Below, piece by piece: positions 1-64,000 of a stretch of 64,000 nt of DNA (within the stretch, counting starts at the first letter, position 1; each line of letters starts with the position of its first letter). The stretch spans positions 25,307,851-25,371,850 of the forward strand of contig OX393549.1 in NCBI GenBank assembly GCA_947650365.1, read 5' to 3'. The DNA is from Chamaelirium japonicum (Eukaryota > Streptophyta > Magnoliopsida > Liliales > Melanthiaceae). Below the pieces are notes generated by a model. The model was not told the origin of the DNA and made no database searches. It saw only the letters and a list, made by a program, of their open reading frames with translations. Both the position numbers and the translations under genes were made by a program.

Positions 1-40
1 TTACACCCGAGAGTGGAAGAATATCATGAAACAAGTCTAC

Positions 41-135
41 CTTGATACAGAATTGACAACATCAGGATACTTTCCAGTATTTCGTTCAGCATTACGACTG
101 TATATCTCAACTGTCCCATCTTCCATGCAGTGTAT
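41..135 (-). CDS. LIG1: DNA ligase 1 exon 6: adenylation domain
   Basis: The exon has 95 bases and encodes IHCMEDGTVEIYSRNAERNT, then GKYPDVVNSVS and the first two bases of an Arg codon. It contains motif III of the adenylation domain (EIYSRNAE). Acceptor AG is at 136-137 and donor GT at 39-40, leaving phase 2. The remaining catalytic motifs and the OB-fold domain must lie left of base 1. Confidence 0.93.
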
Positions 136-379
136 CTGCATTTTGAGTAAGGGATTAAGACACATAAAGAAAAAGAGGGACTTAATGTTAGGTCCCTGAC
201 AACAGATCCGTTTGGTGAAAAGGACACCCAAAGAGAGAGTTTTGCACCAGGTCCCTCCCAAAAAGATTCATTTACAGCAGTCCCTCTTGACTTTTTCTCC
301 CCTTTGTAAATGACAAAACTGCCCGAAATCCTAGAATCAAATTGAAGAGTATCAATCACATATAAGAGTAACAATAAGC

Positions 380-790
380 CATTGTTACTCTTTAGCTACA
401 GTACCTTGCATATTGTTACTCATCGCTACAATGTTTTCACTGTAGCAGATACAGTGACTACTACAGTGATTCCACTGTAGCAAAGAGTAAATCTGCAAAG
501 TACTATAGCAAAGAGTATCTATTACTCTTGCTATAGTACTTTGCAGATTTTTTTTGTTTTTCACAGATTGTTACTCTTTGCTACATTGATTTCATTGTAG
601 CATATATAATTAATGACTGCTACATTGATTTCACATTATCAAAGAGTAGCATTCTGCAAAGTATTGTACCAAAGAGTAACAATCTCAAAGTACTGTAACA
701 GATTGTTACTCTTTGCAACAGTGAAATCACTGTAGCATCAACAGGGATATCACTGTAGCAACTCAAGTTAAATGTGATGTCAAAGAATTG
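380..790. repeat. GCTACAGTG / CACTGTAGC palindromic repeat cluster in LIG1 intron 5
   Basis: About 400 bases are built from short, often palindromic words such as GCTACAGTG-N4-CACTGTAGC, TTGTTACTCTTTGCTACA and CAAAGAGTAACAAT, repeated in both orientations. A much longer cluster of the same words lies at 52040-52950. The family type is unknown to me; the composition suggests the subterminal part of a DNA transposon or a foldback element. Confidence 0.7.
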
Positions 791-962
791 TTACTCTTAT
801 TACCATATTGTTACGGTAAAATGGACATTTTCCAAAAGGTATGACCTAACAATAAAGCATCTCTTAACTTGTCCTTATCGTTAATGTGATCTGTTGGAAG
901 GAATGTAGAGCAATTTGCCCAAAGAAAATAGACATAATAGGTTAAAAGATAATCAGTGATAC

Positions 963-1193
963 CTGAGCACGCTCGCCATCATACTTGTATTCGCAAGTGA
1001 ATTCCATTCCCTGGAACTTATCGAGAATCTCTGAGACCGCCTTTGTTGGTTTAGCTAACATAGGTCCAACAGGCACACCTAACGAAAAATTGCATGCCTC
1101 TGACAGCTTCCACACCCCAACACGAAGAAGTGTAGGTACAATCTTATCATAGACAGGAAGTACTGAATAAACATGTTTGATTATTTTTGCAGC
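963..1193 (-). CDS. LIG1: DNA ligase 1 exon 5: end of DNA-binding domain and adenylation lysine motif
   Basis: This exon of 77 codons begins [20 protein letters not shown] and ends in [11 protein letters not shown]. It includes the ligase signature [14 protein letters not shown] and motif I of the nucleotidyltransferase superfamily, KYDGER. The lysine of that motif (codon at 984-986, residue about 412 of the longer form) is the residue that carries AMP. Acceptor AG at 1194-1195 and donor GT at 961-962 keep phase 0. The catalytic residue is intact. Confidence 0.97.
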
Positions 1194-2104
1194 CTAAAAT
1201 GCAGAAATATAAAAAAGATGTGTCAGGGAAAACCGGAAAAAATATAGAATATAAAGCAACATGGAATATTTGCAAAACCATTAGTCTGTTTGATTATTAT
1301 AAATGTGAATACATGGACAGAATATGAGAGAAAAGATTAATATTATATGCAAAAACATACATCCTATGTGCCCTACGACAAACATAATTGTGGGAGAGAA
1401 ATAGATGGGACCATTTAATTTGACACTCCTTTATATCAGATGCAAGGTGAATATAAAAATCAATGGTCCTCAAGGGAACTATACAGGTTAACTGAATGAC
1501 AAAGAAAAATTGCCTGTAGACAAACTCAAAACTATTGTAATAACCGTCTTTTCTAGAGACTGAACCAAGTATAGCTGGATATAGTAGTCATATTAAGATC
1601 AGCACAGCATTACATATACAGGGGCTGGTTCATACCCTGTCGGATATCAAACTTATATGCATGCAGTTTGGTATCATATATACAGGGGCATGAAATGAAT
1701 AGTTTAGTAATTCTTGATCCAACATTAGATTTATTATAGGCATCCCACATACTGAGGTGCCCTACCAAGGGCAAGATGCATTGACAATCATCACCTGCAC
1801 ATATAATATATCAATAGGAGAGTGTGAGATGTTGATAGAATTACACCATTAGCATTAATAAGAATATTAGATGTCAATATGTCATGTCTAAGAGAAAAAG
1901 GAGAACAAAAGAGAAGGGGGGAGAAGAAGAGGAAAGACAATTTGCAAAGGGCGTACATTCCATCATCAGGAGCTTTAGTGATCTTACTGGGAAAAGCCTA
2001 CATTAACCCCCCAAGTCACGTAAATATTGTCTGCATGCTTAGGGTATGTCTTGTATAGAAAGACTTCATAGATGGACTACAGTAAGCTCAAAATAAGCTT
2101 AGTA
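1194..2104. other. LIG1 intron 4, first part: no further feature seen
   Basis: This is AT-rich intronic sequence on the 5'-splice-distal side of intron 4, next to exon 5. I see no conserved coding, repeat or RNA signal. Confidence 0.5.
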
Positions 2105-2224
2105 CATGATAATCGTCAACCCTCTTCCCAGAGAAGGTGCATAGATGTCCCTCATGCCTACTTGAAACTTATGGTGCGGGTGGTCAACCCGCTTCCCAGA
2201 GAAGGTGTATACATGTTCCTTATG
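2105..2224 (+). repeat. Tandem pair of about 67 bp, the second copy interrupted by a hAT element
   Basis: The words GTCAACCC, CTTCCCAGAGAAGGTG, CATG and CTTATGGTG occur at about 2115-2175 and again from about 2182. The second copy breaks at 2224 and resumes at about 3602, on the far side of the hAT element. The first copy therefore shows the uninterrupted target. Confidence 0.7.
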
Positions 2225-3601
2225 CATGGTTTGAAATTTCAGTCAAAATATCAAAATTTCAGCAAACAATTTTGGTTTCAGACGGACCCGAAGAGAAATG
2301 GGGGTCCAAAACGCCGAACCGTTACGATTTCGCCTTTAATTTCGGTTTCGGGGTATTTCGGTCATTTCGACCGAAACCAGTCCATGGATTTCGTGAAACA
2401 TGTGGGCTGGTTTCGAGAACATGGGGGTCTGGTTTCGATCGAAATCACACCCAACTTTGTCGGATTTCGACTGAAACCTCATTAGAACTTGCCAGAATCA
2501 AACGTCGGACCTTACTAGTCACCGGATTTCACCGAAATTTGACGCCGCCTAACAGGATTTCGTCGTCGAAACTCGCTGGATTCACAAGAAATCGTAGCCG
2601 AACCCCGCCAGATCTCGTCGGATCTCGCCTCCCCAATTGTTAAATCTAGTCATCATGTACAAAAACTTGTAAAATAATTTGTATTTACAAATTTAGTAAC
2701 TTAGAAATTAATCTCTTTTTTAACAGATAGCCTCACAAACTCCCTCGCACAGCGGCACAGGGATTCGGGGTCAAAAGACGTAGGTTAGTAGCACGAGTTC
2801 CCCTTGGACGAAAAGATGCAGAAGTCACAATGTGCATACTGTGACAAACAGATCGAAAGTGGATGTGTTACACAACTGAAGCAACACCTTGCCAGTTGCT
2901 TCCCCGATATAGCTGAGTGCTTGAAGGTCCCGACTGAGGTCAAAATAGCCATGCGGCCTAGGCGTACTTTATTAAGGAGTGGGGAATACGATATAGTTTA
3001 GATTTGAACCTCCAAGCCACCAAAGAAGAAGGATCCAGACTCGATTCATTAGGGGTCATTCAAATCCAGCTAATGATATCGAGTACCCTCCATATATTGA
3101 GACAGAAGAGGAGAGTACTTAATATCGACAGTTGGTCTTAGATTCGAGACGAACCCAACGGGAACAAGCTGAGAGAGACTAGATGTCGACGAAGTTTGGA
3201 CCCAACGGCAGCGGCAATGGACCTACTCCGTCAGTCGGAGGTTACAGTGGTGCTGACGCGTCAGGAGCTAATGATGATGAGTTGAGTGGGACAAGCGAAG
3301 AAGAGTTGACTTGGGCGAGCGATAAATCGAAGATGAGTGATTTTGTCTTTTTTGTGACATAACAAATGTAAATTTATATAAATAATTCAAGCTTTGGTCT
3401 GTGTTTTCTTCAAACAATTCAAGTAAATATGTATGCACAACACAACTATAAAAAACTATAATTAAAAATTTTTAAACAAAAGTTTAGCAAAATACTCCTT
3501 TTGGATCATTTCAAAAAAAATCAATCATTTCAATCGAAATTTCAAATTTTAGTTTTCGACATAGACCAAAACCAGACACGAAATCGAAGTTTAAAACCAT
3601 G
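2225..3601 (+). mobile_element. Internally deleted hAT-type DNA transposon
   Basis: Terminal repeats CATGGTTTGAAATTTC (2225) and, inverted, CATGGTTTTAAACTTC (ending 3601) bound 1377 bp. The flanks TCCTTATG (2217-2224) and TCCTCGTG (3602-3609) match at 6 of 8 positions, the duplication length of hAT elements. Subterminal regions carry many TTTCGA/CGAAA words. Inside is a BED zinc-finger fragment (separate entry) and, at about 3200-3360, a Gly/Ser/Asp/Glu-rich tail resembling the transposase C-terminus. The catalytic core is absent, so the copy is non-autonomous and old. Confidence 0.75.
2804..3001 (+). pseudogene. hAT transposase remnant: BED-type zinc finger
   Basis: The reading frame gives CAYCDKQIESGCVTQLKQHL followed by ASC and KVPTEVKIAMRPR. 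This is the C-x2-C ... H-x4-C BED finger plus the LKQHLA and K(V)P-V motifs that open plant hAT transposases. The finger binds transposon ends. Only about 65 codons remain before a stop; the dimerisation and catalytic regions are lost. Confidence 0.8.
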
Positions 3602-3609
3602 TCCTCGTG

Positions 3610-4155
3610 ATCAGCTTAAAACTTATGGTGGGGGCATTTACATCCAAAGACTTGATAAAGAAACCATCCAGTTGACCTTCAACTTTGTCTAAAGGACTAA
3701 AGTTGAATCAACTTTTCTCTCTGAAAGGGTAATCTAACAATACATACAATCAACAAGCCATATCCAAATTATATAAGCTAAGAGTTAAGGATCATTTTTT
3801 ACCAACCCTGGAAGGGTAATCTTGCAAATCTGTGGATGACGCAAGCTTTCTCGATCACACTGTCTCAATATTTTCTCTCCACTTTCTAGACCCTTCAACA
3901 CAAATAATAGCCTTCTCATTATCAGGAACCTCCCCAAATCATTGTTGAACATGCCCAAACTTGGTATAGCACGTATGCTTCCTCAAATGTTCTTATTTCT
4001 AACCATATGTTTCCTAACTTGCCCACGTATACCTATTAGCAAGCGATATCTCTTAGGCACTCATCTTCCGGACTTAGACCATCTCTACCTCCTAAAATTT
4101 CAAACCATGCAACATCTACTTGATAGTCATATCAGCATACAAAAATTTTCCTTTG
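3610..4155. other. LIG1 intron 4 segment with no recognised feature
   Basis: Between the hAT element and the outer Copia LTR. I see no coding similarity or repeat structure apart from the end of the interrupted tandem unit near 3610-3660. Bases 4151-4155 (CTTTG) would be the left target duplication of the Copia element. Confidence 0.4.
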
Positions 4156-4300
4156 TGTTAGTGTGTACATATTCTCTTTCTCTTGTATAGGTTCATTAGC
4201 CTCTTTTCGAGTATGCTCACCTTTGGTGACCCTATCCTCTGATAGTGACATTTTGGGTCATTGCCCCAAAGAGTAAAGTAATTCCTTTGGTGACCCCATC
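4156..4300 (+). repeat. 5' LTR of Copia element A (partly deleted)
   Basis: The LTR starts TGTTAGTGTGTACATATTCT and contains GCTCACCTTTGGTGACCC and TTGCCC-AAAGAGTAAAGTA. Near 4285-4306 a short piece (TTTGGTGACCCCATC) repeats, and the sequence passes directly into integrase coding sequence, marking a deletion or recombination junction. Confidence 0.7.
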
Positions 4301-5556
4301 TTTTGTTCTCTGCCTCAGTTCCTCACCATTTCTGGGCTAAAACTGTTCTTACCTCTGTGACTCTGTCCATCAGACTAATCAAACTCCTTCCCCACTTCTT
4401 TTTGGTCAGTCCTCGTTTCAACGACTCGACTCCACTATTCCAAACTATTAAGTTATGCGAACTTTCGGTTGTACCAGCTTTGTCTTGCTTCCACATGGGG
4501 AGCGTACAAAGCTTTCTCCTCGATCGGCCAAGTGTAACTTCTTAGGGTATAGTTCTGAGCACAAGGGCTAGCGTTGTTATGACCCTTATGTTCGTCGTAT
4601 CCGCACTCTCGCCACGTGACCTTCGAGGGCACACCATTCTTCTCAAAAGCCTCTTCTTCTTCGGACTTGTCCTTCCTCCAGACTTCTAGTTCCTCTTTGG
4701 GTCTTCTTCCAACCCCTCTGACTTCTGACACTAATGGTTACGTTCACGCACCCGCCGACCATTTACACCTACACTCGTCGCCAGCCAACGCCAGATCCAC
4801 CTGTACCGCCAACTTCACCAGGTCCACCTGCTTCGCCTGCTACCACTTCTTCTGTCGAGACTTCTGACTCACCACCTTCGCTGCCACTCTCCGATGCTAG
4901 TGGCGATGGGTCCTTTGTTCCTCCTACGCGTTATCCTACGCGTGAGAGACAACCACCTAATCGCTATGGTTTTTCTTAGGTTACTTCTTACTCGCCCCAG
5001 TTTCAGTCCTTTCTTGTGACTATCCACTCTCTTCAAGAGCCACATACTTACCGTGAGACAATTCAGCTTCTGCAATGGCAGCAGGCTATGGCTGAAGAGT
5101 TGCAGGCTCTTCAGTGGACTGGTACTTGAGTTGGGAGTTTATCCCTCTTCCTCCAGGGAAGGATCCCACCACCTGTTGTTGGATCTATCGGGTTAAGACA
5201 TATTCAGACGGATTTGTTGAGCGGTACAAGGCCCATCTAGTTGCTCGTGGCTTCATGCAGGAGTACGATGTTGATTACGAGAAGACCTTCGCCCCTGTTG
5301 CCAAGATGACCAGTTTAAAGACTTTGTTAGTTGTTGCTTCAGTTAGCCGCTGGCCGCTTTTTTAGATATATGTGAAGAATGCATTTCTTCATGGAGACCT
5401 CTCTGAGAAGGCATATAGGCAGCCACCTCCTGGTCTTCTGACTCCTCCCCAGCATGTATGGCGTCTTCGCACGGCTACCTATGGGCTCAAACAAGCTCCT
5501 CGGCCTTAGTTTGAGCGCTTCCAGTCCTTTGTACTTGCAGCTGGATTTACAGAGTC
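4301..5556 (+). pseudogene. Copia element A: integrase C-terminus and reverse transcriptase N-half
   Basis: Bases 4303-4400 resemble the integrase tail (VPHHFWAKTVLTSVTL), aligning with the same block at 8655-8705 in element B. A Pro/Ser/Thr-rich linker follows (4740-4975) ending in PPNRYGFS. From 5114 the start of the reverse transcriptase is clear: WIYRVKTYSDGFVERYKAHL, VARGFMQEYDVDYEKTFAPV, then [10 protein letters not shown] and YGLKQAP. Several stops and frameshifts are present (for example TAG at 5363-5365). The block ends at FTESQ and resumes after the inserted element B. Confidence 0.8.
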
Positions 5557-5561
5557 TCAAC

Positions 5562-5731
5562 TGTTAAAGTGTGTAAATACTTTATTAGGTCTTTTAGTCT
5601 TGTTTGGGTATGCTCACCCTTTGGTGACCCCATCCTTTGTATAGACTTATATAGGGCCATTGCCCAAATGAGTAAATCAAGGTTTTACTCCCAAAATCTA
5701 TTTCCCCTTTTTTCCTTTCTTGGGTCTAACA
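5562..5731 (+). repeat. 5' LTR of Copia element B
   Basis: The LTR is 170 bp, bounded by TGTTA...TAACA. It contains GGGTATGCTCACCCTTTGGT and ATAGGGCCATTGCCC. It is related to, but clearly older than or from a different subfamily from, the two outer LTRs. Confidence 0.85.
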
Positions 5732-5745
5732 TGATATCAGAGCCC
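5732..5745 (+). promoter_or_regulatory. Primer-binding site of Copia element B
   Basis: TGATATCAGAGCCC follows the LTR directly. It is one base from TGGTATCAGAGC, the site complementary to the 3' end of initiator methionine tRNA that primes Copia minus-strand DNA synthesis. Confidence 0.85.
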
Positions 5746-6695
5746 TAATGGGTCTGGAGAGCTTCCTTCAATCCAAGTTTCGTAAGCCTGCTTGGAAGCT
5801 CTACATCGAAGTCTTATAGCCTTCATCACAGCAACCCGGATCAAAGCCTTTGTCTTCATCGCAACTTGCATCAAAGTCCTAATCGCAATCCTGCATCGAA
5901 GCTTTTGTTGCATCGTTGTCGTCGAAGATCCAGATCCACACTGTGAAAGAGGTGAATCTACTTCATCGGTTTCTTCACCAGATTTCATCGGAGATATCAA
6001 AGAAGAGTAGATCCTCAATCTTCACTGGCATCTTCATCAGCTTCCTCACCCGCTTTCGTCGAAGATTTCAAGATCCGAGCAGTGGAAGCGTGAGATCCTC
6101 GATCTTCACCGGCTTTCGTCGGAGCAACTGAAGAACAGGGCGGCTGAAGAGGAGGATGGCGGCGTTGGCTTTTAAAAATCTCAAACCCTATACTTAGGTG
6201 ACCAGCAGCTAGATCTCAGTCGTTCATCGCATCTACGGTTGGATCTTCAGCAACTTAAAATCCTTGCTGAGTCATCGGTTCAACAGTTACACCAGTTCAG
6301 CAGCCATTTGGTTCAGCGGTCACCGGTTCAACAGTTACACCGATTCAACAGCCTTTCGGTTCAGCCTCCAGCCTTTCGGTTCAGTTCAGCCCTTCGGTTC
6401 AGCTCAGTTCAGTTCAGTTCCGGGCCAGCCTTTCGGTTCAGTTCAGCCCTTCGGTTCAGCTCAGTTTAGTTCAGTTCCTGGCCTTTGGTTCAGTTCCGGC
6501 ATTTGGTTCAGTTCAGTTCAGTTCAGGCCTTTTGGTTCAGTCAATCGGTTTAGCAGCCTAGGTTAGCAGTTTTTCTGTCAACAGTCATTCGGTTCACACT
6601 TCACAGTATCCAAGGAGTAAGGACAAACTGTGAATGGTTTTCCTATAAACAGTTAGACTCTCTAGAAGCATAACTGTGTTGATCCATACGATCTT
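5746..6695 (+). other. Copia element B leader with TTCAG-rich degenerate repeats
   Basis: This is a long untranslated leader between the primer-binding site and gag. Bases 6260-6570 are a run of variants of CGGTTCAG and TTTCGGTTCAGTTCAG, i.e. a short-period degenerate tandem repeat. No coding domain is visible. Confidence 0.6.
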
Positions 6696-7579
6696 TTGCC
6701 TGTTCTTTCCGAGAAACCAACTATGGCCACCTCTTTGAAGCCCGACAAACTTCCCAAAATGGACGTTGTTCTCACCGGAACTTCAAATTTTCGATTGTGG
6801 GCCTCCACATTGCGCATGCATCTCGGTGCTCTCTGGAAATATGTGGATGGCACTAAGCCCGCTCCTACCATTTCTGATAACTCTTCCACTGCAAGCACGG
6901 CTCTCGACTCCGTTGAATCCGAAGAATGGGATGATGTTGATGCCATCATTCGCTCGTACATTGGAGCCTCTCTTTCTCATGAACTTCGTGTGGAAGCACT
7001 TCAGTTTCCCACTTCTCAGGAGATGTGGTGCTATCTTTCAAAGCAATTCGTTCAGACTAGTGGTGCAAGGGCATTTCAGCTTCGATATGAGCTCAAGGGC
7101 TTGACCCGAGGTTCTTGCACTATTCATGAGTTTTATGCTCGGATCTTCGCTATCTAGAGGGAACTTGAAGCACTGGAGCCCGTCTATCCTCCGGATGCAG
7201 TCTTTATACGTCGACGCCATCGAGATAAGCAATATGTCTTTGAATTCTTGATGGAACTTCGTGCAGAGTTTGAGCCGATTTGAGATCAGTTATTACATCG
7301 GGATCCCTTGACTAGCCCCAATGAAGCTTTATCTGAGCTACTTGCTGAGGAGACACGCTTGGTCACTCTTGCTGTACATCGTGCTCCAGCCTCAAACCCT
7401 GGCGCTCTTGCTACAAAAACTTCTTTCACATCTCGTGCTCCCATAGGTGACAGTCAGTCCACCGGAGATCGCCGCCCCATTAGTGAGAGGCGGTCTACTA
7501 GCAAACTATGGTGTGTGTACTGTCGGAAAGAGGGTCATGTCAAAGACACTTGTTACCGACGTCTCAGGAAGCTTGGTTA
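6696..7579 (+). pseudogene. Copia element B gag with zinc knuckle
   Basis: Gag packages the element RNA into virus-like particles. MATSLKPDKLPKMDVVLTGT and NFRLWASTLRMHLGALWKYV open a typical plant Copia gag. The domain continues through WDDVDAIIRSYIGASLSHEL and FVQTSGARAFQLRYELKGL. The zinc knuckle CVYCRKEGHVKDTC (C-x2-C-x4-H-x4-C) lies near 7510-7555. In-frame stops at 7155-7157, near 7280 and at 7578-7580 break it. The start could be the Met at 6696 or the one at 6723. Confidence 0.85.
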
Positions 7580-7580
7580 G

Positions 7581-8041
7581 ATGCCACAGACTACAGCTCC
7601 GACCACTTTGACATCTGATCTCTCTCAGCTTGCTGCCCAGGTTCAGCAGCTTCAGCATGCTTTCACCCTCCAGTAGGGCCCTCCAACTACCGGTACTGCA
7701 TCTGTTGCCTGGATTCTGGACTTGGGTGCCTCACACCACTTGACTTCTGACGCTTCAGCTCTCACTGCTCGTGGTCGTGTTCCTCCTGAGCTCCAGCTTC
7801 GCACTGTTGATGGTTCCCTGTTACCAGTTTCTTGCCAGGGGACTATCACCACATCCTCTGACCCCAGTGGTCATCTTTCTCTGCCTGGCGTGCTTCTTGC
7901 TCCTTCATTGTCCATTAACTTGATTTCTATTAGCAGACTTGCTGACTTGGACTATCTCACTACCTTCTCATCCTCATCTTGTCTTGTGCAGGATCCTAGG
8001 ACGGGCAAAACGATTGGGACTGAGCGTAGGGTGGGAGGTTA
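7581..8041 (+). pseudogene. Copia element B aspartic protease region
   Basis: The retroviral-type aspartic protease matures the polyprotein. The active-site loop WILDLGASHHLT appears at about 7710-7745; Copia proteases normally have D-S-G-A or D-T-G-A, so the Ser/Thr beside the catalytic Asp has become Leu. The second conserved block LPGVLLAPSLSINLISISRL follows. A stop lies just before this region (CAGTAGGGC, about 7673) and another at 8040. Confidence 0.8.
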
Positions 8042-8042
8042 A

Positions 8043-9497
8043 TACCACTTGAGGCATCTTCATGTACCACTTCCTACATCCATTGCTGATACCACCTGTG
8101 CTGTTTCGGATCTTTGGCATCGCCGATTGGGACATCCTTCAGCTGCACGTCTCCGTACTATCTTTCAGTCCGGAGCACTCGGTGATATCTTCTTTACTCC
8201 ACCATCTCCATGTGTCCGTTGTAGCTTGGCCAAGCATCCAACTCAGCCATTTCCCGTGCATATGTCTATGCCATCTTCTGTGTTTGATTTAGTGCATTCG
8301 GATATCTGGGGACCTGGTCCCGTTGTATCTCTTTCTGGATTATCTTATTATGTTAGTTTCATTGAAGATTTCTCTCGTTTTACTTGGGTGTTTCTCTTAC
8401 GTCGTCGATCTGATGTTTGTCAGGCATATCGTGACTTTACCAGTATGGTTCACACTCAATTTGGTAAACGTATTAAAATTTTTCGCTCCGATGGTGCTCG
8501 CGAGTATCTTTCATCTGAGTTTCGTGACATTCTTTTCTCTCAGGGTACTCTCCCACAGCAGTCATGTCCTTACACGCCTGCACAAAATGGTGTAGCTGAA
8601 AGAAAGCATCGTCACATTCTCGAAACTGCTCGTTCTCTTTTATTCTCTACCTCTGTTCCTCGTCATTTTTGGGCGGAGGTTGTTCTCACCTCAGTCCACT
8701 TAATCAACCGCACTCCCTCTTCTGCTCACTCTGGTCAATCACCCTTTCAGATCCTGTACTCTGTTGTTCCTCACTATCGTGTCTTGCGGACCTTTAGTTG
8801 CACATGTTTCGTTATACTCCCTCCTGGTGAGCGAACGAAACTCACTCCTCGGTCCGCTAGATGTCTTTTCTTGGGGTATAGCTCTGAGCACAAGGGTTGG
8901 CGTTGCTATGACCCCTCTGCTCATCGTATACGTATCTCTCATGACGTGACTTTTTTTGAGGACACTCCCTTCTACTCAGGGGTCTCCATGGATCAGGACT
9001 TATCCTTTCTTCATTCCTCTGAGTCACTCTCTCCTCCAGTCTGTCCCTCCTCCGGGATCTCGATACCTACTCCCTCAACTCACTTATCAGTTCCTCAAGA
9101 TGCTTCTGTTGTTCCTCCCCCACCACTTGAGCTCCCGCGACCACCAGTCACTTCCACTTACACGCGTCGTCCGCATGTCCCAGCCACTCCCTCTCCTCCT
9201 CCAGACTCTCCTGCAGTCCTACCCTCGATGCCAGTCTCGTCTAGCCCTGATGATGGATCTTCTGCTCCTACCTTCTCACAGCGCTACTCTGAGCGTGACG
9301 GACATCCGCCAGATCGCTACGGTTTCTCCCATACTACCTCCTACTCTTCTACTTTTCAGGACTTTCTTGCAGCTATTCATTCCCTTCAGGAGCCCCAGAG
9401 TTACCGTGAGGCAATCCAGGCACCCCATTGGCAGCAGGCTATGTCCGAGGAGCTGCAGGCTCTTCAGCAGACTGGCACTTGGGAGCTCGTTCCTTAA
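8043..9497 (+). pseudogene. Copia element B GAG-pre-integrase, integrase and start of reverse transcriptase
   Basis: The integrase inserts element DNA into the genome. An HHCC finger is visible (LWHRRLGHPS ... CVRCSLAKH), then the DDE core: LVHSDIWGPG, IKIFRSDGAREY and TPAQNGVAERKHRHILETAR, so all three acidic residues are present. The tail includes VPRHFWAEVVLTSVHLINRT and LGYSSEHKGWRCYDP, then a Pro/Ser linker and the first reverse transcriptase residues YREAIQAPHWQQAM ... TGTWELVP, ending in TAA at 9495-9497. It is open for 482 codons, the best preserved part of the element. Confidence 0.9.
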
Positions 9498-9504
9498 CAT
9501 CAAC

Positions 9505-10518
9505 GATTATGCTATGTTCACTCGTACATCTCCTCATGGTCGTGAGATCTTGCTTCTCTGCATCGACGACATGATTATCACTGATGATGATACTGCTACC
9601 ATTGATTCTCTGAAGCAACATCTACAGCAGCAAATTGAGATGAAAGACCTTTGCCACCTTTGCTACGTTTTTGGCCTTGAGGTCGCTTCCTCTCCTCGAG
9701 GATACCTAGTCTCACAACAGAAATTTGCTTCTGATATACTGAGTCGTGTAGGACTCACCGACTCTCGGACCGTGGACACACCAATGAAGCTTAATCGAAG
9801 CTTCATCCTACTGATGGCGAATGGCGAGTCACTCTCGGATCCCACTCGCTATCGCCAGCTTGTTGGTGCTCTTATCTATATGGCAATCACTCGCCCAGAT
9901 ATTGTGCATTCCGTCCTAGTTCTTAGTTAGTTTGCCAGTTCTCCTCGCTCAACTCACTATACCGCACTACTGAGGGTTTTTCACTATCTTCGAGGCACGG
10001 TGACTCGCTCCTTGTTGTTTTCGTCATCTTCCTCCTTGATGCTTCGCGCCTTTTTCAATACAGATTGCAGACTAAGTGGGAGATCCCACTGATCGACGAT
10101 CCACCACTAGCTTCTGTATTTTCCAAGATGATTCGTTCATCTCATGGAAAAGTAAGAAGTAGGAGATGTCTCGCTCTCTAGTACCGAGGCCAAGTATCAT
10201 GCTATGGCACGCACTTTGTGTGAGGTCGTCTGGCCGCGTCGTCAACTCGATATGGGTGTTCAGATGACCTCTTCGACTCCCCTCCACTGTGACAACCAGA
10301 GCGCTATTCAGATTGGTAACAATCCGGTATTTCACAAGCGCAAGAAATATATTGAGCTGGATTGTCACTATATTTGGCATTGCTACAAGAATGACATGCT
10401 CTCGCTTCCACATGTGTCTTCGACAGAGCAACTTGCAAACTTCTTCCCACTATTTCGCGATTTCGATATCTCCTTAGCAGACTCTTGGTGTATGATCCAT
10501 CTTGAGTCTGACGAGAGG
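9505..10518 (+). pseudogene. Copia element A: reverse transcriptase C-half and RNase H
   Basis: The reading resumes with DYAMFTRTSPHGREILLLCI, where CIDDM replaces the usual YVDDM catalytic box (both Asp retained). Then GLEVASSPRGYLVSQQKFAS and TPMKLN, and TRYRQLVGALIYMAITRPDI. The RNase H block is broken by stops, but SSTEAKYHAMARTLCEVVW and LHCDNQSAIQIGNNPVFHKR are clear. This continues the reverse transcriptase that ends at 5556. Confidence 0.8.
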
Positions 10519-10773
<255 letters not shown>

Positions 10774-11474
10774 CAAGGTCAAACACTTGGTAATCAAAGG
10801 CCTATGGAGATCTTGCAACAAAGTAGAAATCGACAGCCCAAAGCTCTCATTCTATTCTTTATCTCTAAATCTATAGCTCCGATGTTTTATATTCTAGATC
10901 AACGATAGCAAAAATGACCACACTAGTTATCTCTCAAACAACGGTTTTAATTGGGTCTCATTTTAATTCCTCTTCCCATAAAATGGAATGCCAAATTTGG
11001 TTTAATACTTCTTGATTTCCATATCTTCCTTATTTCTGATATGGCACTCAACCCTAATCTCATCTCTTTAGTTAAAAATAACGACCATAGTTGCCTGGAA
11101 ACATGTCCTCCATACAACTAAGTGTTTGCCAAGAAAACCATCTAGGTACAAATTCGATGTGATTTCCCAAATTGAAATGTCCTAAAAACCTGTCAAAAAC
11201 CCAAGGAGAACTAAGAAAATCTATTTAAAAAACTACAAGCAAGACATTGTTGAAGAGTCCTTAATGCTTCCTTATGGCTTCCCTTACTATTCCCCTTAGT
11301 TTAAAGATAATTTATCATGTTCCCTAAATAAGAAAAAATTTCCATCACATTCATTGTTCTTATGCTAGACCCCTTGGCCAAAGCCCAACCCAAATTTTGT
11401 TCGGGTTAACTTTTTCCAATCCAAATCCGTCCTTCAATAAAATGAGCCCAAACCCGACCCAAATCGGGTCGGAT
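10774..11474. other. LIG1 intron 4 segment without a defined feature
   Basis: AT-rich. From about 11390 it becomes a CCCAACCC/CGGGTC-rich MITE-like sequence that continues after the hAT element at 12661 (CGGGTTCAACTCGG ... TTACACCCCTA). The outer unit thus appears to have been the target of the 11475 element. Confidence 0.4.
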
Positions 11475-12652
11475 CATTGTAGTTAAGGCAAGCCGAGGTG
11501 CCCGCCTGAGGCAAGAGGCGAGGTTAGGGCGCCTCGCCTGATCCGAGGGGGGAGCAGGTATATAAGTCGAAGCGAGGCGCCCGCCTTACACCTTGAGGTG
11601 CTCGAGGCGCGAGGCAAGGAGGTGCCCGCCTTATTTAATCGAAGGTTTAGATTGAAACCAAAATTGAATCACATCTGTTCTTTTGCATTCCATTTAGGGC
11701 TGAGTGTGATTCACCAGTCAAGTTAGGTGTATTCATAGTTACCAAGTCGGAAGTCGAAAAAAAATCGGCTAGGAGAGAAGTCGGAAAATTCGGAAAAAAA
11801 AGTCGGAAAGATCGGGAAAGAATCGGAAAACAAACGGCAGAATTTTTTAACATATTTATTTATAGATGTTACAATAGGTCTTTTGAGCAATACATGACGG
11901 GATTAAAATGCATTTAATCGGAATTAAAACGCGTAAATCGGGATTAAAAATTGAAAATCGTGACTTTTTCATAAAATCGGAAAAGAGTCGTGTAGAGAAC
12001 GTTTACTGAATAAGTCGTGTTTTAATCAAAACTTATTCAAAAAAACGGTGTTTTTGGTAACAAAGGTGTAAGTGTATAACGAATAGTTGTGATTCAGTTT
12101 TGGCTTTAACCTATCTGATCATATGAGATTATAACCTCAGGATCCCGTAGTCCGTAGACTCGAAACTTTCACAGTTCCACTTCCATGCGACTAAGTGACT
12201 ATCCCGATCGGGTTAGGGTTTCAACGTTGGAGCTGCGGATCGCCTTCAAAATTTTCTCTTCTCTCAATTTTTTAATTCAGTTTTTGATTCAATTATATAG
12301 TGTCTTAATTCTTTATATGTTTACTTCACATCTTCAAATCACATTTTTTCATCTTAATTGCAGATATCCAAGCCTAGATCTCAATCTTAATTGCAGACAT
12401 CCAAACCTAGATCCCAAGATGACTAGACGAGGATGATATAAATTATAGAACTTGATGATGATGAGTTTTATTGATGTTTAATGGCACATGCTATATGATT
12501 TTGCAGACTTGTTTCAATTAATTATTTTATAATTTATATATATATATATATATATAATATTATTTTTGCACGTCTTATTTCAATCAGGCGCTCGCCTCAG
12601 GCACCAGTAAGGTTGAGCGCCTTGAGTCCACCTTAACACCTTGACTACACTG
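11475..12652. mobile_element. Non-autonomous hAT element with GC-rich subterminal repeats
   Basis: Ends CATTGTAGTTAAGG and, inverted, CAGTGTAGTCAAGG enclose 1178 bp. A perfect 8-bp duplication GGTCGGAT lies at 11467-11474 and 12653-12660. GAGGCG/CGCCTC words dominate both ends, as in one common plant hAT family. No transposase frame is present. It carries a smaller nested insertion at about 11732-12064. Confidence 0.85.
11732..12064. mobile_element. Probable nested hAT-like MITE
   Basis: CATAGTTACCAAGTCGG at the left and TTGGTAACAAAG at the right form imperfect inverted ends. The inside is filled with GTCGGAAA/AATCGG words. Flanking words GGTGTATT and GTGTAAGT agree only partly. It lies wholly inside the 11475-12652 element. 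Confidence 0.5.
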
Positions 12653-12660
12653 GGTCGGAT

Positions 12661-12985
12661 CGGGTTCAACTCGGCCAAGTTGCAGCCATAGGTAGAACCG
12701 AACTAGTTCGGTTGGGTCCTGAGTCGGCTCAAATCCGAACCAAACCAACCCAAGTTACACCCCTATAATTTAATAAGAACACCAAAAACATTATCGAAAA
12801 CAGAATAGATCTTTTCGTTACTTGCCTGTCAAGATAAAATATTCTTCAAATATATAGAGTCAGCATGAAAAATAAAGACTGCTAGTACCATAATGTTCCC
12901 ATAAGACTTTGTTCGTATGATCAGCACCTTTCAAAAACTACAAGTAGCATTCATACTACTAGGAAAGCTACGTGTATCAACTAAC
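12661..12985. other. End of LIG1 intron 4 before exon 4
   Basis: The first 110 bases complete the CGGGTT/AACCGA-rich MITE-like sequence that ends TTACACCCCTA near 12763; the remainder is ordinary AT-rich intron. Confidence 0.4.
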
Positions 12986-13102
12986 CTCTTCAAGGGGAGA
13001 TTGAAGTCGCACAGGTGGGGCCGGAAGTGTTTCAGAATACACAGTTGCTTGTCCAAGAGCTACTAGGACAGTTTTCTCTGCCAAACCAATTCGCATTTTC
13101 GA
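12986..13102 (-). CDS. LIG1: DNA ligase 1 exon 4
   Basis: This exon of 39 codons reads SKMRIGLAEKTVLVALGQAT, then VYSETLPAPPVRLQSPLEE. It continues the DNA-binding domain with the conserved LRIGLAE-TVL-ALGQA core. Acceptor AG is at 13103-13104 and donor GT at 12984-12985. The next exon begins almost 12 kb away, yet the protein join SPLEE/AAKII is exactly that of other plant ligases, so no exon is missing in between. Confidence 0.95.
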
Positions 13103-13177
13103 CTGCAGCAAGCATTTAAACAAATGTTAGGAAAACAAAGAAATAAAGTGGAATAAACAGAAATTTGGGGCTATAAC

Positions 13178-13279
13178 CTGCAGAAGACGAACTATATACT
13201 GAGGCTCACAATCAGTTGCAGCGACAAGAAGTCCTTTAATATGATTCCTTTTCTTGTCTTGGCTATCTTTTCCTGATTC
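13178..13279 (-). CDS. LIG1: DNA ligase 1 exon 3
   Basis: This exon of 34 codons reads ESGKDSQDKKRNHIKGLLVA, then ATDCEPQYIVRLLQ. It belongs to the DNA-binding domain; the block LLVAATDCEP is strongly conserved in plant ligase 1. Acceptor AG is at 13280-13281 and donor GT at 13176-13177, phase 0 on both sides, and it is only 75 bp from exon 4. Confidence 0.95.
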
Positions 13280-15593
13280 CTAACAAAGCAAAAAATTAAA
13301 TCAAACAAATATAAAGAACTTCCAGAGGAATCAAAAAATGCTCCTCAACACAATGCTAAACCTACATTTTTCCAAGATATGAACGATGGCTTCAACAGAT
13401 AAAACGAGAAAAAGATGCAAACAGAGATAGTGCAGCAGTTGGTCGAAGTAATTAAATTGATGATTCAACACTAAAAGTTCACACCCAACCAAACCTAACT
13501 TAACCCAAGTTGGATAACTTTGGTTAATGGAAGAAGTCCCAGAATAAAGGAATTCGACGACCACATAGACGAAAAGGCTTTTAGGGGATTGAAATAGCCC
13601 TAGAGAATACATAGATCTACTTGGATCAAAAAAAAAGTCCCATGTTTAAACCTAAAGGCTTTAGCAGAGACAGATCCAACCCCACCCACTAGACTTGGCT
13701 TAGACTCATGCCACACACATAGGCTTACAATGTACAAGACCAAAATGAGACCTGATTCCCCAATAGTTCAAGGCCAACCATAGCAAATGGACCCAGCTAG
13801 ACCCATCTTTAGCAAAAGAATTGAAAATTCCTTGTGATGCATAACCGGACAAGTGTTGTATCATACAAGCCATACAAGGGTCCAGAAGTGTCAACACTTC
13901 AGAATTTCAAAAAACAAGTGCTCGGATAGCATAGAATATGTCCTACATGATTTTATTTATTGCTCATGACTGTGACATTGCAAAAGGGCAAACAATGGTC
14001 TGGGTGTTACTTAATACTTGAGTTTGAGAAAGGCTATAACAACATAAGTCAAATGTTTCCGATAAAGTGGCTTCAGGGATTGGGATTTAATAGAAAATGG
14101 ACAGAACGAGGAAAAGATTTTGTTAGCTTCTTGGCCTTGACCAAAATTGATTTACAGTTCTATCTATAGGCCTATATCTTCCTGAAGCGTCAACTAATCC
14201 CCCTAAAACCCTAGAATTTTTACTTTTGATTCTTGTTCCAGCAAGCCCATATTTTGATGCTTTGACCCATAAATCTCCAATAGTCATGCAGAACCATTTT
14301 AAGTCCAAATCTTTTTGATAGTAGATTACTTTTCAAGAGCCATAGACCACCATCTTATTACAATTTCAGATCAACTTCAGATGTAACGTACATCGAAAGT
14401 TATGAAATTATTCCTCAAGTCTCATCCAAATCCTCAATCAACTCGAGTCCTCTCTCTTGCAACCATGAAAACAATTCAAAAACAATCTGAAATTACTCCT
14501 TAAGTCTCATCCAAATCTTAGTAACTTAAGGAACCTCAGCATAGGACCATTACAAAGACTTCACCTCTACCCATAGTCATAAAGGAAATTAAGTACCTAA
14601 GTTTTACTCGGCATTGCAAAATACTTGGAACATTAAGTTAATGAATCCTCAAGTCTAAAATTCTTGTGTATGAATCTATCTACTCTAGTTGGATAACATT
14701 CATCCTAGAGATTTAAGTGCTTTTGCCTTTTGGTGCTTGAACTTCTCATTCAAGTGTCCCTAGCAGTGGTGACCGGCATGTTCAAGTTGCATCAAAAATG
14801 TCTAAAGACTGATAATAAGAAACTCCCATTAGATTACAACTGGGATTAATGCTAAATTAATATGAAACAAATACAATTACTCAATAAAGTTAGTGCACTC
14901 TTGAAATGGGATAATCTAATAGCACTTTAAGTTTTTCTTAGTATCTCTAAGCCATACATATGGCAATAATCAAGTTGGCACTCGAGCAGCTAAAAGCTCC
15001 CATCAAGTAGTGTATTCCAGTGGTAGGCAACCATATTGTTTATATTGAAGTTGGTGATTGGATAATTCTTTAGGTTTTTCTTCGGGTTACCTAATTCCGC
15101 TCATTTGCTTTACGAAAACAATTGCAATGCTTTCTTTATAGGTGTACTGCCATTGCTTTTAATTAACAAAGGATATGCCAACACTAAGCAACTTCCTTGA
15201 AAAAGTAGGCGGGGGGATAATAAGTTTATACTAGACTTTAGTGATATCGTACGCCATGGAATCATGCTGTCTAGTTGAGTTCAAATAATGAAAAGTCATC
15301 AATTCTAGGAATTCTTTGATATCATGCTGAAAATTCTTTGTTGTCATGCTGAATTCCTTCAGTGAAACAGCAGTCAACTCACAACTCATGCTGAAACACA
15401 TCATCAGACCAACAAGTACAGATCCACTGAAACCATAAAGAAAAATCTTTGCTGCTGCCATTGAGGCGAGTATCAGAAACTTGTCACAGGTCAAAAACAT
15501 GGAAAAATGATTCTTTCCTAAAGTACAAACGGAATGCAACCATGTAATGGGTAGACATTGTGCTACTTCCATAGAGTGAAGAAAAGGGCAAAC
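13280..15593. other. LIG1 intron 2: no mobile element recognised
   Basis: This 2.3-kb intron between exons 3 and 2 is AT-rich. A short direct duplication (CTCATCCAAATC with flanks, about 14418-14440 and 14500-14520) is the only structure I noticed. Open frames here show no recognisable protein. Confidence 0.5.
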
Positions 15594-15710
15594 CTTTGCA
15601 ATGGCTCGGAATGTATCTAGAACCTTGGCAATCGTCAGAGGCTGAGGTTTGAACATCACTTTCTGAGATGAACGGCTCGCCTTGGCGACAAGACCCAGGT
15701 CACCCAGTTC
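15594..15710 (-). CDS. LIG1: DNA ligase 1 exon 2
   Basis: This exon of 39 codons continues the DNA-binding domain: ELGDLGLVAKASRSSQ, then MFKPQPLTIAKVLDTFRAIA and a closing K. Acceptor AG lies at 15711-15712 and donor GT at 15592-15593, both phase 0. The short upstream intron (93 bp) contrasts with the 2.3-kb intron downstream. The ELGDLG and MFKP(Q/E)PLT blocks are hallmarks of eukaryotic ligase 1. Confidence 0.95.
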
Positions 15711-15803
15711 CTGCCCTCAAACACAACAACAAGGATTTTGATACCTTAGCAAATCCCCACTTGACGATAAAGCAGAACCACGACAATCGATTTGAGGCCC
15801 TAC

Positions 15804-16493
15804 CTTCAGTTGCTTCTTCACATGCTCCTCCTTCCTACCGTACGCCTCGGCGAGTGCCTTGATGAGGGAGGCATCCCCGATCCCGAGCTCAATGCCCTCA
15901 TGCGGCGGGGCGATCCTGTTCGCGGACAGGTAGACCGTGGCGAGGAGATCTCCGGGTGTGGTGGTGATCACGGTGCGGAAGACGTTACAGAGGATGTCGG
16001 TGATGGCGATCCGTCCCGACTCATTGGAGATTAGCTCGAGAGCGCGGGAGAGGAACAGGAACGGGACCGGCTCGCCGTCCTTCCAGGAGGCAGCGGCCTT
16101 GGGGGTGAAATCGAACCCCTTCTTTCTCAGCTCGAGGGAAGGGTCGCTCTTTTCCTCCGGAGGTGGCTTGGGGGGTTCGTCGGTGGCCGCTTGGGTTTCT
16201 AGGGTTTTGGGCTTCTTGGAAGGGGGAGGGGGGTCCTGGGCCAGGGGCGGTTGGGAGGAGGTGGTCTTCTTGGCCTTCTTCGCGGCGGACGCGCGGGCGG
16301 CGCCCATGAGGACGTCGGCGACGGTGCGGCCGGAGGACATGGTTCCGCGGCGGCGGGAGGAGGAGAGGCGGAGGAGGACGAGGAAGGGGTGGGGGTTGTT
16401 AGATCTGGAGAAGGGGAGAGAAGGCGCAATGGGAGGAGGGGGAAGAGGAGAGCATCGGAGTGATAGCAGGGCTTGTGCTCTCATCAACAACAT
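15804..16493 (-). CDS. LIG1: DNA ligase 1 exon 1: presequence, N-terminal tail, start of DNA-binding domain
   Basis: The exon encodes 230 codons. Residues 1-51 (MLLMRAQALLSLR...) are rich in Arg, Ser, Leu and Pro and lack acidic residues, typical of a mitochondrial presequence. A second in-frame ATG at 16338-16340 (residue 52, MSSGRTVADVLM) matches the position of the internal nuclear start of Arabidopsis LIG1. A Lys/Pro-rich disordered tail follows (AKKAKKTTSSQPP, SKKPKTLE), then the DNA-binding domain with WKDGEPVPFLFL, ESGRIAITDILCNVFRTVI and LSANRIAPPHEGIELGIG. The exon ends at VKKQLK with donor GT at 15802-15803. A further ATG at residue 4 (16482-16484) could also serve. The start at 16493 is chosen because it begins the presequence; either start may be used in vivo. 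Confidence 0.93.
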
Positions 16494-16499
16494 GAAATG

Positions 16500-16565
16500 C
16501 TGAGCGCGCGGCTCTGCGCGGGGGCGGGCGGGCGGGCGGTCGAGCGCGGGATTTTGTTAGTTGGA
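16500..16565 (-). promoter_or_regulatory. GC-rich 5' flank of LIG1
   Basis: Immediately upstream of the first ATG is a short GC-rich block with three GGGCG words and GCGCGGG. No TATA box is visible within it. A TATA-less, GC-rich start region is common for replication genes. A near-match to a plant E2F site (AAATCCCGCGC on the minus strand, 16546-16556) is suggestive only. Confidence 0.35.
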
Positions 16566-16676
16566 GAGCTAAGAGGAGAATATTAAGATTTTTTTTTTAT
16601 TTGAAATTTCTTTTCAGATTAACAATTTAAAACATATACTATTTAAATAGCAGTAGAAATAATTTGATCTTAAATT

Positions 16677-17120
16677 TTTTTTTTTAGTAATATATAATTC
16701 AATAGCAGCAAACAAGAAGTATTTAACATATTAGCGCTCTGACAGCCACGTGACAGGTCTGCACTGTGAAGTGAGCCTAGTCGATTTTTTTTTTCCTTCA
16801 CGATTCTCAATTAAACCTGGTATCTGGATTATCGATTTTAAACTTAGTATTCTGGATACCAGGCTTAACCGAAACCCTTATACCAGTTCCCACACTTGGT
16901 CGATTTTGCGTTGAGGTATTCGGTTAGACACGGTATCTAGAATACCGAGTTTAAATCCGGTAGCCTAGATACCGGATTTGATCGAGAATCAGGAAAAAAA
17001 AGTGTTCGGCGTGGCTCGCTTTATAACGCTGATCAACCACGTGGCTAGCAGAGCGTTAGTATGTTAAATACTTCTGGTCAAACACTATTAAATTAAATAT
17101 CACTTTTAAAAAATATATTA
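16677..17120. mobile_element. Long-TIR foldback MITE upstream of LIG1
   Basis: Left arm GAAGTATTTAACATATTAGC followed by GCTCTGACAGCCACGTG (about 16708-16752) is mirrored by CACGTGGCTAGCAGAGCG and TTAGTATGTTAAATACTTC (about 17039-17078). AT-rich extensions outside these blocks also pair loosely. The loop contains GGTATCTGGATTATCG / CTAGATACCGG inverted words. Long inverted arms without coding capacity suggest a Mutator-type or foldback MITE; target duplication not determined. Confidence 0.65.
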
Positions 17121-17835
17121 TTTAAAAAAAATACTTTAAAATTAATGTTCTACCAATTCGATGATTTGTCAGCATTGGAAGATCATGCCCCCTCACCTTT
17201 TTTTTTACTTGATGTGGTTTGCTATGAAATTGGTGAGTTAAATTTCGGTTTTAATACTCAGCATTCAAGCTGCCAGGTTCTGTACTAGGACGTATTGAGA
17301 ACTACCACTTTTATAAACCCGACAACCTCAATGTCAGGTTCCTAACCCATAGATATGGCAGTCATTTTTGATGACAACGATGTCAAAATGCCACTTCTGA
17401 ATTATTTTTTTGTCTTTAGGTTATTTAAATAATAATTTTTAAATTGTTATGTTGAAAAAAAAACCTCTTTGTTTTTGAAGCAACCAAAACGTCACTGATC
17501 AGTATACCATCAAGGGCATTTTTTTGTTAACCCACCTGACAGGTGGGTCAACATCAACCTCCAATGTGAGCGGTTGGATACATTTTTGTCGGGCATAAAA
17601 ATAGGTGCATCTCACTTAGTTTAAGTTTGGAGGGGCATCTAAGGTTTCTCATTGGAGGGTAATGTGGTCAACAAAATTGATCCCATACATCACATGTTAG
17701 TGGGCCGTCACAAGATAGACCGAAGGATTAACAAACGTCACAATAACGAGAGAAATGTTAGAAGTACCCCAATTATTTAATAACTTCACATCGCCAACAG
17801 TTCATTAATTATCTAGCTAGTGATGTACATTATTG
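17121..17835. other. Intergenic sequence, nothing recognised
   Basis: AT-rich with no conserved frame, repeat or RNA signal that I can support. Confidence 0.4.
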
Positions 17836-18300
17836 TATAATATTTTTGAATTGTCCATACTGCGCGGGTAGTGAGTTTAGGATAAAGTACACCAGAAAGT
17901 TCGTTAAAATCGATCTTCAAAGCCTTCAGTTGTGCAGCAATATTACATATCAGCATGATATACTCTTACTAGTCATGCACATAAATGATAGTTTTGTCAT
18001 TAAGGTGATGGTCATGGCTTTGTCAAAACTTTTGAATTGCTCCTCCAAAGCTTTTATGTAATCTTTAACCAGACAGTATTTAGGAATTGAACTTTTTATG
18101 CTCTTTTTAATACGAGACTGGATGAACAATATACTGAGACAATTGAATTTCTCCCATAGTTCGTACATGGATACATCATTTGGCGCACTTTCCTCCGTTG
18201 GATCCGAAGGATGATCCATACAAAGCATCAAGTACAAGTCCACCCTAATGCCAAAAGGATCTTGCCCTTCCAGTCCGAGAAATGTTCCTCGAACAGAGAG
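17836..18300 (-). pseudogene. Copia gag fragment (UBN2-type)
   Basis: On the minus strand the frame reads FNCLSILFIQSRIKKSIKSS, IPKYCLVKDYIKALEEQFKS and DKAMTITLMTKLS, the typical plant Copia gag core. After a frameshift near 17950 it continues IAAQLKALKIDFNEL. No zinc knuckle, protease or integrase follows, so this is an isolated fragment. A TGTTGGGTTTTGGC... sequence on the minus strand (18871 down to about 18600) may be its LTR, but no partner was found. Confidence 0.75.
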
Positions 18301-18540
18301 GGAAGGCATTGGGTAAGGAATGAGACATAAGATGGGGAAACTGAAAAAAAAAAGAGGAAAATCATACATTAATATATGAGGCAATATTAAAAATTTTCAT
18401 TTTATCTGATAATTAGTCAACGCATATTACTAGTTAATAAAACTCAAACCTCCCTATGAGCCAATTAATTGTACAATGAGTCAAACCAATGGTCCTTTTT
18501 CCTATGGGCATAAAAGGAAGGAGTCAAGCTGGTGAATTGT

Positions 18541-18590
18541 ATAAGCTCTCTCTCTCTCTCTTTGTTTAGTGAAACACACACACACACAAG
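18541..18590 (+). repeat. Short (CT)n and (CA)n microsatellites
   Basis: Two small dinucleotide runs, TCTC at 18544-18561 and ACAC at 18573-18588. Confidence 0.9.
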
Positions 18591-18871
18591 GAGAGGGGGG
18601 TGTTCCTATATGTCACGCCCCTCTCTCCTTTCCTTTTTGGTTTCCACGTACATGGGGGAAGCCTAAGGGGTGTGCAAGGTGTGGCGTACCCATATTCGAC
18701 TGGCAGTTGGGACCCATACCCCCTTGAAACTCTAGATCTAATCCTAACACATATAGAATTAGGGACATGTTTCAGGGACTATTAACCATTATACTCATGG
18801 GCCTATTAATAACCCACCAGTTCACTTAAAAGCCCAAGACTTTATTGGTGTAGTTGAGCCAAAACCCAACA

Positions 18872-19600
18872 GTTTGTACACATTTCCTCAATAGTGCATT
18901 CCTCTCTCTTTTCTCGTTATTTTATCCCTTCATATTGAAATATTTTCCACGCAAATCTAGTGTGTCTTCTTCTTTACTTTTTCTTATACTTATGTCGGTT
19001 TATCTTATGTATATTAAGCTTATCCCATATCAACACTTTGGAAGAATGTCTTGTTTTTCTTACATCATTCTATAAGCATCTAATATGTAATTAGTCAAGT
19101 TTCGCTCATAACGTAGAAACCATTGGGGTTAAGAGTGGTTGTAAAACCGAGCAATGCTATGCATGTATGCCGAGTATGCATAGCACTATATCCTCATTGA
19201 GGGTCCCAAAGGTGGGGAAGGTGTAGGTTTACTAAAGTCATCTTGACATCATGATATTTCAACAACGTTTGTGAACCATACACATCTCATTACACGTGTG
19301 GTGAGGGTGTACACTATGCACATGCACTCTGTACATATTAATCGCTCGGTAACATTTTATTACTTTTACCTCAAGAATAGTTAAAAAATAACATAAGACG
19401 CATCTTACTCCACAGCCCTAGAAACATGCAAATTAAGATGAATAAAAGAACATTATCCTAAAGTAGTTCTCTATCCTCAAATAGATAATAGAGTAATGCA
19501 TACCTTTCATTGAGAGACTTTCTATATTGTATATCTAATCTCATAAAATGTTAAGAGAGATAATGTTTTCTCAAATTATTGAAACTTTCGTTAAGTTTTA
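18872..19600. other. Intergenic sequence, nothing recognised
   Basis: AT-rich; no coding similarity or repeat structure identified. Confidence 0.4.
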
Positions 19601-19975
19601 GGAAAAAATATAAAACCTTCCCCTGAACTATACACCAAATTTTCTATTGGTCCCTCAAGTATTTTTTGAACCCCCCCCCCCCCCCCCCAAACTATGGTCC
19701 ATATGCATGTTCACCTCTCTTTTAGCTATCTAACTTAATATTTATCCCAAAAATAAACTTCCTAATTAGACAAATAGTTTTTAATTTGCTGACTAGGATG
19801 AGGTATTTTGGTATCAAAATTAAGTTTTACAGTTAAAAGTTGACTAGGGGATTAACATGCTAACATATCATTATTTAAGAGAAATAGAACTTAAGACAAA
19901 TGTGGAAATTACATGTATAGTTCACGGGGTATTCGGAAATCTTCATATTTTTTACTATGGATAATCACATGCAAT
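19600..19975. mobile_element. Probable foldback MITE containing a poly(C) run
   Basis: Left end TATAAAACCTTCCCCTGAAC and TATACA (19608-19633) pairs with right end TGTATAGTTCACGGGGTATT (19914-19933) as imperfect inverted repeats. Bases 19671-19688 are 18 consecutive C. No coding capacity. Target duplication not resolved. Confidence 0.5.
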
Positions 19976-20790
19976 TCTTACATTATTTTATCATTACAAT
20001 AATGACCCATTCTAAATCCGAATGCATTACTAATTACCGTTGCTTCTATAAATATGAAGTCTTTATTAAGTAATATCTTAGAAAATAAAATGGTAAAATT
20101 TATACCCCGAACTGTGGTTTTTCATACTCGGTTGGCCTGAATAAATTGTTATACATCCTAATGAAAATATAAAGTGTTGCCAACAAATATAGCATAAAGC
20201 TAGTACTAATAATGTCATGAGCAATTTTTAAAAAGTTATCTTACGTTTTAAAAGAAACTAGTAAGGCTAAAAATTATTGTTAGAATAATCATTTTTTAAA
20301 TTTTATTCTTATATATATATTCATAAAAAACATAGTTGCATGAAATATTGAAGATCTACCTATTAAATCAATTGCATTTAATTATAACTAAAACAAACTT
20401 TTCTTTGATACGGTTTTTACCAATGAATGTTGTGGTTTAATTTTATTTTCAGAGAACTGATTAATTTTGAATCGATTCTAAAATTCTCAAAGAACCAAAA
20501 CAATTTTGACCATGAACAACCCTGCACACTACGAGATGTTAGAAAAGCCTACTGCATCATACACCCTTCGGCGTATATATTCTTGGATTACTTAGGCTAC
20601 TCTTTTTGACTTAGAGGTGAGCTCCCGGTCTATGTCATGTTCTTCCACTTTCCCTCCCAGTTGTAAAGCTTCTCAAATCGCACCTATTTCCCACAACTCG
20701 AACTTCTACTCCGCCATAGTTGTACAACTTCTCAAATCACGCTATTGTCGATGGCGAGAACAGACAGGGCAACATATAAAAAAATTGGTT
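19976..20790. other. Intergenic sequence, nothing recognised
   Basis: Very AT-rich in its first half. No supported gene or element. Confidence 0.4.
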
Positions 20791-21250
20791 AAAAAGTTCT
20801 ATGAATCGTTGCATTACGAGCTGACCACTAAGCCAAACACCCCAGGTTCGACTCCACTCCACTGATGATCGTCTCCCCTATTGGTCGTTGACGATTTGGG
20901 GAGCAACATGTGGCGATCCGATAATGGACGACCATGATCTATGGCCATGGGATGAACCCAAGGGAGGATGCCACCACCTCTGGAAGCCTCCCATCACCTG
21001 CCGCCATCGGACGACCACTATCCCTGCCGCAGCCGACCACGACTCGCCGCGGTCGGTGGTTCATCCCATGGCCATAGATTGTGGTCGTTGGTTTTCATAT
21101 CTCCCCCAAATTGCCAGCAACGACCGATAGTGGAGGCGATCATCAGTGGAGAGGAGTCGAACCCAAACAGCCCATGTGAAAGCAAGTGTCCCACTTCTTC
21201 GAAAATACAAAAGAAGCGGAGCGAACCACTAAGCCAAACACGACCTTAGT
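20791..21250. mobile_element. Foldback element with tRNA B-box-like words
   Basis: GACCATGATCTATGGCCATG and GGATGAACCC (about 20930-20962) are mirrored by GGTTCATCCCATGGCCATAG and ATTGTGGTC (about 21058-21087). Outer words GGTCGTTGACGATTTGGGGA and TTGCCAGCAACGACC also pair. GGTTCGACTCC at 20843 and GAGTCGAACCC at 21155 (inverted) resemble tRNA B boxes, and ACCACTAAGCCAAACAC appears near both ends. The class is unclear. Confidence 0.5.
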
Positions 21251-21453
21251 ATGTGGTGGTTGGATTGAGATGGAAATCCAGGTTCAACACTAAATGGCTG
21301 CATCCAATACCCTAAACCCACCATCACAATGAATGAGATCAGATCGGATCCGAGTTACACTAGAATCGAGTAGTAAAACCATTGGAATAGAGGTAAAAGC
21401 ATGGATCGTGATCTTGATGAAAAGGAAACCCTAGTTTGGCTATGTGCTGTTTT

Positions 21454-21777
21454 TGTCGGAGGATTAGTCCCACCTCGATAAAGTAGAGGGTGGAAACAAT
21501 CCTTATATGTATGATGGGACCTCATCTTAATACCTAGGCTTTGGGATTGAGGAAATCTCACATGGTATCAGAGCTTGACCGTATCACCACATGCCGGGTG
21601 TGGTCCCCACACATTTATTATCCACGTGATAAGGATCACAAAAAGATTAGCATGCACGTGAGGGGGAGTGTTGGAGGATTAGTCCAACCTCGGTAAAGTC
21701 CAAGGTGGAAACGATCCTTATATATATGATGGGACCTCATCTCAATACCTGGGTTTTGGGCTTGAGGAAATCTCGCA
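21454..21777 (+). mobile_element. TRIM (terminal-repeat retrotransposon in miniature)
   Basis: Two 109-bp LTRs (21454-21562 and 21669-21777) begin TGT(C/T)GGAGGATTAGTCC and end in CA. A perfect primer-binding site TGGTATCAGAGCTTGA starts at 21563 and a polypurine tract (GAGGGGGAG) precedes the second LTR. The internal part is only 106 bp and codes for nothing, so movement needs another element's proteins. Flanking GTTTT and GTATT agree at 4 of 5 bases. Confidence 0.9.
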
Positions 21778-22199
21778 GTATTTAGCCACATCATCATCCC
21801 CTCACTTTGTTCCATCTCTCTTTCATCATTGCATAATTCCGGCCATTGCGTCCCATGACGATCGGTCTCTCTCTCTCTAAAACAATTCCTACTTCTTTTT
21901 TATTTGTTGTCAGGGTTGTTGTTCTTGTTTCTCTCTTACATATAATTCCACTTTACTGATTTTATTAGACCATATGTCGTGCAACGATAAAACACAGGAG
22001 TGGTAGCAGATGATAGATGGTCCCACCTTCCAGATAAGCTCTTGGAGCTCATCTTGCAATGCCTCCAGTCCTCGACATCTTTGCAGGTTGGCTTCACACT
22101 ATTACAGATTGGAATTTTGGCGGTTGGTTTCACACTGTTCACGATTGGAGCTTTGGCAGTTGGCTTTTGCACTATTCACGATTGGAACTTTGGCGATTG

Positions 22200-22656
22200 A
22201 CGCACGACCAAATAGCAGTGGCAATGATTGTTGGACCTAGCAATTTCATATCGACAAACGATCCTTGGATAATTACTTGTGTGAGACAAACTTTTTTGCA
22301 TGACACTTGATTTTTGCTTGTGTTTAAAAAAGGCCATGCTACCTAAGAAGATGACTACCTATAATTCGGTCGAGTCGTCCCTTTAGAGGAAAGCGCTACC
22401 AACTGCCAGTGTAAAGCTACATGAAGTGGAGTTAGTCATGAGCTTGAATAGGTGCACTTGGTTTTGAGACCCACGAGAATAGTATGATGTCCTATTCCAG
22501 GATGTAAGTTTATTTAAGGGGGTTGGATGTAATACCCATTAATTTTTGGATTTAATTAGTATTGCATTATTTTATTTAGCGTGATTATTTTTAAAAAACT
22601 ATCCATTTTATGGTTTAGAGATGTGTCGAGGATTTCTACATGATGAGAATGGCAAC
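22200..22656. other. Intergenic sequence; short internal repeat just upstream
   Basis: Before this stretch, 22090-22200 has a degenerate tandem repeat of GATTGGAATTTTGGCGGTTG and GCTTCACACT. Within it I see no supported feature. Confidence 0.4.
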
Positions 22657-22659
22657 TTA

Positions 22660-22826
22660 GGGGGTGTTTGGCATCATTCCGGAATAATCTATTTCCATTC
22701 CTAATTCCATGATTTGAAAACAACCGCTAGTAATTGTTCCGATGGAATGAAGGACTTGGGAACTAAAAAATATCACTCCGGTTGTTTCTATGCTAACTGA
22801 AACACTGGACCATCAAATTGCATCAG
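22660..22826 (+). mobile_element. Tourist-like (PIF/Harbinger) MITE, 3'-truncated
   Basis: The end GGGGGTGTTTGGCATCATTC follows TTA (22657-22659) and matches the intact copy at 40128. The copy stops at about 22826, where a second relative begins head to tail. Confidence 0.8.
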
Positions 22827-23048
22827 GGGGGTGTTTGGCATCGATCCGGAATCGCCCATTTCTAGTCCCGGTTCCGGATTTTTAAAAGTAACGGCTAGTG
22901 TTTGTTCCGGTAGAATGAAATGCTGGGAACGAGAAAATAGCGCTCCGTGGTTTTCTCTGCCAAGTGGATGCTGAATGATCAAATTTATACTAAGATTGGC
23001 TATTGACAAAAATACCCCCAGCTGCATCGGGATTAAGGGAAAGAGCTT
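22827..23048 (+). mobile_element. Second Tourist-like MITE, 3'-truncated
   Basis: GGGGGTGTTTGGCATCGATC at 22827 opens a divergent copy that ends near GGGAAAGAGCTTC without the CCAAACACCCCC terminus found at 40359-40370. Confidence 0.7.
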
Positions 23049-23543
23049 CACAACGACAGTTTATACGCATTGATTCTATATATGGGTAAGAAGATACAGG
23101 CCATGTTTCTTTAGCTAGTGTAAATATGTGATGCCTTTTGTGACAATATTTAGAGCCTGACCCGAACTCAATGTCCAGAATCCGATTCGAGCCTAGTCAA
23201 CGGCCCGGCCCGACCCGACCCGACCCGAATAGTAGACGGGCTGGGCTTGGGCCGCCATCTTATCCCAAGCCTGCCCTGAAAGGCCCGGTCCAAAGTTCGA
23301 AACATGACAGCAAAAGCACGGCCCAAAGCCCAAAGCAAGATCATAGAAGTTCAGCTGAAGCCTGAAACCAAAGCCCCATGATTTTCAGCTTGTCTCTTGC
23401 GGCCCGGCTCAAGCCCGGTTATCTTTTGGGTCCAACAGCCGTGTCTGAGTGTCTCTTTCTACATAAACCCATTATCACATGAGCAATGGGTGGGCATTTA
23501 ACCTGACTTGTGTTTTAGAGTTTTCCCAACTGAGCTGAGTTGG

Positions 23544-23546
<3 letters not shown>

Positions 23547-23623
<77 letters not shown>
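23547..23623 (+). repeat. (CT)n microsatellite
   Basis: A perfect dinucleotide run. Just upstream (23195-23280) lies a GGCCCG/CCCGAC-rich MITE-like stretch. Confidence 0.97.
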
Positions 23624-23626
<3 letters not shown>

Positions 23627-23759
23627 CGTAAATAGAGGGATTATGGAAAAGTGACACCGGTATGTAACATTATATTATCAAAATTATTTTAAGAACAAAT
23701 AACGGTTGGGAAAATTCTTCATCTTTTGTTTTCAATGGGACCACCGTAGTAGTCAGTAC

Positions 23760-23945
23760 TAGTGCGTCAGCACAAGATAGACCAATGATCGAAGCTCACC
23801 ATAGAATCGAGAAAATTCCATGATTTTTAATTACCCCACGGGTAGGGAAGCTCACCACTAAGAAGAGAGGAAGACCCGCCACTATAGAGCGATCAAGGCC
23901 ATGGGTTTTATATGTTTTACCAATTGAGCTATCATTTGGAGATGG
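23760..23945 (-). mobile_element. tRNA-derived SINE-like sequence
   Basis: On the minus strand, TGATAGCTCAATTGGTAAAA followed by ACCCATGGCCTTGATC resembles a tRNA A-box region. A relative in the opposite orientation is at 36026-36190. No intact B box or A-tail is evident here. Confidence 0.5.
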
Positions 23946-24142
23946 AAGAAATTCTTCCCCGGGATAAGAAGATGCATGCTAACCTGTTAGAAAGCACGGA
24001 CTTAATTTACTTTATTTGAGACAATCGATGACTACTCGATGGTGCAAAGGAATAGAAGAAATTATCCTCATGCTGCAATATAACCGGTGTGCACTGTATT
24101 GCAGAAAAGTTTGCACTACTTCTATGCAATCATAACACTTTT

Positions 24143-24838
24143 TATTTTTTTGGTTTATTGCAAGGGGGAGGCCACAATCGGACCTCCGGGAGGCGCCACA
24201 GGCCGGTGCAAACCAACAACCGCCACACACCGGCGGGAGTATAGGATACTCAAAACCCCAAAAACATAAAGCCACAAAGGCTGAAACGCCACTCCGGCGA
24301 GATGAAAGACTGCCACACCGGTTGGCCTAAAGGCTCAGACACCGCAAGAAATCCTTACAAAAAAAAAACAAACAAACCAAAAAAAAAACCGGCGATTACC
24401 GCTCGATCCAGCCTACCGGCGAAAATGGTGGAGTCGCCAAGGGCCGCCGTCCTGCCGTCGAAGCGCCAACTTCACCGCACCGCCAGGAGCCGCTTGCCGG
24501 TCGGAGGAGGTGCCCTGGACAACCACTGGCGGAGAGCCTCACGTTGGGGCCAGATCCGACCATCCATCCGCACCCGGCAAAAGATCCGACCCCATCGTCG
24601 GAAGTACGCCGCCGATCGAGCAGGAGGAAGCTCCGAGCTACACCAGTGCTGCAAACACAAAAACCCGGATGGCCGGAGATGCCCTACTTACAACGGGGAT
24701 GAAGGGGGGCCAGATCCCACCCCCATCACGACTAAGACCCAAGGCCCAGCCTCCACGACGCCGCCAGCAGCGGCCGAGGAGGCCAGGAACCGGCGAAGTA
24801 AATAGTAACTCTATTGATGAAAGGTGGGAAAATCACTA
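24143..24838 (-). mobile_element. 5'-truncated LINE 3' end with 17-bp target duplication
   Basis: GCAATCATAACACTTTT (24126-24142) and GCAATCAGAACACTTTT (24839-24855) flank the insert with one mismatch. On the minus strand the insert ends CCTCCCCCTTGCAATAAACC then AAAAAAATAAAA, i.e. a polyadenylation word and an A-rich tail. T-rich blocks lie in the presumed 3' untranslated region. Frames inside (Arg/Pro rich) are not recognisable proteins. A relative is at 62995-63697. Confidence 0.75.
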
Positions 24839-24855
24839 GCAATCAGAACACTTTT

Positions 24856-25450
24856 AATGCACAAGTGCTACCCCCACTTAATTTTGATCTCTCCATATAT
24901 CATAACACAAAGGAGAAATTAGAGGGAGATATTTCTAGGATTTGAATGTGCTAAATGGGAGATGAATGTGTTGCTTATATAGACTGGGCCAATTGCCCAT
25001 TAACTATTTGGGCCAACAGATAGGTCGCCCAGATCCAGCCCAACGGTTGGAAACCGTCGGGTCAACTTGGACTAGAACCCGACTCGCACTTGAGTCAACC
25101 CAACCTGCATAGATAGTAGACAAAAGTAAAGACGCTTCATGTGGGTCACGATGATTCATCATGCAAAACGTAAAATAGGTTTAATTAATGCCTCTAGCGC
25201 CCTATAATCCATTGCCCACAATGCACATGAGGGACACGATGCAATGCACCACGCTGTACGCGAGCACATGTGCACGAACCACACCATCTCCTCCTGTTCA
25301 TTCCAAACAATGAATCGAATGAACACTTCCTTATATACTCTTCCACTCCCACCCCACTAGCAATGTGGGACTAAATTTTAGCAAGCAAGAGGAGGTAATG
25401 CCAAAAAGGAGGGAAGGTCATTTGGTGGAAAACTTTAGGATGGAAAGTTT
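24856..25450. other. Intergenic sequence, nothing recognised
   Basis: Contains LTR-like words (TATATAGACTGGGCCAATTGC near 24976) but no partner or border. No coding similarity. Confidence 0.4.
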
Positions 25451-25765
25451 TTTTTTTTTTTTTTTCTTTGTGGTAGTCCTGTTGAGCGCTTGTTTGTCTT
25501 TTCTTTTTGTGGGTTTGTCTAGACGTCGGAGTCCGACGACTGGGGTGAGCTCCGGTGTGGGGTTTATCCCGCCATGGTTGGTGGTTTTTTGTGGGGCTGT
25601 GTTCCCTTCTGGTTTGTCGCCGCGAGACGGTTTGTTTGTGTCATGGCAGTAGGGCCTTTCTCTGGTTGCCGAAGTGGCGTCTCTCTATGCTTGCACCAGG
25701 CTGTGGTGCCTCCTGGGATCTGTTGTGATCTCCCTTCATAATACGAAAAAAGAAAAGAAAAGTTT
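25450..25765 (+). mobile_element. LINE 3' untranslated fragment
   Basis: The stretch is T/G-rich and ends GATCTCCCTTCATAATACGA followed by A/G. Its reverse complement shares the pattern of a GGGAG block, CCAGGAGG and CACAGCCTGGTGCAAGC with the ends of the elements at 24143 and 62995, so it is a related 3' end in the other orientation. GGAAAGTTT before and GAAAAGTTT after may be the target duplication. Confidence 0.5.
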
Positions 25766-26262
25766 GAAGGGAAACACATTTCTACCCAAAAAGATAAGAA
25801 AAAGAAAAAAGAAAAAAAACCAACCAATTGTCATGTAAATATGAAAGAAAGAATGTTTCATCACTCTAATCCTTTATGAATTAAATAATTTAATAAACCT
25901 TAAAATAGCACATATAGCATGTACACCTCTTTTCGATTTGGAATGGAGCTTTCTTAGGATTATAATTTGGATCTAAATATGTTGGCGAATGACGTTTTCG
26001 TGGGACTAAGGTCGAATGTATCTCGGAGTGTTGAAGTCATAGGGTATGGTGATGGGTATTGGGTTCCCTCTTCACACATTCCCCTCATCTATAATTATCT
26101 TATAGAAGCAAACAAAGCAATTAATTGAAAATCATTTGACATTTAAACCAAATCTTTATAATCTATAGATGGATTTGAGTTACATGAATGTTGTAACTGG
26201 AAATCCAAGGCTCATACCCTTTTCTCAATTTCTCCTCATTGGCAACGTAACATATCTAATAT

Positions 26263-26668
26263 AATGAGGGATGTTATAGTGAGTTATGAGCTACGGAAGG
26301 AGAAAATGAGCTGCGATCATTTTGACCATCCTAGAAGTTTTGGAATTTTGTAAAAATTGGTGAGTGTGTTGTCTAGGGTAATATGATCATCCTCACCAAT
26401 TTTCAAGGAATTCAAAACCTTCTAGCGTCATCAAATGGTAGAAGCAAAATTAACGGTTAATGCGGACGGTAGATAAAGCTTCTACCGTTTGATGGTCATA
26501 GAAGGTTTGGAATTCTTTGAAAATTGGAAAATTGGTGAGGATGATCATGCTACCCTAGACAACACACCCACCAATTTTCATGAAATTCCAAAACTTCTAC
26601 GGTGGTCAAAATGACCGCAACTCATTTTCTCCTTCCGTAGCTCATAGCTCACTATAACAATCCTCCTA
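26263..26668. mobile_element. MULE-type foldback MITE
   Basis: Arms of about 185 bp are nearly perfect inverted repeats: TTATAGTGAGTTATGAGCTA on the left and TAGCTCATAGCTCACTATAA on the right. A 9-bp duplication ATCTAATAT flanks the element (26254-26262 and 26669-26677), the size typical of Mutator-like elements. No coding capacity. The transcript could fold into a long hairpin. Confidence 0.8.
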
Positions 26669-26702
26669 ATCTAATATCTAAATATCTATCTATATCTATA
26701 TA

Positions 26703-27065
26703 TCTATACTAAAATGGAATCCTCTCTCCCGTGTTGTGATACATGGATGTCTTTTAAAGAGCTAGAATTCTTCTTCCGTATGTGAACACGACTCTCTTTT
26801 AAATCCATTTAATTAAAAACCTACCATAAAGATGATAAATTTTCATTCAATGGCATTTAATAGTCATTTGGTGTTAATCTTTCTATCTTTCTCTTTCTCT
26901 CTAACAAGTGAATCACACTCACTTCAGATTTAACACTTATTCGAACAGTTGCGGTGTCATCTTTGCCAAATGGCGTGCATCAAGCACATTCAAGCATTGC
27001 CCGTGTCATCTTTGCCAAATGGCGTGCATCAAGCACATTCAGGCATTGCCCGGGTTTCTTACTAG
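26703..27065 (+). mobile_element. Non-autonomous Helitron-like unit 1 of a tandem run
   Basis: The unit starts TCTATACTAAAATGG and ends with hairpin GGGCATTGCCC then GGGTTTCTTACTAG, the TC...CTAG signature of Helitrons. An internal 48-bp duplication (GTCATCTTTGCCAAATGGCG repeated, about 26958 and 27004) lengthens it to 363 bp. Confidence 0.75.
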
Positions 27066-27380
27066 TCTATACTATATACTAAAATGGAAGCCTCTCTCCC
27101 GTGTTGTGACACGTGGACGTCTTTTAAAGAACCATAATCATTCTTCCATCTGTGAACATGGCTCAGTTTTAAATCCTCTTAAAAACCTACAATAAAGATA
27201 ATAAAACACTCATTCAATGACATTTAATTATCATTTGATGTTAATCTCTCTCCCTCTCTCTCTCTAACAAGTGAATCACACTCACTTTAGATTGCATACT
27301 TCTTCGAACAGTTGTGATGTTATCTATACCAAATGGCTGTGCATCAAGCTCATCTGGGCATTGCCCGGGTTTCTTACTAG
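27066..27380 (+). mobile_element. Helitron-like unit 2
   Basis: The unit begins TCTATACTATATACTAAAAT directly after the CTAG of unit 1 and ends GCCCGGGTTTCTTACTAG. A (CT)n stretch lies in its middle at 27245-27265. 315 bp. Confidence 0.75.
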
Positions 27381-27670
27381 TATATACTAAAATGGAAGCT
27401 TCTCTCTCGTGTTGTGACACGTGGACGTCTTTTAATGAGCTAGAATTCTTCTTCCATGTGTGAACGCGACTCTCTTTTAAATCCAATTAAAAACCTACCA
27501 TAAAGATGATAAATTTTCATTTAATGGTCATTTGATGTTAATCTCTTTCTCTCTCTAATAAGTGAATCACACTCACTTCAGATTTCACAATTCGTCGAAT
27601 AGTTGCGATGTTGTCTTTGTCAAATGGCGTGCGTCAAGCACATTCGGGCATTGCCTGGGTTTCTTACTAG
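27381..27670 (+). mobile_element. Helitron-like unit 3
   Basis: The unit follows unit 2 without spacer, begins TATATACTAAAATGGAAGC and ends TTTCTTACTAG. 290 bp. Confidence 0.75.
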
Positions 27671-27840
27671 TATATATACTAAAATGGAAGCCTCTCTCCC
27701 GTGTTGTGACACGTTGACGTCTTTTAAAGAGCTAGAGTTCTTCTTCTGTGTGTGAATGCGGCTCTCTTTTAAATCCATTTAAAAACCTACAATAAATATG
27801 ATAAATTTTTATTCAATGGTATTTAATGGTCATTTGATGT

Positions 27841-27872
<32 letters not shown>

Positions 27873-27979
27873 AACAAGTGAATCACGCTCAATTCAGATT
27901 TCACACTTCTTCGATGATGTCGTCTTTGCCAAATGGCGTGCATCAAGCACATTCGGGCATTGCCCGGGTTTCTTACTAG
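27671..27979 (+). mobile_element. Helitron-like unit 4
   Basis: The unit follows unit 3 without spacer and ends GGGCATTGCCCGGGTTTCTT then ACTAG. A longer (CT)n tract occupies 27846-27872. A fifth, divergent start (CTATACTAAAATGG) is visible at 27983 but no end could be found for it. Confidence 0.75.
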
Positions 27980-28506
27980 TATCTATACTAAAATGGAGCC
28001 CTCCCTCCTATGGTATGACAAGTGGAGCCCATTTAAACAGCAAAATTGGTCATTCCCTGTGTGAACAGGCCCCTTTTGAAGAGTGAAATTTAATGTTGCA
28101 TGTATGTGAAGCATTAAAGTCTCACAACACACCATCACAACCGTCCATACGTGAAGGAATTGAAGCACGGCTCTCTGGCTACTTTCTATTATTGAGATTA
28201 ATTATTCATAAATACTCTATATAGACTTTAGATGAAATGTAGGGCTATCAAATTCTCGCAACACATGATCACTGCCGTTCGTGATAGCTGTGATACATGA
28301 ATAAATTGAGGCAACTGCTCGGAGATAAATGTTGCATAACTCAGGATTTAATGGCCATGATTTCACGTCTTACAAATAGAGAGAGAAAGAAAGGAATTAA
28401 CAATGGCGTTTTTTTACGGAGGAGGAATAGGGGCTGAGGATAGAGAATGACAAAGGAGCGGGAACACGACATGCCATTTAGTTAGAAGAGGGACTGATGT
28501 AATTCA
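27980..28506. other. Divergent fifth Helitron-like start, then unassigned sequence
   Basis: Apart from the CTATACTAAAATGG start at 27983 I see no further element border or coding signal. Confidence 0.4.
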
Positions 28507-28957
28507 TAGGGATGGCAATGGGTCAAGTTCGGGTTTTAAATTCCTATTGTAAACGGGGCGGGTTCGGGGCAGGCCTATTCAAAAATCATATGTTGGATCA
28601 TCCGTTTAATACAAGTTGAGGTCACACCGTGGTGGGACTTTGATGAGTATTAATCCCACTTTTAATGGCCTCCTTTGGATGTGCAATCCATCCAGCGTTG
28701 GACCATCATCTATATAAGAATGTAAAGAGCTGCTTTATGTGTTGTTCTATGGCTAAAGAATTGCTATATGTTGATTATTTCTCCTCTACCATGTTAAAAC
28801 CGGCCAACTCGTCTTGCACAGCACGATGGGTTGGGCTTCAGCTAGGGAAGTTCAATGCGACCTCGGATTGGGTTGGGCTTGGACAGAGGATTCAACCTTT
28901 TGGGTTGGGCTTGGGTTTACGCCTTAACCCGCCCAACCATCTCGAGTTGCATCCCTA
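28507..28957. mobile_element. hAT MITE, GGGTC-rich family (older copy)
   Basis: TAGGGATGGCAATGGGTC at the left and GAGTTGCATCCCTA at the right match the ends of the better copies at 37924 and 61115, with nearly the same length (451 bp). No clear target duplication remains. Confidence 0.5.
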
Positions 28958-29159
28958 CTTCCAACCCATGTTGTTTTAAGAGGATGATGTTAAACATGTA
29001 CAATTATGAATTGGGCGGGGCTATGAACAGACCACGAAATACCATAGGTAGCCCTAATTTAAAATTTTAAAAAAACTTGATGTGCCCCCTTCTTTTTGGG
29101 TAATGGCAGCCCAGGCCTGCCACCCCGTTGCCACCCCCCTTCGCTGATGCCAACCCACC

Positions 29160-29290
29160 ACCGCCTTCTCATTCCGCCTCCTCCTTCCCTTCTTCTTCTT
29201 CTTCCTCCTACTACTCTTTCCCTTCTTCTTCTTCTTCTTCTTCTTCTTCTTCTCTTTTCCCCCTCCTCTTACCATCCTCCTCCTCCTTTC
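29160..29290 (+). repeat. (CTT)n pyrimidine microsatellite
   Basis: Imperfect TTC/CTC trinucleotide repeats with an almost pure CTT core at 29222-29261. Confidence 0.9.
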
Positions 29291-29368
29291 GCCTAGATGC
29301 ATGCAGACTTCCTGGCTGAATGCACAATAGATGCATTCGACTTGGTTTTACCTAGTGTCATGATTTTC

Positions 29369-29415
<47 letters not shown>
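29369..29415 (+). repeat. Compound (TG)n(AG)n microsatellite
   Basis: TG repeats change directly into AG repeats at about 29386. Confidence 0.95.
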
Positions 29416-29418
<3 letters not shown>

Positions 29419-29795
29419 AAAGTGGAGGATGAAGAAGGTGAGGAAAAAGGAGAGGAGGAGGAAGGAGACGATGGAGGTAGGTTGCCGGCAATGGTGGCGG
29501 TGGCAAATGAGGGGTTGGCTTTTAAACAGGAGTTGCTTTTGGCAAAAGAGGGGGTGAACTTTAGATGGGTGTTGCCTAAGATATTTCGTTGACTGTAAGT
29601 TGCACAATCCTTACGAATTTAATCATGGAAAAGAGTGGTAAGTGCATTGTAGACACACAAATTTCGCTCGGACCCGAACCCGACTTACGTGTGCCGACGC
29701 GGATGCAAACCCAACACGCGGACCCGACTCGCGCGCACCGATGCGGACCCGGACCCGACTCGCACCTAGCAAAGAGGAGCGGACCCCATGCTTCA

Positions 29796-29912
29796 AGGGG
29801 GGCCGGCCCCTACTAGGGTCCGAACCCCATGGGGCCGGCCCCTACTAGGACCCGAGCCACATGGGGCCGGCCCTACTAGGACCCGAACCCCATGGGGGGC
29901 CGGCCGGCCCTG
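29796..29912 (+). repeat. GGGGCCGGCCC tandem repeat in the solo LTR
   Basis: About four copies of a 32-36 bp unit built on GGGGCCGGCCCCTACTAGG and ACCCGAACCCCAT, in the U3 part of the LTR. Confidence 0.85.
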
Positions 29913-30014
29913 CAAGAAAGGAAAAGAAAAGGAAAGAAAAGGAAAGAAAGAAAAGAAAAGGAAAGAAAAGAAAGGAAAGGAAAGAAAAGGAAAGAAAAGA
30001 AAGAAAAGGAAGGA
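29913..30014 (+). repeat. (GGAAAGAAAA)n purine tract in the solo LTR
   Basis: A G/A-only run of degenerate GGAAAGAAAA units immediately after the GC-rich repeat and upstream of the TATA box. Confidence 0.9.
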
Positions 30015-30274
30015 AATACCGCCATGCGCGGGGGGAGGTTGCGTATGACGGCTGCACACATGCGGATCTGCGCCGATCCCTCGATCCGACGCACAAGAAG
30101 AAGCGCCCGATCGCCATCGATTTCGTGTGCGAAATCCAGCCATAATTACATCGCCAGAAAAGGAAAACAAATAAACGTTATTCCCCTCATCAATGGATGA
30201 ATAAATCCCGGGCAATTATGAGAGAGATAGAAAAGGGATTTAAAATTAAAAGTTCCCATATCTCTCTCCCCTCC

Positions 30275-30295
30275 CCTTTGCCTATAAATAGAGGG
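30275..30295 (+). promoter_or_regulatory. TATA box of the solo LTR
   Basis: CCTATAAATAGAGGGGG is a strong plant TATA box. Transcription would begin roughly 30 bases downstream, close to 30310. It might promote transcription of flanking DNA. Confidence 0.65.
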
Positions 30296-30539
30296 GGTGG
30301 GGGAATGAAGAAGAGGTCGAAGATTGAAGACGAAGTGCGGGAGCTCTGCAGAAGAGGAGACGCTTCTTCATCGACCCAAGGCTTCACGAGGCACAGTCAA
30401 GCCTGTCCCGAGGGATCGGCTTACTGAAAGTCCTCATCAACGTGAAGACCCTTGCACACGAAGATCAAGACTTCGACTCCATGCACGAAGAAGAAAGCTC
30501 GGAGAAGAAGAACCCTTCGACTCCGAAGACGCCAGAAGC

Positions 30540-31060
30540 AAAGGCCGGAGAAGAAGATCGGAGCGGCACTACCCCGTCGTCTTCAACAAGCCTTCGACTC
30601 CGATCAAGCCCAAAAGCCCGGAGAAGAAGAGGTGCGGCACTACCCCGTCGTCTCCAACAAGCCTTCGACTCCGATCAAGCCCAAAAGCCCGGAGAAGAAG
30701 AGAAGCGGCGCTACACCCGTCACCTCCAACAAATCCTCGATCCCGATCAAGCTCCAAAGCCCGGAGGAGAGAAGCGAAGCGTCATCATCCCGTCGTCTTC
30801 GACCAACGCCTGCGCCATCCACGAAGAAGAAAGCCTGGAGCAGATCGTCTGAAGCGTCGCTACCCCGTCGTCTTCATCAACAAAAGCCGACGCTACAACC
30901 GTCGCACGGAGACCGTCGCTACCCTCATCGTCTTCATCAACAAAAGCCGACGCCACAACCGTCGCACGGAGATCGGTGCTACGCCCACTATTTTCGAAAG
31001 CATTCTTCGACTCCGATCATGCCAAAGAAGCCCGGAGAAGAAGAGAAGTCCAGTCGACAC
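30540..31060 (+). repeat. Degenerate tandem repeats in the transcribed part of the solo LTR
   Basis: Units of about 75 bp containing CACTACCCCGTCGTCT, CCAACAAGCCTTCGACTCCG and AAGCCCGGAGAAGAAGAG recur from 30560 to 30780, followed by two copies of a 63-bp unit (CGTCTTCATCAACAAAAGCC, about 30868 and 30931). The repeats keep several frames open by chance; I do not call a protein. Confidence 0.75.
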
Positions 31061-31783
31061 GTAAACCGTCGAAGCACCGAAGAAGTAGCCCACGTCGTTC
31101 GAAGAAGAAGATCGAGTTGACGCTGAAGCTAAAGCCAACGCAAGAAGCCAAAGCAAAGCCCCAGTAAAGCCCGCGCCAAAGCAACGCAAGTGCCAAAGCC
31201 AAGCGACTACGCCGGCCACGAGCAAAAGCACCGCACGTTCTAGCCGATACGACGCGAAGTCCGGAAGAACGAAAGCATCGCAAGTCTCTCCCAGCTACGT
31301 CCAAGTGCAAGCGCCGAAGCAAAGCAAAAGCCAGAGCCACGCCGGAGCCAAGCCAAAGCCGAAAAGCCAAAGCTGAAGCCAACGCCAAAAGCTCGATCGA
31401 CGTCGCGAACCGACGATCAAGGACACCGAGGTCAAGCAAGGAACGAGGAAGACGCGAAGACCGAGGAACGAAGCCGAAAACCCCCTAGCCGAGAAAGCGC
31501 GAAGCACGGAAGGGACAAAGCGACGGTGGACATTCCTTAGCCTCTCCAAAACCCTCTCCCTGTAAAGACCCCTGTCCTGGGCAACTCCTTCAGAGCTCTC
31601 GCACGAACACCACGAGGAGACGCGGATCAAAGGGATCCCCCAGAAGATCTTTCCCACAATCCCCTGATCAAAACTCGTCGCAACCCGGACTCGCTACACC
31701 CGAGCAACCCGGGTCCCGGCCACACTTGTAATCTGATTTTGCGCAATAAAGACGACCCGTGCTTTTTCCCGCGCTACATGCAT

Positions 31784-32076
31784 CTCCAACCAGCACCTCT
31801 AAATATCAACACTCTCAAATCATATTTCTTTGAATCTAGTGGGCCTCGTCCTTCAAATTTTTTGACTCAACTCCAAATCGTGTGGGCCAAGCCCTCTAAA
31901 ATCATAAAAAGACTTTAAAATAAGTTATGAGTTGATTCCATACTGTTGTTTATAGCATACTAAGAATTTCATCAATGTTGAACTAAAGGAGAGGGGTAGA
32001 TCAATCATTTTTGAAAAGCTCTAAACGAGCCCTCTAGTTCTTCCCCTCCCTCCAAATTTGGAGGGATGAACAATGG
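31784..32076. other. Intergenic sequence, nothing recognised
   Basis: No supported feature. Confidence 0.4.
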
Positions 32077-32335
32077 ATTTGACCAACGGTCTCTTGTTCG
32101 AGTGGTACTTCCTCTCTCCTTATTGGAGAGGTCCCCTGTTCGACTCTAGGTATGGACACTGTGGAGCGAACTTCCCCTCAAGGCCGTTGCTACCTTGTTT
32201 GCTCGTGCGAATCCTGACCGGTGATGTCATGTTCACGGGATTGCATAATTCGATAAAAAATAGTAGTTATGTTTTCTTCCCTCAGTTTTGATCTTCGGAT
32301 TTTTTTGAGCCCATGCTCTAGCGCGTTGTCCTCTC
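32077..32335 (+). mobile_element. tRNA-derived SINE-like copy 1
   Basis: GGTCTCTTGTTCGAGTGG resembles an A box and TGTTCGACTCTAGG (about 32137) a B box. The body GTGGAGCGAACTTC ... GATGTCATGTTC matches a second copy at 33110-33360. The ends are not sharply defined. Confidence 0.55.
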
Positions 32336-33109
32336 TATAATTTAGAGATCGGTTGGAGAATTATTTTCAACCGGGACTATATTTGGAGATATAGAGAGCA
32401 ATTTGTTCACAGTAATGGTGGTGGTCGAAGATACTGGGCAGTGGTAGGAGATAGTGGTGGTAGTGGTAGCCACCAGTGGTTGGCGATGGATGTTGGTGGT
32501 TAACACACCAGAGATGGGTGGTTGTCCAGCGGTGGTGGCAGGTGGTGGCAGGCGGCGGTTACGGCAGTGACAGGATATGGTGGGGCAGCGTGTATGGTTG
32601 GAGCTCACCCCCATCGTGGCGTGGCTTGAACATGACATAAATGGGGGAGAAAGTGATAGTTTGAACTCATCATGCATTCCAATTGCATCCGACCAAACAC
32701 TCCATGTTCGAAGGAATTTGGACAAAATAAAAATTGGGAGGATGTGTATGATTGGAACTTACCTCAAGTCCCAGCTCTATGTTTGGACACAGAAAATATT
32801 TGATATAACCGTGATACCAAATCACCCGTATCACCAACCAATCATAACCGTCGGATCACCCCTCATGCACAAGGACAGCTATATCATTGTCACACAATAA
32901 CTGCCACCACAATAGGCGCATTGCACTCAGCCCCAACTACACCTGATAGGTTTCTCTGATTTAAATGGTGATTACAAAAAGAGAGATTGGCTCCAACTTT
33001 CATGATTGGCCCATGTTGCTAGATCAGCTGGTATCATGGTTATACCAAAGTTTTTCTCGTTTGGGCGCACCCAAACAGCCAAAAGCATAGAGTTTGAACT
33101 CACAAAAAC
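32336..33109. other. Intergenic sequence with a GGTGG-rich stretch
   Basis: Bases 32410-32580 are rich in GGTGGTGG/GTGGTAG words (degenerate trinucleotide repeat). No coding or element border is supported. Confidence 0.4.
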
Positions 33110-33360
33110 CAACGGGTTATTAACATGGTGGTATTTTCTCTCTCCCATGTTTGATTGGTTCCATGTTTGACTCCCGGTATGGATGTTGTGGAGCGAACTT
33201 CACTTCAAGACCGTTGTGCCTTGTTTGTGCGTGTGAATCATGGCCTTTGATGTCATGTTCGTTGGATTATGGAATTAATAAATAGCAGCTATTGCCTCTC
33301 CTCGTTTTGATCTCTGGAGCTCTTTGAGCCGTTGCTAGCATCATGTTCTTTGATCGCCTA
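33110..33360 (+). mobile_element. tRNA-derived SINE-like copy 2
   Basis: TGTTTGACTCCCGG (about 33164) is the B-box counterpart. GTTGTGGAGCGAACTTCACT and TTTGATGTCATGTTCG align with copy 1 about 1 kb upstream in the same orientation. Confidence 0.55.
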
Positions 33361-34063
33361 ACTAGTCCAAAAAAAAAATGAAGAAAGATTTAGAGTGTTA
33401 TGTGTTACTATTTGCACCTACAAAATTACTAACACCCCCCCATAACCCCAATCCGTTTTTTATTTTTAGTATTACCCCCATTTTGACAGTGCCTTCCCTT
33501 CCTCTCACCGCCCATCGTCGCCACTCCTCCTCCTCCCCTTCCTCCTCACTTCGATTGTCCCATCGGTGCTACCGGTTCCATGCACCTCACCGCCACCTCC
33601 TTCTTTTCTTCTTCCTCCTTCTCCCCTTCTTCCTCTTCCTCCCCACTCTAATGGTCACGTTGGAGCAGCCGGTTCATGCACCTCACCGCCTCCTTCTCCC
33701 CTCCTTCCTCCTCCCCACTCTGATTGTTCCCCCCTCTTTCTCCTCATTTCTATTGACAGGTCAGTCGCTCCATACCAACATGTTGATGACTGCTCCTGTC
33801 TGACATGGTGTGGTCCATTTCTCAACCGACATGGACCATATTATGTGGGATAGGAGCAACCAACAACATGTCGGTCTGGAGCCATTGGCACAATATGCAT
33901 ATTCATATGATGCCTGGGATGCAGCGGGGACACATCCGATATTTCTTTATTTGTTAAACTGGGATGCTAGTAACTTTTCAGGTACAAATAGTGACACCCA
34001 AGTTTTATTCACAGAAAAGCTTCAAACTCACTTTTTTTCTTATTGTTTATAGGTTATTATGAA
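33361..34063. other. Intergenic sequence with a pyrimidine-rich block
   Basis: 33500-33760 consists of degenerate CTCCTCCTTC tracts, with the word TGCACCTCACCGCC occurring at about 33580 and 33677. Otherwise no feature. Confidence 0.4.
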
Positions 34064-34787
34064 CTAGTGCATGTCCGTGCATGTCGGCACTGCAGCGGGC
34101 CGTCTTCGGCGGCAACACACTAGTCGACAATGCAGTGGGCTGCCTTTGGCGGCAAGACACCCCCCGGGCATCACCACCATCTCTCTTTTCCCTTCCATTT
34201 TTCTCTCTCTAAATCTCTCATCAATCTCTTTCAATCGGACTCCATCTACCCGAACCAAATCACGGCCGTCTATTTTGCCCAACCAAAATCCCAATGTGAA
34301 AACCCATGCATCTATGCACGTCCCCTCTTTCCTGATCTCTCTCTCTCATTGTCCTCTCTTTAGATCTTATCACAGTCGTTCCTCTCCTTTGCGATTAGCT
34401 CCTACCCGACCTCCCCCTTTATCTCTATACATTTCTTTCTCTTTCCTTACCTGCTTGCATCGCAGTCATCCAGGCATCCAGTCCTCTCAAATTACCCCAA
34501 CTCGTGCGACCCTCTCTCTCATCCGATTATCTTTCCTCTCTCTCTCCTACCTGATCACAATACCCACGTCCGAGTCATCCCTTCTCCCTCTCATCCGAAC
34601 CCCCTCCGGATCACTCTCTCTCTCTCTCTCTAAATCTCTTTTATCTCTCCTAACATATTTGCAGCCAACCTCCCCCTCTTTTCCGAATCTTTCTCTAACC
34701 TCCCACAATTCTCCCTTTCTTTCCTATTCTATCTATCCCCCCACCGATCGTTGTCTCTCTCTCTCCCCATGCAATCACAGTCGTCCC

Positions 34788-34788
<1 letters not shown>

Positions 34789-34853
<65 letters not shown>
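34789..34853 (+). repeat. (TC)n microsatellite inside the Helitron
   Basis: An uninterrupted dinucleotide tract. Confidence 0.95.
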
Positions 34854-34855
<2 letters not shown>

Positions 34856-35080
34856 CTCCGCACCTCCTTCGAACCCTACAAACCTGTCGATCCTCCCCCC
34901 TCCCTCTAAATCTCTCTCTTTCCTTATCTCTCTCTTTCTCTTTCCTATTCCGGACCAATCACAACCGTCCGTGTACTCCCTCCTGAATATCTCTTTCTCC
35001 TCCTACTTTTCCTGCGATCCGAGCATCCCTCGCGATCACCTCTCTTTCTTATTCTTTATCTATGAAGAGAGAGATTCTAT

Positions 35081-35121
<41 letters not shown>

Positions 35122-35124
35122 GTG

Positions 35125-35178
<54 letters not shown>
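35081..35178 (+). repeat. Two (GA)n tracts inside the Helitron
   Basis: GA runs at about 35083-35119 and 35130-35178 separated by TCGTGGGAA. A T-run (19 T) follows at 35221-35239. Confidence 0.95.
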
Positions 35179-35181
<3 letters not shown>

Positions 35182-35329
35182 GGCATGCGTGAGAGAGAGC
35201 GCCATAATGGTAGTGACAACTTTTTTTTTTTTTTTTTTATCTAGTCAGCTTGCTCCGTTTTGTCTTAGTCAGCTTTTTTGTTTCGTTTTGTCTAGTCAAT
35301 ATATAGACCGCCATCCCTTTTTATATAGA

Positions 35330-35780
35330 TGGGCTTGTTTTTCACTTAAAAACACTTTAGATCCCTCGCCACCTACTTATCATTTTGGTTCATGTACCAT
35401 GGGCTCGGTCGGAGCCTTGATGTGGGCTTTATTTTATTTTTTTTATCATGGGTCTAGGCCCAACCTTTGCACGGTTCGGGCCTATCCGATTTGTGGTCCA
35501 AGCCTAGTAGAGCATATAAACTAGTTCGTGACCTTGGTTAAACAGGTCAAAACCCTTTTCTTGCATCTCCAACAGGCTCCTAGGATTTTTCCCTATTCTC
35601 AAAGCTCTTGGCTGTCACGTAAGCTGGGGGCGAAAAGCATTCCAATTGGCTCCTCAATCTCTCCCTTTTCTTTTGTAAAAAGACCAAATTATAGGTCCAT
35701 GAAAGTAACTTTCGGAGGGTTGTTCAGGAATTAACAAAATCAATTGGCTTTTGTTTAATTCAAAATGTGGGGCCACTATC
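35330..35780. other. Intergenic sequence, nothing recognised
   Basis: No supported feature. Confidence 0.4.
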
Positions 35781-35900
35781 CAAAGTTTCCTTACTGTTCT
35801 CGGTAGGGCTGACGAAATACCAAAAATACAAAATTTGATATTCCCTACTGTTCTTGGTAGGGCAGATGAAATACAAAAAATACGAAATTTGATGGAGCCC
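35781..35900 (+). repeat. Tandem duplication of about 55 bp
   Basis: The words TACTGTTCTCGGTAGGGC and ACAAAATTTGAT at 35792-35841 recur as TACTGTTCTTGGTAGGGC and ACGAAATTTGATGG at 35847-35895. Confidence 0.75.
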
Positions 35901-36025
35901 GTTGGAGCACACTTTTAAAACCGTTTGACAAATTTTTTTTTGGTACAATAAGGAAGGATGTCAATCTTAGGAGCCCTTTGGAGATGCTCTTATGTATGCA
36001 ACTTAGAAATCTAGGACGTTTCCAA

Positions 36026-36190
36026 CTGATAGGTCAATCGGTAAGACATATGCAACCCATGGCCTTGGTTAAGGGTTCAAATAAGTGCTACGACATATTT
36101 CCTCCCCATCAATGACGAGTTTCGATCCTTGGTCTACTTGCCGTTGCACTAGCATGTGATGTACTGACCACTATGGCGGTCCCTTAAAAA
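36026..36190 (+). mobile_element. tRNA-derived SINE-like sequence
   Basis: TGATAGGTCAATCGGTAAGA resembles an A box and AAGGGTTCAAATAAG (about 36071) a B box. A minus-strand relative lies at 23760-23945 (shared ACCCATGGCCTTG). Confidence 0.55.
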
Positions 36191-36381
36191 AAAATTTAGA
36201 AAGGATCTAATATCCAAAATAAAGGTTCTATGATCTGGACTCCGACATTCGTTTTCTCTCTCCCTCTCTATTTTTCAGCAAAAAAATTCCCTTTTTTTTC
36301 TTCTTTTATTTGAGCAATAAGGAATATCATGCTTATGTCCTCTTGAGAGATATAGCGTTTCATGAAGGATCCAACTGCCAC

Positions 36382-36410
<29 letters not shown>
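36382..36410 (+). repeat. Poly(G) run of 29
   Basis: Twenty-nine consecutive G. Such a run can form a G-quadruplex but is also a known place for sequencing-length errors. Confidence 0.85.
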
Positions 36411-36412
<2 letters not shown>

Positions 36413-36970
36413 GTTGCAATGGCAATGGCAATGGCATTATTAAGGGCTTATCGCACTGGCCAACGACTTTATTATGTTAATTCCTCTAATCTATTTTTCT
36501 AAGTGTCACATTTTATGAAGTTTCAAAATCCTCGCACTTTAAAAGACCTCAAATAATCTTTGTGGATGCTCTTATGTGAGTCCTTCGTAAACTTGCTAAA
36601 AATAGGATGCTCATCAATCCTAGGGATATATGTTTGAGGAACTCAAAGGTGTATTACTGAATAGTGATCGTGTTCCGATCGAATGTACTGGCACTTGATC
36701 TGCTCATCAATTCGATCGTTTCGGGTTGTAGATAGTGAAAACATACATCCAAAGAGAAAATTATGGCCTTTACAACTTTTAATATGGAATCAAATTAGTA
36801 GGACAAACTTTTAGTGAAGACATTGGCTACCGGCGACAACTAGAGGTATCTTTGTGGTACTTCAAACTCTTAGATAAAAATATTCCCCAATACTTATTGT
36901 TTTCCTTCGAAAAAAGATTAGGTGTAGATGTTCTTGATCCCTTATCGTAAAGATGTGGCACACATACACG
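36411..36970. other. Intergenic sequence, nothing recognised
   Basis: No supported feature. Confidence 0.4.
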
Positions 36971-37059
36971 TCTATATAACAAGGGACGGGAGTTTTGTGC
37001 TGACTAGGACAATATGGAACCAAATGCTGATTAGACAAAAAAGAACAATGATCACAATC

Positions 37060-37766
37060 GTCGATCTCTCTCTTTCCAGATCTCTCTCTCTCCTCCCCCG
37101 ATCTCTCTCTCCGTATCTCTCTCTCTCTCTCTCTCTCTCGGTATCTCTCTCTCTTCCCCCGACTCTCTCTCTCTCTCTCTCTTTTCTGTTTCTTTCTCTC
37201 TCTCCGTCTCTCTCTTTCCCCAACTCTCTCTATCTCTCTCTCCCCCCGGTTCTCTCTCTCTAACTAACTAACTAACTAACTCTCTCTCTCAGTCGCTCTC
37301 TCTCTCTCTCTCAGTCGCTCTCCCCCGGTTCTCTCTCTCCTCCATCTCTCTCTCTTCCCCTGATTCTCTCTATCTCTTTCTCCCCCTGGTTTTCTCTCTC
37401 CTCCGTCTCTCTCTCTCTCTCTCTTTTCCCCCGACTCTCTTTATCTCTCTCTCCCCCCGGTTCTCTCTCTCTAACTAACTAACTCTCTGTCTCTCTCTCA
37501 GTCATGCTCTCTCTCTCTGATCTCTCTCTCAATCTCTCTCTCTCTCTTCCTCCGACTCTCTCTCTATCGCTCTCCTCCCCCGGTTCTCTTTCTCTCTAAC
37601 TAACTCTCTCTCTCTCTCTCCGATCTCTCTCTCTCTCTCTCTAACTAACACTCTCTCTCTCTCTAATCTCTCTTTCTCTCTCTCTCTCCTAATTGGCACC
37701 CACTCCCTCTCCGGCTCTCTCTCTCTCCCCAGTTCTCTCTCCCCCTGGTTCTTTCTCTCTCCTCCA

Positions 37767-37821
<55 letters not shown>

Positions 37822-37923
37822 ACCCGACTCTCTCTCCCTGGTTCTCTCTCTCGCTAACTAACTCTCTCTCTCTCTCTCTCTCTCCCACCCACTCCCTCCC
37901 CGGTTCTCTCTCTCTCTCTCCGG
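37060..37923 (+). repeat. Long pyrimidine-rich tract with AACTAACTAAC interruptions
   Basis: Nearly 0.9 kb of CTCT with recurring CCCCCGGTTCTCTCTC, CCTCCGTCTCTC and TAACTAACTAAC modules. The order of modules repeats loosely about every 90-200 bp, showing expansion by block duplication, not simple slippage alone. Confidence 0.85.
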
Positions 37924-38388
37924 TAGGGCTGGCAATTTCGGACCCGACACGGCAGACCCGACACGAAATTAGTGGGTCTGGGTCAGGGCTAAACGGGTTC
38001 GGGTCGTAAACGGGTCGACACGATAGACCTGTTTAATAAACAGATCGGGTCCGGGTTTAGTTAGGGTCTGGACACGGTGGACCCGGAAAGACATGTTTAA
38101 AATTCAACGGGTCGTGTCTGGTCGGGTCTACCCGCAATCCGATACTATAATATATAGTATCAGCGGGTCTATTGGGTTAGGTCAGGTCAAGTCGGATTGG
38201 GTCAACTGAATAAACCCGTGTGGTAAACGGGTTTATCGGGTCTACCCGTTTATAAACGGGTCGGGTACAGGTTAAGGATCTAGACACGATTAGTTAAACG
38301 GGTCGGGTCCAGGTCTAGGGGTTTTGGACACGACCAGAAAACTAGACACGACACGAACCCGACCCGACACGACTCATTGCCACCCCTA
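37924..38388. mobile_element. hAT MITE, GGGTC-rich family
   Basis: Ends TAGGGCTGGCAATTTCGG and ATTGCCACCCCTA. The 8-bp flanks CTCTCCGG (37916-37923) and CTCCCCGG (38389-38396) differ at one base. The interior is a run of ACCCGAC/GGGTCGGG words. Inverted relative to the copy at 61115-61568. Confidence 0.85.
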
Positions 38389-38396
38389 CTCCCCGG

Positions 38397-38653
38397 CAGT
38401 GTTTTTAAAGTCGAACCGCAAGGCAAACCGAAAAGGCATCCGGTTCAGTCCAAATCAGTTCAAACCGCTGGCTCAACCGTTTGAACTACATAAAATAGGT
38501 TTTTTTAAGTAGATATTTACCAAATCCTCCAATAAAAATTTTAATTCTGGGTTAACAGACAAATCAGTTTATTGAAAGATCGAACCGAAATATGTTCCGG
38601 TTTCGGTCCATTCTGGTCGGACCACCCGGTCTGGTCCGGTTTTCAAAACACTG
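38397..38653. mobile_element. hAT MITE, AACCG-rich family
   Basis: Ends CAGTGTTTTTAAAGTCGAAC and CCGGTTTTCAAAACACTG. Flanks CTCCCCGG (38389-38396) and CTCCCCAG (38654-38661) match at 7 of 8. Its left target copy is also the right target copy of the neighbouring MITE. Confidence 0.85.
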
Positions 38654-38688
38654 CTCCCCAGTTCTCTCTCCCGGTCTCTCTCTCCCCG

Positions 38689-38690
<2 letters not shown>

Positions 38691-38732
<42 letters not shown>
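38691..38732 (+). repeat. (CT)n microsatellite
   Basis: Dinucleotide run within the pyrimidine-rich Helitron body. A second run lies at 38900-38955. Confidence 0.95.
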
Positions 38733-38735
<3 letters not shown>

Positions 38736-38898
38736 CGTGCGCGCACGCACTCGCCCTCTCTCTAACTAACTCTTTCTCTCTCCCACAATCGAGAAAATCT
38801 ATGGTGTAACCGTGATGCCAGATCACTGGTATCATAGGCAAATCAAACCGTTTAGCACAACTATAATTGCATCATAGCCACACGTTGACAGCCACCAT

Positions 38899-38899
<1 letters not shown>

Positions 38900-38955
<56 letters not shown>
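38900..38955 (+). repeat. (CT)n microsatellite
   Basis: Dinucleotide run within the same Helitron. Confidence 0.95.
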
Positions 38956-39489
38956 TCCGAGGGTGGCAGGGGAGGAGCCCAAATCGTCTGCACCCAAGTC
39001 ACAACCCTACGTTACACCCATACCTGATGGTGCATCACACTCACCCCTACCGACAGACAAAGAGACGACAGTGATCAGGTACATGTTGGTGCCTATGTTG
39101 CTGATCTAATCAGAGTTGTTTCTTTGCTTGCTAGTTGGGACTGAGTGTGATGCATCGGTCGAATACAGTGCAATGGACGATTGTAACTTGGGAGGCAAAC
39201 GATGGGGCAGATAAATGGGGCAGAGGATTTGGGTTCGGGGGTTGGGGGTGGGGGGTGGTGATGCCCAAGGGCCGTGTTGTCACCGAAGGCGGCCCGCTGC
39301 ATTGCCGACAGGCACGGGCATGCACCAGTATTCTAGAGGCTTTAGAATGTGCTGGTTTTTTGTGGATGTTCTATCTAAATCAGAATGATTATGCTTACAG
39401 AAAATAATAACTTCTAAAACCTTTATCTAATTATTTAAAAATCGCTGTAAAAATTTCAGTGCATAAACATCATCCTCCGATCCTGACCT

Positions 39490-39885
39490 TAGGGCTGCAA
39501 ATGAGCCGAGCTGAGCCAAGCTGAGTTTTGGTCTATTTGAGCTTGGTTTGGTTAAAAGCTTGGTTGTTCAAGCTTGGACTTGGTTTGATTAGTAATCGAG
39601 TCGAGCTGAGTTTTGGTCTGTTTATGTCAAATCTTGGACTATATATATTCGGGCTATTCATGTCTTTTAATAACTTATACACAAGCATATTCACGAGATT
39701 GTTCACGACCCCTAAACGAACATGTTCACAAGCCCAATCGAGCCAAGCTTCAATATGTTTGAGCCTGTCTTGTTTATTAAACAGCCTAAACTCTAGGCTT
39801 GGGCTTGGCTTAAATAATAATCGAACAATATTTTACTGAGCTTGTTTGCGAGCTACTCATGAACAACTTGGTTCTTTTGCAGCTA
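39490..39885. mobile_element. hAT MITE, GAGCTTGG-rich family
   Basis: TAGGGCTGCAAATGAGCC at the left and GGTTCTTTTGCAGCTA at the right are imperfect inverted ends. Flanks CCTGACCT and CCAGACCC match at 6 of 8. Internal words GAGCTTGG, CGAGCTGAG and TTATTAAACAGCC are typical of this plant repeat. A fragment recurs at 45865-45920 inside the CACTA element. Confidence 0.65.
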
Positions 39886-40127
39886 CCAGACCCTATGGAA
39901 AATGTTGACTTTTGTAAAATCGAGTTCACCATTCAAAATGGGGTAACTGAATGGATAGGTTACCACGTGTGCGCTAAATGTCAACAATTATGGCTTAGGG
40001 CATATCCTAGCCATCAAATGAAGTTCTTCCCATCCCTCACATGTACATGAGTGAGAAATATGAAGTCTTATGCATACCATGTTTTTGATGTTTTGTCAGG
40101 TTTCTGGGTGCATTAGCGAGCACATAA
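39886..40127. other. Short spacer, nothing recognised
   Basis: No supported feature. Confidence 0.4.
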
Positions 40128-40370
40128 GGGGGTGTTTGGCATCATTCCGGAACAATCTATTTCCATTCCGAATTCTATGGTTTGAAAATAGCGGCTAGTA
40201 ATTGTTCCGCTAGAATGAAGGACTTGGGAACTAAAAAATATCACTCCGGCTATTTCTATGCCAATCGAAATGTTGTACCATCAAATTGCATTAGAAATAG
40301 TAATTCACGGTAATAGCCTCTTTTGGAAGAGGATTAAGGGAAACAGCTGTTCCACATACCAAACACCCCC
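40128..40370 (+). mobile_element. Tourist-like (PIF/Harbinger) MITE, complete
   Basis: Inverted ends GGGGGTGTTTGG and CCAAACACCCCC with TAA target duplications (40125-40127 and 40371-40373). 243 bp, no coding capacity. Truncated relatives are at 22660 and 22827. Confidence 0.92.
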
Positions 40371-40724
40371 TAAGTTGCAGGATCTTAGGGCAAGATTCAT
40401 GCACTAGCTTTGATTCTGACCGTCCTTTACATGGCTAAGCCCAATTGTTTCCTTGTGAACCTTATTTTTTTTATGGGGAACATGTTTTTTGTTTTTTTTT
40501 GATGGAATTAATTAAGGGGGTTCTATTGATGGTGCCCCAGCCCTCCAATTGGAGCGTTATTACATACAATTATTAATCCCTAAGTATCATCTTGTCTAGG
40601 ATAAGAGAGAAAATACAATTATAGACAGAGGAAAACGAGAAGGATCGCTGCATGTTATGGGGAGCAGATTGAATTGATCGATCGATCGATGGTTAAATTG
40701 AGCCATTGCAGGTAAGGTTGTGAG

Positions 40725-40870
40725 CGTGCATCGGTGCACATGTTATGAGGTGCAGACAAACATCATCCATGACTACGAGGTGTCAATATAAAGCCTAGCT
40801 TGCCCTAGGGCAGCCAGTAATGGGGGTCAAATGCCCTTACTAAACACACTAAGAAATTCAAACCTAATGT
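40725..40870 (+). repeat. Tandem unit, left copy (partner at 48230)
   Basis: GTGCATCGGTGCACATG, GAGGTGTCAATAT and GGGCAGCCAGTAATGGGGGT with TCAAATGCCCTTA recur in the same order and orientation at about 48230-48375. A LINE and then the CACTA element now separate the two copies. Confidence 0.8.
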
Positions 40871-40982
40871 TCAAACATAATTGAACTAGTAGTCTTGTGT
40901 TCTCTATTATAATTAGCAACTTAATTACCATCTTAATTGTGTCGTAGCAATTTAAAACCAACACGTGCATCGGTTGCACATG

Positions 40983-41151
40983 TTTTTGAGATAAAATAGC
41001 ATCCCTGAGCGGGGAGGGGGTTAGGCAGACCCCATCCTATATTAACCCAAAATCAAGAGAAAAGAAAAACCAGCATGCACCCCACAAAACGATGGTGACC
41101 ACACTACAAGGCCCAAAACCCCAGGTCACCCAAAAGCCCAGAACATCACCT
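40983..41151 (-). mobile_element. LINE 3' untranslated part, left half of a split LINE
   Basis: On the minus strand this runs from the CACTA insertion to GGGATGCTATTTTATCTCAA and an A-rich end. GGTTAGGCAGACCCC lies inside. The other half is at 48080-48227. Flanking words GTGCATCGGTTGCACATG (40965-40982) and ATGCATCGGTGCACAAG (from about 48229) look like a LINE target duplication. Confidence 0.65.
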
Positions 41152-41159
41152 CACTACAA

Positions 41160-41575
41160 AAAAAATAGTTTTTACCGACGGACAATATCCGTCGGTAAAG
41201 TTAGTTTTTCGTCGGTAAAGATTTATCGCGACGGAAGTCATTTCCGTCGCTAGTCTGTCGGAAAAAAAGGCGTCGGGAAAAATCGGTGACGGACAAAAAA
41301 TATCCGTCGATATTAATAATTAATACCGACGGATATTTTGTGTCCGTCGGTAATATACAAATATTTAATTATAAATATAAAAGATTTTTGTCGACGGAAT
41401 ATTACCGTCCGTCGGTAATATATAAGATTTTTGCCGACGAAATATTACTCTCCGTCGGCAATATATAAGGTTATTACCGACGGACGTTATAAATTCCGTC
41501 GCCAATATACAAATTATTTTAAAAAATAAAATAGCTTATTACCGATGGAAGTGATAAATTTCGTCGGCAAAAAAA
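41160..41575. repeat. Left subterminal array of the CACTA element
   Basis: At least eight TACCGACGGA/CCGTCGGTAA-type words in direct and inverted order, spaced 20-50 bp apart and separated by AT-rich filler. Confidence 0.9.
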
Positions 41576-41999
41576 CATGATTTTTTTAAAAAAAATTACT
41601 TAAATAATATTTTTTAATTCCTGTTATTTATAACAATACCATAATATATTCAAATATTACGATAATCGACTAAATCAACTATTACCACAATTTATCAAAT
41701 AATACCACAATTTATCAAATAATACCACAATATATTCAAATATTACCATAATTGATTAAATCAACTATTACAGCAATTTATCAAATATTACCACAATACC
41801 AGACAATTATAGACAAGACCAAAAATTGACCACATATTTATTACAAAATTATTTTTACATAATCCAAAACTGAGGGAGGCTGCGTGCCCTAGCTCAACCA
41901 CCCCACGTCGCCCGGCACCAATGTTGGTGCTCTCATCCCCTGACGCTGCACATCCTGCAATTAACATGTATTTGTTAAAAAAATAGTTTATATCTATAG

Positions 42000-44880
42000 T
42001 TGAAAGTCTAAGCGTTGAAAAATCAAAAGTTAGTGTGTTTCGGATTTGAAATTGGTTTGGATTCGATCGGATCGTCATCGGATCGGCATCCGATAATTCA
42101 TACTTAGAATTATTTTGTATTTCAGACTTGCGAGCGAGTTCTAATTGGATATTTTAACAATTTACGCTCCGATTGATCCATTTAGAGTCTAAGCGTTAAA
42201 AAATCATAAGTTAGCGTGTTTCGGATTTGAAATTGGTTTGGATTCGATTAAATCGTCATTCGATAATTGATAATTGGAATTATTTTTGTATTTCGGACTT
42301 GCGAGCGAGTTCTAATTGGATATTTTAATAATTTACACTCCAATTGACCGATTTAGAGTCTAAGCGTTGAAAAATCATAAGTTAGCGTGTTTCAGATTTA
42401 AAATAGGTTTGGATTCAATCGGATCGTCATCGGATCGGCATCCGATAATTCGTACTTTGAATTTTTTCATATTTCGGACATACGAGCGAGTTCTAATTGG
42501 ATATTTTAACAATTTACGCTCCGATTGACCTATTTAGAGTCTAAGCGTTGAAAAATTATAAGTTTGTTTGTTTCGGATTTAAAATAGGTTTGGATTCGAT
42601 CGAATCGTCATCCGATAATTCATACTTGGAATTTTTCCATATTTCGGACTTGCGAGCGAGTTCTAATTGGATATTTTAATAATTTCGAACTTGCAATAGG
42701 TTTGGATTCGATCGGATCGGCATCCGATAATTCGTACTTGGAATTTTTCCGTATTTCAAACTTGCAAGCGAGTTCTAATTGGATATTTTAACAATTCACA
42801 CTCCGATTGACCCATTTAGAGTCTAAGCGTTGAAAAATCATAAGTTAGTGTGTTTCGGATTTGAAATAGGTTTGGATTCGATCGAATCGTCATCCGATAA
42901 TTCATACTTGGAATTTTTCCATATTTCGAACTTGCGAGCGAGTTCTAATTGGATATTTTAATAATTTATACTCTGATTGACCGATTTAGAGTCTAAGCGT
43001 TAAAAAATCATAAGTTAGCATGTCTCGGATTTGAAATAGGTTTGGATTCGATCGGATCGGACAATTCGTACTTGGAATTCTTCTGTATTTCGGACTTGCG
43101 AGCGAGTTCTAATTGGATATTTTAACAATTTACGCTCTAATTGGCCGATTTAGAATCTAAGCATTGAAAACTCATAAGTTAGCGTGTTTTGGATTTGAAT
43201 AGGTTTGGATTTGATCGGATCATCATCGGATCGGTATCCGATAATTCGTACTTAGAATTTCTCCGTATTTTGAACTTGCGAGCGAGTTCTAATTGGATAT
43301 TTTAACAATTTACACTCTGATTGACCCATTTAGAGTCTAAGCGTTGAAAAATCATAAGTTAGTGTGTTTTGATTTGAAATAGGTTTGGATTCGATCGGAT
43401 CGTCATCAGATCGGCATCCGATAATTCGTACTTGGAACTTTTCTGTATTTCGGACTTGCGAGCGAGTTCTAATTGGATATTTTAACAATTTACGCTCCGA
43501 TTGACCGATTTAGATACTAAGCATTGAAAAATCATAAGATAGTGTGTTTTGGATTTGAAATAGGTTTGGATTCGATCGGATTGGCATCCGATAATTCGTA
43601 CTTTGAATTTTTCTGTATTTCGGACGTGCGAGCGAGTTCTAATTGGATATTTTAATAATTTACACTCCGATTGATCGATTGAGAGTCTAAGCATAGAAAA
43701 TCATAAGTTAGCGTGTTTCGTATTTGAAATAGGTTTGGATTCGATCGGATCATCATCGGATCGGTATCCGATAATTCGTACTTGGAATTTTTTGTATTTC
43801 GGACTTGTGAGCGAGTTCTAATTGGATATTTTAATAATTTACGCTCCGATTGACCCATTTAGAGTCTAAGCGTTGAAAAATCATAAGTGAGCGTATTTCG
43901 GATTTGAAATAGGTTTGGATTCGATCGGATCGTTATCGGATCCGCATCCGATAATTCGTACTTGGAATTTTTCTGTATTTCGGACTTGCGAGCGAGTTCT
44001 AATTGGATATTTTAACAATTTACGCTCCGATTGACCGATTTTGAGTCTACGCATTGAAAAATCATAAGTTAGCGTGTTTCGAATTTGAAATAGGTTTGGA
44101 TTCGATCGGATCGGCATCCGATAATTTGTACTTTGAATTTTTTCATATTTCAGACTTGCGAGCGAGTTCTAATTGGATATTTTTACAATTTACGCTCTGA
44201 TTGACCGATTTAGAGTCTAAGCGTTGAAAAATCATAAGTTAGCATGTTTCGGATTTGAAATAGGTTTGGATTTGATCGGATCATCGTCGGATCGGTATCC
44301 GATAATCCGAACTTGGAATTTTTTTCATATTTCGGACTTGCGAGCGAGTTCTAATTGGATATTTTAATAATTTACGCTTCGATTGACCCATTTAGCGTCT
44401 AAGCGTTGAAAAATCATAAGTTAGTGTGTTTCAGATTTGAAATAGGTTTGTATTCGATCGGATCGTTATCGGATCAGTATCCGATAATTCGAACTTCGAA
44501 TTTTTTCGTATTTTGGACTTGCGAGCGAGTTCTAATTAGATATTTTAACAATTTACACTCCGATTGACCGATTTAGATTCTAAGCGTTGAAAAATCATAA
44601 GTTAGCGTGTTTCGGATTTGAAATAGGTTTGGATTCGATCGGATCATCATTGGATCGATATCCAATAATCCGAACTTGGAATTTTTTTCGTATTTCAGAC
44701 TTGCGAGCGAGTTCTAATTGGATATTTTAACAATTTACGCTCCGATTGACCGATTGGATATTTTTTCGTATTTCGGACTTATGAGCGAGTTCTAATTGGA
44801 TATTTTAACAATTTAAACTCCGATTGACAAATTTAGAGTCTACGCGTTGAAAAATCATAAGTTAGCGTCTACGCGTTGAA
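42000..44880 (+). repeat. Seventeen-copy minisatellite, two unit lengths
   Basis: The core GAGCGAGTTCTAATTGGAT recurs at 42132, 42303, 42484, 42654, 42766 (variant), 42936, 43100, 43280, 43460, 43630, 43809, 43990, 44160, 44342, 44523, 44705 and 44783. Spacings cluster at 164-171 and 179-182 bp. The longer class carries an extra ATCGTCATCGG-like piece beside GATCGGCATCCGATAATTCG. A short 112-bp unit and a terminal 78-bp piece reflect deletions. Each unit includes GTCTAAGCGTTGAAAAATCA and GGTTTGGATTCGATCGGATC. Confidence 0.93.
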
Positions 44881-45117
44881 AAATCATATAGAGAATATTG
44901 TAGAGAGTGATTGTCACAAAACAATACTCTCTATGGCATTCTCCCTATAATAAATTCTCTACATAACATTGTCCCTATAACATTCTCTACTATATTCTGA
45001 ATAATATTTCCTCTCTACTATATTTTCTACAATATATTCTCTATATAATGATCTCTACTACATTCTTACTGCATATATACACTCTACACTCTCCATTACA
45101 TCTTTCTACTATATTTT
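44881..45117. repeat. AT-rich repeat of CTCTACTATATT-like words
   Basis: Variants of ATTCTCTACAATATATTCTC and CTCCCTATAATAAATTCTC recur about every 20-30 bp. Lies directly downstream (minus sense) of the last Argonaute exon. Confidence 0.6.
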
Positions 45118-45119
45118 AC

Positions 45120-45233
45120 CTGTATGCCAGCATAACTGCAGAGATAGAAATCGAACTCCGTTGGGTGGCATATTGTTGTGTCCACTACAAATGTCACATA
45201 AGGGAGATATCCCTCTTCCAACGAGGCACACAC
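45120..45233 (-). pseudogene. Captured Argonaute PIWI fragment, exon c
   Basis: The exon has 38 open codons: [20 protein letters not shown] and [18 protein letters not shown]. This matches the PIWI domain of the plant AGO1/AGO10 group ([36 protein letters not shown]). About 30 residues that normally lie between VTFVV and VVD (the QKRHHTRLF region) are missing in frame. Acceptor AG at 45234-45235 and donor GT at 45118-45119 are intact. The next expected exon, with the catalytic His in AHYHVLWDEN, was not found. Confidence 0.9.
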
Positions 45234-45360
45234 CTAGCATGATTAAAAAACAAAATTCTATCATTTAAAAGAAAAACAGAGGCTACATCATTACCATGAG
45301 AGAGAGAGAGAGAGACCATTTGCTTGCTTACTAGATATAAGCAATGAAACAAATGCTTAC

Positions 45361-45424
45361 CTTTCGAATCGCATCCATTTCATAGAGCAGGACATGATTG
45401 AATTGCCCTTCTCTAACACCGTCC
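45361..45424 (-). pseudogene. Captured Argonaute PIWI fragment, exon b
   Basis: After completing the Arg codon, the exon reads DGVREGQFNHVLLYEMDAIR and K. The plant Argonaute consensus is DGVSEGQF-QVLLYE-DAIRK; the first residue is the second Asp of the PIWI slicer triad, which is retained. Acceptor AG at 45425-45426, donor GT at 45359-45360, phases fit exons a and c. Confidence 0.93.
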
Positions 45425-45515
45425 CTGTGATATGTAGACACATGTTAAGAGAAGCTTCCACATGGGAGGCATAATCACAATAGTGAGAAAAAAAAAATAG
45501 TAAGCAATGTTCCAC

Positions 45516-45578
45516 CTGTAGAATATGATTCTATGAGGCCTTTGCCGCATCGATCGATAGAAGGCGACTAAAAGCTCT
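45516..45578 (-). pseudogene. Captured Argonaute PIWI fragment, exon a
   Basis: The frame reads ELLVAFYRSMRQRPHRIIFY plus two bases of Arg; the plant Argonaute consensus is RELL-AF-RST-HKP-RIIFYR. Acceptor AG at 45579-45580 and donor GT at 45514-45515. The phase-2 join to exon b restores FYRDGV exactly as in host AGO genes. Upstream PIWI sequence is absent: within 80 bp the transposase fragment begins. Confidence 0.92.
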
Positions 45579-45651
45579 CTGGGTAACAATCAAAGTAATA
45601 GCTATAAATAACTTGGTTCATAATCTTTAGTTAGAGCATGTTTTAGTTACA

Positions 45652-45855
45652 ACATATCGGATCAGCAGTCTTCGATGACATAAACAACCTCTGAAGCCTG
45701 TCCCTAAGCGGGAAGTATAGGAGAACCTTTGCAGATACATTTTTCTTCCTTCGATTGGTACTAGACTCGGCATCCGTGCCTATGCCACCTTGCAAATCAT
45801 GTATCACACCCTGCATGTCATCGCCATCGTCCGTATTAATATTATCATCATCGCC
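45652..45855 (-). pseudogene. CACTA TNP2-type transposase fragment
   Basis: The fragment has 68 open codons, with DDGDDMQGVIHDLQGG and RRKKNVSAKVLLYFPLRDRL then QRLFMSSKTA. The block K-(I/V)-AKVL-YFPL--RLQRLFMSSKTA is a hallmark of plant En/Spm TNP2 transposases. The stretch that normally separates the two motifs (including the zinc-binding CPVC region) is missing. Same strand as the Argonaute exons and directly upstream of them. Confidence 0.85.
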
Positions 45856-45929
45856 CTAAACAAGCATATTCGCGAGCCCAAACGAGTCGAGCTTTGGTCT
45901 TCTTAAGCTTGGCTCGTTTATTAAACATA

Positions 45930-46172
45930 ACCCTAACCTAAATCTAACCCTAACCCTAATCCTAAACCTAAACCTAAACTCTAAACCCTAACCTAAATGT
46001 AAACCATAAACCTAACCCTAATCCAAAACTTAAACCCTAAACCTAACCCTAATCCAAAACTTAAACCCTAAACCTAACCTCAACCCTAAACCTAACCTAA
46101 ACCCCACCCTAAACCCTAACATAAACCCTAAACCTAAACTAAACCCATGCTAAACCCTAAACCTTAAACCCT
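45930..46172 (+). repeat. Telomere-like (CCCTAAA-type) block 1
   Basis: Degenerate CCCTAAA, CCTAAAC and AACCCTAA units with no non-telomeric insertion over about 240 bp. It is followed by AACAAATATATAGACTTTCT, which also follows block 2. Confidence 0.9.
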
Positions 46173-46254
46173 AACAAATATATAGACTTTCTGAAAATGA
46201 ATGTATACCCTTTCTAATATAGACTTTCTGAAGACGAATATACTCTTTCTAAGT

Positions 46255-46450
46255 ATTTGAAAATCATAAGTTTTCGAGTTTCACATTTTCAAGTTGGTTT
46301 GGATTCGATCGGATCGTCATCGGATCACATTCGATAATTCGTACTCATATGGTTTTTTGTATTTCCGACTTACGAATGAGTATTTAGTAGATATTTAAGA
46401 TTTTGTTATCGGATTGACTAATTTAGAGACTAAGTATTTACTGAACTTGT
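46255..46450 (+). repeat. Diverged minisatellite unit between the telomere-like blocks
   Basis: AAAATCATAAGTTTTCGAGTT, GGTTTGGATTCGATCGGATC and TTCCGACTTACGAATGAG follow the same order as in the 42-45 kb array, so one old unit lies between the two telomere-like blocks. Confidence 0.7.
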
Positions 46451-46554
46451 TCGTGAGCTACTAATTTTAAAAACTATATTTTCCCCCATGCAATTCAGTT
46501 TTAATCAGATAAAAAGGATCAAATAAGGAAATTAAGTAGTTGACAAAAGGGTAT

Positions 46555-47010
46555 AAACCCTTACCTAAACCTAATATAAACCCTTACCTAAACCTAAACC
46601 TAAACCATAAACCTAACTCTAAACCTAAACCCTAAACCTAAACACTAAACCTAACCCTAACCCTAATCCTAAACCTAAACCCTAAACCTAACCCTAACCC
46701 TAATCCTAAACCTAAACCCTAAACATAACCCTAACCTAAACCTAACCCTAACCCTAATCCTAAACCTAAACCTAAACTCTAAACCCTAACCTAAACCTAA
46801 ACCATAAACCTAAACTTAATCCAAAACTTAAACCCTAAACCTAACCCTAATCCAAAACTTAAACCCTAAACCTAACCTCAACCCTAAACCTAACCCTAAT
46901 CCAAAACTTAAACCCTAAACCTAACCTCAACCCTAAACCTAAACCCTAACATAAACCCTAAACCTAACCTAAACCCCATGCTAAACCCTAAACCTTAAAC
47001 CCTAACAAAT
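46555..47010 (+). repeat. Telomere-like (CCCTAAA-type) block 2
   Basis: A second, longer run of CCTAAACCCTAAACCTAAC variants, containing internal duplications of ATCCAAAACTTAAACCC units. It ends with AACAAATATATACACTTTCT as block 1 does. Confidence 0.9.
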
Positions 47011-47259
47011 ATATACACTTTCTGAAAATGAATGTATACTCTTTCTAATATACACTTTCAGACGAATATATACTCATTCTAAAGACGAATATATACTTGT
47101 AGGGACCTTAGTTAATATCGCAAATTATGGTGTCTAAAAACTACATTTTGCTCCCATTCAATTCAATTTTGATAAGATAAAAATTACCAAATGAGGGAAT
47201 TAAGTAGATGACAAAAGGGGTATTGTGTTAACATTTCAAACTTTAGAATGCGATTTGGA

Positions 47260-47560
47260 ACAAAATAAACTAAGGGGGAGAGGGAGGAGGAGGAGGAGCT
47301 CACTGGAGATAGAGAGGGAGGCCTCGAGGAGGAGGAGGAGCAGTGGCTCCGGCGGAGGGGACGTCGAGCAGCGTCGCCGGTCGGTGGCGCGCGGAAGGGG
47401 AGGGGAGGGGTGACCGGAGGCACGAGAGAGAGGAGGGGTGGCCGGAGGCGCAAGGGAGGAGAGGGGTGGCCGGCCGGAGGCACGTGAGGGAGGGGAGGAA
47501 GGCCGGGGAGGGGGGGGGGAATTAGATCGAGAGAGAGGGGGGGGGGGGGGGGGGGGTATT
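47260..47560 (+). repeat. GGAGG-rich stretch with poly(G)
   Basis: GA/GGAGG-rich sequence with three GGGGTGGCCGG-type repeats (about 47405-47480) and 20 consecutive G at 47537-47556. It could be a captured GC-rich 5' region of some gene, but no protein is recognisable. Confidence 0.6.
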
Positions 47561-47599
47561 TAGATCGAAACAGAAAGGGGGATCGGGGAGTTATAAAAT

Positions 47600-48060
47600 C
47601 GCAGGGTTTTTACCGACGGACAATATATATTCCGTCGGTAAAAAGTAGTTTTATACCGACAATTACTCTTTTTCTGTCGGTAATTAAAATGCTAAAAAAA
47701 ATTAAAATTTATGTATTAATATTACCGACAGAATAAACCTTTACCGTCGGTAATATTAGTTATACCGACGGATATATAGTTACCGTCGGTAAAAATAAAC
47801 AAAAAAAATTTAGCAAAATATAAAATATATTATTAGCGACGGACTTTTATATTACTGTCGGTAATAACATATATTACCGACGGACGTAATATTTTTCATC
47901 GGTAAAGGTATATTACCGACGGATAATATATAACTGTCGGTAATAAATATGAAAAAAAAAATTAAAAAAATCAAAGTATTATTACCGACGGAAAATATTA
48001 TTACCGTCGGTAAAATATATATTATTACCGACGGTAATAGAAATTTCCGTCGGTAAAAAA
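47600..48060. repeat. Right subterminal array of the CACTA element
   Basis: About a dozen TTACCGACGGA/TCCGTCGGTAA words in both orientations, mirroring the left end. Confidence 0.9.
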
Positions 48061-48079
48061 CCTATTTCTTGTAGTGCCT

Positions 48080-48227
48080 CCCCATATCTACAAAGAGTCT
48101 TAACCACCTAAAACATACGCTATATACAATCCACCCAAAAACTCATCAGTCTCTCTGCATCAGCAAATAAGGTCTCCATCGTCCTGATCTCCTATTGGAA
48201 TACCTTCGCATTCCTCTCCAACCAGAA
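48080..48227 (-). pseudogene. LINE ORF2 C-terminus, right half of a split LINE
   Basis: The minus-strand frame reads WLERNAKVFQ, stop, then RTMETLFADAERLMSFWVDC, which resembles the W-ERN--VF and following tail found at the end of plant L1 ORF2. It stops at the CACTA insertion; the untranslated continuation is at 40983-41151. 5'-truncated. Confidence 0.65.
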
Positions 48228-48379
48228 CATGCATCGGTGCACAAGTTCAGACCGAGGTCGCGGACAAACATTCTCCATGGCTAAGAGGTGTCAATATGAA
48301 ACCTAGATTGCCCGAGGGCAGCCAGTAATGGGGGTCAAATGCCCTTAGTAAACACACCAAGAAATCCAAATCCTACAAA

Positions 48380-49180
48380 TCCTTGATCCAAGAGGGCTTT
48401 GGGCCATGTACAAACCAATCAATCAATCTCTCTCTCTCTCTCTAACAAAATCACTTCTATTATAATATTTTTTTTTTTATTTTTGTCAACGTGTCATGAG
48501 CAATGATTGGATCAGTCTTCCTCATGAGTGATTGTGTCTGACGTGGATTTTTATACATTAAAAAACCGCATCATGAGTCCTAAACAATGGATATGAACGG
48601 GGCAAACGTATTCCTAAGGCAATATCCGGCCTTCAACCACGTAAGTCAACCACTTATTTGCTTTATTATATTTTTTTAAAAATGCTATTCGACCATTAGA
48701 TTTTCCATCCAGATGGGACATCCTGCAACAGTCCGTCCACCGTCGGTGATGAGTCATACTTGGTCCTAATCGGCAGAAAAATGATGGTTGTGATCAGTTG
48801 CCACATCAGGATGGTCATATACAAATGAAAATTTGGATGATTGGATCGCATTGTCTTTTCCTTTGCTCCTCCAACATGTATAATTTCTCTTACTGATAAA
48901 GCGAGCATAGGGACATTTTCGATGATTGATTGTAATTGGATTACTTGAGTGTGCTCAAAGGAGAACTTGGATGTGGTTCCCGATGAAAATAGCACCCTGG
49001 TGCAACCAAGTTATAATAAGTAATGATTGTTTTGGAGGTCCTACTTCCCCTCCAACAAAAAAAAATGAACAAAAAAGAAAGCGTTTTTCTCAATCATTGC
49101 ATGTTAAAGCTTTACATGTTCCTCAAAACATATTTATGAGTTTACAAGTCTATACTAATCCTTTAGCTAGAGAGGAAGGT
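48380..49180. other. Intergenic sequence, nothing recognised
   Basis: A short (CT)n lies at 48427-48444 and a T-run at 48468-48478. No coding similarity. Confidence 0.4.
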
Positions 49181-49284
49181 GTGGAGGTATGTCCGCACAG
49201 CGGCAAGTGTGGAAGGGCAACCACTATCATCACTGTAGGTTTTGTGGATCTCTTGGTGTGGAAACTATATATGACGGAGACAAC

Positions 49285-49430
49285 ATGATCTATGTTCTGG
49301 TACTTGCCAAGGTTTGGTATGTGTGGAGAGAGCACAACACTAAAGTCTTCTCCAACAACAACCTCAACGACAGCCACCGCCGATCGGTGGATCGCACCCT
49401 AGCCCGATGGCAGCCACCCCCGGTGAGGAA
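49285..49430 (+). pseudogene. LINE ORF2 C-terminal fragment
   Basis: VLAKVWYVWREHNTKVFSNN is the W-(V/I)W-ERN---F signature near the end of plant L1 ORF2, after the reverse transcriptase and zinc-finger region. The downstream frame stays open to 49545 without recognised motifs. Nothing of the reverse transcriptase core remains. Confidence 0.6.
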
Positions 49431-49599
49431 GGGGGAGGTGGGACTTCGGCTGGTGCATCGTGTTGAAGATGTGGCTCTAAACAAGCCGCATACAACTCTA
49501 AAGTTCATACGCAAAGAAACAGCGAAAGACAAAGCCCTAGAGTGAGCAGGAATTTGCCAGACACAATCGTACAGACGACCTTCCCAGGTCGTGTGCAAG

Positions 49600-49821
49600 A
49601 CTTGCATCGACAATAAAGTCAGGTGAGAAAACGAGTTTGAGTCGTGCGCACAACTTGATATGGCAGCATGCCGGCGATGAAGTTCGGCCTGCGTTTTCTT
49701 GTAGGATTTCTTCTACAAGTTGTATACGAATGTAAGCTAGCCTATAAAGCTAGGGGAAGGTCTAGGATGAACCTAGGGTACAAGAGAAGCTACAAGAAAG
49801 GATAACCATCATCGAGGGAGG

Positions 49822-49893
<72 letters not shown>

Positions 49894-50330
49894 AATCTAA
49901 GGAGGCTTATGGGCTTTGAGAAGGGTTTTCTCTTGTTTCTTCGGAATGAAAGGGTTGTGTGATCTAGTCTCTTGTGAGAGGGCTTCTTTTTGTGGGTGTT
50001 GTGAGGGATTGGAGAGGGGGGTAAGGATCTTGTACTCGGGTTATTTTCACAACAGTGAATTCATTTATCATTTTTGCTGGATATCGTGTGTGATTTCTTT
50101 ATACTTTGTTCTTTTATTTCATCTTCTCGGTGGTGGAGAGATATCGTCTTCTCCGTGGAAGTTCCTCGCACATCGTGTTCTCTTGCTCCTTTCGTTGCGT
50201 GAGGGCCTCAGATCACAACTCATTGCACCTCACTCAGATGGTAGCCACCGCCGCATCGGAATCCAACCCGACGCCAGCCACCACCGGTAAGGAGGGAGGA
50301 GGTGGGAAAAGGAGGCGGGGTTCGACAATG
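49600..50330 (+). other. LTR-like sequence with TATA-type motif (unconfirmed)
   Basis: GCCTATAAAGCTAGGGG (about 49740) resembles an LTR TATA box, followed by a transcribed-type G/T-rich leader. No paired LTR, primer-binding site or target duplication was found, so this remains a suspicion. Confidence 0.3.
49813..49893 (+). repeat. (GA)n microsatellite
   Basis: GGGA units pass into an uninterrupted GA run. Confidence 0.97.
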
Positions 50331-50494
50331 GCGAGCAACGGAGGCGAGTAGATATGGCCAGATTCATTGGTTCAGTGGCATTGCAAAGAAAATTTAAAAC
50401 AAAATAGAGGGTATTTTCATCCATAGGTTTCACAGTACTTTAGCTTAACCGGTCTTTTTGTCAGGGACGGCTCACTAAGTACGTACCCCCCAAA

Positions 50495-51212
50495 AAAACT
50501 ATATATACTAATCTTATAAAGCTGGGGATTTTGGTGTCATGTGGTCGGCACCCTCTCCATTCTCCCCAAAGTCTCCTTCCTCTCTTATATCATTTAATTT
50601 TGGGATTATTAGCCGCCTAAGACCCCTCTAATGAACCTAACTTTAGGAATAACTATGTGATACATTTCATATATTTGAGCTCCAGCCTCTCTAACAAATC
50701 CAACTTTAGGAAAAACCCTTCCCTAATTTTTTGATCCCGAGACCATCCTCAGTTGCCTTTCTCTCTCTCAATCAGCTATAGCGAAGTCGGAGGCGGAGGC
50801 CAAGCGGAGCTGAGCAGTGACGGAGGCGGAGGCGGCGGTTGGGGTTCATCCCAAGGCCTATAGATTAGGTCCGACGAGGGGCTCGGGAGGAGGGGAGTTC
50901 GGTTAGATTCAGCAGGGGGGGCGACGGGTTCGATTAGGTCCGGCGGCGGCAGCGGATGAGTTGCAGCCAAACCTAAATTCGATAAAAGAATATGGACATT
51001 TTTGTCAAAAGGAGTTTAAGCTCAAATGAAAAGATTGTCGGGACTACAGCTTTAATAGATCGATCTACTAAAAATAGTTTTTTTTTTTTTTTAACTCTTT
51101 CTTTAATTTTTTTTTTTTAAATTTAACATGTTTCTCTTTCTCTCTCTTACGAACATGATGGAAAGCTGGATTCGGCCCCATGCAGATACGCAATCCGGAT
51201 CAGTACTAGTTT
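50495..51212 (+). mobile_element. Possible Helitron-like element
   Basis: The stretch begins near ACTAATCTTATAAAGCTGGG and ends CAATCCGGATCAGTACTAG followed by T. The short palindrome ATCCGGAT before CTAG could be the terminal hairpin. The GC-rich middle (50780-50960) has GGCGGAGG words. The 5' end is not certain. Confidence 0.4.
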
Positions 51213-51289
51213 TTATCTTTTTTATATATAAAGTTCATTACTTGTGCACATTGCTCATCTCATGAGAACGGCTTTAAAAAAAAAAAAAA

Positions 51290-51900
51290 AAAAAAATCCG
51301 TGACCAGATATTCCCATTTCACTCACACACGCATCCATCCGTGTCTCGGTTGGGTTGGTGTATCCGTCTCACGAGATCATGACACGAGTGCGAGGACCAT
51401 TGCACCGTCGGCAGATTGGTGCGTCCACGTGGCTCGTGGCTAGTTACAACAGCACACCACGCGTACGACCAAGGGCAGCCATTAATGGACGGCTGGTCTA
51501 CCCAGTCCCCCCCTCCCCCCTACCGTACGTGGACCCCCCCCATCTGATTGATTGACGAGGGCTCACGTGGCGGCGGGAAGGCGGCTGCCCTGCCGCCCAG
51601 GGTGGTGCCCGGCCTGTTGTGGGTGATTGCCGCTCTCGCGCAAGGGGACAAGAACCAGCTTTACGTCACGAATGCTCGACGACGACGACGGTGACGTCAC
51701 GCCTGCGTGACGAGGCACGTGGGAAGAGCCGGACGCGTGGATGGTCGAGGTTTCCTGGGCGGCGGCCGGCGGGGCGGCTGCAGCGTCTCGTCTGTATGTG
51801 GTGATTCGACGAGGGCACGCGAGTGCAGATAACCCGGGACATGCACTGATGAACCACCAAGGGCCCCTACACTTTTGTCATCCCGTGACAATATCTTGTT
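51290..51900. promoter_or_regulatory. GC-rich, ACGTGG-containing island without a gene
   Basis: About 600 bp of high GC and many CpG, unlike both flanks. It contains several CACGTGG/CCACGTGG words (for example 51427, 51567, 51715) that are G-box/ABRE-type sites, and no recognisable repeat. No reading frame resembles a known protein. It may be a promoter separated from its gene or an unknown element. Confidence 0.3.
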
Positions 51901-52039
51901 AAGGGTAGGTCCCAACAAAAGATTTTACACTAATAGATCCAAAATAAAAGATCAAATTGAATTAAATCCAATCTGTTAATAAAAAAATACATATACATAT
52001 AGACAGTTATCGTATTTATCAAACTATCATTTCGTTAGC

Positions 52040-52950
52040 TAAAGATACTTTTCCGTACAGTTTCGACAATGATAGTGGAATCACTATAACCGCGACAGTG
52101 AGATCAATGTAGCTGCTACAATGATTTTCGTTGTAGCTGCTATAGGAATTTCGACGTGGCTGCTACAGTGAAATCACTATAGAACTTAGTATCGCTTCAT
52201 ATATTTGAGTATCATTTCAAATCACTATAGTAGCTACAGTGAAATCACTGTAAGCAGCTACGTATGATAATTTCAATGTACCTGCTACGTATAATGATTT
52301 AAAATGATATTCAGATATATAAAAGGATTATTTTGACTTTGCCCTCCAAATTTTGCCTTGAATTAGACTTTACCCCACATATTTTCATTAATTAGACTTT
52401 ACCCCCCAATCCTAACTGTTCCGTCAGCTCACCCCCCAAAACTTTATTTCTTTTCCATCAGCTCACTCGTTCTCTTAGAATGTGAGTTGACAGAACAGTT
52501 AGTTTTGGGGGGTAAAGTATAATTAATGAAAATATGGGGGGTAAAGTCTAATTCAAGGCAAAATTTGGGGGGCAAAGTCAAAATAACCCTATATAAAATG
52601 ATACTCAATTTCCTGAGTACTATTTCGTATATTTGAGTGCCATGTTAAATCACTATAGCTGCTGGAGTGCTTTCACTGTAATAGCTTTAGTGATTCACCT
52701 ATGATTGCTACAATGATTTCAAATGGTACTCAGTGCTAGCTATAGTGATTTCATTGTAGCAATTATGGTGAAATCGTTGTAGTAACCACAACGAATCACT
52801 ATAGCTGTTACAATGAAATTGTTGTAGTTGCTACATCAAAATCACTGTAGCTACTACAGTGAAAATCACTGTAGCAACTCGTGGCACAATAGCATCTATG
52901 GTGAATTGGTTATTGTAACAACCCGTGGCACTATAGCATCTGCTGTGAAT
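52040..52950. repeat. GCTACAGTG / CACTGTAGC palindromic repeat cluster, large
   Basis: Dozens of variants of ATCACTGTAGC, GCTACAGTGA and GATTTCACTGTAG occur in both orientations over 0.9 kb, interrupted by a MITE at 52325-52590. The same family occurs in LIG1 intron 5 (380-790). Confidence 0.75.
52325..52590. mobile_element. Foldback MITE with 8-bp target duplication
   Basis: Arms of about 105 bp are near-perfect inverted repeats (TTATTTTGACTTTGCCC ... GGGCAAAGTCAAAATAA, with TTAGACTTTACCCC inside). Duplicated ATATAAAA at 52317-52324 and 52591-52598 fits a hAT-like element. It sits inside the palindromic repeat cluster. Confidence 0.85.
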
Positions 52951-53172
52951 TAATGTTGGAGGGTCTGATGGGTATTTTTAGTATTAAAAAAAAATCATCT
53001 AAAATGGTTTGAAAAGACCCTCTTACATGCAAAAAACATGGAAGATTATCATCTTTAAAACCAATTGTTACCGCATGTGGATTTATTGTAAGCAAACAAA
53101 TAAAATGTCCTCTTAATACAGCGAAAATGTTACCATGGACTTGTGCTTAATTTTTTGTCTTTTATTTAAAAT

Positions 53173-53455
53173 TTTTGCATATAACCCCTGCCAAAATAGT
53201 GACATTATAATTAACCCTACTTTGTAAGTTTTACACATAATCTCCTCACATATTCTAACATTTACTAAAATACCCCCATCCTGACCTTTTTAATCTCGAG
53301 TTAAATGAACAAAACATAAAAAGTGAAAAAAAAAAATCATTGTGCAACATTTTTACTAAATGTTAGAATATGTCAGGGGTTATTCATAAAACTTAAGAAG
53401 TGAAGAGGTTATTTATATTATCAAAATATATAGTTAGGGGGTTATGCAAACAACC
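53173..53455. mobile_element. Foldback MITE
   Basis: Left arm TTTGCATATAACCCCTGCC ... ACATATTCTAACATTTACTA pairs with right arm TAGTAAATGTTAGAATATGT... reading back to GGGGGTTATGCAAAC (imperfect, about 100 bp per arm). General plan as at 52325 but different sequence. Target duplication unresolved. Confidence 0.6.
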
Positions 53456-55360
53456 CTTCATTTTTTTGTTGATACTGTTGGACCTTTCCAATGTTTTCAT
53501 CTTGATGTGCATCACAAAGATCAATGCACCCTAGCTCTATTTAAGAAATTAATACGAGCAGCCATAAACTTCCTCCTCTCCACTCAGATCCCCCCCCCCC
53601 CCTTCCCCCTCTCTCTCTCTCTCTCTTCTCTTACTTCAACGGCAGCAATGACTATATATAGTAGGAGGAGAAAGAAGAGAGAGAAGCGGAGGAAGGAGGG
53701 GGAGGGCTTCACAAGAACCGACAACATCAACAATGGATTTCACAAGCATCGACGAAACCCGAGGACATTGACCCCTTTTTCCAATTTTAAGTTTGATGCC
53801 CTTATCAATTTTATGCATAAAGATACTAAATACGTCCAAGATAGCATTCATCACCACTATTAGACCGTCCAATAATGGATCAAAGTTGTCAGTGTTGGAC
53901 GATTATGACTTCTCCGTCCCACACCTACACTCATCCATCCACCCACCCACCCACCCACTCATGCTCACAATCGAACCATTTTTCCGATGAGCCCCATTTG
54001 ACATTTTTACGAACTTCCAATTATATTGCTTGTTAGTGGAGCATGCATGCAAAAATGCGCCTCTTCCGTGCGAGCTTCTATTTGCACACCAAATTTTGCT
54101 CTCAACACATCCTTTTAAAACAAAATTTTATCATAATTTGACCCTTATGTAAAATTACCCTAATGCATGCCCATTTATAGCAATAAAGATGCTTCCATTG
54201 TCTCTTTTAAACAATGTCCATCCTCTCCTCTCCCCAATCTAACCCTAACCTAACCTTCACCTAACCCTAACATATTTTTGAGCAGTGGACAAGCAGTATG
54301 TCATTCTGGAGGATGCTAGCACGAACAAGCAACTGGTCTACCCCTGATTCACAAAATGTTCTACCGACCAGGGTCGAATAAGCACCATTGTGTTCGACCA
54401 ACCAGGACAGATCGAACACACAAGTAATAGTGTGTTCTGTCGACCATATCAGAACAGATAACAATGTCTTATGCTATTGCCAGCTAAACAAAGGCTTTTG
54501 GTTCTAGGGCATCAGGGGTGGAGAGGAACTAGCCAGTGGCTTAGGGAGGATGCTAGGGCATCGGGTGCGGAGAGGAGATTGATGGTGGTGTTCCTGAGAG
54601 AGAAACCTATGACTTTGGGGGCGGAGATCAGAAGCTTGCTGATGGCCGAGGAGGATATGCTTGGGCGTAGGGGGCAGATAGGAGAGAGGGAGAAAGGAGT
54701 TGGGGGTGAGAGAAGGAAGGAGGAAGAAGAAAGGAGTGGAGTGTATTGAGAAAGGTGAAGAGTAACTAGGGATTATAGAATCCGTGCTGTGTATATAGAG
54801 CAAGATAAGAGATTTTATAATTTTGGGATGGAGTGTATTGAGAAACCGGTACTTGGAGGGCTTATTTGGTTGCTGTGTTTTTGACATTTGTTTTTGAAAG
54901 CACAAGTGCAAAGATATTAGAGTTTTTTGGTTAATGGAGTGTGACGTGTGCAAACAGAAGCACACTATGCTTAATTACATTGTTTATACATAAATTTGTC
55001 CGACCAACGTTTCACTGAAAGACACAAAACTTCTATTGCATAAGTCACATGTGCAAGCAGATGCATGGAAAATATTTGCACTGCAACCAAATAAGAGTTA
55101 ACTTCGGTGTGCAAATAGAAGCTCTCCTATTCCTCACTCAATACACTACCAGGAAATTGAGTGAGTTGTTAGGAGCATGCAATTTTGTCCCACCTGACCG
55201 CAGCCATGCGTCTAAGGAATTTATTCAGGCACTTTTCTCTTACATAGGTGGGTGACCCGAAACTTTTCGGGCAATGGAGCCACTTCAAGATTGGACTAAT
55301 CCCTTCAAGAATGTGCACCAACCCACTCAGAAGTTTCCGTGTGAACTTCTGGGTACCATG
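53456..55360. other. Intergenic sequence with small repeats only
   Basis: Small features: C-run at 53588-53599, (CACC)n at 53937-53957, and AACCCTAACC telomere-like words at 54240-54270. No coding frame is recognised, including the 153-codon frame at 54504-54965 on the minus strand. Confidence 0.4.
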
Positions 55361-55368
55361 AAGGGGCG

Positions 55369-55488
<120 letters not shown>

Positions 55489-56500
55489 ATTGAACCGAGA
55501 ACCTCCTCACCAAAACATCAATCTTTACCTTAAAAAAAACATAAGTTTTATTAGACCCAATATATAGATGTATGATAAGTCTGGCGGTATTGATACTTTT
55601 GTAGAGCCCTATAACATATGAATATAGTAGAGCATGTCAATGCCTATCGGCACTCGGACTGCCTCTGTCAGCGGCATCAGTGACCATCTTCGATTGCAAC
55701 ACACACCCCATGCCTATAGTATCGGCACTGCCGCAGCCACCTTCGACAGCAAAAAAACATTCGAAGGAAGCAAAAAAAATTCATCAATGACATCCAAATT
55801 CGTCCGTGACGAGTGAATGAAGTTGTAGTCGCCAATCCCCCCCATGTGTTTTGCCACCAAAGGCGGCTGACTGCATGGTAACCTCAAGAGAAACTTCAAA
55901 CAATTTCATTCGGCAAAAACAAAATTCCCCCATCTGACAATGGGGTCGTAGCAATCTAGGATTTCACAAATACATCACCATGATCTGCAACCCAACCCTA
56001 GCCCTAATTCTTGCCCTAGATCTATCCCTAACCCATACATTCGATTCTCAAATCAAACCCCATAGCTATCCATCAATGATAAAAAAAAGGGTGCATGAAT
56101 GTAAAATAAAACCATGCCCTAATTCTTTATTTCTTTTTGAGATTGACAGGTGTCCTGAAACCTTTCAGACAATAGCCCACTTCGGGCTCGGACTAATCCA
56201 AATATCAAAGAATAACATTCAAAATAGAGTGTAGTAGTGAAAGATATAGATGGTGGCACTGAGCAAGTGGTTGCTGACGTAGGCCCAGCCGAGGCACATC
56301 CGGAGAACCACGAGCGTGATGATGAGAGGCCCGTAGACATGGATCCGAGGGCACACAAGAGGATGTCGGCTGGTGGTTGTAGATGGAACCGAGTCCATAG
56401 GCTGAGGTGGGGAAGTCGATGAAGACACAAGATCCTCTCGACTAACTGGTCTCCAACTGGGAGGGATAGCTGAGCCAACATGGTCATTGACTGAAGACAG
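55489..56500. other. Intergenic sequence, nothing recognised
   Basis: Overlapping minus-strand frames at 56119-56532 have no recognisable domain. No element border was identified. Confidence 0.35.
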
Positions 56501-57065
56501 CTCTCCTCTGGAGAAATATGACAAGTGGGCAATGTCTCCGATCCTCGTCGGAAAAGGAGTGGATCTTGCGGATCGGGGCTTTACTGAATAGCAAAACCAG
56601 AGGAAAAATATGGCTTGACCCCCATTCCTTCATATATGGAGTAAAATTTGGCCAACGCCCGAAGACGAGACCCACTAGCCCTGTCTGGGGGTCCACAATG
56701 AAGACGACGGGACCCACTAGCCCTGCCTGGGGGTCCACAATGACGACGACGGTACCCATTGGCCCTGCCCGAAGCCTATTGAAGCGACTGCAGAAACCCC
56801 CGAACCCCAGATATTTTCCAAACCTTTATAAATAGTAGACTAGATGTGTATTCCAGATCGATAATCTGATTTCCAGTTCAGACTTTCAAAAAATCAGAGT
56901 TTTGACATCTCTCTCTCTTCCAAGACAAGTGATAATTGGCCTGTCGAGATCACTGCATTTAAAGTGTTAATGAATTCAGGTTGCACCTTATAGCACAGAG
57001 ACGTAGGCTTCGGCTGAACTCCGAGATCACATCTCGTGTTAACTCTCAGCTCTCTCTCAACTACT
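56500..57065 (+). other. LTR-like region with TATA box and 42-bp repeats
   Basis: CTTTATAAATAGTAGAC (about 56823) is a good TATA box. Upstream are three copies of a 42-bp unit (GACCCACTAGCCCTG ... GGGGGTCCACAATGA, starting 56669, 56711 and about 56752). This resembles the U3 of a retrotransposon LTR. Borders and partner were not found. Confidence 0.4.
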
Positions 57066-57430
57066 TCTAAACCTAAGTCCACAAACCATCAACCACTTCG
57101 AAACTCAAGTCAAAGACACCAACGCTTGAACCACCAACGACCAACATTGAATCGATTGACTGTTGGGCGGAGTCCTCGGGTCGGCACAAGAATCATCCCC
57201 CACAATCGGGTCATAGTTTGGGGTTGTCGGTGGGGCCGGACAACGACGCACCAACATCTTCGAGGTCGGGTTGGAGCAGGGCTTTTGTGGGAGGAAGCTT
57301 GATGGTGCCAAGGAGCAGATCAGGTCAGGTTGTGACAAATTGATGCCGGTGGGACCGATTGAGGTTGGGCGACGTAGGGGTACATGAATGGTGCATAGTT
57401 CAAGGCTATGAGTCACGTATCTGGGTCAGG

Positions 57431-57433
<3 letters not shown>

Positions 57434-57489
<56 letters not shown>
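57434..57489 (+). repeat. (GA)n microsatellite
   Basis: Dinucleotide run. Confidence 0.97.
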
Positions 57490-57491
<2 letters not shown>

Positions 57492-57660
57492 TGGGGAGCG
57501 AGATAAAAGGCATGTGACCATTCCCAAAGAATAGTCATGCAATATATCTCTTTTTAGAATCCTTCGACGATCTGATATATCCTGTTACTTTTGTCTTGTC
57601 AGCTTGTCGATGACAAACTTGTTATTATCACGAACAGTCTTAACATGGTTTATAGATGAT

Positions 57661-57835
57661 AAATGCTATTCAGCCCAAAGGTTTTTCGATTCCGCTCGGT
57701 ACGACTGATGTGGCAGCGTATAACTGGTGGTGTTAAAGATTGAAATGTTGCTAGTAAAATTCAGTCACCAGTTATACGCTGCAACGTTAGTCATACCAAG
57801 TGGAATCGAAAACACCTTCGGGCTGAATAGCATTT
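57661..57835. mobile_element. Foldback MITE (175 bp)
   Basis: AAATGCTATTCAGCCC at the left and GGGCTGAATAGCATTT at the right are perfect 16-bp inverted ends, with pairing continuing through CGATTCC-CT-GGTA-GACT and GCAGCGTATAACTGGTG. Both flanks contain CTTAACAT, so a target duplication is likely but imprecise. Confidence 0.75.
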
Positions 57836-58191
57836 CTTAACATAGATAGATGGTCTCAGTTACATTTTATTTTAAAGAAATTATAATCTCCCATAGTAAT
57901 AGTTTTTTTGTCCATCCTAATATCTTTGGCTGTATTTGTCAAGCGCGTTGGAGTTGAGGAAACGCCTTAGCTGTAAATGGACTCTGACTACATGGAAATG
58001 AATTGAATGACAAAACTTCAGTGAAAGAAAATTATCATGTCCATATGATCGTGCCATGTCATGTTGGCAAAGCAGACTGGCCAAATAGCTTTTGTTTTGC
58101 TACCCTTTGGCTTGCTACACTTGCCTACGGATCAATCGGGATGTGCCATGTGGACCATTAGAAGGGCATAAGGGGGAACCAAATCTATATA
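57836..58191. other. Intergenic sequence, nothing recognised
   Basis: No supported feature. Confidence 0.4.
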
Positions 58192-58448
58192 GCTATACTA
58201 AAATGGTAGCTTCTCTTCCGTGTATGCACGCGGCTCTCTTTTAAATCAATTTAAAAACCTACCATAAAAATGATAAATTTTCATTCGATAACATTTAATG
58301 GTCATTTGATGTTAATCTCTCTCTTTCTCTCTCTAACAAGTGAATCACACTCACTTCAGATTTCACACTTCTTCAAACAGTTGTGATGTCGTCTTTGCCA
58401 AATGACGTGCATCAAGCACATTCAGGCATTGCCTAAGTTTCTTAGTAG
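58192..58448 (+). mobile_element. Solo Helitron-like unit (family of 26.7-28.0 kb)
   Basis: CTATACTAAAATGGTAGCTTC at the start and TTCAGGCATTGCCTAAG then TTTCTTAGTAG at the end match the tandem units, with CTAG changed to GTAG. It shows that the unit also inserts singly. Confidence 0.75.
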
Positions 58449-58585
58449 TGTAGCATAAGTCCAGTAGCAAGTGTTACCCTCATTATTCTTCTTTAATGGT
58501 CCACCTGCAGCGTACCAGATGGGTATGCAGCCAAAATGCTCTCCCATAATTACTATCAATGACTAAATTCTTTGTACTCACGAGG

Positions 58586-58868
58586 TGTTGGAGTTTTGTC
58601 CCACATTGACTAGCTAGTTAGGCAGTGTTGTTTTTATATATCTTCTACGGATCTTTTCTTACAATCCGGGTTTAGGAGTGTGAGGGTATCTACAAATGAT
58701 ATCAGAGCAGGTTTGGCTTAAGCCCGTTAAACCAAGTGGAAGCTTACCCACATGACAATGACCAAACAAAACTGGCCTGCACGTGAGGAGGTGTGTTGGA
58801 GTTTACTCACACATTGTCTGCGAACCTCCTCTTACGACCCGGGTTCTGGGGTATGAGAGTATCTAACA
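58586..58868 (+). mobile_element. TRIM element, copy 2
   Basis: LTR 1 (58586-58694, TGTTGGAGTTTTGTCCCACA ... CTACA) is followed by a primer-binding site TGATATCAGAGCAGG (58697). LTR 2 (58794-58868) has lost about 34 internal bases. The polypurine-like GTGAGGAGG lies before LTR 2. No target duplication was recognised. Confidence 0.8.
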
Positions 58869-59390
58869 CCAGAGGATATAGGAGTTGATAAGGAACTAAT
58901 GCTTTGGTGAGAAAGTTGGGTTCAATCACCCCCCCTTGTGATTTAGTTAGAGTGCATATAGAAACTTCCGAATGGATCGGTGCACATTTTCAAAGAAGTT
59001 AATCTGAGTCCGAAGTGGGTCCATTGTCCAAGACATCTCGGAACATCCGCCAATATAAAAAAAAAAAAAAGAAGAGGGAGACTAAATTATTTGTACGGAA
59101 AAGGGTGATAGCCTCCATGGTGTAAGATGTATTAAGATAACTTACTTAAACATGGGTTGAATGGATGGTGGACCTTGGTGGTGAGTGGATACATAGATCT
59201 GCCCCCCGGATCCGCCTCGTGTCTGTTTCTTGGGCTCTTTCTATGTCATTGTTTGGATGGAGGGAGACAAACAAGCATGGGTGGCCATTATTGATTATGG
59301 TGAAATTATAGAATAATGAGCTTATACTATTCCTAGCCGCCATTGTTAACAGATGGCTGTGATGATGCTAGATGCATTGAATTTCCCTAT
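58869..59390. other. Intergenic sequence, nothing recognised
   Basis: No supported feature besides an A-run at 59060-59073. Confidence 0.4.
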
Positions 59391-59532
<142 letters not shown>

Positions 59533-59537
59533 CTTAT

Positions 59538-59660
59538 TGTTGGGATTTAGTCCCACATCGATTAGTGGTTGGGTGGTGTCTTCATATACCCTCTAGTGGA
59601 CCTTCCTTATCATCCGAGTTTTGAGGTGTGAGGATATAAATGGTATCAGAGATAGGTTTC
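59538..59660 (+). mobile_element. TRIM LTR plus primer-binding site, copy 3 (truncated)
   Basis: TGTTGGGATTTAGTCCCACA opens a 103-bp LTR and TGGTATCAGAGATAGG at 59641 is the primer-binding site. The rest is replaced by a CACTA end at 59666. Confidence 0.8.
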
Positions 59661-59665
59661 ACCCA

Positions 59666-59990
59666 CACTACAAAAAAAACTATTTTTACCGACGGATAAA
59701 TATCGTCGGTAAAAATAAATTTCCTTCGGTAATGATTCATCACGACGGATTCAATTTCGGCCGTCGGAAAAGATGACGTCGGAAAAGAAAACAACGAATC
59801 CTGGTGGGAGTGCCCAAATAGTACCTGCGAGTCCTGAGTAGGGCTGCGGGTTCCACTGTCGTCTCCGTGGGCTCCATGCAGAGCTGCGAGTCCCATGGTC
59901 GTCTCCGTGGGTTCCAGGCAGGATTGCGGGTCCCACGATCGTCTCCGTGGGCTTCAGGCAGGACTTCGTGTTCCATCGTCGGACGTTAGC
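59666..59990 (+). mobile_element. Second CACTA element, left end only
   Basis: CACTACAAAAAAAACTATTT followed by TTACCGACGGATAA, TATCGTCGGTAA and CGTCGGAAAA is the same terminal structure as at 41152. The right end is not present nearby, so it is a truncated or broken copy. It runs into a 40-bp tandem repeat. Confidence 0.8.
59826..59985 (+). repeat. 40-bp tandem repeat, about four copies
   Basis: The unit GCGGGTTCCACTGTCGTCTC plus CGTGGGCTCCAGGCAG recurs with GTCGTCTCCGTGG at 59858, 59898 and 59938 (ATC in place of GTC in the last). It resembles the reverse complement of the 42-bp repeat at 56669. Confidence 0.85.
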
Positions 59991-60870
59991 CAGATTTTGC
60001 ACCCACAATGTGCGCGCATGCATCCGGATTCTATACATTTCCCCATACGATCACATGTATGGGTAAATTGGGTACATTGTGGTACGTTCGAATTCTATAA
60101 ACTTTTCTACAAAGTCATGTGTAGGAGCAAAATAGGGACAATAAAAATATTTGCTACGAAGGGAGCTTAGCCACAACCGAAGTGTAGTTTGTCCTTTACC
60201 TAATGCCGTACCTGTTGCATGGACCTTAGCCACATTACCCCCCCAAAAAAAGAGAAATATCCATGCAAGAAGGAGACGTCACTCCAGTATGTCCAGAGGA
60301 TAAACATGCCCAATATGTCTAGAGGACTAAACTCCCCCCCCAGAAAAATAAATAAATAGTAAACTTTCCCCTCCTCCCGGTTGGTGACGCCGACATATGA
60401 AGCACTCATCCCCAACCGCAAGCACCGTGGGTCGAAGGTTATATCGACAATTAGAGCCCTTGATAGGTGAAACACACAATCCTCGGCTGCAGCCATCGTC
60501 GGCGAGATGCACCCACTACGAGTGCATCACACTTAGTCCCAAATGTATCGATGCCATTGCCTACTGACGCACCTAAGGTGTGTAGGGGACAAGACCGACT
60601 CAACCATAAATGCTATTAAGGTGATTGCGTTAAGCCCCACATGAAAAGAAGGCCCCCAGAATCTAAACCAACCTAATGGCCTAAAGCCTTACATGACCTC
60701 ATAGAAAATTAAAATCCTTAGACCACAAATTAAATCAAAACATTTTCCCAAATAAAATATAATTTATCCACATTAATATATAAAATATGTATAAAAAATC
60801 TTGTTTAGATTTTTGGCATTAGACCTCAACTTGTATCGAGACGGCCTAGTAGGGTTTCGTGGGAGGGGGA
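59991..60870. other. Intergenic sequence, nothing recognised
   Basis: No supported feature. Confidence 0.4.
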
Positions 60871-60879
60871 GGGGAAAAT

Positions 60880-61085
60880 TTTTCAACTCAACCGTTGTAC
60901 CATACAATTGTGGGGCCCACTGTGATTCAACAGACACAAGGTAGCGAGCCATGGGGTAGACGGCCGATGGGGTGCCATGTCACATCTGCATTCTTTACAT
61001 ATGAAATAGAGGGAAATTTTCAGCACAACTGTTGTACCATACAATCGTGGGGCCCACAGTGATTCAATAGACATAGGGTACTAAG
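60880..61085 (+). repeat. Direct duplication of about 125 bp
   Basis: GTTGTACCATACAATTGTGG with GGCCCACTGTGATTCAA (about 60893) recurs as GTTGTACCATACAATCGTGG with GGCCCACAGTGATTCAA (about 61030). Confidence 0.85.
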
Positions 61086-61114
61086 CCCCAGCACATGGGG
61101 TGTGGCCCCCCAGC

Positions 61115-61568
61115 TAGGGGTGGCAATGGGTCGTGTCGGGTTCGTGTGCTGTGTCGGGTCGGGTTCGTATGGTGTCCAAAACCCCTAGACATGGATCCGA
61201 CCCGTTTAACTAATCGTGTCTAGATCCTAAATCCGTACCCGACCTGTTTATAAACTGGTAGATCCGATAAGACCCGTTTACCAAACGGGTCTATTCAATT
61301 GACCCAATCTGACTCGATCCGACTTGACCCAATAGACCCGCTGGTACTATATAATACAATATCGGATTGCGGGTAACCCGACACGACCGTTGAATTTTAA
61401 ACAGGTCTTACTGGGTCTACAGTGTCCAGATCCTAAACCCGGACCTGACCCGTTTATTAAACGGGTTTATCGTGTCGATCCGTTTACGACCTGAACCCGT
61501 TAACCCTGACCCAGACCCGCTAACTACGTGTCGAGTCTGCCGTGTCGGGTCCACAATTGCCAGCCCTA
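61115..61568. mobile_element. hAT MITE, GGGTC-rich family, complete
   Basis: Ends TAGGGGTGGCAATGGGTCGT and CAATTGCCAGCCCTA with a perfect 8-bp duplication CCCCCAGC (61107-61114 and 61569-61576). 454 bp, opposite in orientation to the copy at 37924-38388. Confidence 0.92.
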
Positions 61569-61576
61569 CCCCCAGC

Positions 61577-62590
61577 ACTCATGTCATGCATTGCCACTTG
61601 GGAGTCTCCTATGGAACAAAATGGTTCTCGAATATTTCCCTCTGGAATAGAGGACAAATCCCGATTAGAAAAGGATTATGATAAAAATTATGATTTCCAA
61701 CCAATAGAAAAGGATTATGAGACTTTATTTAATCTTTTAAGAGGGACTTAGTAGACGGTCCTTGAAAACAGATCTGTTTTAGCTTAAGGACAACCAATCG
61801 AATCTAAACCATGTGGACAAAGGTACCTTACATATTCAAATCATGCCACTCCTTTATAAAACTAAACCCTAAACCTAGAAATCGTAAATCAAAGCCTAAA
61901 CCTTAAGATCTATAGGCATTGGGATAAACCCTAGACCTAGAAATCATAAACCTAACAATAAATCGAACCCCTTCGCTCATCGTGGCACTGGTCTCCGTTG
62001 CTCGCCGCCATCGGAGCGGACGGTGGCGAGTGGCGAGCCGCTGCAACTCGAGGTCGACTCCGACATCGCTGCCGTGCCTACTTTCGCCACCCCTTTTTGC
62101 ACGGGCCTTGCCACCGCTACTTGCGAGAGAAATGGGAGAACAGGCCGATCTGTGAGAGCATTTGGCAACCCTTCTCACGGAATCGATCTCCTTAGGTGAA
62201 ACGAATCTCCTGCCTATCCTTTTCACCCCATCAATATGTTGTCAGGGTCCTTAGATACATTAACCCATCTTTTTATGTGTGGGTTAAAGATGTAAGTGCC
62301 ATTGCACATGAGAGGCCCCCCGATTGTGAAAGTGCAAAGTATTTTTTTCCTAGCCGTAGATTGAGCCTTGTTTAGTTGTTTATCTCCACATATGCACCAC
62401 TTTATTTTATACATGAATAATGTTGTTTGACACTAGCACATGTACTTTTGACAACATAACATGCAATCAAATAGCTCTTAGTGCAATATGAAGCGCGTCT
62501 ATTAGCACTACTCTTTCTTTATCCTCTTCACTGCCTTTGAGAACAAGGGTCCCACTTGCTACAACCTCGCACGGAGGAGCAAGGATTTGT
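61577..62590. other. Intergenic sequence, nothing recognised
   Basis: A GC-rich patch at 61975-62120 has short open frames without recognisable domains. CCCTAAACCTAGAAATC occurs in two related forms at 61866 and 61928. Confidence 0.35.
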
Positions 62591-62985
62591 GAAGCAGTGG
62601 TGGAGGGCATGAGACTTGATAGTAGTCATCACAACATGCTGGAGCATTTGGAAGGAGCGAAATAGCAAGATATTCTCCAACAAGTCAGAACATAGAGCAA
62701 TCGTTCTCAAGTCACTAGGGACCCAACTGAGCCTGTCAGGATCATCAAGAAGCAGTGGAGCATGGGACCTGATAGTCATCACAACATGCTGGAGCATTTG
62801 GAAGGACCTGAATTGCAGGATATTCTCCAACAAGTTAGAGGACAAATCCACCGTCCTCAAATCACTAGGGAGTTGGTTGAGCCTGTGGAAGCTCTCCACA
62901 AGCTCAGCCTGTGGATTTACGAGCTTTGGAAGAAAATGTATAGTAGAATTTTTAAGCCCCGCCCCCCATTCTCTATATAGCCTTC
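62591..62985 (+). pseudogene. LINE ORF2 C-terminal fragment with internal duplication
   Basis: VITTCWSIWKERNSKIFSNK and, about 50 residues later, VITTCWSIWKDLNCRIFSNK show that the W--WKERN--IF tail of a plant L1 ORF2 has been duplicated in frame (period about 153 bp; first copy from 62616, second from 62770). No reverse transcriptase core remains. Confidence 0.7.
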
Positions 62986-62994
62986 TTTTTTTTG

Positions 62995-63697
62995 GTATTT
63001 GAAAGGGGGAGGTCACCGGACCTCCAGGAGGGGTCACAGCTTGGCGCAAGCACAATCCATCAAACCTGACGAATGGGCAGACCCGAGGCCTAACACTACC
63101 ACATCACCTAGGGTGGGGGGGACACCACCAAGCTGCACTCCAGCACAGACTAGACCCACACCTCAGGCAATCGATGACCACCTCATTGACCTTCGACGGT
63201 GGACCAAAACAGACTCACACAGAAAAGAAAAACAAAACAACATACTCCAAAAAAAAGCCAAAAAGTCTTGAACCAGAATCAGATCGTGCCTCCTCTAGCT
63301 TCGGCGAGGTAGAAAGCCCCTTCGTGTCGCCTCGAACCAGCCGCCACCACCGCGCGCCGCCGGAAACCACCACCACAAAGGAGGGTCTGAAAAACCCACG
63401 ACGGACTCCACCCGGGGTCCAGATCGCCACACCCGTCTCTAAATCGGCCTGGAGACCCCCGATCCACTGGTTGAGGTGCCGATCCAACAAAGAGACACAT
63501 CGTGACTCCTCTCGCCGAGCCTCGGGGATCTCGTACGTATAGGGGAGGGAAAGGGGTTAGATCCGACCCTCGGAAACCAAGTCTCACGATCGCCTTGCCT
63601 CCCCAAAGCCGTCGACGGTGCTAAGGAGGCCAAGAGGAGGGGGAACCCTAACCCTAAAGCAGGGGGAGAAAAGCGGCAAGGCGCTCCGAGCCTTTCT
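62995..63697 (-). mobile_element. Truncated LINE 3' end, relative of 24143-24838
   Basis: On the minus strand it ends GGAGGTCCGGTGACCTCCCC then CTTTCAAATACCAAAAAAAA. It shares the GGACCTCC-GGAGG and GGGGGAGG blocks with the 24-kb copy. GCCTTCTTTTTTTT before and GCCTTTTTTTTTTC after could be the target duplication. No protein is recognised. Confidence 0.55.
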
Positions 63698-63764
63698 TGT
63701 TGCCTTTTTTTTTTCTTCCTAATAAACTGTTGTGTGTGTCCATTTTTAGTTGTGGTGATGGTCC

Positions 63765-63870
<106 letters not shown>

Positions 63871-64000
63871 TCAAATTCCCTGTCATGCCAATGGTAGTCA
63901 CATGAGGTGGGATCCGCTAAGATTGGTGGCAAGCTCATATTCATTTATGAACAAAACTTAGTTGCTCTCCATGTAATATTTAATAATATTTGTAGGTGTG

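What the first reader, a model, noticed from the sequence alone, without database searches (positions are those of the whole stretch)
45120..45855. Argonaute PIWI-domain exons captured inside a CACTA transposon
Three consecutive exons with intact GT-AG splice sites and matching phases encode about 79 residues of a plant AGO1/AGO10-type PIWI domain, including the second slicer aspartate (FYRDGV) and [13 protein letters not shown]. They lie inside a CACTA element, on the same strand as and within 80 bp of a TNP2 transposase fragment. No stop codon breaks the exons, and about 30 residues (the QKRHHTRLF region) are missing in frame, so this is not simply a host gene in place. An Argonaute fragment on a mobile element could produce a chimeric transposase-PIWI transcript, or small RNAs acting on host AGO mRNA. 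Gene capture by CACTA elements is known; capture of Argonaute with this arrangement is, as far as I know, not commonly described. Function is inference.
Basis: partly seen in the sequence, partly recalled or inferred. Interest (0 to 1): 0.95.

Follow-up and report, generated by a model that had tools for sequence, protein, structure and literature searches.

The report
Argonaute gene piece multiplied by transposon
In this plant genome a CACTA "jumping gene" picked up a 1-kilobase piece of the plant's germline-type Argonaute gene MEL1, lost part of it, and spread the remaining exon to about 240 places, most likely as a passenger but possibly as a source of small RNAs against the gene it came from.

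Summary
Window 41152-48076 is a CACTA element (TIRs, TSD CCT). Inside it, 44885-45664 (minus strand) is a genomic piece, introns included, of a host Argonaute gene on C2 that continues on both sides there. The donor is MEL1/AGO5-type, not AGO1/AGO10. The missing 32 residues are a 177-bp in-frame deletion made after capture and shared by 18 of the 30 copies examined. Genome-wide the deletion junction occurs at 203 places and the exon's 5' half at 241 (donor included); reversed controls 0. The last exon also sits in a high-copy sister subfamily with TNP2 and a second ORF.

A fusion protein is not supported: TNP2 and AGO frames disagree, and the copies show no amino-acid constraint. Best reading: neutral transduplication. 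siRNA action on MEL1 mRNA stays open: copies share perfect 21-mers with donor exons in sense, but the window piece forms no unusual hairpin, and on C1 0 of 19 copies with full-frame TNP2 had a listed exact exon match against 18 of 53 others. No RNA data were available.

The parts
41152..48076 (-). Complete CACTA element, 6925 bp, TIR CACTACAAGAAATAG / CACTACAAAAAAAATAG, TSD CCT; oriented by its TNP2 fragment
   Evidence: a second copy with both TIRs and TSD ACA in L042 2147-9117
47719..48058 (.). Subterminal repeats (ACCGACGG / CCGTCGGT units), 5' side of the element
41374..41484 (.). Subterminal repeats, 3' side
42077..44755 (.). Arrays of a ~170-180 bp repeat, shared with the sister subfamily (L044-L046)
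45661..45855 (-). TNP2 remnant: two pieces of the transposase N-terminal half fused by an internal deletion, ending before Transposase_21
44885..45664 (-). Captured MEL1/AGO5-type genomic block (donor C2:90735386-90736402, 1017 bp) with introns; carries the 177-bp deletion of the deletion-type copies and a further ~79-bp intron loss of its own
45516..45578 (-). Captured exon 1 (ELLVAFYRSMRQRPHRIIFYR)
45361..45424 (-). Captured exon 2 (DGV...DAIRK; with exon 1 it holds the FYRDGV aspartate)
45120..45233 (-). Captured exon 3: two donor exons fused by the in-frame deletion (VCASLEEGY...VTFVV | [21 protein letters not shown])
   Evidence: whole-genome counts

Best explanation
A CACTA element that had lost most of its TNP2 carries one 1017-bp genomic piece of the host MEL1/AGO5-type Argonaute gene (transduplication, Pack-CACTA-like). 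The piece travelled as a passenger, mobilised by TNP2 supplied in trans from intact relatives. A slippage-type deletion (177 bp, between TGTAGTGG and TGTCGTGG) fused the last two captured exons in frame. The deleted form multiplied, and part of it (last exon plus adjoining intron) came into the sister CACTA subfamily, just downstream of its second ORF, where most of the present copies seem to lie. The fragment has no protein function; its open frame is left over from the donor and from its young age. Shown by sequence: capture, donor, deletion, copy counts, presence in the sister subfamily, lack of protein constraint. Inferred: order of TNP2 loss and capture, trans-mobilisation, slippage, direction of transfer, neutrality at RNA level.
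For: TIR and TSD in two copies. Donor block colinear with a gene whose exons continue on both sides. Of the 30 copies (window included), 24 match the donor block from position 1 or 3 to 1017 and the other 6 start at 1 and end earlier: one capture. 18 of 30 have the same deletion. Genome counts 203, 241, 14 and 1352 with reversed controls 0. TNP2 frames of 756-760 aa in 30 of 67 C1 places. Of 27 C1 places with an exact exon match, 18 lie next to an exact second-ORF tail. Deletion-lineage majority sequence against donor: 4 nonsynonymous and 2 synonymous changes, both synonymous ones shared with the undeleted group; exon divergence within groups not below intron divergence, 0.0229 against 0.0153 and 0.0769 against 0.0614. 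0 of 19 TNP2-intact C1 copies with a listed exon match, 18 of 53 others.
Against: Neutrality at RNA level is untested. Splice sites are kept in most copies, and 16 of 18 deletion-type copies have no stop in the PIWI frame, though these copies are young and 7 of the 12 others do have stops. The deletion junction is about 15 times as frequent as the undeleted exon (203 places at up to 2 mismatches against 13 transposon places at up to 3), which founder effects can explain but do not prove.
Confidence: 0.68

Rival explanations
1. Counter-silencing by small RNA: CACTA transcripts that contain the sense MEL1 exon are made double-stranded and diced, and the siRNAs lower the MEL1/AGO5-type Argonaute mRNA in reproductive cells, helping the transposon there.
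For: A silencing effector is the donor. Of the donor's 317 exonic 21-mers, 77 occur in the window's minus strand (0 in the plus) and up to 43 in second-ORF-type copies; three other host Argonaute genes have 0. About 240 places hold the exon's 5' half. Precedents: CACTA-borne miR820 against OsDRM2 (PMC3459959, abstract and one section read) and TART-A carrying a piece of nxf2 (PMC7785250, abstract).
Against: No RNA data. No inverted copy in the window and no unusual fold of 45100-45660 (z = -1.1, 14 of 100 shuffles as stable). On C1, 0 of 19 second-ORF copies with full-frame TNP2 have a listed exact exon match. In the exon stretches kept by the frequent form the donor shows no change against the undeleted majority sequence, so no sign of escape.
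Confidence: 0.2
2. Epigenetic conflict as a side effect: siRNAs from the captured piece direct methylation or silencing between element and donor gene, harmful or neutral to both, with no benefit to the transposon.
For: Described for maize gene-capturing elements, as summarised in the review PMC13317346 (passages). Sequence identity is sufficient.
Against: No methylation or RNA data. The donor exons that I recognised by eye are open, which shows only that the gene is still under constraint.
Confidence: 0.09
3. A chimeric TNP2-PIWI or second-ORF-PIWI protein is made (first reader's protein reading).
For: Sense orientation, kept splice sites in most copies, no stop in the PIWI frame in 16 of 18 deletion-type copies, the window among them.
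Against: TNP2-to-exon splicing is out of frame and stops after 24 codons; the window copy has lost that 5' splice site. In the one sister-subfamily element read in full, AGO sequence begins about 125 bp past the second ORF's stop codon. No amino-acid constraint. Of the PIWI catalytic residues only the FYRDGV aspartate is in the piece (recalled).
Confidence: 0.03

Closest known systems
Pack-CACTA / Pack-TYPE elements (PMC8903248, passages read; the mechanism paper by Catoni and colleagues seen only as cited in reviews)
   Same: Gene piece between CACTA TIRs with TSD, no usable transposase, multiplied in the genome, donor gene still present
   Different: The piece is also found in a subfamily that carries TNP2, and at about 240 places in all; the donor is an Argonaute. 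No captured Argonaute appeared in the listings that I saw of six literature searches (some listings capped), and PMC8903248 and PMC13317346 hold the word argonaute 0 times
miR820-bearing CACTA of rice against OsDRM2 (PMC3459959)
   Same: CACTA carrying sequence related to a host silencing gene; several copies with identical sequence at that place
   Different: There a miRNA precursor and regulation of the target are shown; here no unusual fold and no RNA evidence
TART-A / nxf2 in Drosophila (PMC7785250)
   Same: A transposon captured a piece of a gene of the small-RNA machinery and could target it
   Different: piRNAs antisense to the gene are reported there; here a DNA transposon with sequence potential only
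VANDAL anti-silencing factors (named in passages of PMC13317346)
   Same: Transposon counter-defence in plants as a category
   Different: Works by an encoded protein; here no protein function is supported

Membership tests
CACTA (En/Spm) superfamily | TIRs starting CACTA and 3-bp target site duplication | tested here: met
   41152/48076 with CCT; L042 copy with ACA
CACTA (En/Spm) superfamily | Subterminal short repeats | tested here: met
CACTA (En/Spm) superfamily | TNP2 (Transposase_21) in the family | tested here: met
   Remnant in the window; relatives with frames up to 760 aa; Pfam Transposase_21 in L078
Pack-CACTA | Host gene piece inside a non-autonomous element, donor elsewhere in the genome | tested here: met
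   Donor C2:90735386-90736402
Pack-CACTA | No transposase match in the element | tested here: inconclusive
   A 195-bp TNP2 remnant is present; under the rule quoted from PMC8903248 (transposase match over 250 bp) it would probably still pass
MEL1/AGO5 clade (donor) | Groups with MEL1 and not AGO1/AGO10 | tested here: met
   Tree of 22 rows, 100/99 for the monocot MEL1 group of 8 rows, AGO1/AGO10 rows apart at 100/100; MEL1 proteins among the best hits
miR820-type counter-silencing element | Hairpin precursor | tested here: not met
   45100-45660 folds no better than shuffles (z = -1.1); no Rfam match in the window; other copies not folded
miR820-type counter-silencing element | Small RNA that acts on the host silencing mRNA | not testable with these tools
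   No RNA data

The most novel reading that the evidence does not exclude
A CACTA family disarmed its host's germline silencing by carrying a sense piece of the MEL1-type Argonaute gene: siRNAs from about 240 copies, matching the MEL1 mRNA perfectly over stretches of roughly 30-50 nt, lower MEL1 in meiocytes and so favoured the spread of the family. TNP2-intact copies without the exon would then be free-riders.
Probability: 0.15. Interest if true: 0.92.

Novelty: new member of a known kind. Interest (0 to 1): 0.58.

Why it matters
Gene capture by plant transposons is common, but capture of an effector of the silencing machinery itself, multiplied to about 240 places with long perfect matches to a donor gene that is still there, makes the question whether captured gene pieces act back on the host's defence directly testable with ordinary small-RNA, degradome and methylation data. 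If it proves inert, it is a clean, datable case of passenger spread with several steps (capture, amplification, deletion, transfer) readable in one genome.

Tried and rejected
Host AGO gene in place: rejected, the exons are flanked by element sequence and the donor lies on C2. Assembly join: rejected, the same arrangement occurs at many loci. AGO1/AGO10 identity: rejected. Fusion protein: rejected on frame and constraint.

Unusual conservation of the exon in the second-ORF subfamily: three copies were nearly identical over the exon against about 1-6% per 150-column stretch elsewhere, and ten copies gave 0 differences in one 100-column stretch against 0.6-5% in the stretches upstream. Those copies had been ranked by similarity over that region, so I drew 20 copies by an upstream region instead. 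Over the seven with the full piece (L044 included) the AGO segment differs by 1.3% and the upstream by 1.8%; four copies with one truncated form show 0 differences in the AGO part. I read this as no clear constraint. In that draw 11 of 20 carry exonic AGO 21-mers, one more only AGO intron by eye, and 8 none. The draw leans to relatives of L044; the whole-genome counts (241 exon places, 1352 second-ORF tails) are the better guide. The second ORF had no Pfam match except weak coiled-coil-type ones below cut-off; I call it TnpA-like only by position.

Naming the plant failed: no close protein to the donor in the database (best 71%); the tree says monocot. A search for proteins like the deleted PIWI peptide gave matches over its whole length at 45-56% and partial ones up to 96% over 29%; none was inspected for the deletion.

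My notebook gives the deletion as 169 bp with a 7-bp repeat and speaks of a Transposase_24-like ORF; the corrected figures are 177 bp and an 8-bp repeat matching in 7 of 8 positions, and Pfam did not support the label.

Full report
Setting. The window is C1:25307851-25371850 of an unnamed plant genome of 1.52 Gb in 3253 contigs. The donor gene found below groups with monocot MEL1 genes, so the plant is probably a monocot; it could not be named.

The element. Inverted CACTA termini stand at 41152 (plus) and 48076 (minus), flanked on both sides by CCT. A second copy on C10 (L042 2147-9117) has both termini and TSD ACA. Subterminal CCGACGG repeats and long arrays of a 170-180 bp unit fill much of the rest. 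The only transposase sequence that I found in it is a remnant at 45661-45855. Its residues 27-65 match open frames of up to 760 aa elsewhere in this genome at 92-100% (best 150 places listed); of the 67 C1 places of that kind in the list, 30 have 756-760 aa. In L078, where the gene is broken by stops, the first open stretch (525 aa) has Pfam Transposase_21 at residues 291-501 and Transpos_assoc. The remnant joins two pieces from upstream of Transposase_21, so the window element should not make a working transposase.

The captured gene. Element sequence 44885-45664 (minus strand) aligns to C2:90735386-90736402 at 93% over 486 bp, 97% over 75 bp and 83% over 233 bp. Around it the C2 locus continues with open exons of an Argonaute gene on both sides (exons recognised by eye), and the element sequence does not match there. 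An 803-aa joined translation has MEL1 proteins among its best hits, about 70% identical. In a tree of 22 rows the donor sits in the monocot MEL1 group (100/99; 8 rows, grass AGO12 included), while two other host genes fall in the AGO1/AGO10 group (100/100). The donor block holds four exons; in the window the last two are fused by a 177-bp deletion (87 exonic bp, an 81-bp intron, 9 exonic bp), which removes 32 residues in frame, between TGTAGTGG and TGTCGTGG.

Copies. A DNA search gave 54 matches at more than 30 places; only the best candidates are scored, so this is a lower bound. I examined the 30 fetched as loci, the window included. 24 of 30 match the donor block from position 1 or 3 to its end at 1017 (21 exactly from 1); the other 6 start at 1 and end between 574 and 988. 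18 have the shared deletion. Of the 12 others, 7 have full exons (L028, L030, L033, L034, L035, L037, L038), 4 have other losses in exon 3 (one also a base in exon 2), and 1 an insertion. Whole-genome pattern counts, reversed-pattern controls 0 in each: deletion junction 203 places (up to 2 mismatches), 5' half of the last exon 241 places including the donor (up to 2), undeleted exon 14 places including the donor (up to 3).

The sister subfamily. Copies on C7, C2 and C1 hold only the last exon with adjoining intron, in a different arrangement. A search with that arrangement scored 40 copies, which match nearly full length at 97-100%. One fetched example (L078) has the broken TNP2, a second ORF without an accepted Pfam match, and AGO sequence beginning about 125 bp after the stop codon of that ORF, all on one strand (an L044 version of the ORF was scanned). 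Its 5' terminus has the TIR of the window element; its 3' terminus was not reached, so its TSD is untested. The tail of the second ORF occurs at 1352 places (up to 3 mismatches). On C1, 72 exact tails are listed; 18 have an exact exon match within 600 bp. TNP2 lies upstream of 29 of the 72 in my list: 19 full-frame, 0 with the exon; 10 broken, 3 with it; of the 43 without a listed TNP2, 15 have it. Full-frame copies against all others: 0 of 19 against 18 of 53, Fisher p = 0.0019. Irrespective of the tail, 6 of the 27 C1 exon places lie 5.6-12.9 kb downstream of a listed TNP2 on the same strand, all six with shortened frames of 312-690 aa (random mean 0.13). Limits: the TNP2 list is the best 150, the exon lists show only exact matches on C1, and truncated pieces are missed.

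Is the protein used? The TNP2 frame reaches the first captured 5' splice site in a phase that reads the next AGO exon out of frame and stops after 24 codons (read on the donor sequence). The site is GT in 28 of 30 copies and AT in two, the window copy among them. The majority sequence of the 12 undeleted copies differs from the donor by 5 synonymous and 0 nonsynonymous changes, as expected if the donor stayed under constraint; the deletion lineage differs by 4 nonsynonymous and 2 synonymous changes, both synonymous ones shared with the undeleted group. Within-group divergence in exons is not lower than in introns (0.0229 and 0.0153; 0.0769 and 0.0614). Stops in the PIWI frame: 2 of 18 deletion-type copies and 7 of 12 others. 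Splice-site changes among the 18: one copy at the exon-2 acceptor and one at the exon-2 donor (counted per site). All. So no protein-level selection is seen.

Age. Undeleted copies differ from the donor by 6.8% in introns, deletion-type by 5.8%; copies differ from their own majority sequence by a mean of 3.8% and 1.1%. With plant rates of 6.5e-9 to 1.3e-8 per site and year (recalled), capture is a few million years old and the deletion-type burst around one million or less; excess C-to-T change (C>T or G>A are 238 of 385 and 93 of 159 changes) would make these too old.

Could small RNAs act on the donor? Of 317 exonic donor 21-mers the window holds 77 on the minus strand and 0 on the plus; the 30 examined copies hold 15 to 115, the 33 second-ORF-type loci 0 to 43; three other host Argonaute genes (L040, L041, and L001, AGO7-like by eye) hold 0. 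So the sequence would allow it. Against it: no unusual fold, no inverted copy in the window, the lack of a listed exon match in full-frame copies, and no RNA data. Rice 21-nt phasiRNAs act in male germ cells, and their accumulation there is described as largely dependent on MEL1 (PMC7562718, abstract and section headings read), which is why the germline is where a test should look.

Literature. Seen: PMC3459959 (abstract, one section), PMC7785250 (abstract), PMC13317346, PMC8616336 and PMC8903248 (passages), PMC7562718 (abstract, headings). Other papers appear only in search listings. No Argonaute piece captured by a plant transposon appeared in the listings; several listings were capped, and the library holds open-licence papers only.

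Verdict. Its donor makes it unusually worth testing; the present evidence favours a passenger.

Noticed in passing
8049-9930: Open frames with integrase- and reverse-transcriptase-like text of a Ty1/copia retrotransposon (by eye, no profile search).
   Followed up: no
15717-16493 (minus): 258-aa ORF that by eye resembles the N-terminal part of plant DNA ligase 1; possibly a real host gene of the window.
   Followed up: no
59666 (plus): A second CACTA terminus of the same family (CACTACAAAAAAAACTATTTTTACCGACGG) without a partner found by the motif search.
   Followed up: no
45922-46170 and 46563-47001: Two long arrays of telomere-like CCTAAA units inside the element, next to a stretch that occurs twice in the element at 86% (element positions 995-1357 and 1825-2155); origin unexplained.
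   Followed up: no
L061, L063, L065, L073, L074, L067: In second-ORF-type copies the AGO piece has several different end points, as if it were cut and exchanged between copies in the repeat arrays.
   Followed up: partly
C5:59906267 and C5:59896182 (minus): A TNP2 remnant with a 233-aa open frame lies 10 kb upstream of an undeleted AGO block that lacks the remnant next to it; perhaps a nested insertion.
   Followed up: no
34071-35192: ORF of 373 aa rich in CT/GA repeat sequence; no gene implied.
   Followed up: no
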